The translations under genes were made by a program, and so were the position numbers. This document shows positions 1 to 64,000 of a stretch of DNA of 64,000 bases, in pieces (positions within the stretch are counted from its first letter, which is position 1; each line of letters opens with the position of its first letter). The stretch is taken from contig JAUPFV010000005.1 of NCBI GenBank assembly GCA_036936605.1, forward strand, positions 156,861,195-156,925,194, written 5' to 3'. The notes under the pieces were generated by a model. It had not been told where the DNA came from and searched no databases. It worked only from the letters and a program-made list of their open reading frames with translations. This DNA is from Limnanthes douglasii subsp. nivea (lineage: Eukaryota; Streptophyta; Magnoliopsida; Brassicales; Limnanthaceae).

Positions 1-19
1 AAAAATAATGGATAATGGA

Positions 20-400
20 TAATGTCGATCAACTTTACTGATCTTAGTCATGCCTACCCGAATGATGCTTTTCATTTTCGTAGAATCATCAAGTTGTGGA
101 TGCAACGAATGAAAATGAATTTATGTCATTCATGGATGCATATTCAGGATATAATCAGTTAAAAATGCATTCAAGTGATGTGTACAATATAATTTTCACG
201 ACGAAAAAATGATTATATTGTTATAAAATGATTCCATTTGGTTTGAAGAATGTTGGTGCTGCGTATCAAATAATTGTGAATCATAGTTTATACAAGGAGT
301 TGGGAAACAATACGGAGGCTTACATGGACTCTATGATAATTAAAAAAATAAAACAAGTGATCATGTGCCAACAGTGTTTGAAACATTTGACAATCGTAGA
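20..400 (+). pseudogene. Ty3/gypsy reverse transcriptase fragment
   Basis: Three broken reading frames read as the middle of a gypsy reverse transcriptase: a decayed 'DLSHAYPNDAF' segment near the left edge, then MIPFGLKNVGAAYQ from 228, then AYMDSM where family members have YxDD. The catalytic second Asp is replaced and there are stops and frame changes, so this is a dead scrap. The left end runs out of the window. It may belong to a plus-strand element unrelated to the minus-strand pol at 4-6 kb. Family assignment is firm, lineage is not. Confidence 0.75.
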
Positions 401-725
401 AAGTATAATATGTGCCAAAATTTTACAAAAACCTTTTTCTCTTAAGTTTAGAATTAACAACTCTATCAAGAACAAATTTCTATTCTATCATCATCACGTT
501 ATCAATATTCTTCCTTATATTTCCTAAATTATTTATTAATATCTCCAAACCACTCTTAGAATCTTAACAGCTATAACCTTTTTGAAATCAGAACTAGAAA
601 TCACTTCCTCTAATACTACCATTTCTCATTTTTATTTTATTTTAGTGACATAACTAGTAGTAAAAGAAAGTATACCAAAATAAAAGTTACCCCAAAATTT
701 ACGAATCAAGATGAAGTCATCAACC
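401..725. other. No gene seen
   Basis: AT-rich sequence between the RT scrap and the next recognisable reading frame. The short open frame running in from the left loses all similarity to RT after about 400. No LTR ends, PBS or repeats were seen. Confidence 0.5.
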
Positions 726-3110
726 TAGACGCCGAAGAATAAAAAGATGAGCTTGGAAATCCAGATCTTTTGCAAGAATTTTTCGAAAACCAATCGAAAC
801 CTTACAAATATATGTCTGAACTGGAACACCAAATGATTAGATATGAGCATGGAATTCCAGATTACATAGCCATTTATCAACCTAGACTTGATGATTTACC
901 CCATCACATCATTAGTGATGAAATTTTATTGTTCATGACCTCATTTGTATAAGGTTTACGATTACCATTTCATCCGTTCATTACCAGCTTCTTAAGGCAT
1001 GTTAGAATATGCCACACTCAATTATTTGCCAATGAGTGACGAGTTCTCCTTAGCGTTCTCTTAAGCTCTCTGTTATTGGAAATTAAAGTTAATATTGAAT
1101 ATTTTTTTTTCATTGTGAAAGTTCAAAAACTTCAAAATAGTTCATTTTACTTCATGACTCTAAAAGACCCACTCTGAATCATCAACATTCCTTCCTCCGA
1201 CCATCACTTGAGAACCAACTTTATCTATACGATTAGAACTTTGGAATCTAGGGATGGTCGTGATGGTTTTGGTCTAATAGAAAGAAGATGGATGAAAATA
1301 CGTAAGCAAAGATCCTTACCCTCCAAAAGTACTACACATATTACTTGTTTTAAATATTTTAACCTATATTATTACTCATCTGTACAAATCCTGACAAAGT
1401 AGTTGCATCTATCCAAAATATTTCTCAAGATGAGAGACCAATGTAGATTCTATCTCTAGCTGATCATCTCGTTTTTTTGATAGACTTGCACTATATTTTT
1501 ACTGTTGAAAACTTTATTCAGGCCGGGCTATGGCCGCTTCCCCAGATCACTATGACTCAAGATAGAAAACCACATTTTACAGTACTAAGAAACCAATTAC
1601 TACTGAAGATGATTTGCGTATGCTACGAGATCGTATAAGGGCTCAAAATCTTTAAGAACTTGGCTTAAATGTGCCAAAAAAATAAAATGGTAAAATATCG
1701 AGAAAGCAGTAAAACTTCTCCACAAAAACCCTCTCTTACAAAAATAGCACCGCCACCGACTCAGCCACCTCCAACAATATATCACCAAGGCTACTAACAC
1801 AGATTCAAAGTCCCCGTCAAAAGAAAAACATAACTTTTAATAATAAAGATAACTATCTCTTTCTCCATATTGAACCCATAAAAAAAACAAAGAACCAAAG
1901 AAACTCTCCCGAAAGATGCACCGATTCAAACTTCCAAACCGGATAATCTCAAAAAACACTTACCTCTCTATCTGACTCCACCATTGAAGAAACCAGGAAA
2001 CGAAAAACCATCATGCCAAACATAATTCCACCTCTGACACAAAGCCACAGACAACTAACCGGCCAGTTAACAAATGAGACCCCACAATGAAAGTTTCTTA
2101 CACCCGTAATCCAAACACTTACCGAGTAACATCTGCCCCCACACACTACTGGTCCTCCAATTTATGTCTCAATCCCCTCATAGACATTTCTTAGCTCTCA
2201 TCTACTCTCTTAATGCCCCAAAATGGCTCAGTATAACAATATGAGTTGTTCAGATATTTTGCGCAAACAATTTGAAATTCAGTTAGAGGTTAGGCTTGAA
2301 CATTGAATTACTATTTTACTAACTTTATAGCTTTACTTATAACCTCAAATTTTTGAGTTTACCTTCAGTATTCACAACTCCATGGCACTGGCCTATATGA
2401 CCATGACCCGTGCTGATATTGACACCATGGAAACTTTCCAACCGGATAAGATAGTGATCGAGTCAAGGCAACAACGAAGGGAATTAATTACTTTTGAACA
2501 AGGTTTACAGAAAATAAAACAAGCTCACTACATATTACAAAGTGCGAAATTGGTTGTTGAGAAAGCTTTTATCACCTATGAAGCTGAGCGAAATGGTGCT
2601 AATGCTTAAAAGCCAAAATACTTGCATAAAATGCAGAGATAATCAAATAAGGTAATACTCTGACAAGTCATAATAATAATATGATTTGACAAAATACCAC
2701 CCTTACTGATTGAAACAAAACTTTGAGTGCTGAGACCAATTCTTTAACTACTGAAGTATATGGTTTGAAATCTGAAATCCATGCTTCAACAAAAGTTAAG
2801 TGATTTCGAGAAATAAAAAAATAAAAAAAATTCAAAAGATGAATGAGGATACCGATCGCAGTACTTTTGATAATATCATTGAGAGAGAAGAGGTTGCACT
2901 CGCATGAGCTGAGGTGTTGGTGAGCAAAAGTTAGAAAGAAATCTTCCAATGAGTCTTAGTTACAAATCCTACTATCCGATTAGGAGAATTAGAGAAGTTA
3001 CTTCCCGAAGAAGATCATCTTAAACGTCTGAAAAGCACACTGCCTTCAGAAGAATATAAAGAAACATAAACAACCCCACTGAATGCATCATAATGAAAAA
3101 CCAAAATGAT
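726..3110 (+). pseudogene. Decayed extra (antisense) gene of Tat-like element F
   Basis: Frames around 726-1070 read EFFENQSKPYKYMSEL, then 'GIPDYIAIYQPRLDDL' and 'GLRLPFHPFITSFLRH'. This resembles the plant transposon protein region (Pfam 'putative gypsy type transposon' type) often carried as an extra ORF by Tat-lineage retrotransposons. After about 1400 come further broken frames, and 2382-2609 gives a helical, charged stretch (MALAYMTMTRADIDTMETF...) as expected for a C-terminal coiled coil. Many stops and frameshifts. It converges on the minus-strand pol at 4030-6040, the same layout as in elements A and B. The coiled-coil part is inferred from composition and position only. Confidence 0.5.
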
Positions 3111-3619
3111 AAAGGTATGAAAAATCACACCACCAGTGAGATTCCTAAGAAAGGAACCCATGATGAGAAAATAACTTTCAAAATGATAAAATCCCCTCAT
3201 GTGAAAGTCTTCCAGCTGCTGAAATTTCAAAAGAATAAAAATGATAAAATATACACTTATCCTAATTATGTTATCATGTTTTGCTTTGAAAGACCATGTT
3301 ACATGTTGTATTTCTTATATTTGTACTTGCTTAATCTATTTTGAGGACGACCAACTAATTTAATGTTTTTTTGTTATATTTTTATTACAAGTACTTTACT
3401 TGCCTTAAGAATTTTGCACGAGCTAGTTTAGAGCCTTTTATTACACATGCATATATCTTTCAATATTTTATAACAAAATTGGGATACACAGATTGTTTAT
3501 CTCATTCCTTAATATGACTGCCTACACGACCATTCACTTTCCCACTTTACAAATATTAATTTGACTATAAATTCAATATGCCACAAACCTTATTTGGACA
3601 TCCTTTATATGTATTTTAG
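3111..3619. other. Non-coding spacer, element F
   Basis: AT-rich sequence after the decayed extra gene. Short open frames here (for example 3093-3344) have no recognisable content. It leads into the tandem repeats that separate the two convergent coding regions. Confidence 0.4.
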
Positions 3620-3960
3620 AATATTGTGTTTGGTTATTTAACCAACATCTCTTATTTGACAATTTAGTAATGACATAATATGGCCTTTGTTTTTTTAATA
3701 TTAGGCTTGGTTATTTAACCAAAATCTCTTATTTGACAATTTAATAATGACATAATATGGCCTATTTGCGTTACCTTTCAAACTTTCGACCTTAGGCTTG
3801 GTTATTTAACCAAAATCTTTTATTTGACAATTAAGTCATGGCTTAGTATGATCTATTTGCGTAACCTTTTGATTTTTCAACCTTAAGCTTGGTTATTTAA
3901 CCATAATCACTTATTTCTCACTGAATATAATTATTCATTTATTAATAAAGAAAAATTTAC
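3620..3960. repeat. Four degenerate tandem copies, about 80-95 bp
   Basis: The block starting at ggttatttaacc recurs near 3634, 3709, 3799 and 3890, each followed by a form of 'atcttttatttgacaatt' and, in the first three, 'gcctatttgcgtaacc'. The core ggtta-tt-taacc is itself a short palindrome. The block lies between the convergent extra gene and pol of element F, where A and B carry a different palindromic repeat. Confidence 0.75.
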
Positions 3961-4029
3961 AATAATTCTTGCCCCCACGTCTAGATATACAAATTTTCCT
4001 TATACAATTTCAAATGCTGAACATTACAG

Positions 4030-6040
4030 GGATGCTTCAACATGTTTATATTTAAATCTTGTCATTTATATGTGCTGTGAAAACCCTTAGAATCAACTGT
4101 ATACGGAACTTCCCTTGTCGGTGCTAACTTTCCAATATTCATATCTTTTGACACTTGAAAACGTTTCTTCATAACCAAATCACCTTTCTTAAATTCACTG
4201 GCCTCAGTTTGGCATAAAATCTACTTTTCATCAAACTCTTATAATGCTGAGCTCTAACTCTTGCTTGATCACGATGCTTTCCAATTAAGTCCATCAAAAT
4301 TTGATTTCCTTTAATGTTATCTTGTTATAAATAATAGTGAATCCTATGACTAGGAATAACCACTTCTTCCAATAACCACAACATCTAATCCATATACTAA
4401 AGAAAAAGGTGTTTCCTATATAGAAACTTTTGGAGTTGGTTTATATACCCATAATACTTCAGACAATTTCTCTGCATATTTACCCTTTGCTCTCTCAACT
4501 TTGTTTTTTGATTCCATCAGTAACTGTTCTATTTTTTTTATCTCCACATGTCCCTTAGTCCGTGGATAATAAGGTGTTGAAGTTTTTTCCACAATTCCAT
4601 ATGTTTTGTAAAATGTTAACATTATTTCATCTTGAAACCGTGGGCCCATATTTGTCATCAATATTCTTGGAATCCCAAACCGTGAAAAAAATATGACCCT
4701 TAACAAATTCACGTATATCTCGAGTTATAGTTTTTTTTATAAAAGCTTTTCCTCATCCCACTTGGTAAAATAATCAACAACTAAAACCAAAAATTCCCTT
4801 TTACCCTTGGCCGTCGGCAATTTATCCACCTATAAATTCCCACTTGTCAAAATGACAAGGCATGGGAGCCATAGTAAGAGGTTGACTCGATAAATGACTC
4901 ATTAGAGTATATAATTGATAATTACTATACCCTTGCACCATGGTCTCTGCATCAGCTGCCAATTTTCGCTAATAAAAACCCGCTAACAAAAATCGTCTAA
5001 TTAAACTCTTATAACCATAATAGGTACCAACAACCGCTTCAAGCCAATCACACTATACAAACAAAGCTTCTTCCTCATTCAAACAACGCAATAAAATCCT
5101 CATAAACCTTTTTATATAAAATACCCCATCAAAAATTACATATTTTGCTCCATGGGATCTCAGATTTGAGCCTCTGCTTTACCCTAGGGAAGTACATTAT
5201 CCTTAAAATACAACAAATATTCTTACCTTGAATGATTAACCACGTGAACTTACAGCATTTTAAACTCGTCTTCCATGTCAACTACCTCGTCTATGGATGA
5301 CCTTTCTTGCAAAATTATCAAAGGATTATCCCCTACCACAAATATTTTTGCAAGTAAATAGGAATCCAAATTAACAAGACGAGGCACTTGCTCAAAATTA
5401 ATTTTTCCACATTCCTTAACCCAACCCCTCAAAACATTTTAAAAAACTCTCACACTTTCATGCTTAGCTTCATAAACTCCATTGGCCTGACTAATTACCA
5501 ATTTAGAATATGACTTGACTCAAATTACTTTTACCCCATAAATATGAGCCAATTTCAAAACTCCTAAGACAACCTCATATTTATCATTATTATCAGTTCA
5601 ACAAAGTAAAATCTTATAGATTCTTATATCTCTTCTCTAAAAAGCATTTTCAAAATAACCCCAAATCCACTTATTCCAACTTTAGATGCTCCATGAACTT
5701 TAAGTATCCATTTAAGATCACTAACTATACCCAACTGTACTTCCTCAGCAACAATTAACCTTTCCTTGACAAATTCATTAATAAAGTCTTCTACCTCTTG
5801 AGCCTTGATTTTCGTCTAAGGCTAAAAACAATCTCGTATTCACCCAATTCTACCAACCACTTTGTGAGTCTTCTTGAAAAATCATATTTTTGCAATACAC
5901 TTATCAAGGGAAAATATGTTATAACCACAATAATATGACTTTGAAAAAAAGGTCTCATCTCTTGTGCGGATATAACCAAACACAAGGCTAACTTTCCCAA
6001 ATTCAAATATCATTTTAAGTATCAATTAAACTTTTTCTAA
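4030..6040 (-). pseudogene. Tat-like pol remnant: RNase H, aRH, integrase
   Basis: Read leftward from 6040: LALCLVISAQEMRPFFQSH and 'LTKWLVELGEYEI' (end of RNase H, 6006-5791), a decayed 'GVLKLAHIYGVKVI' region typical of the second RNase H (about 5560), INFEQVPRLVNLDSYLLAK (5432-5250), then integrase core RFGIPRILMTNMGPRFQ and YYPRTKGHVE (4712-4416). The second integrase Asp (normally TDNGP) reads N-M-G-P. Many stops and frameshifts. RT is absent, cut off at the start of the D LTR at 6081. Confidence 0.8.
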
Positions 6041-6080
6041 CATAGTAAACTGTGTTTTGTACTTTATCCACTGTTCTAAT

Positions 6081-6457
6081 TGATGAGTCCGGAATTATTC
6101 ACCACTCCATACTAAGAAATCCGGACAGGGGTAATTCGGACAATAGGTGCCCACTGAACCATCCGGACATGACAAAAGTACTAAAACACTAAACACCTTT
6201 TGACTAAGCTAGGTGTTAATCTACTTAAAAACTAATGGGTCTTTAAACACGACCCGATTTTGCAACTTGACCCGAAAGCCCACGGGTCCATAATTAAGGG
6301 TATAAATACCCAACCACTTTCATTAATGAGGGTAATGAACATTTAATACAACCAGACAGCTGAAATCTCTCACTACAAAACACCTAAACATTTAATACCC
6401 TTAAAATTCCCTAAAATATCTGACAAAATTACCCTCATTCCAAAATAATCCACACCA
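6081..6457 (+). repeat. 5' LTR of Tat-like element D
   Basis: Starts TGATGAGTCCGG and ends ATAATCCACACCA, giving TG...CA ends. Both ends match the LTRs of A and B read on the minus strand, so D is the same family in the opposite orientation. A TATA-like 'gtataaatacccaacc' lies near 6300. It is followed two bases later by a PBS. The five bases before it are ctaat; no partner duplication is visible because the right end of D is missing. Confidence 0.9.
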
Positions 6458-6460
6458 AAT

Positions 6461-6478
6461 TGGCGACCACAGTGGGAG
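6461..6478 (+). promoter_or_regulatory. Primer binding site of element D
   Basis: TGGCGACCACAGTGGGAG directly after the LTR. The same 18-mer, with one change in A, follows the 5' LTRs of A and B. It begins with TGG as required for pairing to a tRNA 3' CCA end, and resembles the TGGCGAC PBS of Ogre/Tat elements. The exact tRNA was not identified. Confidence 0.8.
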
Positions 6479-6529
6479 GAGAAGGTGCCTGAATCTAGCA
6501 TTCAAAACTAGCAAGAGAAACCAGTTCGG

Positions 6530-8160
6530 ATGAATCCAGACGAGCAAGCAGTGCCACCACCATTGATAGAAGTTGTGGGTGAGAACGATGAGTACACAAT
6601 AAAAAAACAAGACAGGCTGAAAGCTGAAATAGAAGCCTTGAGAGCTGCTAAAAATGCGGAGTTAGGCTTGAAAAAAAAATCGAGTGTCAGCTATTCACCA
6701 CACTGACAATCCAAGGGAGAATGACCCATCAACAAAGACTCACTTAAGTACTAAAAAGACCAATGTCAGCTCCAAAAAGTATCACCGGTCTAAACCTGTG
6801 GAGAGCTAAGATTCTGAGTCCTCTAGCAGCTCCTCGAATATGGACTTGAAGAGTCCCTGTCATCCAACAATGATGAGGGAAGAACCAAGAAGAAGCAAAA
6901 GTTGGTTAAAAAATATTCAAGAAAAAAGGACAGGCATGGAAGGTTGAAAATGCATCTGGGAAAAGGGTCATCTCACAGCCACAGCCATGGTCGGAGGCAT
7001 GTGGATCAGCTGCTGCTGGATCCCTTTGCTTTCCATGATGATCCAGGTATTTTTGCAACACCTAATGAAGACATTGTCTTTAGTCGTGGCCGAAATTGGA
7101 GACAATCTTTATTGTCCTCTAAAATACTATCTGGAAACCTTCATAAGAGGTTTGACAGTACTAAGATGGAAAAGTATGATGGGAGCAAGGATCCAGATAA
7201 TCATCTGGAGCAATTTAAAAAAATTATGATGAATTTTAACGATGATGACAAGTTGCTCTGCAGAGCCTTCTCTCAATCTTTTGCGGGGAGTGCTCTGTAC
7301 AATAGCCTACCACAAGGGTGCATCAGGAACTTTGATATGTTTTGGGTGGCCTTCCGGAGGTAGTTTGTTGGAAGTAAGGAGGTGAATGGCAATTGAGACA
7401 CTATTATCCATTGTTCCCAAGAGCCAAATGAATCATTGAAAGACTATATAAGTCAGTTCGTGAACACAAAGAATGGGCTAGCTGATTGCTTTGAACAAGT
7501 AGCAATAGATTCTCTGAGATAGGGTTTGAACCCTGAGAACCTGGCCGATTTGGTAAATAGGAAGAAGGCCATGACGTGGGGCGGTTTACTGAACCACGTG
7601 AGAAAGCAAATCAATGTAGATGAAACGAAAAAGACTAGGGTGTTTAGGCAAGTGAGATCTGCCCCAACTGCACCAAACCAGAATCAATCCGGATACAAGG
7701 CTAAAGAAGCTAGACGGGGTCCCAACAGGGCCAAGGCTTAATCTCACCCAACTCCAGCTTAGAGCCAGCAGTCCATAAATAAAAGAGGACATTGGGTCCA
7801 ACAGGAGTGGTTTGCCGAGTTGAAAGAGAATATGGAAACCATATATGACAAAACAAAAGATGAGGTGCATTTTAGGAAGCCGACAACGCTTCAATCTCCT
7901 AGGGAAAGTCGTAATACTTGTTTCTGTCAATATCATCATGATATTGGCCATAACATAGAATATTGCATCGCTTTGAAACAAGAGGTGCAAAATTTGATTG
8001 AAAGAGGAAAATTAGGTGCTTATATCAAGAGAAGAAGTGAGAACATGCCTGATAGTGCTCATCGAGCTGGCCCAGCAAACAATGCACGGACATCGGCTTC
8101 GAACGGGGCCATGGTAATTATTGAAAGGTTTGATATAGAGTCAGAGTACTTGGGTGGGTG
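6530..8160 (+). pseudogene. gag of element D, disrupted
   Basis: Begins with ATG at 6530 ('MNPDEQAVPPPLIEVVGEND'), matching the gag start of B. The N-terminal charged region is broken by stops (6700-6900). Then come open pieces 6902-7363 (DPFAFHDDPGIFATPNEDIV, 'MEKYDGSKDPDNHLEQFKK', the retrotransposon gag core), 7526-7741 and 7820-8191 (a cysteine/histidine stretch reading CFCQYHHDIGHNIEYC). At least four in-frame stops. It corresponds to gag of B at 52952-51318, which helps place the breaks. Not functional as it stands. Confidence 0.85.
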
Positions 8161-9235
8161 TTATAACAGAACGTACCAAGACAGTATCTGACCTCATAAG
8201 CTTTTTTAAGTCGCTTACTATATTTGGGGGAGACACAATGACTGCGCCAACTCCTTCTTCAAGGAAGAGGCATGTTCACACATTGGCTACTCAGTTAGAG
8301 GGAGGCATGTCCTCCTATCAATCCCAAATTCTTATTCCCTTTATTGTTTTTTTTGAAGATGACTTGAGGGACATAGCTGGTCCTCATGAAGATGCTGTGG
8401 TGATAGGAGCATCGATTGGGGGCAATGACATTAGGCAAATTTTGGTTGACACAGGTAGCTCAACTAACATCCTCTTTTAAGTTCTTATAAACAGATGAAG
8501 AATCCGGCAGTGATTCAGCGTTCGAACAGGTCCATTGTAGGTTTCACTGGAAGCTCTGCGGATGTGGTCGGAGAGTTTGAGGAGGAAGTTTTGTTGGGCA
8601 AGGGCCTTTTCAATAAAATGGTCATGGTACTTTTCGCTGTGGTAGATTATCCCACGTGTTATAATGCGATCTTGGGAAGATCTTGGCTCTTCAAGATGCA
8701 TGCTGTGGCTTCAACAGTTCACCAATGTTTAAAATATGTTGTTCAAGGACAAGTGAGAGTTGTCCGGACTAGCCAAAAGATAGCAAGGGAATGTTATGCA
8801 ACTGCGCTTGCCCCTACAACTCTAGGGGCAGTCCGGGTAAATGAAGATTAGCAGTTGGTGGTGCTTCCTGGGGTGAGGGTGAAATTGATGACCCCAGAGA
8901 GACCCCTGGTGTTTTTATTCCGATTGAAGAGGTTGAAACCCATTCTCTGACTGAAGGAAGAAATATCAAGATTGGATCTAAGATGACATCAGACTTAAAA
9001 AAGAAAAGTGTTTTCCTTTTTGGCAAACCACCAACATGTTTTTGCTTGGTGTAATGCTGATGTAACCGGAGTGCCTGCGAATGTTATATCACACCAATTA
9101 TCCATCCAGAGAGATGTAGCACCTGTTGTGCAAAAAAGAAGAGCCTTCTCTAAAGAAAAATGTGATGTCATAGTTCAAGAAGTTGACCGGCTCACCAAAA
9201 TGGGGCACATCAGTGCCGAGCTCCTTCCCCAATAA
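8161..9235 (+). pseudogene. Protease and RT N-terminus of element D
   Basis: 8154-8480 ends in the aspartic protease motif ILVDTGSSTNILF. The frame continues at 8495-8851 ('NAILGRSWL', the flap-to-helix part of the protease). It ends at an in-frame TAG (8849-8851) followed by CAG, a position shared with B and E (see findings). The downstream sequence still encodes the conserved linker, with a one-base loss near 8870, then the RT start HVFAWCNADVTG and QKRRAFSKEKCDVIVQEVDR in another frame (9008-9235). RT is truncated there. Confidence 0.8.
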
Positions 9236-11545
9236 TTTGCTTCGAGGACGATGATATGAGAAAGGTTGCAGACCCACATGAAGATGCGGTAGTAATTGCG
9301 GCAGGGATAGCTGGTGATCATTTGTAAAGGTTTTTAATTGACACGTGAAATTTTGCCAACATTTTGTTTATGAGCACTTCCAAGAAAATTATCGATCCGC
9401 CTGTTATCCGACGTTCTGATAGAACTATTCTAGGTTTTATAAGAGCAACTAATGAGGTGGTTGGAGAATTGAAAGTGTGGTTGAATTAGGTCGGGGAACT
9501 TTCTAGAAAAGAGGTTGAAATTTTATTCATCGTTGTAGATGCACCTATATTTTATAATGTTATTTTTAGGAGATCGTGGTTGTCGAAGATGCATGATTTT
9601 ATTTCCATGGTATATTAGTGTTTAAAGTATGTCATGGGGAATAATGTTGGAACAATTAGAAATAACCGAAAGATAACTAGAGAGTGTTATGGAATTGCTT
9701 TATTTTCCAATCAAATTCGAGGGAATGAGTTAGAAAAATCATAGCAGCTAGCGGGGACTTCCTCAGGACTAACCCTTTTGAACGATCCAAGGGATTTCCC
9801 CAGTATTTTGGTTCATGACGAAGATTATAAAGATCATATATATCCAGGAGGAAAAGTGTTAAAATTATAACAAAGTTGTCTCTGGATTTAAAGCAAAGGT
9901 TGATTGAATTTTTATCGTCGAAATTGAATATGTTTGCTTGGTGTTCTGAAAATATAACTGGTATTTCCTTAGAGGTTATTTATCATAGGTTGTCAATCAA
10001 GAACAATTTAAGACCAATAATTCATAAAAGAAGACCTTTCTCTCATGAGAAATTCGAGGAAATAATAGCAGGGGTAGAACGTTTAACTAGAGTTGGGTAC
10101 ATTCGAGAGTCTTGTTATCTGTTATGGGCTGCAAATCCAGTTTTGGTAAAAAAGAAGAACAAAAAATGACAAATGTGTGTAGACATCACATATTTGAATA
10201 GAGGTTGCCCAAAAGATCCTTTTCGAATCTCACAGATTGATCACTTGTAGATTCAACAAACGGAAACCGGTTGCTTTCTTTCATTAATGCTTATACAAGG
10301 TATAATCAGATCAAGATGGATCCGAGGGATTAGGAAAATACTTCGTTCATTACCGGAAGGGGATTCTATTGTTATAAAGCAATGTCGTTTGGGTAGAATA
10401 ATGCAGGGGAAACTTATCAACGTCTAGTGAATAAGACTTTCGAGTCGCAAATTGGGAGAAATGTGGATTGAAGTTGTAATATTAGCGAAAAAAGGATTAA
10501 AGTTGACCCAATACCGTCAAAACCTCTTACACGTGTGACTCATCCTCTAAATATTAAGGAAGTTGTAATATTAACGAGATTTATATCACGTTCTTCGGAC
10601 AAATGCACTCATTGTTTCCAAGTGTTAAGATATGCAAATTGTTTCAATTGGACAAAAGAATGTTTGGAAGCTTTTCACCAGATTAAAGAGTATCGTTCTT
10701 CCCAGCAAATTCTTATTAAACCTTTGTCAGGAGAGAGACATTATGTTTACATAGTTGTTTCAGATTATGCTATAAATATCGTACTAGTTTGAGAAGAAGA
10801 TAATGTCCCAAAGTTAGTGTATTATATCAGTAAAAGCTTATTGGATGCAGAAACACCGTATCTGAAGTTGGAAAAGTTGGCTTTTGTATTAGTAATATTG
10901 CTCGAAAAATGTGGCCCCATACTTTCACGTTCATTCTATTATAGTACAAAAATCTTTTCATTGAAAAATATGCTTCAAATACCTGATATTTCGGGGAGAA
11001 TGACCAAATAGTCGGTTGAGTTTGGGGATTTTGATATCAAGTTTGAACCAAGAAATGAAATTAAAGCTCACGTCCTGAGAGGTTTTTTTAGTGGAGTTTC
11101 ATTCTGAACGTTCAGATATGGATATTGATAAAAATAATTTCGAGGCTGAGTGGGTAATTCGAACGGATAGAGGATCAAATATGTCTGAAAATTGAGCTGG
11201 GATACAATTGGTTTCTCCGACATGAATAACGATGTTTCAGGCCATTCAGTTTGGGTTCAAAGCAACAAATAATGAAGCAGAGGCTCGCACAAATTTGTGG
11301 GGCTAAACAAGTTAAGTTAGTCGATGATTCGCAACTTCTCATTGATCGTGCTTCTGGACAATCCGAGGCTCGAAATGATCATATAGTGAGGTATTTAAAA
11401 GCGCAAAAAGATCTGTCAGATTTCGTGGCAGATTCTTTGGCTACTATTTCATATTCTAAGAAATACATGTGGATTATTACGTTGGAGAATCCATCAGTCA
11501 GTAAGAATTCAGAGCAGATAGTTGGGATTATTGATGTAAATAGCC
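9236..11545 (+). pseudogene. Tat-like pol fragment E: protease, RT, RNase H, aRH
   Basis: A diverged relative of D. It opens in the protease ('FEDDDMRKVADPHEDAVVI', with the active site reading 'LIDT*NFANIL', Gly replaced by a stop). An in-frame TAG at 9742-9744 is followed by CAGCTA. RT begins 'NMFAWCSENITGISLEV' (about 9920) and reaches 'NPVLVKKKN'. The catalytic YxDD region is deleted: near 10465 the sequence jumps to 'LTRFISRSSDKC' in the RNase H. RNase H (VYYISKSLLDAETPYLKLEK) and aRH pieces ('QICGAKQVKLVDDSQLLID', 11251 onward) follow. It is cut near 11545 where copia G starts. Confidence 0.8.
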
Positions 11546-11554
11546 GAGTAGACT

Positions 11555-12100
11555 TTATCTTCATTCCCCCCTGCTTACAAAACCTTCAGACTGCTCGACA
11601 AAAAGATCTTCTTGCAAATCTCCATTAAAAAACGTAGATTTAACATCAAGTTGGAACACTTTCCAAATCTTTTGAGCAGTAAGAGAAAGCAAAAATCTTA
11701 CTGGGTTAACCCTAGAAAAATGTGCAAATGTTTCTGAAGAGTCAACTCCAAATACTTGTGCATATCCCTTCAAAACAAGTCTTTCTTTGAATCTGTTAGT
11801 TGAACCATCGAGATTTAATTTTTTTTTTCAGATAATTCATATTACTAAAATTATTTTTCTGTAGAGAGGTCGGTCAATCAACTCCCAAGCTCAATTTTTT
11901 TCCGATCATCGACAGCTCCTAATGCATTGCAGCCATTCAATGTTGACTATCTTTTGCATCATAGAAAAACAGATACATTACACCTTTGATAAATATTAGA
12001 TAGAGACCTAGTACCTCTTACTGGAGGATCATCAACCAAATCATCTTTCCTTTCGTCTCTCAGTTCTTCTATCATGCTACCATTGATTGAACTGTTTGGT
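11555..12100 (-). pseudogene. Copia G reverse transcriptase, N-terminal part
   Basis: The frame at 11773-11561 reads MKGYAQVFGVDSSETFAHFS and VFQLDVKSTFFNGDLQEDLF, the fingers/palm start of copia RT (the family has QLDVKNAFLNG). It stops after 'EGFVSRGE', before the YVDD box. The linker to integrase (11780-12100) contains stops. Confidence 0.85.
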
Positions 12101-13200
12101 GGATTAAAAATCTGGTTCACCTTGGTTGAGTCTTCCCAATTCCATTGCTCATTTTCAATAAATGAACATCTCAGCTTACTATAACCCGACCAGTAAGTGG
12201 CTGGAAAACTTTATAAGCTTTCGATATAGTGCTATACCCAACAAAGATTCCGGGTTCTGAAATTTTATCAATCTTATCTCGCTTGACCAATGGAATGTAA
12301 ATGAAACAAAGACAACCAAATACTCTAAGAAAATTTAAAGAAGGTTTGTAACCATATCAAGCTTTGAATGATGTCAGGTCTTTTATAATTTTTGGTGAAA
12401 TACGATTCTATAAGTACACAACGGTGTTTGCTGCTTCTCCGCAAAAGAATTTTGGAAGATTATTTTCATGAAGCATGCATCTCGTCATCTCTATTATGAA
12501 TCTATTTCTTCTTTTACTAAGTCTATTTTTTTGAGAAGAGTATGGTGATGTCAATTGATATGTTATTCTAGTCTCTTCATAAAACCTGTTAAAATTTTCT
12601 GAAGTGTATTCCCCGCCATTATACGACCTTGTAGTATGAATCAAACATCTACTTTCATTCTCAACTCTGGATTTAAAGTTCCAAAATACACCAACAACTT
12701 ATGATTTTTTCTTTAATAAATGAATCCAACACATTCTTGTTAGATCATCAATAAAAATGATGTAATAAAGAATACTATTTAGTGATGGTGTTCGTTGAGG
12801 ATCGCAAAGACCAGTATGAACTAACTGTAGCTTTCTCGACGCTCTCCAGGCTTGTTTAGGAATTGATTTCCTATGTTGTTTTCCAAGATGACAAGCCCAA
12901 AAATGAGCCATGTCATCATCAATGTTCGTGAATCCTTTAAGTAGTTTCTTTGACTGCATAAGAAGCAATGCTCAATAATGAAAATGCCCAACTCTTTTGT
13001 GCCAAATCTCAGTGGCACTAGCTATGGATATAAAGTCCATACGCTCTTTCTCCATTGGATTTAAAGGAAAACTTATTTCTTTCATTTTGACATTGAATAA
13101 GTCTTTGTCACTAGCATATCTAATCAAACATTGTTTATTCTCAAACAACACTTTATAAACTTTATCGAGTAATTGACCAACACTTTGTACCTCCATAGCT
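12101..13200 (-). pseudogene. Copia G integrase
   Basis: The pre-integrase zinc-binding part reads HKRVGHFHY and 'CHLGKQHRKSIPKQAW' (13050-12850). The core begins 'LQLVHTGLCDP' (first Asp replaced) with FIDDLTRMCWIHLL (about 12740), and continues in 12644-12408 with TRSYNGGEYTSENF (family: TDNGGEY) and 'SSQKNRLSKRRNRF' (family: PQQNGVAERKNR). A frameshift and a stop separate the pieces near 12690. Several catalytic positions are altered, so it is inactive. Confidence 0.85.
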
Positions 13201-13400
13201 TGTTATAACTATTGTACCTTTTCCTTTGACTTCCAAGTGTTCATTGTTTCCAATATTCACTCGCTTGACTTCAGTGTTTCTTAATTCCTCAAAGAGCTCT
13301 TTATCATATGTCATGTGATTTGTGCACCCGCTGTCAGTCAACTAACTCTCACTTGATTCTCTTCATGAGAAACAAGTAACCACAAACAATTAATTTTCTT
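13201..13400 (-). pseudogene. Copia G protease
   Basis: In frames around 13350-13200 the minus strand reads LTDSGCTNHMTYDKELFEEL, with the retroviral-type active site D-S-G, followed by 'IGNNEHLEVKGKGTIVI'. It lies between the zinc knuckle and the pre-integrase domain as expected. A stop precedes it. Confidence 0.8.
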
Positions 13401-14275
13401 CTTCTTGATCAACTACTTGTGCATCTGCTTCTTGAATCTGACCTTTAACTTTGTAGATTATAACTTCATATCCGAGTTGATTACATTTGGAGCATTTAGC
13501 ATCAGGTCTCCTCCAATACTTTTATGGTGGATGACCTTTTTTCTCACAATGGCGGGAAGGTGGGTAAGATTTCTTCATACCTTATTCTTTTCTCTTTTGA
13601 AAATTACTAGATGAATCTCCACTCGTTGACTTGGAAAATTTATTATTCTATACCTATTGTTGTCTTGATGTTTTGTTTACAAGTAAGTCACTTTCAATCA
13701 TCATTTCTTGCATCATATACCTTCTCTGATCTTGTGCTTGTAAGGAATTGTAGAGCTCAGTAAGAGAGATATTTGACTGATCTTTGGTGTTTTCTAGGGT
13801 AGTTATGGTGGTTTTAAACTTCTCTGGAAAAATATCTCACCTTGTTGGCAATGCTGAGAAGTCTGTAGGTGTACTTTTCATGCACTCAGACTCTCACCTA
13901 ATTAGATTTAGGACTTTCATTCTATGTATCCTTTCACCTCCTTCGTATTCAGCCTTGAGGTAATCCCAAACCTATTTGGCTTTTATGAGGGAAATTATTC
14001 GCGTGAATATCATTTGAGATACAACTGCACATAGACAAGCTTTTACCTTTGATTTTCTCGTCTTCTTTTCCTTGGGTGCTTGGATTTGTGCCATAGTAGG
14101 ATTTGCTGGAAGTGGAAGGATATTGTAATCCTCTTCTAATTCTTCCCAAAGATCCAAGCTTCCAAGTAAGTCTTCATATGAACTGCCCAAATTTGATAAT
14201 CGTGTCCATCGAACACTGGTGGTGCAACGATTGAAAATACTATTTCTATTTTAACCTCCAAAATCCCTTAAGAAG
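13401..14275 (-). pseudogene. Copia G gag
   Basis: Starts after the PBS. The frame 14190-13972 reads 'MIFTRIISLIKAK*VWDYLK', and downstream 'SLTELYNSLQAQDQRRYMM' is typical of copia gag. A zinc-knuckle-like 'CSKCNQLGYEVII' is at about 13500; its last Cys is lost. At least five stops. Confidence 0.8.
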
Positions 14276-14277
14276 AA

Positions 14278-14290
14278 AGCTCTGATACCA
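14278..14290 (-). promoter_or_regulatory. Copia G primer binding site
   Basis: Minus strand TGGTATCAGAGCT, the initiator-tRNA-Met type PBS common in plant copia elements, directly beside the LTR end at 14291. Confidence 0.9.
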
Positions 14291-14565
14291 TGTTGTTAGT
14301 GTAGAATACGTATATTTTGACATTAAGATGACTATTAAAATGAAGAAAGAAAACAAATAGGAGTTGTTACTAGAAGACTAAAAGACTTAATTAATTCATT
14401 TAGTAACAAATGCTTTAAATAAAAAATAAAAAATTACTGGCACAAGTTAAACTCATTGCATAAGCAAAACACACATATCTAAGAACTTTATCTAAGAACC
14501 AATAGAAAAATAAGAAAGTTGGGCTAATAGAAATTAATATATTCTAAACAATGTTAATAACAACA
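14291..14565 (-). repeat. Copia G 5' LTR
   Basis: Plus-strand ends TGTTGTTAGTG and TTAATAACAACA form the inverted TGTTGTTA...TAACAACA ends expected of an LTR. It abuts the PBS on the left. Length 275 bp. Flanking bases on the right are accat; the other target copy is lost with the missing 3' LTR. Confidence 0.8.
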
Positions 14566-15027
14566 ACCATTCCATCAAAAATAGAAATTTGACCCAGTTT
14601 GTAACCGTAATATATGCGACAAGAAAACCTCGAGATGTTTGCCATCAGCTTGTTTGGAAACATTCGGGAAGTAGTAGGAACCGAACTTTTGCTTTAAGCA
14701 CAATCACCATGAAAGTAGTCTCCCAACATCTCTCTCCTGATGGGACACTTGATCCCAACCTTTGCAGAGATTCCATGCATAATAGTAGATATCCCAAAAG
14801 TCTGTTCATTACTTCACTACATACCTTGAACATGACTCTCACTGGTAGAAGCCTCTCCATGTTCAGTGATATGTTCCTTCTAAAAATTATCAAACATTTG
14901 TGTATGTTGATGTACCATTTCGAGAAACATGATAGCACAAAATCATTTATAGCTCTAAAATTAAGATGCCTAGGCTCTAGTCAAATAAAAAACTATAATA
15001 TGGTTTCATATAAATGGAAATCGGGGA

Positions 15028-15058
<31 letters not shown>

Positions 15059-17050
15059 CCTATGGCTCTAGTCACATTACAATACTCTCTTACCTTGTAT
15101 AAAATAAATAATCTGTATCTTGATCGTACAAGGGCATACTAACTCAATATCTAGATCAATATGCCCAACAACATTAAATAACGAAAAAATATTCGCTAAG
15201 AGCCGCACATCACACAACCCATGAATGACTGCCAATCATACTGGCACAGTGTTCCCTTCTAAATAGAATTTGCTCTATACGTGTATATTTTTTAGACTTC
15301 TCATAGAAACGTCTCTTGTTTTATAAAGTCATTTATTTTATCAAGATCACACCTGCATGCTAAAAAATATTAAGGGTCTAGATCCCATAATGATCTCTTC
15401 TTACGAGCTCGAGTACATGCAGTGTCGTTTCCCTCCCGATCTCTTCAACTAGGCTCGAGAAAATCCCAATATGCTGGTATGACCTCTTTTCCTAAATTTT
15501 AATTGTAATTTTTGAATAATTGTACTATTGATTTATTTAATTTAAAATAATAAGGGTGCTACCCACTTAGGAAAAATTAATAATAATTTTTTTTCGATTT
15601 GGAAAATTGTCCCAGAAACTCTAGTAGGTTACTACATGTTTATGTAATCTTATTCTTTCATCAAAAATGGTTTTTTTTCCTAAACAAAGGTTTTGATTGG
15701 TGAAGGGTCTTTAACGAGATAGAAATCGGGCCAACACGTGGTCTGTAAATTCAAGACAGTTCAGCTAAAGAAAATTAAGAGGATAGAGAGCGATAGCAAC
15801 ACATTGACAGCTCAAAGTCAAAGGTTCTCTAAGATAATCAATTAGCTAAAAATATTAAATAGAAACAACAATATCTATTGTAAAGTTATATGGTCTCGAC
15901 CAAATTCAAAATCTGAGGCCAACTCATTCAACCAAACTCACAACCCATGCATTTAGGCTTAAAAAACAAATCATGCAAGACGAAAGTATGGCTAGACTTG
16001 ATTGTTTTCTATTCATTCCTTATTTCATTTTTCAAGGACTATGAAGGCGACTCATAGATGGTTGATTTGTACCATACCCAAACCCGATCTAAAACGGAGA
16101 TAGAGATAAAATCCTTTTGAGACATTGTATTATAAAGGAGCTTGGTAAACGTTACTATTTTTATAAGTACCAAATCTTAGTCTATGAAGGGTCCGTGACT
16201 CAACCTAAGAAACCTGTAGCATAATGGGCACTTACTATGTAATTCATGTAATTTTTAAAATTGTAAACTAACTATAAAAGAAAACTCCAAACTAAAAGCT
16301 CGAGATGCTCAATTCTATGAGCACCTAAAAGTACTATCATCAAACTCTAGTTATCATTTCAATCATTGTATTCTTTTTCTCTCTATATACTCTTCATTTA
16401 TGTCTATGTATGAGATTTAACCTATTTATCCTTATTCAGAACCTATCTCATTATGTCGAACAAAATTAAAACACATAAAGTACCAAATTTCTTACCTCAA
16501 CCTCATTAGGAATATAGAAATAAAACATTTTCCCTCTCACATTGGTTGAGATTAACTTGGTGGAACCAACTCCAGATAAAACCGGAGATCTAGGGTAGGC
16601 ATGACATCCTACATTTGTACATGATTTAAAGCTTTCTCGACCTAAAATTCTGAATCACTTCTTGCACCATTCTTGTTGCTTTTCGAAAAGCATACGTTCT
16701 ACTCTTAATCATGTAATATTTTCTCCTCAACGGATGTGTGTGACTCTACCTCATTCTTTTCCTTTTTGTCCATAAAAATTTTGAGCTAAAAAAGGAATCA
16801 CTCTCTCCCCACAATTTTTGTTGATGGAAAAATGTGAGATCATTTAACCTTCCTTTCTACATGCTTGCCTCTGATCTTACACAGGTTTGGCTTCTATAGT
16901 TGTTAACAGCCGAATTCCATCCTCATGCACCTCAACCACTAACGATAAAAAAAATAGTGAACTTTATAAGTATTATAAAAATGTAATATTATTTAAAGAA
17001 AATGTATAATATCTTACCTTCAACCGGTTCAATTTTCCAAGCCGCTAGGT
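14566..17050. other. Unassigned AT-rich region
   Basis: No recognisable gene. An open frame at 14589-15071 (plus, 160 codons) overlaps an equally long minus-strand frame; neither resembles a family I know, and the plus frame ends in a (TA)n run. Near 16270 a TATA-like 'actataaaagaaaactcc' with T-rich sequence and ctctctatatactc downstream could be an LTR promoter, but no LTR ends or PBS were found. Both suggestions are weak. Confidence 0.4.
15031..15055. repeat. (TA)n microsatellite
   Basis: About twelve uninterrupted TA units. A similar run is at 61087-61111. Confidence 0.95.
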
Positions 17051-17347
17051 TGATAATATTGGAACCAAATTAAATTCAGCTTAAAATATATTTATTTATT
17101 TATTTATTAATATATTGATCAAAGATTTGGATAATATATTCTTGAGGTAAGAATATAATTAATATTCTTTTATAGATTTAATTTTTTATTTTAGAGAAAA
17201 TATTATATTAGTCAAAGATATTATTCTGTCATTAAAACACAATAATATACTAATATAAATATATAAGATATACAACAAACAACAGAAAAATATTGAATAA
17301 AAATTTCTTCTTCTCCTATTTCTCTTTTCATATTTTTTTTCCCAACA
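17051..17347 (+). repeat. Copia-like LTR
   Basis: Begins TGATAATATTGG and ends CCCAACA just before a Met-type PBS. Very AT-rich. Its last third (from 'atattattctgtcatt' at 17219) is repeated at 17629-17735. The start is chosen as the first TG in a plausible place and is less certain than the end. Confidence 0.6.
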
Positions 17348-17348
17348 A

Positions 17349-17361
17349 TTGGTATTCGAGC
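17349..17361 (+). promoter_or_regulatory. Primer binding site
   Basis: TTGGTATTCGAGC, close to the tRNA-Met PBS TGGTATCAGAGC, one base after the LTR end. Confidence 0.65.
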
Positions 17362-17395
17362 TTGGTGGTTAAAGAATAACGCGTCATTGTGTCGA

Positions 17396-17417
17396 CGGAC
17401 AACATTTTTGTTGTCCG
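17396..17417 (+). other. Perfect hairpin after the PBS
   Basis: cggacaaca and tgttgtccg are perfect 9-base arms around a TTTT loop, 35 bases after the PBS. Partial copies of the same motif (ttgttgtcctccga, gttgtacgccgg) follow up to 17500. In a retroelement leader such a hairpin could act in RNA packaging or dimerisation; that is a guess. Confidence 0.6.
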
Positions 17418-17628
17418 CCGAAGAAAAACCAACGTTTTGTTCTAAAATAGTAATTTTGTTGTCCTCCGAAGGAAAAATAATAAAAGCGTTGTACGCCGGA
17501 GTAAAAAGTGAGAAGAATAAGATGAAAAGATGAAAAATAAAAAAAGATAAAAAACGATAGAAAAAAAGAAAAAAAAATAAGAGAAAAACGAAGAAGAGAA
17601 ATAATAATAATATACAACTAAAATAATA

Positions 17629-17735
17629 ATATATTATTCTATCATTAAAACATAATAATATACTAATATAAATTTATGAGAGATACAACTAACAACAACA
17701 TAAAGACATTGAATAAAAATTTCTTCTTCTTCTAG
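17629..17735 (+). repeat. Partial second copy of the copia-like LTR
   Basis: From 'atattattctatcatt' to 'aatttcttcttcttc' this repeats the last third of the LTR at 17219-17325 with scattered changes and small indels. With the PBS between, the pair gives a cassette of about 690 bp. It lacks the first two thirds and the terminal CCCAACA of the LTR, so it is a truncated copy. Confidence 0.65.
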
Positions 17736-18479
17736 GTTGTGAGATCTTCGTACAGATGAAGATAGGCCCGAGGGTGATACCGCTACCTTTGTGACCTCTG
17801 GTTATGTAATGTTGCATGACTCATTTAGCCACATTTATGTCAAGTGACTTACAAATATACTAGAAAGGTTTTCCATATCTTGGACGTTGAACAAGCCCTC
17901 TAGTTCCAAAGAAATAAGATCTAATATTGTATGGAAGGTGGCTATCATTGAAGAATGGATTGTTGATTTGTGTGTCTGCCGTGCTGAGAACTATGAATAT
18001 TCGAATGTGTTCGACGACTGAAATCTTTAGAAAAAATAAGCTGTACCCATGAGCCACTGTAGGTTGTGGGTAAAGGGAACCATACTCGGGAGTGAGGACT
18101 AGCCTGAATAAATGTGAGACTCCCGTTGTTCTGGTGTGATTATCTTGTGACATCTTTAATTTAGGTGTATATTTACATTTTATGTTTTTTCCTATATTTT
18201 TTGTTAAGGGCCTATGTTTCTTTGTATTTTTTTATATTTTTCATATGTTTTTGTTAAAGAAATGTGTTGCCTTTATTGTTGTATCATGATGCCTTCTGCT
18301 ACTATGTATGATAAATTTAATAGTGTTTGTTTTTTATCTTTCATGTTTTTTAAGATGACTAATAAGACTTGTTGATGACTAGTGCTCATTCCCGTATCTT
18401 ATTATAAATTGTACCCTCTAGGTCAAAGCTTAACCCGTAATGCATACTTTCATTTATTTAACTCAACTTTCTTTAAACA
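17736..18479. other. No gene recognised
   Basis: Contains a minus-strand open frame of 97 codons (18153-17860) that resembles no family I know, then AT-rich sequence. Confidence 0.4.
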
Positions 18480-18960
18480 AAAAATTTGGATTTCCTCTCG
18501 TCCAACTAAAAGACATTTGTGACCTCCTATTAAACCAAAGCTTAGGGTTTCATCTTGGTCAACCGAGAGATCTTGAGTGATTCATTTTAAATAAAAAAAC
18601 ATATATTTCTATATTATATTTCTATATGTGTGAACTGACATCTTTAGTGAGGTCTCTTTAAACTAAATTTTAGATTTCCATCTTGGTTAACAAAGAGATC
18701 CTGAGTGAACTCTCTGAATTTCCATCTTAGCCTACCGAAAGATATTGAATGATCTCATTCTAAACCAAAACTTAGATTTTCATCTTGGCCAACTCAGAGA
18801 TCAAAAGTGATCTCATTTTAAATTTAAACTTGGATTTCCATATTGGCAAACTGAGAGATCTTGAGTGACCTTTTTTAAACCAAAACTTGGATTTTCATGT
18901 TCGTCAACCGAGAGAGCCTAAGTGATATTCCTTTATACAGAAACTTGGATTCCTACGAAA
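18480..18960. repeat. Degenerate tandem repeat, unit about 60 bp
   Basis: About seven copies of a unit built on 'aaacttggatttcca', 'tcttggccaaccgagag' and 'atcttgagtgacctc' (for example near 18540, 18660, 18710, 18775, 18830, 18890, 18945). It lies just downstream, in the minus sense, of an integrase fragment, the place where Tat-type elements often carry tandem repeats. Confidence 0.8.
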
Positions 18961-18989
18961 CAATATGTCATGACCGCTTCCCTTGAAAT

Positions 18990-19330
18990 TTTATACACTC
19001 TTGAGGCCATCCATTATAGTTCATTTGGTGACCTCTATCCGACCGATTACTTGTGGGTGTTATGGGAAAAATAGGTGATGGTGATTTTAATACTCTAAAC
19101 GTAAGTATATCATTTCTTCATTGTCAAAATATAAACCATGGTTGGAGATTAGTATTTGTGGGATTCCAAAGCGAGACACTATGTGCGTCCACACAAACTT
19201 TCTTATTTCTTGTACCACGAGGATGAATCTTATATAAACCATTGTGAAAATTTACTACCCACCGGGTTTGAATAGGTTATGAGTTTAACATATTTCCACT
19301 GGAAAACCCGAAGCCAGTCCATATGACATT
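18990..19330 (-). pseudogene. Ty3/gypsy integrase fragment
   Basis: The minus strand reads FVWTHIVSRFGIPQILISNH followed by 'GLYFDNEEMIYLRL', the integrase core around the second catalytic Asp (family: DNG.QFD; here N-H-G). Frame changes follow. It is AT-rich on both sides. Together with the tandem repeat at its 3' side it may be the tail of another Tat/Athila-type element. Confidence 0.7.
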
Positions 19331-20236
19331 TTTTAGTTATTCTGTATTGTAAAATTAAAAAATAATATATAATTATTTTATGAATTATAAATTTATATTA
19401 TAATATAATTCAACTTGTTTTTTTTATAATTTATGTATTTTTTATTTATATTTTGTCATATTTAAAATTATTTAAAATCATCTTATACAACAAATATAAA
19501 AATTTAGATCCAATAAATTTTTAAAAAATTACAATTTTTAAAATAAATTTATGTGTTGAAAAATAATTATAATTTATTAAAAATTAAATAAATATAAATC
19601 ATAAATATTAGCATATTTTATAAATTTGTTGTAAATCACAAATATTAGCATATTTTATAAATTTATGGTGGAGTTTATCCGACTGATGCCATTTGTAGTT
19701 TAAATTGTAACTTAGTAAAATCCTAGCTTATAGGAAGTAAAATAAATCTATAATAAATACTAAATGAATATTATTTATTGTATCATTTATTCTCTAACCT
19801 AATACTACAAAGAAGAACTCCCACCTGGAAGATTTGGATAGCAATACCACTCTTCAATCGCATCAGATAACAAAAATCGATTAACTGATTTTTAACTACT
19901 GTTTTATATATAAAATTACTCAAATAAATATTATAAAAATTACCTTTATATATTTTTCATATTACATATGAATTATTTCTTTTGAAAATTATTATATCGC
20001 TAATATTACATTCCATTTTTTTTTTGCATTCTAATAATTTAAAAAACTTCCAAATTACGATTTTAATAATTTGATATTCCCAAATCAATATTTCAAAAAA
20101 TCATATAATAAATAGATATAAATTGTAATACTATGTTTGTTTTTGTCTAAATACTGCTTTGTGTTACCACTTGATATGAACTATTTAAAATCTGGTTAAA
20201 ATATAATTAACAAGCATCCAAAAGATGATTTATTAT
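19331..20236. other. AT-rich non-coding DNA
   Basis: Very AT-rich, with no frames of note. 'tcacaaatattagcatatttt' style words recur around 19590-19660 as a short tandem duplication. Confidence 0.6.
20129..20154 (+). repeat. 26-bp direct repeat, left copy
   Basis: The 26 bases beginning tactatgtttgtttttg recur exactly at 21103-21128, bracketing the TRIM and its flanks (948 bp between copies). It is too long for an LTR-element target duplication. Confidence 0.85.
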
Positions 20237-20485
20237 TGTTCGGGTGGCGATCAAAGTCCCACATCCCACATCGGTTAAACATGGGAAATATCATTGGTAT
20301 ATAAGTAAGAACATACCTCAACTAGTATGAGACCTTTTGGTAGTGGACCAAATGCAAAGCCGTGAGGGCCTTCGGGTGCCAAAGCGGACAATATCATACT
20401 AGTGTCGAGATCGGGTGTGTTCTTACTTATATACGGAAGGCGGAATATGCGGAACCCCATATTCACAACACCCATATTCCCAACA
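20237..20485 (+). repeat. TRIM 5' LTR
   Basis: Starts TGTTCGGGTGG and ends TTCCCAACA. It contains a TATA-like tatataagt near 20300. Confidence 0.85.
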
Positions 20486-20487
20486 CG

Positions 20488-20499
20488 TGGTATCAGAGC
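20488..20499 (+). promoter_or_regulatory. TRIM primer binding site
   Basis: TGGTATCAGAGC, complementary to the 3' end of initiator tRNA-Met, two bases after the LTR. Confidence 0.9.
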
Positions 20500-20780
20500 G
20501 TCAGGCCCAGACGGAACGCGATGGTGTGAAATTCTCGGAGGTCGAACATGATGAACCAGTAGCCATGATCAAGGTGATCTGCTCTAGAGATCCTAGTTCG
20601 GAGTGCCCGTGGCTCATCAAGCAGTGTGGCTTGATTGGAGTGGCGCTAAGGAACAAGACAGTGTGGTCTAAGAGGAGGTGAGCAGTAACATCCGTAGTGC
20701 CTCTATGGCCAGGTAGTCTCCAACCTGATTAGAGTGGGCGGATGAAAGTCAATTGAGAGGAGGCTAAGTGGTACTTTGTT

Positions 20781-20793
20781 CGAGAGGAGGATT
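20781..20793 (+). promoter_or_regulatory. TRIM polypurine tract
   Basis: cgagaggaggatt, purine-rich, directly before the second LTR copy. Confidence 0.7.
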
Positions 20794-20962
20794 TGTTAGG
20801 GTGGCGACCAAAGTCCCACATCACACATCGGTTAAACATGGGAAATATCATTGGTATATAAGTAAGAACATACCTCAACTAGTATGAGGCCTTTTGGTAG
20901 TAGACCAAATGCAAAGCCGTGAGGGCCTTCGGGTGCCAAAGCGGACAATATCATACTAGTGT
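20794..20962 (+). repeat. TRIM 3' LTR, truncated
   Basis: Starts TGTTAGGGTGG and matches the 5' LTR closely up to actagtgt, then diverges abruptly. It carries a small extra duplication (cacatcacacatcgg against cacatcccacatcgg). Confidence 0.85.
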
Positions 20963-21102
20963 TGTTATCATATAATAAAATAGGATGAAAAACTAATAGA
21001 TGCCCAGAACAAAAAATATTTTCATTCAATCGTTATCAAAATATAGTTGCTAATTATTACTTTTTTTTATTATATTCGAAATGTCTTTAGTAATTGTATA
21101 TA

Positions 21103-21128
21103 TACTATGTTTGTTTTTGTCTAAATAC
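21103..21128 (+). repeat. 26-bp direct repeat, right copy
   Basis: Identical to 20129-20154. It lies 25 bp left of the LINE poly(T) run. Confidence 0.85.
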
Positions 21129-21329
21129 AAATTTATGAGTTTATCTGTTATTCTTTTTTTTAATGTAAATATTGGTTTTATTAAAACAAACTAAAATTGA
21201 GTATTAAAAAAACTTTGTCCAAAATTGCAAATTGAGAAACAATTGAGAGGCTGGAAACAAAAAGCCCTAAAATAAGAAATAGAAGAATAAAGAGTCTTCT
21301 CATTCGACAAACCAATAGACTATTTCTTC

Positions 21330-21900
21330 CTAAAATCAGAAGACAATAAGAACACAGACCAAATGAAGATTCAAATCGCAGAAATCAGAGCTTTTATCCT
21401 AAAATAATATACCCGAGACTTTCCAAATTCGTAATGGCCAGAAGAGCACTCGGGGCATTGTAGCCCTTAAGATTTGGTTTTGACTGCATGAAAGAACCCA
21501 CTTCGCGATCCAGTCAGATACCTGATTCTTGGTTCTGGAGATGTGAGGAAGGGTCATTCGAGGATGAACAAGGCTTCTGCAAATAACGATAGTGGATTCA
21601 AGATAAGGGGCAACAATTCCCAGTGGCCAGAATGTTGTTTAGGGTCATGCAACCGGATTCTACATCAACACCCTCCCAGTTGTTTCGCTTACATAGAATT
21701 AGGCCTTCAATGATGGATCTACATTATGCTAAGAAGGGGTTTAATTTCTCAAACAAGTAGCCATAGCCAATCATAATGTCGCCACTGTTATTTCTAATCA
21801 GAATACCACCACTAGATTTACCGGTCGAGCTACATGCGCCATCCACGTTGAGCTTGAATATTCCTGGATTGGGAGTCACCCATTCAGGTAACTTTGTTTC
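21330..21900 (-). pseudogene. LINE ORF2 C-terminal RNase H
   Basis: The minus strand from about 21890 reads IFKLNVDGACSSTGKSSGGG then 'ILIRNNSGDIMIGYGY', the start of the plant LINE RNase H domain (RVT_3 type) with its first catalytic Asp in NVDGA. Further pieces (ISRTKNQVSDWIAKW) match the end of the domain. Stops interrupt the middle. Confidence 0.8.
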
Positions 21901-22239
21901 TTTTTCCTATTATTGATTTTTTTTACATCCCAGAGCTGCACTTGCGTTAGTAACATGCAAACAGTGCTTAGCAGTTAATAAATTGCTCAAGTCAATCCTC
22001 GTAATGATTATGATCACTCTATCAATGACATTCTTGATAGAGACATGAGTGCCATTGAACTTCGAACAGTTTCTGTTATATCATATTATCCAACAAATAA
22101 TTTGAGGGATAATATGGGTAACATGGAACTTGTTCTTAGAGGACCAGAACCATGAGCGAAGGATATGGTTGAGAGTCATGAAACGATTCAATCCGACTCT
22201 GAAAAGGCAACCAAAATAATTCCAGATATTCCAGGAAAA

Positions 22240-22950
22240 GTTGCAGTTGACGAATATGTGGTTTTTCTCTTCCTAACTGCAACAGAACTGGCATTTAGAT
22301 ATGATGATCATATGTTTTTTAAGAGAATATTATCTATAGAAATGTAGTTATTAACTAATTTCCAGCATAAAAAAGAAAATTTTCTAGGAATGTAATGATT
22401 CCACATTTTTCTGAAAAAAGTAGATTTGTTGTTCTTGATTCCGATACTGTCCCAAGTTAGGTTAGTGTTAAAGTCAAGGTCATTAGATAATTTCCATACC
22501 AATTTGTCATCCTGGTCAAGGATGAGCTTAAAAGTGTTGATATGATTCACTCTTTCTTGAGAAAGAAAAGACAGAAGAGAACTGTTGTCCCAATTATTGT
22601 CTTTCAAGAAATAATTGACCTTAGCAGATAGAAACCACCTATCAGGGCTAGAATCATTTAAGAGGGGAGGCAGATTGTGCCACTCCTCAAACCAAAAATC
22701 CATAAATCCATTTCCAAGGATCCATTTCATGTTTCTATCTGCATAGCCTTTAATGTTATGAAGTCTCTTCCAAATAATAGAATCAATGTTTTTATAGGTG
22801 GCTTTTAAAGGATGCATGTTAGGACAGTAAGTACAATGCATTATCTGAGCCCAAAGACTATTATTCTTCTTAAACATAAACCTGAGTTTTTGAGAGAAAG
22901 TGTGTTGAATATGAGCAAGTTCTTTAATATTCAATCCACCTTAATCAAAA
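22240..22950 (-). pseudogene. LINE ORF2 zinc-binding (zf-RVT) region
   Basis: An open frame of 208 codons (22934-22308) including ILGNGFMDFWFEEWHNLPPL and 'MWNHYIPRKFSFLCWKLVNN'. This matches the zinc-binding region that follows RT in plant LINEs (family: W+...P.K+..F.W+). It is one of the better preserved LINE parts. Confidence 0.8.
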
Positions 22951-24001
22951 GGTTTGCAAATCTTATTCCAGGAGGTCCACTGGATAGATTTGTCATTGTA
23001 GTTGGACCTCCAAAGAAATCATTCAAAGCATAACTCTAGCTTGTTAATAATAGTGTTAGGAATAAGGCTATTGTGCATCCAATAGTAGATAATAGGGAGT
23101 AAAATTGAAGAGATAAGAGTCATTCTGCCTCCAAAAGATAGATGATTCATATCCCATTCAGTAATTTTATTGTGAATTTTCTCAAGTAAAGGAGTAAAGT
23201 TCTTCCATTTATTGTTGCCACATATAGTGATGCCCAGATAAGTGAAAGGAGGAGAGTCTACATTGAAACCAGTAAGCATTTTCAGTCTGGTAATCCTGGT
23301 TTGAGAAGCTTTGGTAGAGTTAATGATTTTTGTTTTCTCTTTGTTTATTGCTTGACCAGATACTGATTGGTATTATTCTAACAAATTGCACAACTTGTCA
23401 ATGGAGGATGGAAGGCTATTTGTGAAGATGAGGATGCCATCTGGAAAAGCCAGACTTGGCACTAGGTAATCTGCTTTAACATGAAACTTTAAACTGATAT
23501 TAGAGCTAAACATGTTGAAAAAGCCTCTTATTAGTACTTCCTCAGCAAGAATAAAAAGGCCAGGAGATAATGGATCTCCCTGCCTTAGGCCTTTCTAATG
23601 ATGGAAGTAGCCAATACTAGAGTCATTGATAAGAATGAAACCATAATATTAGTAATCTTTTTTTTTAATAAGACATATGAAATCATTAGAATACCCAAAA
23701 CAGTCAAGAACTTTAAAAATAAAAGCATGAGACATTCTGTCAAATACTTTAGACATGTCTAGTTGGATCATGATATTTCATTTTTTAGGTTTTCCAATTT
23801 ATGTTATGAATTAGTTCTTAGCAATTAAAATATTTTCATGAATAAGTCCGCTCTTCACAAAGGCTCCTTGAGTATTAGAAACTATGCTAGGGAGAGTAAT
23901 AGAAAGTATCTTATTCACTAAATTAGAAAGAAGTTTATTGAAGATAGAGCAAAGACTGATAGGTCTAAAGCTACTCCAACCAAAAGGGTTGGAACCTTTA
24001 G
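22951..24001 (-). pseudogene. LINE ORF2 reverse transcriptase, C-terminal part
   Basis: The frame restarts left of the Pack-MULE with SNPFGWSSFRPISLCSIFNK (24014-23811), then 'GLRQGDPLSPGLFILAEEVL' (about 23590) and 'LAFPDGILIFTN' (about 23450), where active elements have FADD. It continues with SPPFTYLGITICGNNKWKNF and 'WDMNHLSFGGRMTLISSILL' (23279-23019). The catalytic Asp pair is lost and there are frame changes. Confidence 0.85.
23992..24001. repeat. Target site duplication of the Pack-MULE, left
   Basis: gaacctttag, repeated exactly at 25404-25413 on the other side of the element. Confidence 0.9.
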
Positions 24002-24241
24002 GGGTAAAAAACACCAGTCATCCTCCACGTTTGCAGCTTGTAACAAGTTAGTCCCTGTCCTTTGAGGCCATAATAAAGGGGTCCTTATCGTTTTATTGGG
24101 TAGAATAAAACCATCCTTTTCGAGTCCAGCCCAACATTTGTCCCCGTAATACCCTTTGACCAGCCACATCAGCGATCCACGTAGGACGCTGATGTGGCAA
24201 CCCTAAAATTTAAACCCGGCCCAACAACCAATCCTAACCCA
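24002..24241 (+). repeat. Pack-MULE terminal inverted repeat, left
   Basis: Matches the reverse complement of 25164-25403 over its whole length. The copies hold an open frame (for example WLVKGYYGDKCWAGLEKDGF) that reads outward into the LINE; I regard it as incidental. Between this TIR and the gene fragment are short repeats of 'taacccaataacccagccc' (24235-24330). Confidence 0.9.
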
Positions 24242-24363
24242 ATAACCCAGCCCAATTTCTAACCTAATAACCAACCCTAACCCAATAACCCAGCCCAACC
24301 CTAACTAATAACCCGAAATCAAATCGAAACCCTAATTTTACTTGATTACCTTGATTTTGGATA

Positions 24364-25163
24364 GGTTTAAGACAAACAAGACCTAAGAGGAGAAGAAATA
24401 GGAAGTATCTGCAAATCCCAATCCCTCTCCACAAAAGGAAATCTTTTCACAAATTTCAAATAAATCTCATGATTACTCGCTGAACCCATCAACCACACTT
24501 TGTATTTGTAAACCTGTAACATTCTTGTCAACTGAGTCACGACATAACTCGCTAACAGACTCACTCCATCGTTTTCTTCAGTAACAAAAACCTTTAAATC
24601 TCCATAATTGATCACCAACCAAGGTATTGATTCCCGGTCTACAATCTTACCCAGTTCTTCGAATCTCGATTCGATCGATGCTTCATCGGAACTTTCCGAT
24701 ATATCGGTTTCAATGCTTTCGATGGTTAAACCGATCAAGTCTTTTGATAAAACACTAGCTTTTCGTTTCTCGATAAATCCCTTAAGTGAGTCGTAAGCCG
24801 ATACACCCATGAGCAGAGGATTTCTTCCTTTTTCTTTTTTTAAAACCTCTCCGATCCTACGGCTGTTTTTATCGCCGTGAAATACAGCCGCGAAAGTTGA
24901 AAACGAAAAGTTAAATCGACATGGATCCGAGCCCGGTTCGGGTAGGTTGCAGAGAAAGAGAGGTGGGTCTCTGTAACGGTTTATCTGATGGATCGGAAGT
25001 ATAACGGCGAGTTTGATCTCGGTGCTTCGAAAACCCGCTTCCCCGAAAACCCGACTCACAACCGGGTCATCGAGAATTGACAAAATTAGGTGCTGGAGTT
25101 CTACTTTAACGCACAAAACCGGATTCTGATTCGGGTTTGTGTGATGGTACAAATGGTAATTCT
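24364..25163 (-). pseudogene. Captured SMAX1-LIKE (D53-type) gene fragment
   Basis: An uninterrupted frame of about 262 codons. It reads VKVELQHLILSILDDPVVSR, then VFGEAGFRSTEIKLAVI, 'GEVLKKEKGRNPLLMGVSAY', and near the end KVWLMGSASNHEIYLKFVKR and 'FPFVERDWDLQILPI'. These are hallmarks of SMXL6/7/8-type proteins, ClpB-like repressors degraded in strigolactone signalling; the fragment covers the end of the double Clp-N region and part of the first ATPase-like region. There is no ATG at its start (the frame opens after a stop in the TIR), and it ends where captured sequence gives way to non-gene DNA. A capture, not a working SMXL gene. Confidence 0.9.
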
Positions 25164-25403
25164 TGGGTTAGGATTGGTTGTTGGGCCGGGTTTAAGTTTT
25201 AGGGTTGCCACATCAGCGTCCTACGTGGATCGCTGATGTGGCTGGTCAAAGGGTATTATGGGGACAAATGTTGGGCTGGACTCGAAAAGGATGGTTTTAT
25301 TCTACCCAATAAAACGATAAGGACCCCTTTATTACGGCCTCAAAGGACAGGGACTAACTTGTTACAAGCTGCAAACGTGGAGGATGACTGGTGTTTTTTA
25401 CCC
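25164..25403 (-). repeat. Pack-MULE terminal inverted repeat, right
   Basis: Inverted partner of 24002-24241; see that entry. Confidence 0.9.
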
Positions 25404-25413
25404 GAACCTTTAG
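25404..25413. repeat. Target site duplication of the Pack-MULE, right
   Basis: gaacctttag, identical to 23992-24001. Confidence 0.9.
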
Positions 25414-26272
25414 GGATAAGGCAAATCCGAGTAGAAAAAATCCCTTCAAGAATATTACTACCCTTTAGGTAAGAATTAAGAGCATTACAAAGGTCAGAAT
25501 GAATAATATCCCAGCAAGTTTTAAGGAATAGAGTATTAAACCCATCAATGCCAGCTGCACTATCATTATTCATGGAGCACACAATGCTCCAAACCTTTTC
25601 TTTGGTAGTTGGCTTGAGACGAGAGTGATTATCATTGTATGTTACAATCTTGGGAATGTTCATGAAAATGGGATCCTGCATTTCAAGATTTTGATCATCA
25701 TTGCTCATAAAAGAGTTAGTAGATAGAGCATTCTTCAAGAATTGTTTAGCAGACTTAGCTATATCTTCAGGACTCTGAATCCAGACACCTCCCTCTTTGA
25801 TACTCTTAATAAGATTTTTCCTTCTTTTCCTATAAACATAGTTATGATACAGCTTGGTATTACCATCACTTTCATTTAACCAAGTATTATAGCATTCTTT
25901 CCTCCAATAGCTTTCTTCATTTCTAAGAGCCTGAATATGCACACTGTTAGCTTTAGAAAGGTTGGATTTAGAAGAGTTGATGTTCTCAGTTAAATGAATA
26001 CACTTCATGTTGTTAACTTCCTTAGAAGCAACTTTAACTTTGTTGAAAATTTTCCAAAGTGCTTGCAGTTCCATTCTCTAAGGCACTTCTTTAATCGCTT
26101 TAGTTTATACCATAAAACGTTATTATGCTCACCCTTGCAACTTAGGCTCCAATTTTGCTTAACAATACTAAGGAAGTTGTTATCATTAGCCCAAGAATTC
26201 AAGAAATTAAACTACATTTATTATAGTTAGAAATCATGCTAGAATTGTTAGAAAACGTGATAAAAAATGGGG

Positions 26273-26298
26273 CATGGTCAGAACAAGTTCTGACCATG
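26273..26298. repeat. Perfect inverted repeat in LINE endonuclease
   Basis: catggtcagaac and gttctgaccatg, 12-base arms with a 2-base spacer, overlapping the SDH motif codons. It adjoins three copies of 'acctgtaatctgt'-like sequence (26305-26375). Confidence 0.9.
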
Positions 26299-26849
26299 TG
26301 GAAGACCTGTAATCTGTTGAAAGAGGACATGTAATCTGTTACAGGTATTCTAGGTTGCAGAGACCTGTAATCTGTAATCCGTAGAACAACCTAACTGATC
26401 TTCAGAGTTTGTGATAGCATTAAAATCACCAGCAGTTATCCAAGGAAGATCCTCACAAACTATAGTGTTCAACTGGTTCCAAAGATCCACTCTAAGGGAC
26501 CTTTGATTCTTAGCATAAACAGAGGTAAACTTAAAAGTATTCATATCGGATAGAGAACCTCCATATGAAAAAATGCTCGCGATTATCTTTCACAGTTATA
26601 TTAACATCATCACTCCAAAAAACCCAGACTTTATTAGATCAGTTAGTAGCATAATTATTCAGACCAATCATCACAACGATACTGTCAATCTTATCAACCT
26701 TAGCCATAGGCTCTTGAATGGCTATAATCTTAATCTTCTCAGTTTTCATCATAGAAATAATCCTTAACAAAGTTGGTTTGTTGTTAATGCCACGAGCATT
26801 CCAACTAATTATCTTTATCATTATCTGATAAAGCTTTTTGCTGTTTTTC

Positions 26850-28138
26850 TCTCTTTTTAAGAGAGAGTTGATAGTCAGTATGTTGGTGTTTTTAATTCTG
26901 TTTGCAGACTTAAGCTTGTTGCTGATAATAGCGTTGAAGTCAAGGCCAATGGATCTGTTTCTTAGAGTAACATTGGTACTGCCAATGTTATCTTGTGTGA
27001 GGATAATGAGTTATCTTCATGCCGATTCTGAAGACTAGTTTGCGTATAATCTTGATCTAACCTCTGAAGAGCACCAATAATTTCCATATCATTTTTAGAA
27101 GAGTTACCCCCTTCTTCAAGATCAAGTTGAACATTGTCTTTATCTGTAGAACTCACAGTTTGAGAGTTAATAACTTGATTCTTTGTTGTAATTATAGATT
27201 TTATCTTCCTTCTGCAGACCTTGCTGAATGTTTGATACTACTTTATCTTGGATGTATGAACATTGGATGAAGTTTCTTGAATATATTCTGTTTGATAAAT
27301 TACAACATCATCTTTAATCAATTTGCCCATTTCTTTATCTTTTTTATCAATAGAACCCATTTTTTTTACATCTATCACTTTTGTGGCCTAAGTGAAAACA
27401 TCCATTGCAGTAACTTGGAGCATTTTTTTAACTTATGCTAATCCAACAACCATTGTTATTCCCAAAGCATATCCACATTCTTCGTTTTAACATTTTGGAG
27501 ACATCAATTTCAACTTGAGCGTAGTATGCATTACTACTAGCTCTGTTGATATCTGGGACAACTATTCCGTAGGTTGTGCCAAGAGAAGAAGCCAAATTAT
27601 TAATAACACAGGTCTTATACATAAACTCTGGTAATTTTTTGAACCGAACCCAAAGCAAAGATATTGGATTTTCAAAGTTTTTGTTGAAATCAGAGCACCA
27701 TCTGAGGATTCTCATTGTTTTACTATCGACGTTCCACACGTTTTTAGACCAAATGGTACTGATCTCGTCCTTCAAATAGAATTCCATCAATATATGTCGA
27801 GAATCCAGCGTAATAAAGTTGTAAGAACCTTTAACTCTGAAGGAATCAAGAAAGCTGCTCAGAGAGGATCCTTTTGGTATTTCATTGCTAAACTTAATGA
27901 TTAAAGTAGTTCTAGATTGCTGTTGAAGAATATTTTTTCGTTTCTTTCGAGTATTGGATAGTTATATGATCCTCTGTTTGTTTGACAAACTCAGGGATTG
28001 TCTTAGAAAACAGAGCATTTGGTTTCAAGACTTCAGCGAATGGTTTCTTGATTTGTTATTTGGTAGTAATTTCTTTGTTGTTTTGAAAGGCCGGAAACTC
28101 TTCATTACGTAAAACATCATACTCTATAGGATTCATGG
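26850..28138 (-). pseudogene. LINE ORF1 (nucleic-acid-binding, DUF4283-type)
   Basis: Starts ATG at 28138 ('MNPIEYDVLRNEEFPAFQNN'). The frame 27790-27428 reads ILRWCSDFNKNFENPISLLW and 'VRFKKLPEFMYKTCVINNLA', the DUF4283-type domain of plant LINE ORF1, followed by a zinc knuckle CNGCFHLGHKSDRC (about 27415-27375, CX2CX4HX4C). It binds LINE RNA in active elements. Stops occur near 28060, 27950 and 27430; the C-terminal part is low-complexity and hard to follow. Confidence 0.8.
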
Positions 28139-28229
28139 TAAGAAACCATAGAATCAAGAAGCAGAGACTCTGCTAAACTGAGAACAGAGAATCTGGACAA
28201 AGGGAACCACGACTGCCAGAAGGCAAGAC

Positions 28230-28518
28230 TGATGCAGACAGTTTAGCGCTGGAATTTATGAAGACTGGCGATCACCCGAAGAATGCGGTGAATTGACAGT
28301 TTGGAGCTCCGGTGTCTGATTTTGACCCACAGCACCTTGTTTCGAAGGAAACGACGCCACGAATGCAAGTCACCAGCTTCGCTCGTGACATATGGGCTTA
28401 TTTCAATTGAAACCTTATATAAACATATCTTCTTTACATTGTTTGGGTAGACTTTTTGATTAATTAAAATTAGGGTTTATCCCTCTATCTAGCTTCTTTT
28501 GCGTTCTACTCTGAATCT
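28230..28518 (+). repeat. Chromovirus 5' LTR (internally deleted)
   Basis: Starts TGATGCAGACAG and ends at ctctgaatct. Compared with the 3' LTR it lacks about 91 bp after 'cgtgacatatgg'. The remaining sequence differs at roughly 6% of positions by eye, so this is not a recent insertion. Confidence 0.88.
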
Positions 28519-28521
28519 GAT

Positions 28522-28537
28522 TGGTATCAGACACAGG
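28522..28537 (+). promoter_or_regulatory. Chromovirus primer binding site
   Basis: TGGTATCAGACACAGG, tRNA-Met-type, three bases after the LTR. Confidence 0.85.
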
Positions 28538-28549
28538 CAGTCCAGCGAG

Positions 28550-29590
28550 ATGGTGCGAGGAAGACCTAGAGGTCGCGGTGGCGCTGCGGTGGTTAGAGAT
28601 GCAGGTGATTTTGGAGATCGTGAAGATGCTGACCTACGCCGTCAGGTGGCTGATCTTACCCGTCAGATGGCTGATCTTAACGCCGGGAAACAAGGTATGG
28701 AGGTTGAAAGTATCGATAACCCTTTTGGGGAGGGGTTAGAACAGAATACTTATCACGGCCGTTGCTGGGAGCTTGGATTTAAGGTAGACATCCCTGAGTT
28801 TGATGGTAGCCTTAAGGCAGAGGCGTTTGTTGATTGGTTATCCCAGGTTGAGGAAGTGAAAGACTTCAAGGACGTTCCTGAAGAGAGAAGGGTCGTTTTG
28901 GTCACCATCCACCTGTGCGGCAGGGCACATGCCTGGTGGCAGCAAGTGAAGAAGACCCGTGAGCGTGAAGGCAAGGAGAAAGCCCGCAGTTGAGAGAAGT
29001 TCAGAAAAAAAATCCGCAAGGCTTTCCTACCTTACAACTTCGAGCGGGAACTATTCCAGGGATTCCAGAATCTTCGTCAATGACAACGATCTGTGGACGA
29101 GTATACAGAAGAATTCTATCAGCTGCTGGCTCGTATGGGTGTGAACAAATCGCTGCATCAGCGGTCATCCCGCTATATTGGTGGGTTGCGCATTCAGCTT
29201 CAACATGTGTTTAACATGTTCGACCCGGTGTCTGTTTCCGAAGCCCATCGGCGTACCCTCCAGGCAGAAAATCAGTTGGCTCGCCGTACCCAGATTGGCG
29301 TACGGACTGGTGCTCCTCCAGGGACTTCGGCACCCAAACCAGTTCCCCGTCCAACCCCTGATCATGTCCCTCCTGGGCGCGGTGCGACCAACAGCTCTTC
29401 AGGTAATTTACGTTGCTTTGGCTGTAGAGAGTTAGGACATCGTCAGGTAGAGTGTCCGAATGCTGGGGGTGCTAGGGGTCTTTTCTCTCATGAGGCGTTT
29501 GAACCGAACCCCATTGTTCTTGATGGTCCTCCGAAATTTGATACATATGATGATGATATTCCTGAGGTTGCGGAGGAAGTTGTGACTGGT
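28550..29590 (+). pseudogene. Chromovirus gag
   Basis: ATG at 28550 starts MVRGRPRGRGGAAVVRDAGD. The gag core reads 'DIPEFDGSLKAEAFVDWLSQ' and 'VDEYTEEFYQLLARMGVNKS', and a zinc knuckle CFGCRELGHRQVEC is near 29420. Stops: TGA at 28991 (Trp position) and TGA near 29086, plus a frame change between the first and second pieces. Apart from these it is well preserved. Confidence 0.9.
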
Positions 29591-32500
29591 GATGTTGGTG
29601 CAGTGTTGATGCTACGTCGCACTTTTCTGTCTCCTCGCGTTCCTGATCAGAGTGACTGGCTGTGGAATAATATGTTTCAGACGACTTGTACGATTGGCGG
29701 TAAGAAGTGCACCTTCATTATTGATGCTGGTAGCTGCGAGAATGTTCTCTCTGAGACAGCGGTTTCGAAGCTCGGGTTGAAATCAGAATCGCACCCCAAG
29801 CCATACAAGCTAGCCTGGCTGAGTAAAGGTACTAATATAACTGTGTCTAAACGTGTTCTTGTATCTTTTTCTGTGGGGCAGACATAGAAGGATGAGGTGT
29901 TTTGTGATATCGTCCCTATGGACGCTTGTCACATGTTGCTTGGCCGTCCTTGGCAGTATGATTTGTCTGTTGTGCATGATGGTCGTACAAATACTTATTC
30001 ATTCCTCTTTCGTGGTAAAACGATTGTTCTTGTGTCGGCAAAGACTCGGCCCCTACGCATTGGCTCTGGTCCTTCCACAACGACCTTGTTGTCCCGTGCT
30101 CCTTTTCAAGCAGCCGTGGAAGAGGCTGGTGTGGTTTTCTTTTTGTTTTGTGATCCTGTTGTGACTGATTATCATGCGGACCCTAGCCCGGTAATTCAGT
30201 CTCTTTTGCAGGAGTTTGCAGATGTGCTTCCTGAGAATTTTCCTCCCGACTTACCTTCTCTGAGGGATATTCAACATCAAATCGACCTGGATACTGGTGT
30301 TGCTCTCCCAAATCGGCCCCACTATCGAATGAGCCCAAAGGAGCATGAAGAATTACGACGACATGTGGAGGATTTGTTGGATAAGGGGCATGTTCAAGAA
30401 AGTCTCAGTCCATGTGCAGTTCTGGCGTTACTGACACCGAAGAAAGATGGTTCCTGACGTATGTGTGTGGACAGCCGAGCTATCAACAAGATCACTGTTC
30501 GCTACAGGTTTCCTATACCTCGTCTAGATGATCTGTTAGACCAATTGGGTGGTGCTTCTGTGTTCAGCAAGCTTGATTTGAAGAGTGGATACCATCAGAT
30601 TCGGATTCGTCCTGGTGATGAGTGGAATACGGCGTTTAAGACGCGTGAGGGATTGTTCGAGTGGCTGGTGATGCCGTTTGGTCTGTCCAATGCGCCGAGC
30701 ACTTTCATGCGTATCATGAATCAGGCATTGAGGCCTTTCATCGGTAAATTTGTTGTTGTTTAATTCGATGATATTCTGATCTATAGTGCTAACCATTCTG
30801 TGCATTTATCCCATTTACATGAGGTGTTATTGGTATTGTGTCGAGACAAGTTTTATGCTGCTACTGCCAAATGCTCGTTTATGTCCCCAGCTGTCCAATT
30901 TTTGGGGTATATTATCTCTGTCGAAGGGTTACGAGCTGATCCGAGCAAAGTCGCTGCTGTTGACCAGTGGCCTCGACCTACCTCCATCGCCGAGGTTCAC
31001 ATTTTTCATGGTTTAGCTTCGTTTTATCGGCGTTTCATTCCCCATTTCAGCAGTGTTATGGCCCCGATTACGGATTGCATGAAGGGAAAAAAATTTGGTT
31101 GGTCCGAAGATGCTGATGCGGCATTTGCAGAAGTTAAACGGCGTCTCACCACTGCGCCTATTCTGGTGCTGCCCGACTTTTCCCAGCCCTTTGAGCTTCA
31201 TTGTGACGCATCTAAATTTGGTAATGGGGCAGTTCTTTCCTAGTCAGGGCGTCCTGTGGCTTTCTTCAGTGAGAAATTGACGAGTGTTAAGCTGCGATTT
31301 AGTACATATGATATTGAATTTTATGCGGTGGTTCAGGCTATCAAGCATTGACGTCATTATTTGTTTCAGCGTGAATTTGTGTTATATATTGATAATGATT
31401 CTTTGAAGTATCTTGGCAGTCAGGACAGGTTATCTCATAGACATGGTTCTTGGATAGCTTACTTGCAGCAGTTCACTTTTGTCATCAAGCACAAGCCCGG
31501 TATTACGAATCGGGTTGGCTGATGGTCTGAGCCGTCGTCACAATCTGCTGACTGAGATGCGAGTTCAGGTTCCTGACTTTGATTCTTTTGTTGACCTTTA
31601 TGTTACTGACTCGTTCTTCTCTCGGGTCATTGAACTGATTCAGCAGGGAACACAATCTGATTTTTTAATGGAGGATGGATTTCTCTTTCGTGGAGTACAG
31701 TTGTGTATCCCTGATTGTAGCTTGCGTCTTCAGTTGACAAGGAGCTGCATAATGAGGGTCATGTGGCCGTGATCGAACATACCAGTTGCTGTCCTCATCC
31801 TATTTTGGTCTTCGATGCGGAAAGAAGTTGGTCGTTTTGTCTCCCATTGTCGAGTTTGTTAGTTGGCCAATGGAACATCAACAAATGCAGGTCTTTATTT
31901 GCCATTTCCGATTCCTGCTCAGCCCTGGACCGACATCAGTATGGATTTTGTTCTTAGTTTACCCGGGACTGGTTTCGACTCTATTTTTGTGGTGGTTGAT
32001 CATTTTTCTAAGATGGTACACTTCATCCCATGTAGAAAAACATCTGATGCAGTGTGTGTCGTGCAGCTTTTCTTTCGAGAGATTTACCGCATCCATGGCC
32101 TTCCCAGTACCATTGTTTATGACCGTGACACCAGGTTTGTGAGTCATTTTTGGCGCAGCTTATGGCGTATGGTGAATACACAGCTCAACTTCAGTAGTGC
32201 TTACCACTCCCAAACTGATGGTCAGACAGAGGTGGTTAACCGGTCCCTCGGTAACTTGTTGTGCAGCCTGGTGGGTGATCAGTCGAAGGCATGGGATCAA
32301 CGCCTACCGCAAGCGGAGTTCGCCCACAACCATGCCCTTAACCGGTCAACGGGTTTTTGTCCTTTCCAGGTGATGTATGGTATTGTGCCTCGGGATCCTG
32401 TGGACTTGCTAGTCCTGCCAACAAAATACGCCTTAACACAACTGCTGAGGAGCTTGTATCGCAGATTCGCCAAACCCACCAGATGACTTACGATCAGCTT

Positions 32501-32887
32501 GTCTTGAGCACCGCCAAGTATAAGTCTCAGGCGGATTCTCATCGTCGTCCTGTTCAGTTCGAAGTTGGTGACTATGTGTGGGCAGTTTTAACCAAAAATC
32601 GGTACTATGCTAGTGAGTACAACAAACTGGCCGCCCGGAAGATTGGTCCGGTGGAGATTGTGGAGCGGATCAATCCGAATGCTTATCGACTGTGTTTGCC
32701 TAGCCATGTCCGTACGTCTGATGTCTTTAATGTTAATCATCTGATTTCTTATGCAGGTGACTCTTCTGACGAGGAGACTGGTTCTGATTCGAGGGCGAAT
32801 CTTCTCTACCCCGGCGGGAATGATGTAGACAGTTTAGCGCTGGAATTTATGAAGACTCGCGATCATCCGAAGAATGCGGTGAATTGA
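29591..32887 (+). pseudogene. Chromovirus pol: protease, RT, RNase H, integrase
   Basis: Protease 'CTFIIDAGSCENVLSETAV' (29709 on; Ala in place of the usual Ser/Thr of DSG). RT '[20 protein letters not shown]' (30461) and [20 protein letters not shown]. The catalytic box reads 'FVVV*FDDILIYS', with a stop replacing Tyr before the DD. RNase H has 'FELHCDASKFGNGAVLS'. Integrase core 'WTDISMDFVLSLPGTGFDSI', 'YDRDTRFVSHFWRSLW', 'DGQTEVVNRSLGNLL'. Stops near 29885, 30454, 30760, 31241 and 31348, and a frameshift in the HHCC zinc region near 31760-31860. The frame runs into the 3' LTR, as is common in this group. Confidence 0.92.
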
Positions 32888-33197
32888 CAGTTTGGAGCTC
32901 CGGTGTCTGATTTTGACCCACAACACCTTGTTTTGAAGGAAACAACGCCACAGACGCAAGTCACCAGCTCCGCTCGTGACATATGGACTTTTTCGGACAT
33001 TTGGGCTCATCTATCAGCTTATTTCGAGTTTTGAATAATTTAGGATACTTTAGTAATTTTCTTATTTTAGTTTTAGGGTTTCAATTGAAACCTTATATGA
33101 ATATATCTTTCTTACATTGTTTGGAGAGACTTTTTGATTAATTAAAATTAGGGTTTATCCCTCTATCTAACTTTTTTTTGCGTTCTACTCTGAATCA
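32821..33197 (+). repeat. Chromovirus 3' LTR
   Basis: Starts TGATGTAGACAG and ends TGAATCA; 377 bp, full length. The bases before it (ccccggcgggaa) are the likely polypurine region and still code for the pol C-terminus. Confidence 0.88.
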
Positions 33198-33900
33198 AAG
33201 ACTCGACCGACAGAGTCAAAATCCTATCGGCACCGAAGCTTTATAGGGAAAAAGCGCCACTACGGAGAACTAGACAATGATTTTTTCTCCGTCGCAATTC
33301 ACGTGATCTTGCTTGATTCTGACAAAAACCATACTTGGTGGCGTAGGGATTTAGAGTTTTGTGACGCTACCTCATTTCTAACCTTATTTTTAGGTACGAT
33401 GCGTGCGTTTACCGGTTAAATGAACCGTTTAAAATCCGGTTAGTATAAAACTAAACTTTTATTATTTTTCTTCTCACCTTCTTTATGTCTCTATGTTAAA
33501 TATAAAAACCTTAAACTATCTCCTTCTTTGCCACTGAACTGAGTTAGGTAAGACCGAACTTGTGGCTAATTGTTTCCGTCATGTATTTCGTTTTTATGGT
33601 ATGATTCTTACTAGCTTAGTGATTATGCTTCTCACACCGTTCTTCCCTATCATTTGGAATAGTAAAACATTTTTTCGACTGTAATGTCAATATCATATGC
33701 AGTTTTATTTAAATATATCCATACTTTAATGCTGTTAAGATTTGTTTTTCCATATTAGATAGTTATATATTATAAGTATACATCCCAAGATATGCATACT
33801 CATAACAAAGTATATTTTGAGTTTGAATTTTCGGTATTATTACTACTTGAGTTGTAGCAGTTGTTATTAAAAATAAAATTAGACATCGAAAGATTAAGTA
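33198..33900. other. LINE leader and unassigned DNA
   Basis: The first part (to about 33400) continues the LINE 5' leader from the left side of the chromovirus; the join across aagac is seamless. The rest is AT-rich with no gene or repeat that I recognise. Confidence 0.5.
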
Positions 33901-33939
33901 AAGATGTAAAATCTTGAATTGGATACTTGAATTTTGAAT

Positions 33940-34386
33940 CACAGCCGAACAATGAAATATGAAATAATAGTTAAACGAATTAGGGAATATGCAAAAAGTA
34001 AATTACAAATTTTGAAATGTGATTTTTTGAAATGTAAAATTCAAAATAAAATTGTAAAGTGAAATACGAAATAAGATTAAATGAATTACGAAATGTGGTA
34101 TAATGTTAATGAGATTTTTTTTTCCAAATGCAAAATGTGAAATGAGGGTTAAATAAATCGTGAAATGTAAAATAAAAATCAAATACGATTTTTTTTTTCA
34201 AAATACAAATAATGGTGAAATGTGGAATAAAAGTTAAATGAGCCGTGAAATGAAAAATAAGGTTAAATAAATTATGAAATATGAAAAATATTAAATGAAT
34301 TGCGAAATTCGAAATAGCGGCTAAACGTGAAATACAAAATAACGGCTAAATATATTACAAAATTTCAAATAAGGGTAAAATGTGAT
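33940..34386. repeat. Degenerate short repeat block (gtgaaat/ggttaaatg), left part
   Basis: Variants of 'aaatgtgaaataagggtta' and 'aatgaattgtgaaatg' recur about every 30-40 bases. The same block resumes at 35839-35965, right of the inserted MULE-like element. Confidence 0.75.
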
Positions 34387-34395
34387 ATTTTTAAA
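34387..34395. repeat. Target duplication of MULE-like element, left
   Basis: atttttaaa, matching ttttttaaa at 35830-35838 in 8 of 9 positions. Confidence 0.6.
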
Positions 34396-34539
34396 CGGAT
34401 ACTTACCAATAAAGACTCATTTAACAAACATATTACGGATAAAGACAAAAAAAGTTAAGGAATTTTATACCTTAAATACCCTTGTATGTAACCAACTTTT
34501 TTTTCTTTGTTTTATTTATTTTAATTTTTAAAGGTCCGT

Positions 34540-34625
34540 ATCTTTTAAACCGTAATTCGGAAAAAGAGTTCGAAAATACCATTGGTTTTATTTTTTTAAG
34601 ACGAACAAAATTAGTACCATTCATG
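34540..34625 (+). repeat. Dispersed motif, copy 1
   Basis: 'tccgtatcttttaaaccgta' through 'aaaataccattggttttat' and 'aagacgaacaaa'. A direct copy is at 35005-35090 inside the same element, and a diverged inverted copy is at 36060-36165 outside it. Confidence 0.75.
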
Positions 34626-34680
34626 ATTGTTTTGATTTTTTCAAAAAAAAATTATATTTTACATACGTTTCATAGTTATA

Positions 34681-35312
34681 TGGTTTCGCATCTAGTGACT
34701 GGTTTCACATATATCAAAATAAATAATGTTTCGCATCTATCAAAACAAAGAGGCTTCTCATCTAGCAAAATAAAGAAGGTTTCACATCTATCAAATAAAA
34801 AAGGTTTCGCATATATCAAAATAAAAAAGGTTTCGCATCTATTAAAATCAAGAAGGTTTAACATCTATCAAAAAAATAAGGTTTCACATCTAGCAAAATA
34901 AAGAAGGTTTCGCATCTAGCACAACAAAACAGGTTTCACATCTATCATAACGAAGAAGGTTTCACGTCTTCTTCGCGAAACCCTAAAAATTTTAGAACTT
35001 TAAAAGTCTGTATCTTTTAAACCATAACTCGAAAAAAAAATCTGAAAATACCGTTGGTTTTTTTTTAAGACGAACAAACTACTACAACTCATGATATGTT
35101 ATGAATTAAGAATAATAATTTTTCTTAGAACAAATAACGTTTTGCATCTATCAAGAACGTGTTTTTTTGCATCCACTATTCCAAAAAGATTACACATTTC
35201 GCAACTATCAGTATGTACAAATCCAAACGTTTTGCATCTATCACAAAATATGTTTTGCATCTACCAGTGAAAGAACATACGGGTTTCGCATCTCCTTCAC
35301 TGAAAAACCAGA
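34681..35312 (+). repeat. Minisatellite, unit about 26 bp
   Basis: About eleven copies of 'ggtttcgcatctatcaaaat' plus 'aaagaa' from 34681 to 34975, then more diverged, scattered copies to 35312 around copy 2 of the dispersed motif. In one frame it reads as a repeating VSHLSKIKK-like peptide, which I take as a by-product. Confidence 0.85.
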
Positions 35313-35829
35313 ACCTGTTACGCGTCTGAAAATCCCAAAAACACAAAATAAAACACTAAAATCAACGAAACACTAATACAATGCTACAAATTAACTACAT
35401 TACAATAATTCGAACTCAAAACTAACAAAAAATTTGACTCAAAACACTACAAAAATGGATCTTAAAAAATAGAGATTTTGAGCTCAAATTCGAGTTTCAA
35501 ACACACAAAACATTGAGTATCTTCGCATAATCAAGTAATAACACAAATCAAAATCATATGAAAACAAAAGGAAAACAAAAAATCGAATAAAAAATGAAAG
35601 AATCGCCTAATACAGAGTTGTTTTATTCACGAAGAGGGAGGGAAAAAAATGAAAAGGGTGAAGAATAGGTTTAAAAGCCCTTTATATTATAGAGTAGGGG
35701 TATTTAGGGTATTAGTGGGTCTTTAATAGTAAATATTTCACAAAAGCGGGTCTTTCTTGGAGATATATGAAAATATGGGTTCTAATTGGATAATACTTTG
35801 GGTATTGGGTCTTAAATGGTAGTTAACCC

Positions 35830-35838
35830 TTTTTTAAA
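35830..35838. repeat. Target duplication of MULE-like element, right
   Basis: ttttttaaa; see the left copy at 34387-34395. Confidence 0.6.
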
Positions 35839-36190
35839 TGCGAAATAAGTGTAAATGTGAAACATAAAATAAGAGTTAAATGAATTGCAAATGCAAAATA
35901 ATGGTTAAATGAAAATAAAAATGTTAAATAAATTGTAAAATGTGAAATAATGGTAGATGCAATTTTGTTTGCGGAACAATACTTAGATTGAACTTCAGAA
36001 TAAGACACATTTTATAATTCATTTTAACTCTTATTTTGGAGCTTGGTTTAGTGAAAAAAAAATCAGAAATATCATTGATGGATATAATTTTGTGGTCTTA
36101 AAAAAAATAAAACCATTAATATTTTTGGATATTTTTCTCGAGTTGCAATTTTAAAGATACATGTTTTAAGATTTTAAAAAAATAAAATAA
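35839..36190. repeat. Right part of gtgaaat block and inverted dispersed motif
   Basis: 35839-35965 continues the short repeat block. 36060-36165 is the reverse complement of the 'gtatcttttaaacc' motif found at 34540 and 35005, but lies outside the MULE-like element. No gene. Confidence 0.65.
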
Positions 36191-36199
36191 AATGGTATT

Positions 36200-36559
36200 T
36201 GGTGTGGTTAATTTTGGTCTGAGAGTATTTTGTAATTTGTTTACATGGAGAATTAAGCAGCCTCGTTGTAGTTAATTTTCATTACCCACATTTAATGCAG
36301 GTGGTTGGATATTTATACCCTTACATTCGGGCTTTATGGGTTTTCGGGTCATGTTTAATTGACCCGGGTCATGTTCAAAGACCTATGAGCTCTTAGTAGA
36401 AGAGCTAGTAGCTTAGTCAAGAAGTGTTTAGGTTTTTAAGTACTTTAGTCATAGTTCGAACAGCTCAATGAGCTAAGTTGTTCGAACTGCACTGTCCGGT
36501 CGAGTGATATCAGTCTGAACTGTCCTCGTCCGGAGCGGTAGCAATATTCGGACTCATCA
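36200..36559 (-). repeat. Element A 3' LTR
   Basis: Plus-strand ends TGGTGTGGTTAA and CGGACTCATCA; read on the minus strand it starts TGATGAGTCCGAA. 360 bp, about 48 bp shorter than the other copies because of one internal deletion after 'gtaatttgttt'. It pairs best with the right-hand piece at 53433-53728. Confidence 0.9.
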
Positions 36560-36573
36560 GGAGCCCCTTTTTT
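36560..36573 (-). promoter_or_regulatory. Element A polypurine tract
   Basis: Minus strand aaaaaaggggctcc, directly before the 3' LTR. B has the close variant aaaagaggggctcc at 43436-43449. Confidence 0.85.
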
Positions 36574-36726
36574 ATGTGTTTGCTCAAATACCTTTGCCAA
36601 AAACCTGAAAAACAGTCCGATGTCAGGGGCAGTTTCAATCCGGATAGGTCTGTTGACTTGTGTTATGGCTTTATCCGGACTGATAAAGCTTTGTGAATCC
36701 AAACGGTTTTTTGCTAGAGTTTATGG

Positions 36727-36736
36727 GACACGTGTC
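36727..36736 (+). promoter_or_regulatory. G-box palindrome upstream of element A extra gene
   Basis: GACACGTGTC, a 10-base palindrome with the CACGTG core bound by plant bZIP/bHLH factors, 266 bp before the ATG at 37003. A TATA-like 'actataaattg' follows near 36900. The same palindrome is at 43602-43611 (B) and 56692-56701 (C). Confidence 0.6.
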
Positions 36737-37002
36737 ACTTTTTGGTTGGTCTCTTCAGCCGTTTTTTCACCTTGAATCTCGCACCCACCTTCTTCGAAAA
36801 GCAACCTCTTCATTAAAGAGGGTGACATCAGTGCCGTCTTTTAATCATTACCAATCTTTTCGAATTCTCCTAGGAATCAAACTCCTTTTTCAAATTTACT
36901 ATAAATTGAAATACTTTCTACTGTTTCACCATCACTCTCATTTTTACTCTGCAAATCCTCAAAGCTTTTTCTCTCCAAAACAAATTTTTACCGAGTTTGT
37001 TT

Positions 37003-39967
37003 ATGTTCACGGCTCGGAACGCTTTGATCAAAGGCGGGTGGCTCAACCTCTCTGAACTAGAAATGGCGCAAAAGGTCGAAAGGGAAAGGCGCATTGCAGC
37101 AGGCTTACCTACCTCCCCTATTGACAAACCAGTGACTGCAGCCGTAGAGTCAGACCAGGATTCTTCTTCTTCAAAAGGCATCAAACCGAAAAGGTTATTT
37201 CAAACCAATCTCTCACCCATTATCTCAGGTTCTTCGGTTCAAGAATCGGAACCTGTTGTTGAGCCAGGCGTAACTGTTACCAACTTTAAAAAACCCTCCC
37301 CTTCTTAGCTATGGGGTCAGACGCTGAAACCTCTCCTAAAAAATTAGTTGACCGAAGAAAAGGCCGGCTGGTCAAGGGTCAAGCTTCTAAGGGCACCCCT
37401 TCGAAATCGGGTGCCAAGGACAGTAGTACTGGGTTAGAGGCACCCATTAGAGCACCAAAGGACAGGCTGTCCGGTCTGGAGGGCACTGGTTCAAGTCCTT
37501 GAAGAGAAATGTCTATACTAGAGCCCCAACCGGAGGCCATGAACCAAGATAACACTAAAGCGCAGCAGTCGGGAAGTCAGGCTGAGCCAAATTTAAATCT
37601 CCCTCTCACCACTACAACTGAAAACCCTTCCTCAATTATGGAGGAAGTAATGGAGGACTCTATTGAAGAGGCTCCGTTCGAGTCTGAACCGTCCGGGCAG
37701 ACTAGTGGTGTTGTGGCTTCCCAAAAAGACAAGGGCAAGGAAAAATTATGCTTGAGGCATCCGGATCTGCCGGAGTGTCTCGAAGGAAGGGTAGGGCCTT
37801 GTTTCCACAAGGTCAATGTTAAGTACCTCATTGCCTTGCAAAAAATCAACTACGCATTCATCCACACAGCTGAGTTGGGCCGCATGCATACGAAGTGGGG
37901 AATTCCAGAGAATGTGAAGATAAGAATCCCTTTAAACCCCGAAACTCCCATGGACTGCAAATTGAGCGAGATAGTCATCTTCACAGAGCTGTTTAACTAG
38001 GGGCTCAGATTCTCCTTGGACCCAGAAATTGTCAGATACTTTCATCTGATAAAGCTCTGTTTGAGCCAGCTGAGCCCCAATGCTTGGTACACCCTCATGG
38101 CCTGTATTATGGCTTCTAGGCTCTCCGGGATTCCTCTACCAATGGAGGAGTTTGCTGCTGTGGCCAGTCTCTGTAGAAACCACCACATCCCCTTCTACCA
38201 CTTCAATATAGGGGATAACTTCAAAGCTGTTAATGACCTGCTAGAGTCGGAGAGGAATTGGAGGACTCAATTCATGTTCGTGAGTGGTGCTTGGGAGAAC
38301 GGGAAGAAAATCAAGACCGGAGTCAACCCAAGTCTCCTCACCAGCAGATGGAGGAGTGATCGTAAGTCTCATACTTCATATTTTTATTTCTTCTTTTATC
38401 ACATTTGTTTAAACTGATTGACTTTGTCTTCTTCTTAGCAGAATTGCCCAAGGACTTCAATGACTATCTAAATTCCGGGCAGACTACTTGCACCAAGATC
38501 AATGCTTGGGCTGCTGAACAGTGGGGAAACCGGTTCCACGATGCCTTCACGGGGGGCAACTTAGCAAGATCCCACCTCTGGAATACTACTGGCCGGAGGG
38601 ATTTAACTTCGGAAGAGCTCACCACTCAACCCCCTCCGGATGTAGTGCTCAAGAGGAGACACAAACCGGATGGAACACTTTACTTGCCAGGCCGGGCCAA
38701 GGCCCCGAGCAAAATGAAAGGCAAAAAAAAAAGAAAAGGCAAGAACGTGGTAGGTGGAGCGGACCCTGCCGAAGTGGAGGAAGCTGCTTTAACAAATCCG
38801 GAGGGGCCAGCTCCAAGCCAGATTAATGCTGCTCTCTTGGAAGCGGTAGAGCAGGAGAGTGTTAGGCAAGAAGTTCACTCCCCAAATCCTCCAAGGGCTT
38901 CCAAAAGAGACCGTAAACGGGAAGCTGAAAGCAAAGACACGGAGGCCAAGAAGAAAAATACCTCTAAGGGTGATGAACTTTCTATCCGACCTCCGAAGCG
39001 TCTTTCCCAAGCTGACCCCACTGACCCAACACAAGCAGAGGAGATAACTGGTGACTTCCAAACCGATGAGGTCGAAGGGGGAGGTCTTAGCATCGATGGG
39101 GTAGACATCACTGGTCTTGGTGGGCTTGTTGAGTACTTTATCAATCTCTCCAGAGATGATTTTGCTAGGCCTTATCTCCCTCCGAGCACTTCAAACACCG
39201 TCACTTTTAATGGTAAGACCTTTACTGTTTCAAGTGAAAGGGATGTTATAGCTCACTCTTTATTAAGCAATGTTCAGCCGTCGCTTGCTTTGGAGAAGAA
39301 AGTTCGAAGTCAGGCAGACATTATCAAAGACCTCAAGTTTGATAAAGAGAGGCTATCTGATGACCTTCTTACTGCTACCCAACATGCTAACATTCTAAAG
39401 GGGGAAAACGAAGAGCTGAAAAAGAACCAGGAGGGGTGGACCACAAAAGTTGCTACTCTAGAAGACACCATCAAGGATCTCAAAGAGAGGTTGTCCGGAT
39501 TGGAGAAAGATCTCAACTCTTCAAAAGTGGAGACCAATGCCAAGGATCAAGTTATCCACAAATTGACCAGTGACAAGATTGCTCTTGAGAACACAGTGTC
39601 CAAGGCTGCCGAGGAGAAAGCTGATCTGCTAAGGGAGCAGGAAGCCAAAATCCAAGCCAAGATCGACGCTTATGCTAACAACGTGATCGACACTCAAGAG
39701 GAAATGTATGCCAAGGTGAGATCGGACATGGTCCTACTTTTCTATGAAAAGTTTTCGAAGAGGAACCTAGGGGATTTGTGGCTTCACGTAGAGTATCCGC
39801 ACCTCCCATTTTACACAATGGTCGAAGGCGACATGTTTGACTTCTCCAGTGCATCCTCATCTGATGATGAAGAAAACACCGGGGAGAGCCCAATCGAAGA
39901 GAAAGATGATCCCAATGGGAAGAAGAAGATAGATGAAGTTGAGCCATCTTCAAAGGCTCAGCCTTAA
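37003..39967 (+). pseudogene. Element A extra (antisense) gene, two exons
   Basis: Exon 1 (37003-38361) starts MFTARNALIKGGWLNLSELE and is broken by a one-base loss near 37295, a TGA at 37501 and a TAG at 37998. It includes 'YTLMACIMASRLSGIPLPME', resembling the plant 'putative gypsy type transposon' region. Exon 2 (from 38439) is open for about 508 codons: basic stretches (KGKKKRKGK, KRDRKREAESK), then a long coiled coil (about 39270-39740: LEKKVRSQADIIKDLKFDKE..., heptad-like), then an acidic tail. Antisense to and convergent with pol. This type of extra ORF is known in Tat elements; its function is not established. A nuclear or RNA-binding role is only a guess from the basic regions. Confidence 0.8.
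38362..38438 (+). other. Likely intron in the element A extra gene
   Basis: The donor C|GTAAGT follows codons for TSRWRSD. The acceptor TTCTTAG (38438) or the CAG three bases on (38441) both restore the frame into ELPKDF. The inside is T-rich. B has the same junctions (45235 to 45309/45312) with a more diverged interior, as expected of an intron on the plus strand. Confidence 0.7.
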
Positions 39968-40459
39968 ATTATGAATTACTTTTTACTTTTCATGTTATCT
40001 AAACTAAAGTCCTTGGAAGGCCAAGGCACTCTTTTTGTAAGTGTGTCCAGTATCTGACCGGATAGATCTTTTACTCTGCTTGACAATTTGAAAGTCCTTG
40101 GAAGGCCAAGGCACTTAAGTTATTTCAATGAATATCCTTGTTTTGCACAATTTTCACATTCTTTCATAGTCTGTTTCAATTTTGATGGCTAGTGTTTAAA
40201 TATCCCTTAGTTATTTTATAGTGAGAGTGTTTAAATTCTCCGATGACGAATGTTTAAGTGGTGATCACTCTTTTATTTCAATCCGGATGGTGTGACAAAA
40301 GACAAAGTAAGAACACTTCGGAAATTTTTTAAGAAGGCAACAAATTTCATTAAAAAACCCGGACACCTCATTAAAACCTCCCCGCGCCACCAGGGTAGGA
40401 AAGAGTATGCCTCCAAATATTTACATGGATGTTTAAACAAGTAAATATTTACACAAATG
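39968..40459. other. Convergent spacer of A with two palindromic repeats
   Basis: Between the two stop codons. 'agtccttggaaggccaagg' followed by cact occurs at 40012-40034 and 40092-40114; ccttgg-aagg-ccaagg forms a hairpin on either strand. The same pair is in B (46871 and 46959). Poly(A)-type signals could lie here on both strands; I could not single one out. Confidence 0.7.
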
Positions 40460-42811
40460 CTACTCCAAGTACATTCGGAGATGTTCGATATTCCAAGGGT
40501 GGGTCAAAACTCTTCCATCCTTATCTTCTAGCCAATATGTTCCAGGTTTAAACCTTTCAACAACCATATAAGGTCCTTCCCAAGTCGGGGCCAATTTGCC
40601 GAGCAGCTTCTCTTTAGTGTGTAAGAAGACTTTCCTCAATACCTTGTCCCCCGGATGGAAATCTCTTCCTTTAACTTTAGAAGCAAATCTGCTTCTCATC
40701 AAACCCTGATAGTGTGCAGCTCTAAGGTGAGCTTTAACTCGTCTTTCTTCTACTAGATCGAGCTGACCTCTAATTGCCACTTCGTTAGCGCATTCAGAGA
40801 AGTTGTGAACACGAAATGATGGGAGAGTTTCTTCTATGGGAGCTATTGAATCCATCCCATAAACCAAGGCAAAGGGTGACTCCTGTGATACAGCCCCAAG
40901 TGTCGTCCGGTAGGCCCACAAGACCTCTTGTAAATAGCTAGGCCACTTCCCAACAGCCCCTTCCAGATTCTTCTTTAAACCGGACAGTATAGTTCTGTTA
41001 GCCACTTCAACCTGACCATTTTCTTGTGGGTGGAAACGTGAAGAGAAACAATGTTGTATACCCCTTGAGGCACATAAACTCTCCATTTCCCTATTGTCAA
41101 ACTGTGGCCCATTATTTGTCGTTATCTTTTGTGGAACACCAAATCTGCAACAAATGTTGGATAAAATGAATTTTATAACGGCTTTTGATGTTGTTCCTTC
41201 CAGAGGGGATGCTTCAATCCATTTTGAAAAGTAATCGAATGCAACAATTATAGTTTTGCGCCCTCCGGACGCCATAGGGAGAGGCCCCACTAAATCCAAC
41301 CCCCATCGAGCAAAAGGTATAGGCTCAGAAATTGACTCTAAAGGAATGGCTGGGACATGAATTTCATTGTTGTATCTCTGGCATGGGTCACACCTTCTTA
41401 CCAGCTCTTTAGCATCCTGCATGATAGATGGCCTATAGTAGCCAGCCAGTAAAACTCTCCTTGTTAGAGCCCTGAATCCACAATGAGCTGATCCCTCGCC
41501 ATCATGCAATTCGGAGAGGACTACTTGAGACTCATCATCCTCCAAACAGCGCAGAAGAGGTTTATTGTAGGACTTTTTATATAGAATGTCTCTTGGTATG
41601 AAAAAACCACGAGCCTTGTGTTTCAGTTTCCTTGCCAGTGATTTATCTGGAGGCACAATACCATCGAAGAGGTATTGCAGGAGAGGAAATCTCCAATCCG
41701 GAGGTTGTTTCACCTGTACTTCAAACATTTCTTCTTTTTTATCCATATTAAGTTGAATGGAGGGGCTCTCCAGCATATAAATCCATGGATATGACTCTCT
41801 GTACGCTATGGTTGCCAATGAATCTGCCAACTCATTTTCGGTCCGGGGTATATATTCATAAATAATGCTTTTAAACTTGAGTGCTTTATTTTTAAGAAGA
41901 AGTAAATACTTCACTAGATGCTCCTTTTTAGCCTCAGATTGACCTTGGGCATGGTGGATAAGAAGCTGGGAGTCACTCAATAGCTTGACCCTCTTAGCCC
42001 CACAAATAAAAGCTAACTTCAAACAAGCTATAGCTGCCTCATATTCGGACTCATTATTGGAAGCCCTGAAAGCAAAACATATAGCTTGGTACATTTTGTC
42101 ACCATATGGAGAAGTCAAGCACACCCCTGCACCACATCCCATAGTGCTGGATCCACCATCCGTCCGGACGACCCAGACCTTTTTATCTTTCAACTCAGTA
42201 GTGTGCTCCGAATCTCTATCAGAGTGGAATTCAACTAAAAAATCAGCTATAGCTTGGGCTCTGACTGATGTTCGGGGAGCAAAATCTATATCGAAATCCC
42301 CCAATTCTAGCGACCACTTAGTCATCATACTTGAAATGTCTACCTTTTGGAGAACATTCTTCAAAGGAAAAGATGTTCGGACGATAATAGGATGACCCTG
42401 GAAATAAGGCCTCATCTTTCTTGCAGCTATCACCAGGGCTAATGCTAATTTTTCAAGTTTCAAATAACGCCTTTCTGCATCTATCAAGCTTTTGCTGATG
42501 TAGTACACTGGATGGGGGTAATTATCCACTTCTCTCACTAACACAGCACTGATGGCACAACTTGAAACTGCCAAATATACGAAGATTGTCTCTCCATCAA
42601 CTGGTTTAAATAAGGTTTTGGGAGAGGACAAATGCTTCATGATTTCATTGAAAGCCTCATCACACTGTGAGGTCCAGTCAAATCCTTTCGCACCCTTCAA
42701 GGTTTGAAAAAACGGGGCGCATCTGTCCGAAGACCTTGAGATAAATCTGTTTAAAGCAGCTAGCCTCCCTGTTAATCGTTGTACTTCTTTAATATTCCGA
42801 GGAGGCTCCAT
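40460..42811 (-). pseudogene. Element A pol: RNase H, aRH, integrase (no RT)
   Basis: One open frame of 783 codons, starting at the first in-frame ATG. RNase H part VYYISKSLIDAERRYLKLEK. aRH part begins VVRTDGGSSTMGCGAGVCLT and has 'ASNNESEYEAAIACLKLAF' and 'LLSDSQLLIHHAQGQSE', the second RNase H of the Tat lineage. Integrase zinc part ends CDPCQRYNNE; core RWGLDLVGPLPMASGGRKT, 'ITTNNGPQFDNREMESL' (second catalytic Asp replaced by Asn; B has TDNG) and 'HPQENGQVEVANRT'; C-terminal 'WEGPYMVVERFKPGTYWLED'. Upstream, the gag leader is fused in frame by a deletion that removed gag, protease and RT. Called a pseudogene because RT is missing and the integrase Asp is lost. Confidence 0.9.
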
Positions 42812-42890
42812 TTGAAATAGAGCATTAAGCTGGTCCGGATCGGGTGACTCTTCTGGTTGGTTTCGAATGCTTGATTCAGGAACCTTCGTG

Positions 42891-42908
42891 CTCCTACTGT
42901 GGTCGCCA
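42891..42908 (-). promoter_or_regulatory. Element A primer binding site
   Basis: Minus strand TGGCGACCACAGTAGGAG, one base different from B and D. Confidence 0.85.
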
Positions 42909-42911
42909 ATT

Positions 42912-43028
42912 TGGTGTGGTTAATTTTGGTCTGAGGGTAATTTTGTAATTTGTTTAGAGTTTGTAAAGGTTGGTGTGTGTTTAATGTTTTGAGTAGAGAG
43001 TAGAGGGAGAATTAAGCAGCCTGGTTTT
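42912..43028 (-). repeat. Element A 5' LTR, PBS-side piece
   Basis: Plus strand starts TGGTGTGGTTAATTTTGG and runs to the insertion point of B. Its last five bases gtttt (43024-43028) pair with gttgt at 53433-53437 as the target duplication of B, with one change. Confidence 0.88.
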
Positions 43029-43435
43029 TGGTGTGGTTAATTTTTGTCTAAGGGTAATTTAGTAATTTGTTTTAGAGTTTGTGAAGGTTGGTATGTGTTT
43101 AATGTTTTGAGTAGAGAGTAGAGGGAGAATTAAGCAGCCTGGTTGCAGTTAATTATCATTACCCATATTTAATGCAGGTGGTTGGGTATTTATACCCTTA
43201 CATCTCGGCTTTATGGGTTTTCGGGTCATGTTTAATGGACCCGGGTCATGTTTAAAGACCCATGAGCTCTTAGTAGGGGAGCAAGCAGCTTAGTCAAGAA
43301 GTGTTTATGTTTTTTAGTACTTTTGTCATAGTTCGAACAGTCCAATGGGCTAACTGTTCGAAGTGGCCTGTCCGGTCTGGTGGCCTTGGTCCGATCTGTC
43401 CCTGTCCGGAGAGGAAGTAGTATTCGGACTCATCA
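43029..43435 (-). repeat. Element B 3' LTR
   Basis: Plus strand TGGTGTGG...GACTCATCA, 407 bp. It contains a tandem pair of 'cgggtcatgtttaa' and a TATA-like 'gggtataaatacccaacc' on the minus strand near 43190. Confidence 0.92.
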
Positions 43436-43449
43436 GGAGCCCCTCTTTT
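43436..43449 (-). promoter_or_regulatory. Element B polypurine tract
   Basis: Minus strand aaaagaggggctcc beside the 3' LTR. Confidence 0.85.
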
Positions 43450-43601
43450 AGGTGTTTGTTCAAATGCCTTTGTCAAAAACCTGAAAAAACAGTCTGATAT
43501 CAGGGGTAGCTTTTCCCGGATAGGTCTTTCGACTTGTGCTATGGTTTTATCCGGACTGGAAAACTCTGTGAATCCAAACAGTTTTTCGCCAGAGTTTATG
43601 G

Positions 43602-43611
43602 GACACGTGTC
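43602..43611 (+). promoter_or_regulatory. G-box palindrome upstream of element B extra gene
   Basis: GACACGTGTC, 263 bp before the ATG at 43875; see 36727-36736. Confidence 0.6.
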
Positions 43612-43874
43612 ACTTTCTGGTTGGTCGTTTCAGCCGTTTTTTCACCTTGAATTTCGCACCCACCTTCTTCGAAAAGCAACCTCTTCATTAAAGAGGGTGA
43701 CATCAGTGCCGTCTTTTAATCATTACCAATCTTTTCGAATTCTCCTAAGAATCAAACTCCTTTTTCAGATTTACTATAAATTGAAATACTTTCTACTGTT
43801 TCACCACTCTCATTTTTACTCTGCAAATTCTCAAAGCTTTTTCTCTCTAAAACAAATTTTTACCCAGTTTGTTT

Positions 43875-46832
43875 ATGTTCACGGCTCGGAACGCTTTGAT
43901 CAAAGGCGGGTGGCTCAACCTCTCTAAACTAGAAAAGGCGCAAAAGGTTGAAAGGGAAAGGCGCATTGCAGCAGGCTTACCCACCTCCCCCATTGACAAA
44001 CCAGTGACTGCAGCCACAGAGTCAGACCAAAGTTCTTCTTCTTCAAAAGGCATCAAACCGAAAAGCTTATTTCAAACCAATCTCTCACCCATTATCTCAG
44101 GTTCTTCAGTTCAAGAATCGGAACCTATTGTTGAGCCAGGTATAACTGTTACCAGCTTTAAAAAACCCTCCCCCTTCTTAGCTATGGGGTCAGATGCTGA
44201 AAACTCTCCTAAAAAATTAGTTGACCGAAGAAAAGGCCGGCTGGTCAAGGGTCAAGCTTCTAAGGGCACCCCTTCAAAATCGGGGGCCAAAGACAGCAGT
44301 GCGGGGTCAGAAGTGCCCATCAGAGCTCCCAAGGACAGGCTGTCCGGTCCAGAGGGCACTAGTTCAAGTCCCCGGAAGGAAACATCTGCTCCAGAGCCCC
44401 AACCGGAGGCCAGGAACCAAGAAAACACTGAAACTCAGCAGTCCGGAAGCCAGGCTAAGCCAAATCTAAACCTTCCCCTTACCACTGCTACTGAAAACCC
44501 CTCATCAATCATGGAGGAAGTAATGGAGGACTCTATCGAAGAGGCTCCATTCGAGTCTGAGCCTTCCGGACAGACTAGTAGTGCTGTTGCTGCCAAAAAA
44601 GATAAAGGCAAGGAAAAGTTGTGCTTGAGGCATCCAGATCCGCCAGAGTGTCTTGAAGGAAGGGTGGGGCCTTGTTTTCACAAGGTCAGTGTCAAGTACC
44701 TCCTTGCCCTGTAAAAGATCAACTACGCATTTATCCACACAGCTGAGATGGGCCGGATGCGTACGAAGTGGGGAATTCTATAGAACGTGAAGATAAGAAT
44801 CCATATAAACCCTGAAACTCCCGTGGACTGCAAATTGAGCGAGATAGTCATCTTCACAAAGCTGTTTAATTGGGGGCTCAGATTCCCCTTGGACCCATAA
44901 ATTGTCAGATACTTTCATCTGATAAAGCTCTGTCCGAGCCAGCTGAGCCCCAATGCTTGGTACACCCTCATGGCCTGCATTATGGCTTCTAGGCTCTCCG
45001 GGATTCCTCTACCAATGGAGGAGTTTGCTGTTGTGGCCAGTCTCTGCAGACACCACCACATCCCTTTCTACCATTTTAATATGGGGGATAACTTCAAAGC
45101 TGTGGATAACTTGCTAGAGTCGAAGAGGAATTGGAGGACCCAATTCCTGTTTGTAAGTGGTTCTTGGGAGAATGGGAAGAAAATCAAGTCCGGAGTCAAC
45201 CCAAGTCTTCTCACAAGCAGATGGAGGAGTGACCGTAAGTCTCCTACTTTACATTCTTGTTTTTTTTAATCAAGTTTGTTTAAACTAATTGGTCTTATCT
45301 TTGCCTTAGCAGAACTGCCCAAGGACTTCAGTGACTACTTGAAAACCGGGCAGACCACTTGCACCAAGATCAACGTTTGGGCTGCTGAGAAGTGGGGGAA
45401 CCGGTTCCATGCTGCTTTCATAGGGGGCAACTTAGCAAGGTCTCATCTTTGGAACACCACAGGTCAGAGAGACTTAACTTGGGAAGAGCTCACTACCCAG
45501 CCTCCTCCGGATGTAGGGCTTAAAAGGACGTACGAACCGGATGGGACACTTTCCTTGCCAGGCCGGGCCAAGGCCCCGAGTAAGATGAAAGGCAAAAAGA
45601 AGGGCAAGAAAGTTGTGGGTGGAGCTAACCCTGCTGAGGTGGAGGAGGATGTTCGAACGCATCCGGAGGGGTCAGCCCCCAGCCAAATTCATACTACTCT
45701 CTTGGAAGCGGTAGAGCAGGAGAGTGTTAGGCAAGAGGTTCACTCCCCAAATCTTCCAAGGGCTTCCAAAAGAGACCGCAAACGGGGAGTTGTAAGCAAA
45801 GACAGGGAGGCCAAGAAGAAAAAGACCTCTAAGTGTGACGAACTTTCTCTCCGACCTCCGGAGCCTCTCCCCCAAGCTGACCCTACTGACCCAACACAAG
45901 CAGAGGAGATACCTGGTGACTTCCAAACCGATGAGGTCGAACGGGGAGGTCTTAGCATTGATGGGGTAGACATCACTGGTCTTGGTGGGCTTGGTGAGTA
46001 CTTTATCAATCTCCCCAGAGATGATTTTGCTGGGCCTTATCTCCCTCCGAGCACTTCAAACACAGTCACTTTTAATGGTAAGACCTTTACTATTTCAAGT
46101 GAAAGGGATGTTATTGCCCACTCTTTATTAATCAATGTTCAGCCGTCGCTTGCTTTGGAGAAGAAAGTTCGAAGTCAGGCCGACATTATCAAAGACCTCA
46201 AGTCTGATAAGGAGAGGCTGTCCGATGACCTTCTCACTGCCACTCAACATGCTAATATTTTAAAGGGGGAGAACGAGGAGCTGAAAAAGAATCAGGAGGG
46301 GTGGACCACCAAAGTTGCTACTCTGGAAGACATCATCAAGGATCTCCGGGAGAAGTTGTCTGGACTTGAGAAAGACCTCAAGTCTTCAAAAGAGGAGACC
46401 AAGGCCAAAGATCAAGTTATCCACAACTTGACCAGTGACACGATTGCTCTTGAAAACGCAGTGTCCCAAGCTGCAGGGGAGAAAGCTGATCTGCTAAGGG
46501 AGCATGAGGCCAAAATCCAGGCCAAAATCGATGCTTATGCCAACAACGTGATAGACACCCAAGAGCAAATGTATGCCAAGGTGAGATCGGACATGGTCCT
46601 GCTCTTTCATGAGAAGTTCCCACAGAGGAACCTGGGGGATTTATGGCTCCACGTAGAGCCTAAAGACCTCCCATATCACACAATGGCAATAGGCGACAGG
46701 TATGGCTTCTCCAGTGCATCCTCTTCTGATGACGAAGAGAACACCGGGGAGAGCCCACACGAAGAGAAAGATGCTCCCAAGGGGAAGAAGAAGATAGATG
46801 AAGTTGAGCCATCTTCAAACGCTCAGCCTTAA
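43875..46832 (+). pseudogene. Element B extra (antisense) gene, two exons
   Basis: Exon 1 (43875-45234) starts MFTARNALIKGGWLNLSKLE and is open for about 280 codons, then has stops near 44712, 44780 and 44898 where A has Gln, Glu and Glu codons. The later part again has 'YTLMACIMASRLSGIPLPME'. Exon 2 (45310-46832) is fully open: basic clusters, the conserved 'LSIDGVDITGLGGLGEYFIN', a coiled coil (about 46140-46610), and an acidic, Ser-rich end. A and B encode very similar exon 2 proteins, colinear throughout. Convergent with pol. Function unknown; see the A entry. Confidence 0.8.
45235..45309 (+). other. Likely intron in the element B extra gene
   Basis: The donor C|GTAAGT follows TSRWRSD. 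The acceptor is GCCTTAG at 45309, or CAG at 45312. Same place as in A. Confidence 0.7.
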
Positions 46833-47324
46833 ATTATGAATTACTTTTTACTTTTCATGTTATCTAAACTAAAGTCCTTGGAAGGCCAAGGCACTCTTTT
46901 TGTAAGTGTGTGTGGTATCTTACCGGATTGATCTTTTACTCCGTTTGACAATTTGAAAGTCCTTGGAAGGCCAAGGCACTTAAGTTATTTCAATGAATAT
47001 CCTTGTTTTTCACAATTCTCACATTCTTTCATAGTCTGTTTCAATTTTGGTGGCTAGTGTTTAAATAGCCCTTAGTTATTTCATAGTGAGAGTGTTTAAA
47101 TTCTCCGATGACAAATGTTTAAGTGGTCATCACTCTTTTATTTCAATCCGAATGGTCTGACAAAAGAAAAAGTAAGAACACTTCAGAAATTTTTTTAAGA
47201 AGGCGTCAATCTTCATTTAAAACCCGGACACCTCATTTAAACCTCCCCGCGCCACCAGGGTAGGAAAGAGTATACCCCCAAATATTTACATGGATGTTTA
47301 AACAAGTAAATATTTACACAAATG
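46833..47324. other. Convergent spacer of B with two palindromic repeats
   Basis: Holds 'agtccttggaaggccaagg' followed by cact twice (about 46871 and 46959), as in A; otherwise non-coding. Confidence 0.7.
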
Positions 47325-49099
47325 CTACTCCAAGTACATCCAGAGATGTTCGATATTCCAAGGGTGGGTCAGAACTCTTCCATCCTTGTCTTCTAGCCAA
47401 TATGTTCCAGGTTTAAGCCTTTCAACAACCATATAAGGTCTTTCCCAAGTCGGGGCCAATTTGCCGAGCACCTTCTCTTTAGTGTGTGGGAAGACTTTCC
47501 TCAATACCTTGTCCTCCGGCTGGAAATCTCTTCTTTTAACTCTAGAAGAAAATCTGCTTCTCATCAAACCGTGATAGTGTGCAGCTCTAAGGTGAGCTTT
47601 AACTCGTCTTTCTTCTACTAGGTCGAGCTGACTTCTGATTGCCACTTTGTTAGCGCATTTGGAGAAGTTGTGAGCACGAAATGATGGGAGAGTTGCTTCT
47701 ATGGGAGCTATTGCATCCATCCCATAGACCAAAGCAAAGGGTGACTCCTGTGTTGCAGCCCCAGGTGTTGTCCGGTAGGCCCACAAAACTTCTTGTAAAT
47801 AGCTAGGCCACTTCCCAGCAGCCCCTTCCAAATTCTTCTTTAAACCGGACAATATAGTTCTGTTAGCCACTTCAACCTGACCATTTGCTTTTGGGTGGAA
47901 AGGTGAAGAGAAACAATGTTGTATACCCCTTGAGGCACAGAAACTCTCCATTTTCCTATTGTCGAACTGTGGCCCATTATCTGTCGTTATCTTTTGTGGA
48001 ACACCAAATCTGCAACAAATGTTGGATAAAATGAATTTTATAACGGCTTTTGATGTTGTTCCTGCCAGATGGGCTCCTTCAATCCACTTCGAAAAGTAAT
48101 CGATTGTAACAATTATAGTTTTGCGCCCTCCGGACGCCATAGGTCGAGGCCCCACTAAATCCAACCCCCATCGAGCAAAATGTCTAGCCTCGGAAATTGA
48201 CTCTAAAGGAATGGCTGGAACATGAATTTCATTGTTGTATCTCTGGCATGGGTCACACCTTCTTACCAGCTCTTTAGCATCCTGCATGATAGATGGCCAA
48301 TAGTAGCCAGGCAGTAAAACTCTCCTTCTTAAAGCCCTGAATCCACAATGAGTTGATCCCTCGGCATCATGCAATTCGGAGAGGACTACTTGAGATTTAT
48401 CATCCCCCAAACAGCGCAGAAGAGGTTTACTGTAGGACTTTTTATACAGAATGTCTCTCAGTATGATAAAACCACGAGCCTTGTGTTTCAGTTTTCTTGC
48501 CAGTGATTTATCCGGAGGCACGATGCCGTCTGAGAGGTATTGCAGGAGAGGAAATCTCCAATCCTGAGGTTGTTTCACTTGTAATTCAAAAATTTCTTCT
48601 TCTTTACCCATATTAAGTTGAATGGAGGGGCTCTTCAGCACATGGATCCATGGATACGACTCTGTGTATGCTATGGTTGCTAATGAATCTGCTAACTCAT
48701 TTTCTGTCCGGGGTATATGTTCATAAATAATGCTTTTAAACTTGAGTGCTTCATTTTTAAGAAGAAGTAAATACTTCACTAGCTGCTCCTTTTTAGCCTC
48801 GGATTGACCTTGGGCATGGTGGATAAGAAGCTGGGAGTCACTCAATATCTTGACCCTCTTGGCCCCACAAATAAAAGCTAACTTCAAACCGGCTATAGCT
48901 GCCTCGTACTCAGACTCATTATTGGAAGCGCTGAAAGCAAAACATATAGCCTGGTACATTTTGTCACCATATGGAGAAGTCAAACACACCCCTGCACCAC
49001 ATCCCATAATGCTCGATCCACCATCCGTCCGGACGACCCAGATCTTTTTATCTTTCATCTCAATAGTCTGCTCCGAATCTCTATCAGAGTGGAATTCGA
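47325..49099 (-). pseudogene. Element B pol: aRH and integrase
   Basis: Open for 577 codons. aRH: 'WVVRTDGGSSIMGCGAGVC', 'SASNNESEYEAAIAGLKLAF'. Integrase: zinc part to CDPCQRYNNE, core 'WGLDLVGPRPMASGGRKTI', 'ITTDNGPQFDNRKMESF' with the catalytic Asp intact, 'HPKANGQVEVANRT'. A one-base loss near 49105 (five A against six in A) separates it from the RNase H part. This piece keeps the integrase catalytic residues I can see. Confidence 0.88.
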
Positions 49100-50475
49100 C
49101 TAAAAATCAGCCACAGCTTGGGCTTTGACTGCTTTTCGGGGAGCAAAATCTATATCGAAATCCCCCAATTCTACCGACCATTTAGTCATCCTACTTGAAA
49201 TCTGTGCCTTTTGGAGAACATTCTTCAAAGGAAAATATGTTCGAACGATAATATGATGAGCCTGGAAATAAGGCCTCATCTTTCTTGCAGCTATCACCAG
49301 GGCCAATGCTAATTTTTCAAGTTTCAAATAGCGCCTTTCTGCATGTATCAAGCTTTTGCTGATGTAGTACACTGGATGGGGGTAATTATCTACTTCTCTC
49401 ACTAACACAGCACCGATGGCACAACTTGAAATTGCCAAATATACGAAGAGTGTCTCTCCATCAACTGGTTTAAATAAGGTTTTGGGAGAGGACAGATGCT
49501 TCTTCATTTCATTGAAAGCCTCATCACACTGTGAGGTCCAGTCAAATCCCTTCGCACCCTTCAAGGTTTGAAAAAACGGGGCGCATCTGTCCGAAGACCT
49601 TTAGATAAATCTGTTTAAAGCAGCTAACCTCCCCGTTAAACGTTGTACTTCTTTAATATTTCGAGGAGGCTCCATTTGAAATAGAGCATTAAGCTGGTCC
49701 GGATCGAGCTGTATCCCTTGCTCACTTATTATATAACCTAGGAACTTCCCGGATTGTACTCCGAACACACATTTTTCTGGATTTAACTTCAAATTCACCT
49801 TTACCAAGTTGGTAAAAGTTTCTTGGAGGTCTGTCAAGTGCAATTACTCATCCACACTTTTCACCATCATGTCATCGATGTATACTTCCATATTCCTTCC
49901 AATCTGATCAGCAAAGGCTTTGTTCACCAATCTCTGATAAGTATCCCCAGTATTTTTCAACCCAAACGGCATTACTTTGTAGCAATGAAGACCCATGTCA
50001 GTGATAAATGTGGTATGCTCCTGATCCTTCGGATTTACTTGGATCTGATTGTATCCGGAGAAAGCATCCATAAAGGATAGCAGTTTATTCCCAGAGGTGG
50101 AGTCTACTAGCTGGTCCATCCGGGGAACTAGATACAAATATTTTGGGGAATCTCTATTGAGGTCTGTGAAGTCAATGCACATGCGCCTCTTGCCATTTTT
50201 CTTTTTCACCAAGACCGGATTGGTAGTCCACAAAGGATATTGAGATTCCTTAATATGCCTTATCTTTGTGAGCCTGTCAACTTCTTGCACAATAACATCA
50301 GCCTTTTCCTTGGAAAAAGCCCTTCTCTTTTGAACCACTGGTGCTATGTCCTTCCGGACAGATAGGTGATGTGATATCACCTCTGCTGGAACCCCGGTAA
50401 CGTCAGCACTGCACCAGGCAAAAACATGCTGATAGCTTTTCAAAAAAATTAGCATCTCTCTTTTTCAGATCGGGT
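49100..50475 (-). pseudogene. Element B pol: RT and RNase H
   Basis: RT 50455-49844: HVFAWCSADVTGVPAEVISH, 'VLVKKKNGKRRMCIDFTDLN', KVMPFGLKNTGDTYQRLVNK, catalytic 'MEVYIDDMMVKSVDE', then a stop at 49841. 'KLNPEKCVFGVQSGKFLGYI' follows (thumb and connection), a TAG near 49604, and RNase H 'VYYISKSLIHAERRYLKLEK' (49564-49100). The RT frame is +1 relative to the protease frame upstream, at the same spot as in D. Confidence 0.88.
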
Positions 50476-51311
50476 GGCATTCTGGACCCTAACTTGACAC
50501 TCTTCCCTTCTTCTAAACAATGTGTTTCTACCTCTTCGACTGGTATTAATACTCCAGGGGTCTCTATGGGGTCATCTATTTCACCCTCACCCCCAGAAAG
50601 CCCCTCAAATTGCTATTGCTTGTTGATACGAACTGCCCCCAACGTCCAGGGCGCCAGGGCTGTAGCATAGCATTCCCTTGCAACCTTTTGACTGCTTCGG
50701 ACAACTTCCACATGTCCTTGAACAGCATATTTCAAACATTGGTGGACTGTTGAAGCCACTGCATGCATCCTAGAGAGCCAAGACCTCTCTAGAATAGCAT
50801 TATAATAAGTGGGACAATCTACCACAATAAAAAGTATCCTGACCATCTTCTTGAAAGGGCCCTTGCCTAACAAAACTTCCTCTTCGAACTCCCCGATCAC
50901 ATCTGCTGAGGTGCCAGTAAAGCCCACAATTGATCTGTCCGAACTCTGAATTACGGCTGGATTTTTCATTTTCTTGTAAGTGGTTAAGAAAAGGATATTG
51001 GCTGAGCTTCCAGTATCCACCAAGATTCGTCTTATGTCATTGCCCCCAATATATGCTCCTATGACAACAGAATCTTCATGAGGGCCAGCTATATCTCTTA
51101 AGTCATCTTCATCAAAAACAATGAAGGGGAGCGGAATTTGCGATTGATAGGAGGTCATGCCTCCTTCTAGCTGGGTGGCTAAAGTATGAACGTGCCTCTT
51201 CCTCGAAGAAGCAGTAGGAGCTGTCATAGTATCTCCTCCGAAAATTGTAAGTGACTCAAAAAAATTGATGAGCCCGGAGACCGTTCTAGAACATTCCTCA
51301 ATTGCACCCAC
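50476..51311 (-). pseudogene. Element B protease and linker
   Basis: The protease frame 51311-50613 has 'HEDSVVIGAYIGGNDIRRIL' and VDTGSSANILF, and 'YNAILERSWLSRMHAV'. It ends at TAG (50615-50613) followed by CAATTT. The sequence after the TAG still encodes, in the same frame, the conserved acidic linker (GEIDDPIETPGVLIPVEEVE) that joins protease to RT, so the stop lies within otherwise coding sequence. Confidence 0.85.
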
Positions 51312-51317
51312 TCTATT

Positions 51318-52952
51318 TCAAGTTGGGTCAGGATCCAAGTATTCAGATTCCACATCAAACCTTTCGATTATAACCATGGCACCCTCCGGAGCAGCATTAC
51401 TTGGACCAACCCGGTGAGTATTGTCAGGTCTGTTACCTCCTCTTCTTTTGATATAAGCCCCCAGCTTTCCCCTTTCAATCAAGTTCTGAACTTCTTGTTT
51501 CAAAGCTATACAATCATCGGTGGTATGGCCAGTATCATTGTGATACTGGCAGAAAGATTATTGCGATGTTCTCTAAGAGATTACAGTGTGGCCGGTCTTC
51601 TATAGTGCACCTCTTCCTTTGTTTTATCATAAATGATGGCCACACTTTCTTTCAATTCTGCAAACCACTCCGGTTGAACCCAAGGCCCTCTCTTATTTCT
51701 GGATTGCTGACTCTGAGCAGGTGCAGCTGGCTGAGATTGAGCTTTAGCCCTGCCATGCCCCTGTCCGGTCTCCTTTGCCTTGTTCCCGAACTGATTCTGA
51801 TTAGGGTTTGGTGCCACCGGGGTTGATCTCCCTGCCTGTGCACCCTGGTCTTCTTTGTTTCATCAACGTTAATCTGCTTTCCAACCTGATTCAGAAACCC
51901 TCCCCAAGTCATGGCTTTCTTTCTGGTCACTGAATCAACCAAATTGCCAGGGTTTAAGCCCTGTCTCAAAGATGCTATTGCAACTTGCTCGAAACAATCA
52001 GCCAACCCATTCTTGGTGTTCACAAAACGACTTATGTAGTCTTTCAATGATTCGTTCGGTTCTTGGGCAAAATGGATTATTGTGTCCCCGTTTCCCTTTA
52101 ATTCTTTACTCCCAACGAACTGCCTTCGAAAGGCCACCCAAAAAGTATCGAAATTCTTGATACAGCCTTGTGGTAGGCTGTTATACCATTTTAGAGCACT
52201 CCCTGTAAACGATTAGGAGAATGCTCTACAAATTAGCTTGTCATCATCATCAAAGTTCATCATAAAGTTTTTAAATTGCTCCAAATGGTTGTCCGGATCA
52301 GTACTGCCATCGTACTTTTCCATTTTGGTGCTATCAAACCTCTTAGGGAGGTTTTCGGACAGAATTTTGGAAGACAATGGAGATTGCCTCTAATTTCGGC
52401 CACGACTGAACACAGTATCTTCATTGGGAGTTGCAAAAATACCTGGTTCATCGTGGAAAGCGAAGGGATCCATCAGCATCCAGTCTACATGCCTCCGGCT
52501 GTGAGATGACCCTTTGCCAATATTCTTCTTCAACTTTCCATGTCTATCTCTTTTCCTTGAATATTTTTTTATCAGATTTTTCTTCTTTTTAGTTCGACCT
52601 CATCGCTGCTAGAGGATAAGGATTCTTCAACTCCCTCGTCATCCGAAGAGCTATCAGAAGACTCTAAGCCTGAGTCAGAACTCTCCACTGGCTTAGACCG
52701 GTGAGACTTTTTGGAGCTGGCATGAGTCTTTTTTGTACTCACATGAGTCCTTGAAGGCTCATGCTCTCTGGGGTTATCGGTGTGATGAGCAACTGACGCT
52801 TTAGATTTTTCTTTCATGCCCATCTTAGCCTTTTCTGCCCTCAGAGCTTCTATCTCGCCTTTTAGCCTATCACGCTCCTCGATAGTGTATTCATCGTTTT
52901 CACCCACCACTTCGAGAAAAGCTGGTGGCACTTCCGGGGCGTCCGGATTCAT
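51318..52952 (-). pseudogene. Element B gag
   Basis: ATG at 52952 starts MNPDAPEVPPAFLEVVGEND. The N-terminal part is charged and Ser-rich (to 52572). The gag core 'MEKYDGSTDPDNHLEQFKNF' and 'LPQGCIKNFDTFWVAFRRQF' lies in pieces around 52340-51652, and the C-terminal 'MKQEVQNLIERGKLGAYIKR' is at 51503-51318. Stops near 52570, 52395 and 52215, and a frame change near 51830, disrupt it. It ends at a TGA (51317) just before the protease frame. Confidence 0.85.
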
Positions 52953-53004
52953 TCGGACTGACTTTTCTTGTTGGTTTCGAATGTTCGATTCAGGCACCTT
53001 CGTG

Positions 53005-53022
53005 CTCCCACTGTGGTCGCCA
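53005..53022 (-). promoter_or_regulatory. Element B primer binding site
   Basis: Minus strand TGGCGACCACAGTGGGAG, identical to D. Confidence 0.88.
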
Positions 53023-53025
53023 ATT

Positions 53026-53432
53026 TGGTGTGGTTAATTTTTTTCTGAGGGTAATTTAGTAATTTGTTTTAGAGTTTGTGAAGGTTGGTATGTGTTTAAT
53101 GTTTTGAGTAGAGAGTAGAGGGAGAATTAAGCAGCCTGGTTGTAGTTAATTTTCATTACCCATATTTAATGCAGGTGGTTGGGTATTTATACCCTTACAT
53201 CTAGGCTTCATGGGTTTTCGGGTCATGTTTAATGGACCCGGGTCATGTTTAAAGACCCATGAGCTCTTAGTAGGGGAGCAAGCAGCTTAGTCAAGAAGTG
53301 TTTAGGTTTTTTAGTACTTTTGTCATAGTTTGAACAGTCCAATAGGCTAAGTGTTCGAAGTGGCCTGTCCGGTCTGGTGGCCTTGGTCTGATCTGTCCCT
53401 GTCCGGAGAGGAAGCAGTATTCGGACTCATTA
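53026..53432 (-). repeat. Element B 5' LTR
   Basis: 407 bp, TGGTGTGG...GGACTCATTA on the plus strand (terminal CA changed to TA). It matches 43029-43435 with about 13 differences and no indel. Confidence 0.92.
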
Positions 53433-53728
53433 GTTGTAGTTAATTTTTATTACCCACATTTAATGCAGGTGGTTGGGTATTTATACCCTTACATTTGGCC
53501 TTTATGGGTTTTCGGGTCATGTTCAATGGACTCGGGTCATGCTCAAAGACCCATAAGCTCTTAGTAGGAGAGCAAGCAGCTTAGTCAAGAAGTGTTTAGG
53601 TTTTTAAGTACTTTAGTCATAGTTCGAACAGCTCAATGAGCTAAGTTGTTCGAACTGCCCTGTCTGGTCCACTGATATCAGTCCAAACTGTCCTCCTCCG
53701 GAGCGGTAGCAATATTAGGACTCATCAG
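53433..53728 (-). repeat. Element A 5' LTR, outer piece
   Basis: Continues the A LTR from gttgtagttaat to GGACTCATCA. It shares A-specific words with the 3' LTR of A ('gaacagctcaatgagctaag', 'ggagcggtagcaatatt') that the B LTRs lack, which is why it is assigned to A. Confidence 0.88.
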
Positions 53729-56399
53729 GTATAATCCACACACATTCTCCATTGCCCGCTCTTCTTTTTCACTAAGACCGGATTAGCTATCCAAACCGGA
53801 TACCTTGCTTTTCGAATATGCCCCAATCGAATGAGCTTAGTGACTTCCGCCAATATAGCAGCCTATTTCTCAACGAAAAATGCTCTTCGTTTCTGCCGCA
53901 CTGATTTAGCGCATGGATTGATAGCCAATTCGTGACTTATAATTGCAGGGCTTACTCCTGAAATGTCAGCTGCCTCCCAAGCGAATACATCTAAATTCTT
54001 TTCTAATAGATCCACAAATCGTACCTTTGACTCTGAAGTCAGTTCATTCCCCAGGCGTAGCACTCTATTAGCAGCTATGACTGTGTCCACTGTCGTAACA
54101 TCCGTTGTGGGTGAATCCTCATTTTCTCGTGGATCATCGACTAGTTCCGGCGAGGGAAGACTTGTTAGAGCTGGAAAAATATCCCTCCTCCCCGCTATAT
54201 AATTTCTATTGGATGCGATTTGAAGGATCCGACGCGATCGCATAACCACTTCGCGCGGTCCTCTAGCTACCTCGGATTATACCTGTCGAATTACCCATTG
54301 GATACTTGATGCATTGCCGATACGTGCATGGCGTTGCTTCTATCCTATGAAGCCATGGTCGTCCGATGATCGCATGATAAGGACTTGGCGCATCAGAAAT
54401 AAAAAATAACGTCTTTAATTCCTTTTTTGTAGCTCCATGACCGAATTTAACCACCAGCTCGACCTCCCCAACACATTGTGAAGATTTTCCTTCGTATCAT
54501 ACCAAAGTTCGCTGCGTAGGTCGATACGGTGGGACATTCTGCATACAATCAAAGCTCCCATTGAAAATAATATTCGTCGAGCTTCCCCCATCGACCAATA
54601 CTCTTGTTACCATTACTCCTCATATTTCCAAATGAATAGTTAGAGCATCTTCATGGGGCAAACTCAAACCTCTGAGATCATTATCATTGAAAGTGAGATC
54701 GGCGACTGGGTCTCTGTAATCTCGATAAGAACTTCCACCTATCTCGTAAACCCCGAACTCATTTTTGGCTCGCTTATGCTGGGTTAAAACTTGTCCAGTA
54801 GCCAAACTTCCCCCTGCTATGGTCAGTAACCACTTCTGGTTTTTCAGTATTTAGAGGGCGAGCTTCTTCGTGTTGATCTGGTTGAGTTCGTTTGATATAC
54901 TAAATCAACTCACCATTCTCTATCAGTCGTTGTATTTCATCCTCTAGCTGCCAGCATTCATCAGTCGAGTGCCCATGGTCATGGTGATACGCACAATAGT
55001 ATCTATTAGATCGCTTGAACCCGGGCGCACTCATTTTTTACGGATCCAGGTACCTCGTACGCCCCTTTGTTCGGTCATAGATTACCGAAATAACCTATGT
55101 CAATGGAGTGAAACGTTTATTAGGTTCGTCGAGCTGCTGAGGTGTTTGATTGTAGTCCCTCCTCGGTTGATCTTCGAACTTTTTATGTTCTGATCCACCA
55201 TCTTTGACCTCTAGATCACGTCGTTCGGGTGACGTTCCTCTTCTAGCATCCTCAACTCTGATAAAAGTATCTGCTCTTGCAAGCAGATCTCTCATATTTT
55301 CAGTAGGAAGCCTAATAAGATCTGCATATAGCTCCCCTCTCATATCGATCCCTCGTTTGAAAAAGGCCACCGCCATGTTCTTAGCTAGATCTGGTAAAGC
55401 ATTCATGGCATGAACAAATCATCTAACATAACTTTTGAGAGACTCACCTCGACGTTGATAGAGATCCATGATCGAATCTCGCTCGCGTTTGAGTTCCTTG
55501 TTTCCCACGAACCTATCTCTAAACGCTTTCCATAGTCTAGCAAAATCATAGATAGATCCTTTCGGGAAGCTACTGAACCAATCCATAGCGTTACCCTTAA
55601 GGGTCATGGACAGTGCTCGGAAAGCCATCATCATGTTTTTAAACTTCTCTAAGTGCCTCTCTGGGTCCCCAGTTCCGTCGTAAGCTTCCAATTTGAATGG
55701 ATCGAATTTCCTCGGGAGTTGGACCTCCAGGAGTTTCTCTGAAAACAGTGATTCCTTCAGTATGTAAGATTATAATTTCGGGCAGATCTGGTTATAACGA
55801 AGGTCCTCGTCCTCTCGGGCTCGTTTGGAAGATGTCTGCTTGGCTTCATCACGTGATTATTTGTTAAGATTTTTTCCCCCGCTTTCACCTTCACCTTCTC
55901 GTTTGTCGTCTATTTTAGAAGAACGGTCAGTCTTGTTGACCTTACTTGCCTCTAGCCCTGATGGCTGATGAGTCTTTCTTGCACCCTTGATTCTTGCAGT
56001 ATGAGCATGGATAGCGTCATTCATACCTACCATGGTAGCATGCATAGCTTGCTCTCTAGCATCACGTTCAAACGTTATTTTTAGCTGCTCTTCCTGCAAA
56101 TTTTGGAGTCGTTGCTCTAGTTGGAGAACCGCCGAGTCATTCGCTGGTACGGCTTCTGTAGCTCTTTGGGCTCCCAACACATTATCAGTTTGATGAGGAT
56201 GAGTCTCTTCCCTAGGAGCAGTGCCTGTTTGGACCAGAGGTCCCTCTGTTACCACTGTTGATGGAAAAATCAAAGGGTTGATCTCCTGAGGAATCGTAGG
56301 GTCGAGACGACTTACGGTAAGGGCAAACAAATTTAGGGACTCCTCTACAACTAAAGTTTTTAAAACCTTGAATATTGGGTTATCTAAAACATTCAACAT
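53729..56399 (-). pseudogene. Tat-like gag-protease-RT beside LTR C
   Basis: Minus strand: gag N-terminus 56399-55857 ('QLEQRLQNLQEEQLKITFER'), gag core YDGTGDPERHLEKFKNMMMA (55691-55419) and 'MNALPDLAKNMAVAFFKRGI' (55406-55095). Protease 'LTFNDNDLRGLSLPHEDAL' and 'RVLVDGGSSTNIIF' (about 54690-54560; DGG instead of DTG), then 'YHAIIGRPWLHRIEATPC'. RT start 'NLDVFAWEAADISGVSPAI' and 'VLVKKKSGQWRMCVDYT' (53730), where element A cuts it off. Several stops and frameshifts (for example 54619, 54270, 53860). A different family from A, B and D. Confidence 0.85.
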
Positions 56400-56804
56400 A
56401 AGCGAAAGAGTTAAGAAGAATGATGTTACCTGAGAAGTTGTTGATGAAGGAAAGTAGTGAATGCATGGGAATAAGTTTGGAGAGAGTTTTTTTTAAGAAG
56501 AATAAAGTAGAACACTTGCAGAAATATGGTTTTTTCAAATAAATGAGGAAGTTATTTGAGTAATGGAACGTTTTCGCGAATGCGTGAAAGTTATGACATC
56601 ATTGTTTATTTGAAAACTGTGTCAAGAAGTTAAGTCACCAAAAGGTAACTGCAGGAAACGACGTTGTCAGAAAACCGTCATTTATCTTGATGACACGTGT
56701 CAGAAAGAAGCAGACGCAGGACGATGCAAATGATTATTATAAGTAGAGTTTTTAATTTATTTATAATTTACAGGTTTATTAATGTCTTAATCAACCTCTA
56801 AACT
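56400..56804 (-). promoter_or_regulatory. Leader between gag and PPT of LTR C
   Basis: This stretch has the layout of the extra-gene promoter of A and B, mirrored: a GACACGTGTC palindrome (56701-56692) about 290 bp upstream of an ATG (56399) and about 105 bp from the PPT. No PBS for the minus-strand gag is visible here. See findings. Confidence 0.45.
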
Positions 56805-56817
56805 AAGGGGGGAGCCC
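56805..56817 (+). promoter_or_regulatory. Polypurine tract of LTR C
   Basis: aaggggggagccc directly before TGATAATGGGG. Comparable to ggggctcc|TGATGAG in A and B, but here on the plus strand. Confidence 0.7.
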
Positions 56818-57646
56818 TGATAATGGGGGATTCCCTAGGACGTGAGCAAGGAGCACTAGGAGTTGGGATTATGATGAGCAGAGAAGAAGAGAACGAGCTT
56901 TATGGTTTGGATGGCGTCGACATCAGGTCAACATCAACAATAGATAGCGCGGAAGAGATCTATAACAGGTTGACGTTATTGGCAGATAATGGGGATGATC
57001 TCAAAGAGATACTGAGCTCGTCATTGAACTGAGCTCAATGGTGCACATAGCATGATAATGGAAGCAAACTTAAGAGCAGGCATGGTGTTGCTGAATTCAA
57101 GATCATGATGAGCTCGATGGTGTAAAAGAAGAGTTGGTCGACTGAATTCAAGCTCAAGATGAGCTCGATAACGACATAGTAGAGTTGATCGACTATAACA
57201 AGGAAGGTGGTAAAAGGAAATGATCTGAGCGCGTCATAAATGAGCTCGAGATCAGCACAACAGATCAAACTTGATTCCGATCTCGCTTTTGAGCTCAACG
57301 AATTAGGTCAACTCTGGTGTTCCTAAAGAGAAAAGTTCAGCTCATATTAAAGCATAGATCGCACTCAGAGCCTTTATTTGTAATATAAACACACATGTTA
57401 AATCCACGAGTTTAGGGCGTGTTAGTTATTCCACGATTATAGGGATAATAGTGGTAACGGTTGTTAGTTCCAAAATTATAGGGATAATGGTTTAAGTGGG
57501 CTAGTGGCGCTAAAAGCGTAACCTAATGTAACTACCCACTAGTCTGTATATTATAAATAGCGAAAACCTATTGATGAATAAAGTGATCTCTTTCTTTGAC
57601 TAAAATATAGTAGACTACTTTGGCAGAACTTGTTAGTTCCTTAACA
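56818..57646 (+). repeat. LTR C
   Basis: Starts TGATAATGGGGG and ends TTCCTTAACA, exactly where copia I coding sequence begins. The TATA box 'tattataaatagcg' near 57550 and an aataaa at 57579 show plus orientation. It contains a tandem pair of about 52 bp (57088-57190, around 'ctgaattcaag' and 'atgagctcgat') and a pair around 'attatagggataat' (57435-57490). The minus-strand gag beside it does not fit this orientation. Confidence 0.75.
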
Positions 57647-59482
57647 CAGACCAAATCTCAAAAGGAGTTATACAATTAATAACCGTTGATAGAGACCGAT
57701 TCACCAAGTAACACGTTTTATATCTAGCTTCAGCCTAAAATTCCTTTTCCACACCGGAATACGAGAGCATGCTTCGTGCCTTGTCACAAAGTATTCTTTT
57801 TATTCTATCTGTGACCTTATTTTGTTATGGTATTCTAGAGTAATTGTGATGACGCACTATTCGCTCAGTTTCGTAAAACTCGTTGAACTCACGACTGAAA
57901 AATTCTAACCAATTATATGTCCTAAGACGCTTGATATTTCTGTATGTGTGCTTCTCAATCATCATGTTCCATTTGAAAAAGATTGAATATGCATCATATT
58001 TCATTTTCATAAAGTAAACCCACACAATCATTGAATAATCATCGATCTAACTCATATAGTATCTCGCTCCGTTCTTTGATGGAATTATGTTTGGGCCCAA
58101 TTATTTGAGTGAATGTAGTCTGCTATCCCTTTAGTATTTCGTAAAATCGACTTGCTTAATCTGAATCTAGTTGTTTACCAAACACATAATGTTCACAAAA
58201 TCTTAATGATTCCGCTTTATACCCTTTCAAAAATCTTTCTTTCCCAAAACAACTAATTATTTTTTCACTGATGTGACCGATATGCCAATGCCACAACTTA
58301 TTTTTTATCATGTCTACCTTGGCTATTACTTCTTGATGATTCTACTGTAACATCGCCTATAACAACACTCCTTTGGAGAATGTAAATATCTTTATGCAAA
58401 CTTTATTTCATACACATCATTGAACCCTTTGTTACTTTGATTACACTATTTTTTGCATGGTACTTGTAACCTCAATAGTCTAGTATCTCAAGCGATATTC
58501 GGGATTTTTTAACCCATAAACATGCCTGCACATCACGATTCTAACAACCACATCAAAAATTCTGATTCTGATGTTACCGATACCACTAATAGGCAATGAA
58601 TGATTCTTCTCTACATCAACAGTTCTTTATATTGGCTTTTAAGTATCGAAACATTCCTTGAACTATGATATATGATACATAACGCCAATATCGAGTACCC
58701 AAGAGTTTTTCCCACATTCTGAACTCATTGGAAAATACATCTTCTCTACCACTATTTTCACTATCGTCAAAATCGTTCACACATTCAACAAGGTTTGCTG
58801 TATTTTCCTTTTAATTTCCCTTATTACCTTTTAGTTTCGAACAATCTTTCATATAATGACCCAACTCACCATATTTATAACAGTTTGAGTTCTTTATTTT
58901 GATTTGGACCTCCAGTTCTTCATTTTTGAAAAAACTTGATTTTCTTCTACATTTTCTCCTAGTCATAAGACCTTCACCTTCCGCCTAACTATGTGGCTAC
59001 AACTGTCTCAACTCATTCTATTCCAGTTCCCCTTTGACATCTGCTTGCGATAACTTATCTTTATCCTCAATGATGATATCAATATTCACAAAGTCCATTA
59101 TAAGTTATTAAAATTATCTAAGTGTTCAATTATGGAAATAATTTTTTTCAATTTGAATTCGTAGAAGAGTTTATTAAAATATAACCGGTCCCCCACTAAT
59201 TTCTCTGAGTAAATTTCTCCCAACTTCTTCCATGCGTAGGCAGTAGTTATTTCACCACTAATCTTGCAAATAATATTTTCTTTCACACTCATTTGAATCC
59301 AACATAAAGCCCTTTTTTTGAAAATCTTGTTTCTATTTTTCATTCATCCATTCTGGTACCTTATTCTTCACAGCCTTCCATAGCCCTTACAGTACCAATG
59401 AAGATTTTAACTTAATATTCCACAACAAAAAGCTTGATCCTCCATCAAATATTTCAATCTTGTATTTTGATGATGTATACAT
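57647..59482 (-). pseudogene. Ty1/copia remnant I: gag, protease, integrase
   Basis: gag starts ATG at 59482 ('MYTSSKYKIEIFDGGSSFLL') and continues 'IQMSVKENIICKISGEITTA' (59343-59098). A zinc-knuckle-like 'YKYGELGHYMKDC' is near 58870; its first Cys is lost. Protease 'WVLDIGVMYHIS' (about 58710). Integrase 'VWVYFMKMKYDAYSIFFKW' and RLRTYNWLEFFSREFNEF (58031-57825; family: RTDNGLEF), then 'EARYKTCYLVNRSLSTVINC' and 'TPFEIWS' to 57647, where LTR C begins. RT and beyond are missing. Many stops. Confidence 0.85.
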
Positions 59483-59523
59483 CTTTGTGAAACCCTAATT
59501 GCAAAACCTAATTAACAACCAAA

Positions 59524-59535
59524 GATTTTATACCA
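59524..59535 (-). promoter_or_regulatory. Possible PBS of copia I
   Basis: Minus strand TGGTATAAAATC, a decayed match to TGGTATCAGAGC, 42 bp upstream of the gag ATG. Confidence 0.5.
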
Positions 59536-59536
59536 A

Positions 59537-59840
59537 TTTATTAAGAATCATTGTACAATGTATAACCAATAATCAAACACTGAACAAAATAAAAGGCATA
59601 AAATAAAAGAACACAAGATCTAACGTGGTTCGATAAATGTCTACGTCCACGGGAACCAATAGAGAAAAGTGTTTCACTATGATAGAAAGGGGTTACATAT
59701 ATTGATATGTCTTTTATGCAACCTTAGTAGTCTACTTATATTAAATAAATAGAACTTATTAGATAACGGGCCTAATACTCACAAAACTATATTCAATTCT
59801 AAAAAAATAATAGAATAAAGCATAACATATTTACTACTAC
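59537..59840 (-). repeat. Probable 5' LTR of copia I
   Basis: Placed beside the PBS. It contains 'aacgtggttcgataaatg' and 'tctacgtccacgggaacc', words common in plant copia LTRs. The right end is not defined. Confidence 0.5.
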
Positions 59841-61042
59841 ATTGTTAATGACACAAGACCGTACCAGCAGATACAGTATAGTGTGAAGACATTATTCGAT
59901 TCATTCTCAACATACCAAGTAGTTCACAGTTAAATTAGAAAAAGTGTATATTTCCAAACAAATATGTTGAATGTTGAATGTGGAATATTATTTCTTCAGT
60001 ATAATACCTATAAATAGACCCTAAGAAAATTTATTCTTCACCCTAATGAGAAATTATTTGCGATCATTGAAAGTGACTAGAAAGTGTTTACTATTGAAGA
60101 GCGTGAAACTACAAAAAATGAGTGCATTATAGCGAATGGAATAAGAAAGAATGGAAACTCTAATGTAGAACCAATTGAGATAGAGAATAGTATTGATGAT
60201 GAGGATAAATATATACTCTCATTGATGAGGAATATGGTTATTTCCAAAGAGGTTCAGAAAATGAGTATCTTGCATAAGACTTCTTGATCTGGTGAAAGTT
60301 GCTACTACATGTTTACTTGAATTTCAAGACAATAAAACTGCTTTTAGTGTATGTACTCTGACTTTCCATGATAAATAGTATGGAACTCTTTTAATTGTAA
60401 GTACATCGAAGGGACTTTATTTTTTACCTAAAGAAAGTTTGATTGTTGGGTTCATTCCTATTTATAGGTTTATAGAAAATGAGTTCCAAGATAATTTAGT
60501 GGTAACCATTATATTGGGTTTTCACCCAAACACGTACTCAATTTGCATAACTGTGTGGATTATTCGGTATGTAAATCATGTTGTGAGACTAATATGTTAC
60601 CGGGTAGTGATGGATAAAAAATAATGTTTCTTGCTGTCATTATTTGTCTGATCAAACTGTTTGGCATTTTGAAGATATGTTCTCTGTTTTTTGTTTTGTA
60701 ATATAACGGCCAATGTATCTTCTTCGGGTTAAATTATAATGGGGAATTTCTTAAAAAAATTAGGCTTTGTGATAAACATGAAAAAAGTTATTAATGATAC
60801 GAATAAGAGAGGTTTTAGGTGTTTATGTAAAAATGAATTTGTTGGTAACAAGACAATCGTCTTCTGTTTGATGGACCAGGATATGTACGATTTTATAGCT
60901 ATAGCCAAACCATGAATTCCTCTTATGGATTGTGTTGTAGCATTGCATAAAAATAATTCAACTTATTGCCAAGGGATTTAGTGGATGAAACTGTGTTTGA
61001 AATGGAGAAAAATAGAGAATTGTTTTACAACCAGGAGAGAAT
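59841..61042. other. Decayed DNA, no gene recognised
   Basis: Short plus-strand frames (60084-60287, 60439-60624) have no recognisable content. Near 61000-61042 'DLVDETVFEMEKN' and caaccaggagagaa before TGATGTAG resemble the end of a gypsy pol and its polypurine tract, which would make this the tail of another element; weak evidence. Confidence 0.35.
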
Positions 61043-61079
61043 GATGTAGCTTAGAATGCTGAATAATTGAATTCCATTG

Positions 61080-61111
<32 letters not shown>

Positions 61112-61397
61112 AATATAGTATGGACTTATTTTATTTAGCAACTCAAATTAGACTGCATTCAAGATTTTGTTGAATTTTCTTTTAATATTTTAATATTATT
61201 TTTTAGAATATTTGATTAGGGTTTATGGATGTCACCATATATAAAGAATCTCATACCCAAATGTTAATTAGTTTTTTTTATGAAACTAAAATCATACATT
61301 TTATCTACTAATTTTATGAGTCTTTGAATCCTTAAAAGTTTAGGGTTTCGTCTATCTTCTTAGCTTTGTTAGATTTCCAGTGCGTTAATAAAAATCA
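61043..61397 (+). repeat. Possible LTR
   Basis: TGATGTAGCTTAG after a purine run, ending at 'gttaataaaaatca'. It contains a TA run (61087-61111) and 'atatataaagaatctc'. No second copy in the window, so it is tentative. Confidence 0.3.
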
Positions 61398-61985
61398 TAA
61401 GTTTATCATTATTAGATATTACAATGTATGAAAGGGTTGCAAATTATATAATCATATTGCAAAATGAGAAAAACCAATCATGATATGTGCACGATGAAAA
61501 TAATCCGGGAAATTTAGTATACAATAAAATATGAGGTTTACTTTCTACCCGATCACCAAAGCGAGTACAGAAGTTTAGAATGATTCAGAGGCAAATTTAA
61601 CTCCATATTCATCATCATGCTCACCATGTTAATCCTTGTTAGAAATTTATAATTCAAACATTGGACGAATCTAAAAATAAGATCATTGCAAGAGATCAAT
61701 AATCTCATGCAAAATCTAAATTTATTTTGTTTGTTCACAGATACATATCTTGTAAGGTTCAAAGAAGCATTGAGACATGAAAAGTGAAGAGATGCAATAA
61801 ATGAAAATATAGATGCCAACAAAAAAACAAAACTTGGGAGGTGACGATAATTGGCTTCAGAACACTAACCCACTTGTGTGAAACGGGATTAAAAAATGTT
61901 AAAGCATAAACTGAAAGGTATAAAGCAATCAAAATATTTATGAAGATTAATATATTTCTAATTTCAGTGGCAACTCAAAAGAAAT
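61398..61985. other. No gene seen
   Basis: AT-rich; the minus-strand open frame at 61822-61553 resembles nothing I know. Confidence 0.45.
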
Positions 61986-62800
61986 AGAAAATTTATCAAA
62001 TAAATATGAAATCTAATTTTCCGAAAGGAAATATTGATGAAGACATGTATATTGAAAAATCAAAATGATGTATTATAAAAGGGCGTGAAGATAAAGTGTT
62101 AAATTTTTAGAAGACATTGTACGGTTTTGAGCAAACCCCAATTTCTTGAAATAGTCGCATCAATCAATATTTGAGAACAAAGGCTTTAACAAATGCTCGC
62201 ACGAGAGGTCAAGACAAGTAACAAAATGATATCAAATCACTTATCTTTACGTTAATAATACAAGTAATGATAAAGTAATAATTACGTTTTTAAAATAGAC
62301 AAAAAGAGAAACTTGAGATGACTAATATTGAGATTAATGTCTTATCTTGGAATCAAAGTTAAACAAAAAGAGAATGAAATTTGTATTTCACAAAAATGTT
62401 ATGCGAGAAGTCATGAAGAAATTCAAAATGAAAAATTGTGAGTCGGTTCCACCTGAATTGATGTAGGTGAATATATATTAAGGCATATACGTCAAGATAT
62501 AGTTAATCATTCCTTATACAAAAGTTTGATTAGAAGCCTAGGATACATAACTTACACTAGACCTCATATTTTGTATGTTGTCGATCTTGTTAGTTGTTTA
62601 TAGAGAACCCTACTACATATTATTTCAAAGTGACAAACAAGATTCTCAGATATATTAAAAATAAAATGCATAATGGTGTGTTATATCATATTTCTAAAAA
62701 TATGAATTTCGTATGATATAACGATGAGTCTAAAATCGTATTTAAATGATATTACTCTCTTGTTAAGTCTAAATAATATAAATATAAATAAATATATATT
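61986..62800 (+). pseudogene. Ty1/copia RT-RNase H fragment
   Basis: Broken frames read GREDKVLNF*KTLYGFEQTP (family: LKKALYGLKQAP), 'NQS*TKRE*NLYFTKMLC' (family: GIEVKQ..DGI+ISQ..Y), 'IHNLH*TSYFVCC' (family: LRYLT.TRPDI.+) and 'KILRYIKNKMHNGVLYH'. This is the copia RT thumb and the following connection. Heavily mutated; no LTR found nearby. It could be the downstream half of a copia element, but orientation is opposite to copia I. Confidence 0.75.
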
Positions 62801-64000
62801 TAATTTAAAAAAATTATGCATTCGTCAAGACGGTATAATATTAGCATAGTCAAGAATTAATTTATAATGACTCGTTATGTTATTATAAAAAATTAATTTT
62901 TTTATATTTGATTAGAAATATTATTATAATTATGATAAATATAAGACCAAGAAAAAACTAAAAATAAAAAATAAAATGTTTAGTGTTATTCTCTACTATT
63001 ACTACTATTATTATTAATATTTTTATCAAACAAGTATTATAGTACGAATGATCATTATAAGGTATCAAGATATGAGAAAAAAAATAGAGAATCGTAGTTT
63101 TTTATTTTCCATAAAATTTCATATTTTGTTAATAAATGTGTATGGCTATGAATCTAAATTGCTTGAGATTTTAGCCAAACGTAGTGTGTAACATCTGGAG
63201 AATAATATTAAATGTAAATAAGATTAAGATTCATCAGATCCTGAACAATCTAATGATAGAAGTCAAATATTAAAGCAGTATTGATACAAGAATGAAATAT
63301 TATGAGGTTGCATATTTTAGAAGAAATCATTTCAAAGAAACACAAAATGATGATTTGATTATAGTTTTTAGTGTTGATGTTGGGAATGTGGTTGGAAGTG
63401 TTGAGAATGATGAAACAAGTATCAAATAAACTATGGTTATAAATTTTTAACATTTTATGTTATAACATACGAGAGAAATGGTGATGATGTGACCTTTCAT
63501 ATCATTTTTAAAAATAATGGTGTGAGTTTGTTGATTTTACTACTACTATTGAGGATGACGCATAAGAGATCATCATTGCTAATATCCGTCTAGATTCAAG
63601 AAGATGCCAAAAAAATCATGAAAAAAGTTAAGCATATATGCATAATACACCAAATGTTGAATAAGTCGTGTGTGAAATATATAGGATCTAACAGTCATTC
63701 TAGCTTTGTTTTCAACATGGATAATAAATATTTTATTTTTATACAAATAAAATAATATCTTTTTTGCTATTTTTTAGGCTGACATTCACGAGATCATGTA
63801 ATAGATTTATTGGATAACAACCCATTAATATTGAGATATCAAATTCATATTATACTTGAGACAAAATGATTGACACTATAATGATAATATGTTTGGATAA
63901 TATCTTTAATCTTCTGCAAGAGACTTAGGGAAAGGAACAAATGATTAGATTTATGAGTTTATATATTAGTTGGTAGATGTTGGTGAGAATAGAAATTAGC
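62801..64000. other. AT-rich DNA, nothing recognised
   Basis: Very AT-rich with only short frames. Nothing resembling a gene, LTR end or tandem repeat was found. Confidence 0.5.

Follow-up and report, generated by a model that had tools for sequence, protein, structure and literature searches.

Structure of the element and its insertion site

An element of 1,402 bp spans positions 24002-25403 of the window, the 64,000-nucleotide stretch of Limnanthes douglasii subsp. nivea DNA analysed here. Its two terminal inverted repeats (TIRs), each 244 nt long, differ from one another by 4 mismatches, and the whole is enclosed by a perfect target-site duplication (TSD; Table 1). These measurements agree with an earlier sequence-only reading of the locus, which had described a 1.4-kb element with near-identical TIRs of ~240 bp and a perfect 10-bp duplication. 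Beyond the left TIR, subterminal sequence common to other members of the same TIR family gives way to a stretch of gene sequence on the minus strand (24344-25169, 826 bp), which consists of the end of an exon and part of the adjoining intron and whose final ~10 bp, where the two meet, lie within the right TIR. The frame of this gene fragment is the longest inside the element; it was also the sole internal frame scanned with Pfam, where it gave no match to a transposase.

Table 1. Features of the element in the window, its immediate flanks and the sister elements carrying a response-regulator cargo
Feature	Position or locus	Strand	Basis or remark
Left TSD, GAACCTTTAG	23992-24001	n/a	Perfect 10/10 match to right TSD
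Right TSD, GAACCTTTAG	25404-25413	n/a	Perfect 10/10 match to left TSD
Left TIR, 244 nt, starting GGGTAAAAAACACC	24002-24245	+	Inverted-repeat comparison
Right TIR, 244 nt	25160-25403	-	Inverted-repeat comparison
Subterminal sequence common to other TIR-family members	24246-24343	+	Up to element position 341/342
Start of parental intron 1 behind the splice donor, 6 nt (GTAATC, minus strand)	24344-24349	-	Comparison with parent
Captured exon-1 end of SMXL6/7/8-type gene	24350-25169	-	Parent L009:4255-5080
Premature stop, TAA where parent has GAA	24367-24369	-	Comparison with parent
Reverse-transcriptase-like frame, one flank	23811-23991	-	RVT_1 E 0.0032, below curated cut-off
Reverse-transcriptase-like frame, other flank	25414-26077	-	No Pfam match on this side alone
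Response-regulator elements	L062, L069, L071, L075, L077, L078, L079, L080		Same TIR family as the window element

The element interrupts a reverse-transcriptase-like frame, which is read here as a probable LINE. When the element and one TSD are deleted in silico, the two flanks merge into a single frame of 284 aa, as expected of an insertion, although the match of this joined frame to RVT_1 is weak (E 0.016, below cut-off). A separate frame at 23376-23594 aligns with a later part of the same profile (E 0.011, likewise below cut-off). The surroundings of the element are interpreted as dense in transposable elements (TEs); long polyprotein frames at 28493-32887 and 40460-52212 of the window are taken to be LTR retrotransposons, and two of these nearly repeat one another.

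The captured fragment and its parent gene

The minus-strand frame in the element is open for 266 codons. It starts after a TIR-side stop, and its initial ATG lies at about residue 119. SUPPRESSOR OF MAX2 1 (9kkx, E 1.1e-16) was the sole PDB sequence matched at E <= 1, and of the 551 candidates in a protein search, 65 plant Clp-R/SMAX1-LIKE proteins reached E <= 0.001, with 55% identity for the best match. Pfam matches to the frame were all below curated cut-offs (NBD_SMAX1, E 0.0012; DHFR_1, 0.046; Clp_N, 0.26). The sequence-only reading had placed about 790 bp of SMXL6/7/8-like coding sequence, free of any stop, at 24364-25163. The long open frame was correctly recognized, but the true extent is somewhat greater, and the captured stretch does hold a stop codon, at which the frame ends (Table 1).

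A DNA search with the element (40 of 1,509 candidates scored) across the 1.78 Gb genome, assembled in 633 contigs of which five measure 293-405 Mb, identified one locus, L009, that matches element positions 343-1168 only. Fragment and parent are 97.3% identical over 826 bp, intron part included, and no TIR match was found across the 9.9 kb of L009. Exon 1 of this gene lies within an open frame of 393 codons, and a further frame (L009:2544-3647; AAA_2, E 2e-12) holds the stretches VGPDRSGKK, VRGKT and LDLNLP, in which the first is presumably P-loop-like, RGKT the degron and LDLNL the EAR motif. A protein search with parent exon 1 yielded 15 rows, comprising the parent itself at 100%, nine rows within the six copies of the element described below, a 52% paralogue and four more sequences at 35-45%; L009 is the best genome match, and the next paralogue is only 52% identical. 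Among the 120 listed of 742 relatives, those with names include SMAX1-LIKE 6, 7 and 8. These 120 proteins are 876-1,160 aa in length, and the joined, hand-made parent model (L009:2544-5438) comes to 789 aa, so that it would be either shortened or imperfectly modelled.

Genes of the SMXL6/7/8 type act as a brake on the strigolactone hormone response, and the parent looks like one of them. What was captured is the counterpart of the exon-1 end in these D53-type repressors. In contrast to them, the element has a fragment only, which lacks a start codon, the later exons and the RGKT and LDLNL motifs. The proposal that the locus is a Pack-MULE with a captured SMXL6/7/8-type fragment nevertheless stands, as a gene matching the fragment is present in the genome, together with five further copies of the element.

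Copies of the element and its TIR family

The same DNA search revealed at least six full copies, that in the window included. The other five share 96.6-97.6% identity with the window copy (97-98% in the search itself), and each of the six is bordered by its own perfect TSD of 9-10 bp (gaacctttag, gtcttaggct, tctccttta, gacataaca, aactgatgaa and ggattctta). Both capture junctions are identical in all six copies. Because of these shared junctions, the copies are the product of one capture event, after which the hybrid moved as a unit. Two of them, c112 and c441b, retain the parental base at element position 453 and have common states at 246, 384, 591 and 1336 that set them against the other four where those agree. 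However, positions 696 and 1161 group c1 with c441b and position 297 groups the window copy with c441b, and a c112/c441b subgroup is thus only tentative. In the stretch L003:1501-4402, a copy is situated upstream of a frame for a SYF1-type splicing factor (E 5e-62), at ~0.9 kb, and a SERF-like frame (1e-8) lies at ~0.3 kb from it. A further copy, at L005, is ~0.5 kb from ligand-gated channel frames (2e-17 and 7e-5, the latter below cut-off).

The TIRs are far from confined to these copies. With <=3 mismatches, a 46-mer taken from the end of the TIR has 236 matches in forward and 233 in reverse orientation, compared to 0 + 0 for the control; the 469 matches would correspond to a family of about 235 elements if all ends were paired. 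TSDs were tallied at 13 other family members, a count that excludes L027 with its single TIR in the fetched stretch: ten are perfect at 9-10 bp, two have one mismatch and one measures about 7 bp. One member, L053, contains 7.0 kb between TIRs of the same family, with matches to DBD_Tnp_Mut (PF03108, E 1e-10) and SWIM (PF04434, 2e-5) that both exceed the cut-off. With these MuDR-type pieces, L053 is a possible candidate for the source of transposase.

Other cargoes were surveyed by blastn in 32 members or part-members fetched besides the six SMXL copies, which were drawn from the top of match lists and do not form a random sample. Pieces of an LRR receptor-kinase gene of at least 40 nt are present in 18 of the 32, often as remnants beside other cargo, and their likely source is a frame of 505 aa at L055:3849-5363 that has no TIR match. 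A full L7/L12 piece, a response regulator and a proline-rich piece (for instance in L060; the name is our own, as the Pfam match is below cut-off) occur in three fetched members each. Eleven of the 32 have no match to any of these four cargoes, and three of the eleven (L027, L053 and L054) carry transposase-like sequence. Several fetched members are chimeric in cargo. Six elements carry another cargo, that of the L016 group, which recurs at C1:72389686 (L056; 99%), a place that has no TIR match and is likely to be its source. Family cargo is also present in L015.

Capture junctions and the route of acquisition

Members of the TIR family are alike in their left end up to about element position 341 and in their right TIR, and they differ in their interiors. 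On the minus strand, the SMXL fragment continues past the exon-1 end and includes 6 nt of intron 1, CAAG being followed across the splice site by GTAATC. As the splice donor and these 6 nt are retained, the source was either DNA or unspliced RNA. At the right junction the parent reads AATTCTCGGGTTG, the family TTATTGGGTTAGG and the element AATTCTTGGGTTAGG, with 1 bp matching at the switch and GGGTT alongside. At the left junction, where the family reads TTTTACTCC, the parent CAAGATTACC and the element TTTTACTTGATTACC, nothing clearly matches, and one base may be filler. Short matches of this kind are compatible with the gap-filling model outlined for animal Pack-TIRs (PMC8277862).

The element is very probably a non-autonomous Mutator-like element, or Pack-MULE, with the following history. 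The interior of one TIR-family member would have been replaced, once, by sequence of an SMXL6/7/8-type gene extending from the end of exon 1 to the sixth nucleotide of intron 1, most likely through gap repair within the element and template switching at short matches. MuDR-type transposase supplied by autonomous relatives would then have acted on the TIRs and carried the hybrid to at least six places, among them the LINE-like sequence in this window. Since then the fragment appears to have evolved without detectable coding constraint.

A different course of capture is conceivable, in which two MULE ends came to flank the exon and the whole stretch moved as one element, a route put forward for Pack-TYPE elements generally, as outlined in PMC8903248. 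It would be in keeping with the left piece (to position 341) and the right TIR (244 nt), which are unequal in length and directly abut gene sequence. The parent locus, though, shows no remnant of a TIR at present, and this route is considered unlikely. Retroposition of the SMXL fragment itself is not favoured, as the fragment keeps the splice donor with its 6 intron nucleotides and has neither an A-tract nor a repeated site at its ends.

Fate of the captured fragment

Interior replacement followed by spread leaves the question of what became of the captured coding sequence. The comparison of identity and dN/dS that the sequence-only reading had suggested shows that, beside the 97.3% identity to the parent, the distinct coding changes within the copies amount to 31 nonsynonymous and 6 synonymous, where neutrality predicts 78% nonsynonymous (p 0.55). 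Between the parent and the copies' common state there are 3 nonsynonymous and 6 synonymous changes (p 0.005). Ka/Ks (NG86) is 0.19-0.45 from copy to parent, whereas copy-to-copy values range from 0.49 to 4.9 around 1, with few changes and one value undefined. Because the latter scatter around 1, the low copy-to-parent ratios are read as constraint on the parent side. The captured frame contains four stops in total, three in c223b and one in the window copy, and 1-bp deletions in c223a and c441b; in c1 and c112 it has neither stop nor frameshift. The changes among the copies fit neutral drift, and the fragment seems to be in neutral decay. The window copy has 12 coding changes, 10 nonsynonymous and 2 synonymous, of which one synonymous change is shared with three copies. 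These counts are not taken as a sign of positive selection on the window copy, because all copies together show a ratio no different from the neutral one.

The few TIR mismatches had been taken as a sign of recent movement. This reasoning is not valid for a DNA transposon, and the likeness of the TIRs was discarded as a clock in favour of the changes private to each copy. Counted over the element with gapped columns left out, these number 18 in the window copy, 9 in c223a, 11 in c1, 20 in c223b, 9 in c112 and 16 in c441b, which places the window copy second among the six, so that it does not stand out as young. Plant substitution rates are 0.7-1.3e-8 per site and year, at which the window copy would, as a rough estimate, be about 1-2 million years old.

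Could the copies act on their parent? In the window copy, 444 of 806 windows of 21 nt are identical to the parent, and in the other five 466-552 of 805-806, or 55-69% across all six. At the sequence level, an antisense or small-RNA effect is therefore possible: promoters in the TIRs would drive antisense or hairpin RNA, from which 21-24-nt RNAs against the SMXL mRNA would be made. TIR promoters are said to drive Pack-MULE interiors (PMC3310237), and the neutral coding ratio is no argument against a role at the RNA level. Nonetheless, the window copy is embedded in LINE-like sequence within a stretch read as TE-dense, and such an effect is regarded as improbable. More doubtful by far is the idea that the fragment yields a shortened SMXL protein, lacking the degron region, which interferes with strigolactone signalling. 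While 266 codons are open in the window copy and the captured frames of c1 and c112 are intact, the first ATG lies well inside a frame that opens after a TIR-side stop, two of the six copies have frameshifts, one has three stops and the window copy one, and the 31:6 ratio among copies is that of drift. On these grounds (stops, frameshifts, neutral ratio and want of a start) a protein role of the fragment was rejected. That the structure is no transposon at all, and arose by chance or by segmental inverted duplication, can be practically dismissed given the distinct TSDs at all six copies and a genome-wide set of 469 TIR ends against none in the control.

A probably retroposed cargo in sister elements

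Decay after a single capture of genomic or unspliced sequence describes the SMXL cargo; another cargo of the same family bears different marks. The frame in L069 matches Response_reg (E 3.5e-18) and is read as a type-A response regulator. A protein search with this frame found eight elements, each with both TIRs (Table 1), and one multi-exon gene, L083. The cargo is continuous in the elements, and it lacks the four coding introns of the parent L083, which have GT..AG ends and measure 81, 86, 89 and 78 bp. The 5' leader has likewise lost an intron, about 105 bp long, the AG acceptor of which could not be placed. At the 3' end, where the parent reads GCTTGTTAATTAAGTT, six of the eight elements (L062, L071, L075, L077, L078 and L080) have GCTTGT(T) followed by 8-11 A, broken by a T in L077; the other two lack this 3' end. 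The A-tract is short, as two A are present in the parent and up to three are perhaps part of the repeat that follows.

This repeat belongs to the element. In L062, L071, L075, L077 and L078 the A-tract leads into AAATCGAAACCCTCATTT, with a single variable base in L062 and L075. These 18 bases, which belong to the subterminal sequence at the left end of the family itself, are also found directly before the insert. Four of the eight elements (L062, L071, L075 and L077) keep the flanking repeat, 15-18 bp in length, on both sides, and the left one is degraded in L078. Each of the six SMXL copies has one copy of the 18-mer. With two mismatches allowed, a set of 25 further members without SMXL comprises 18 that show no more than one copy on either strand and four that show none. 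The remaining three, L028, L064 and L066, are devoid of response-regulator cargo and possess a second copy, altered in sequence, at a distance of 84 bp. These exceptions weaken the repeat as a unique mark of retroposition; the two 18-mer copies within them differ, and no A-tract insert lies between.

Together, the loss of introns, the A-tract and the duplicated MULE stretch point to an mRNA copy that was retroposed into a MULE and then multiplied by it. Processed retrogenes are made by the LINE machinery. The response-regulator cargo is alike to them in intron loss, A-tract and flanking duplication of 15-18 bp, and it differs in having, by this reading, a MULE as its target and as the vehicle of its later multiplication. 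L069 keeps a full frame of 189 codons, but with N in place of D in the stretch ITDYCMPGM, where D is presumably the phosphate-accepting residue. The same replacement and a 1-bp insertion are found in L079, stops occur in L062, L071, L075 and L077, and L078 has a stop and insertions; L080 was left out of the alignment. For the L7/L12 cargo, no A-tract or duplication was apparent by eye. It is quite likely, then, that one MULE lineage obtained cargo by two routes, namely replacement of its interior by an intron-bearing gene (SMXL) and retroposition of a host mRNA (the response regulator). If true, DNA transposons would have a way of gaining cargo in which the gene is provided by LINE-type machinery and its spread by the MULE.

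Relation to known Pack-MULEs

The window element resembles Pack-MULEs described from rice, tomato and other plants in its long TIRs, a TSD within 9-11 bp, a size of about 1-1.4 kb, and a host-gene fragment whose parent lies elsewhere and which exists in several copies with distinct TSDs (accounts in PMC3310237 and PMC8277862), as well as in having no transposase inside (as stated in PMC4858842). It differs from them in its cargo, SMXL, and none of the papers searched joins Pack-MULEs with SMXL or with strigolactone. The SMXL-bearing Pack-MULE is thus a further case of a known kind, for which one genome supplies unusually complete evidence, from the parent gene and the acceptor family to both junctions, six copies and a candidate source of transposase. 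The way in which Pack-MULEs come by unlinked genes is described as perplexing or open in PMC8277862 and PMC13317346. A family with several cargoes, one of them apparently retroposed, makes this question testable. Among the titles and abstract openings listed on Pack-MULEs with retroposition, retrogenes or processed pseudogenes, none describes a retrocopy inserted into a MULE, which is not to claim its absence from print, and the apparently retroposed cargo of the sister elements is the more novel observation of the two. Both the SMXL and the type-A response-regulator cargo look like hormone-response genes, which may perhaps be coincidence.
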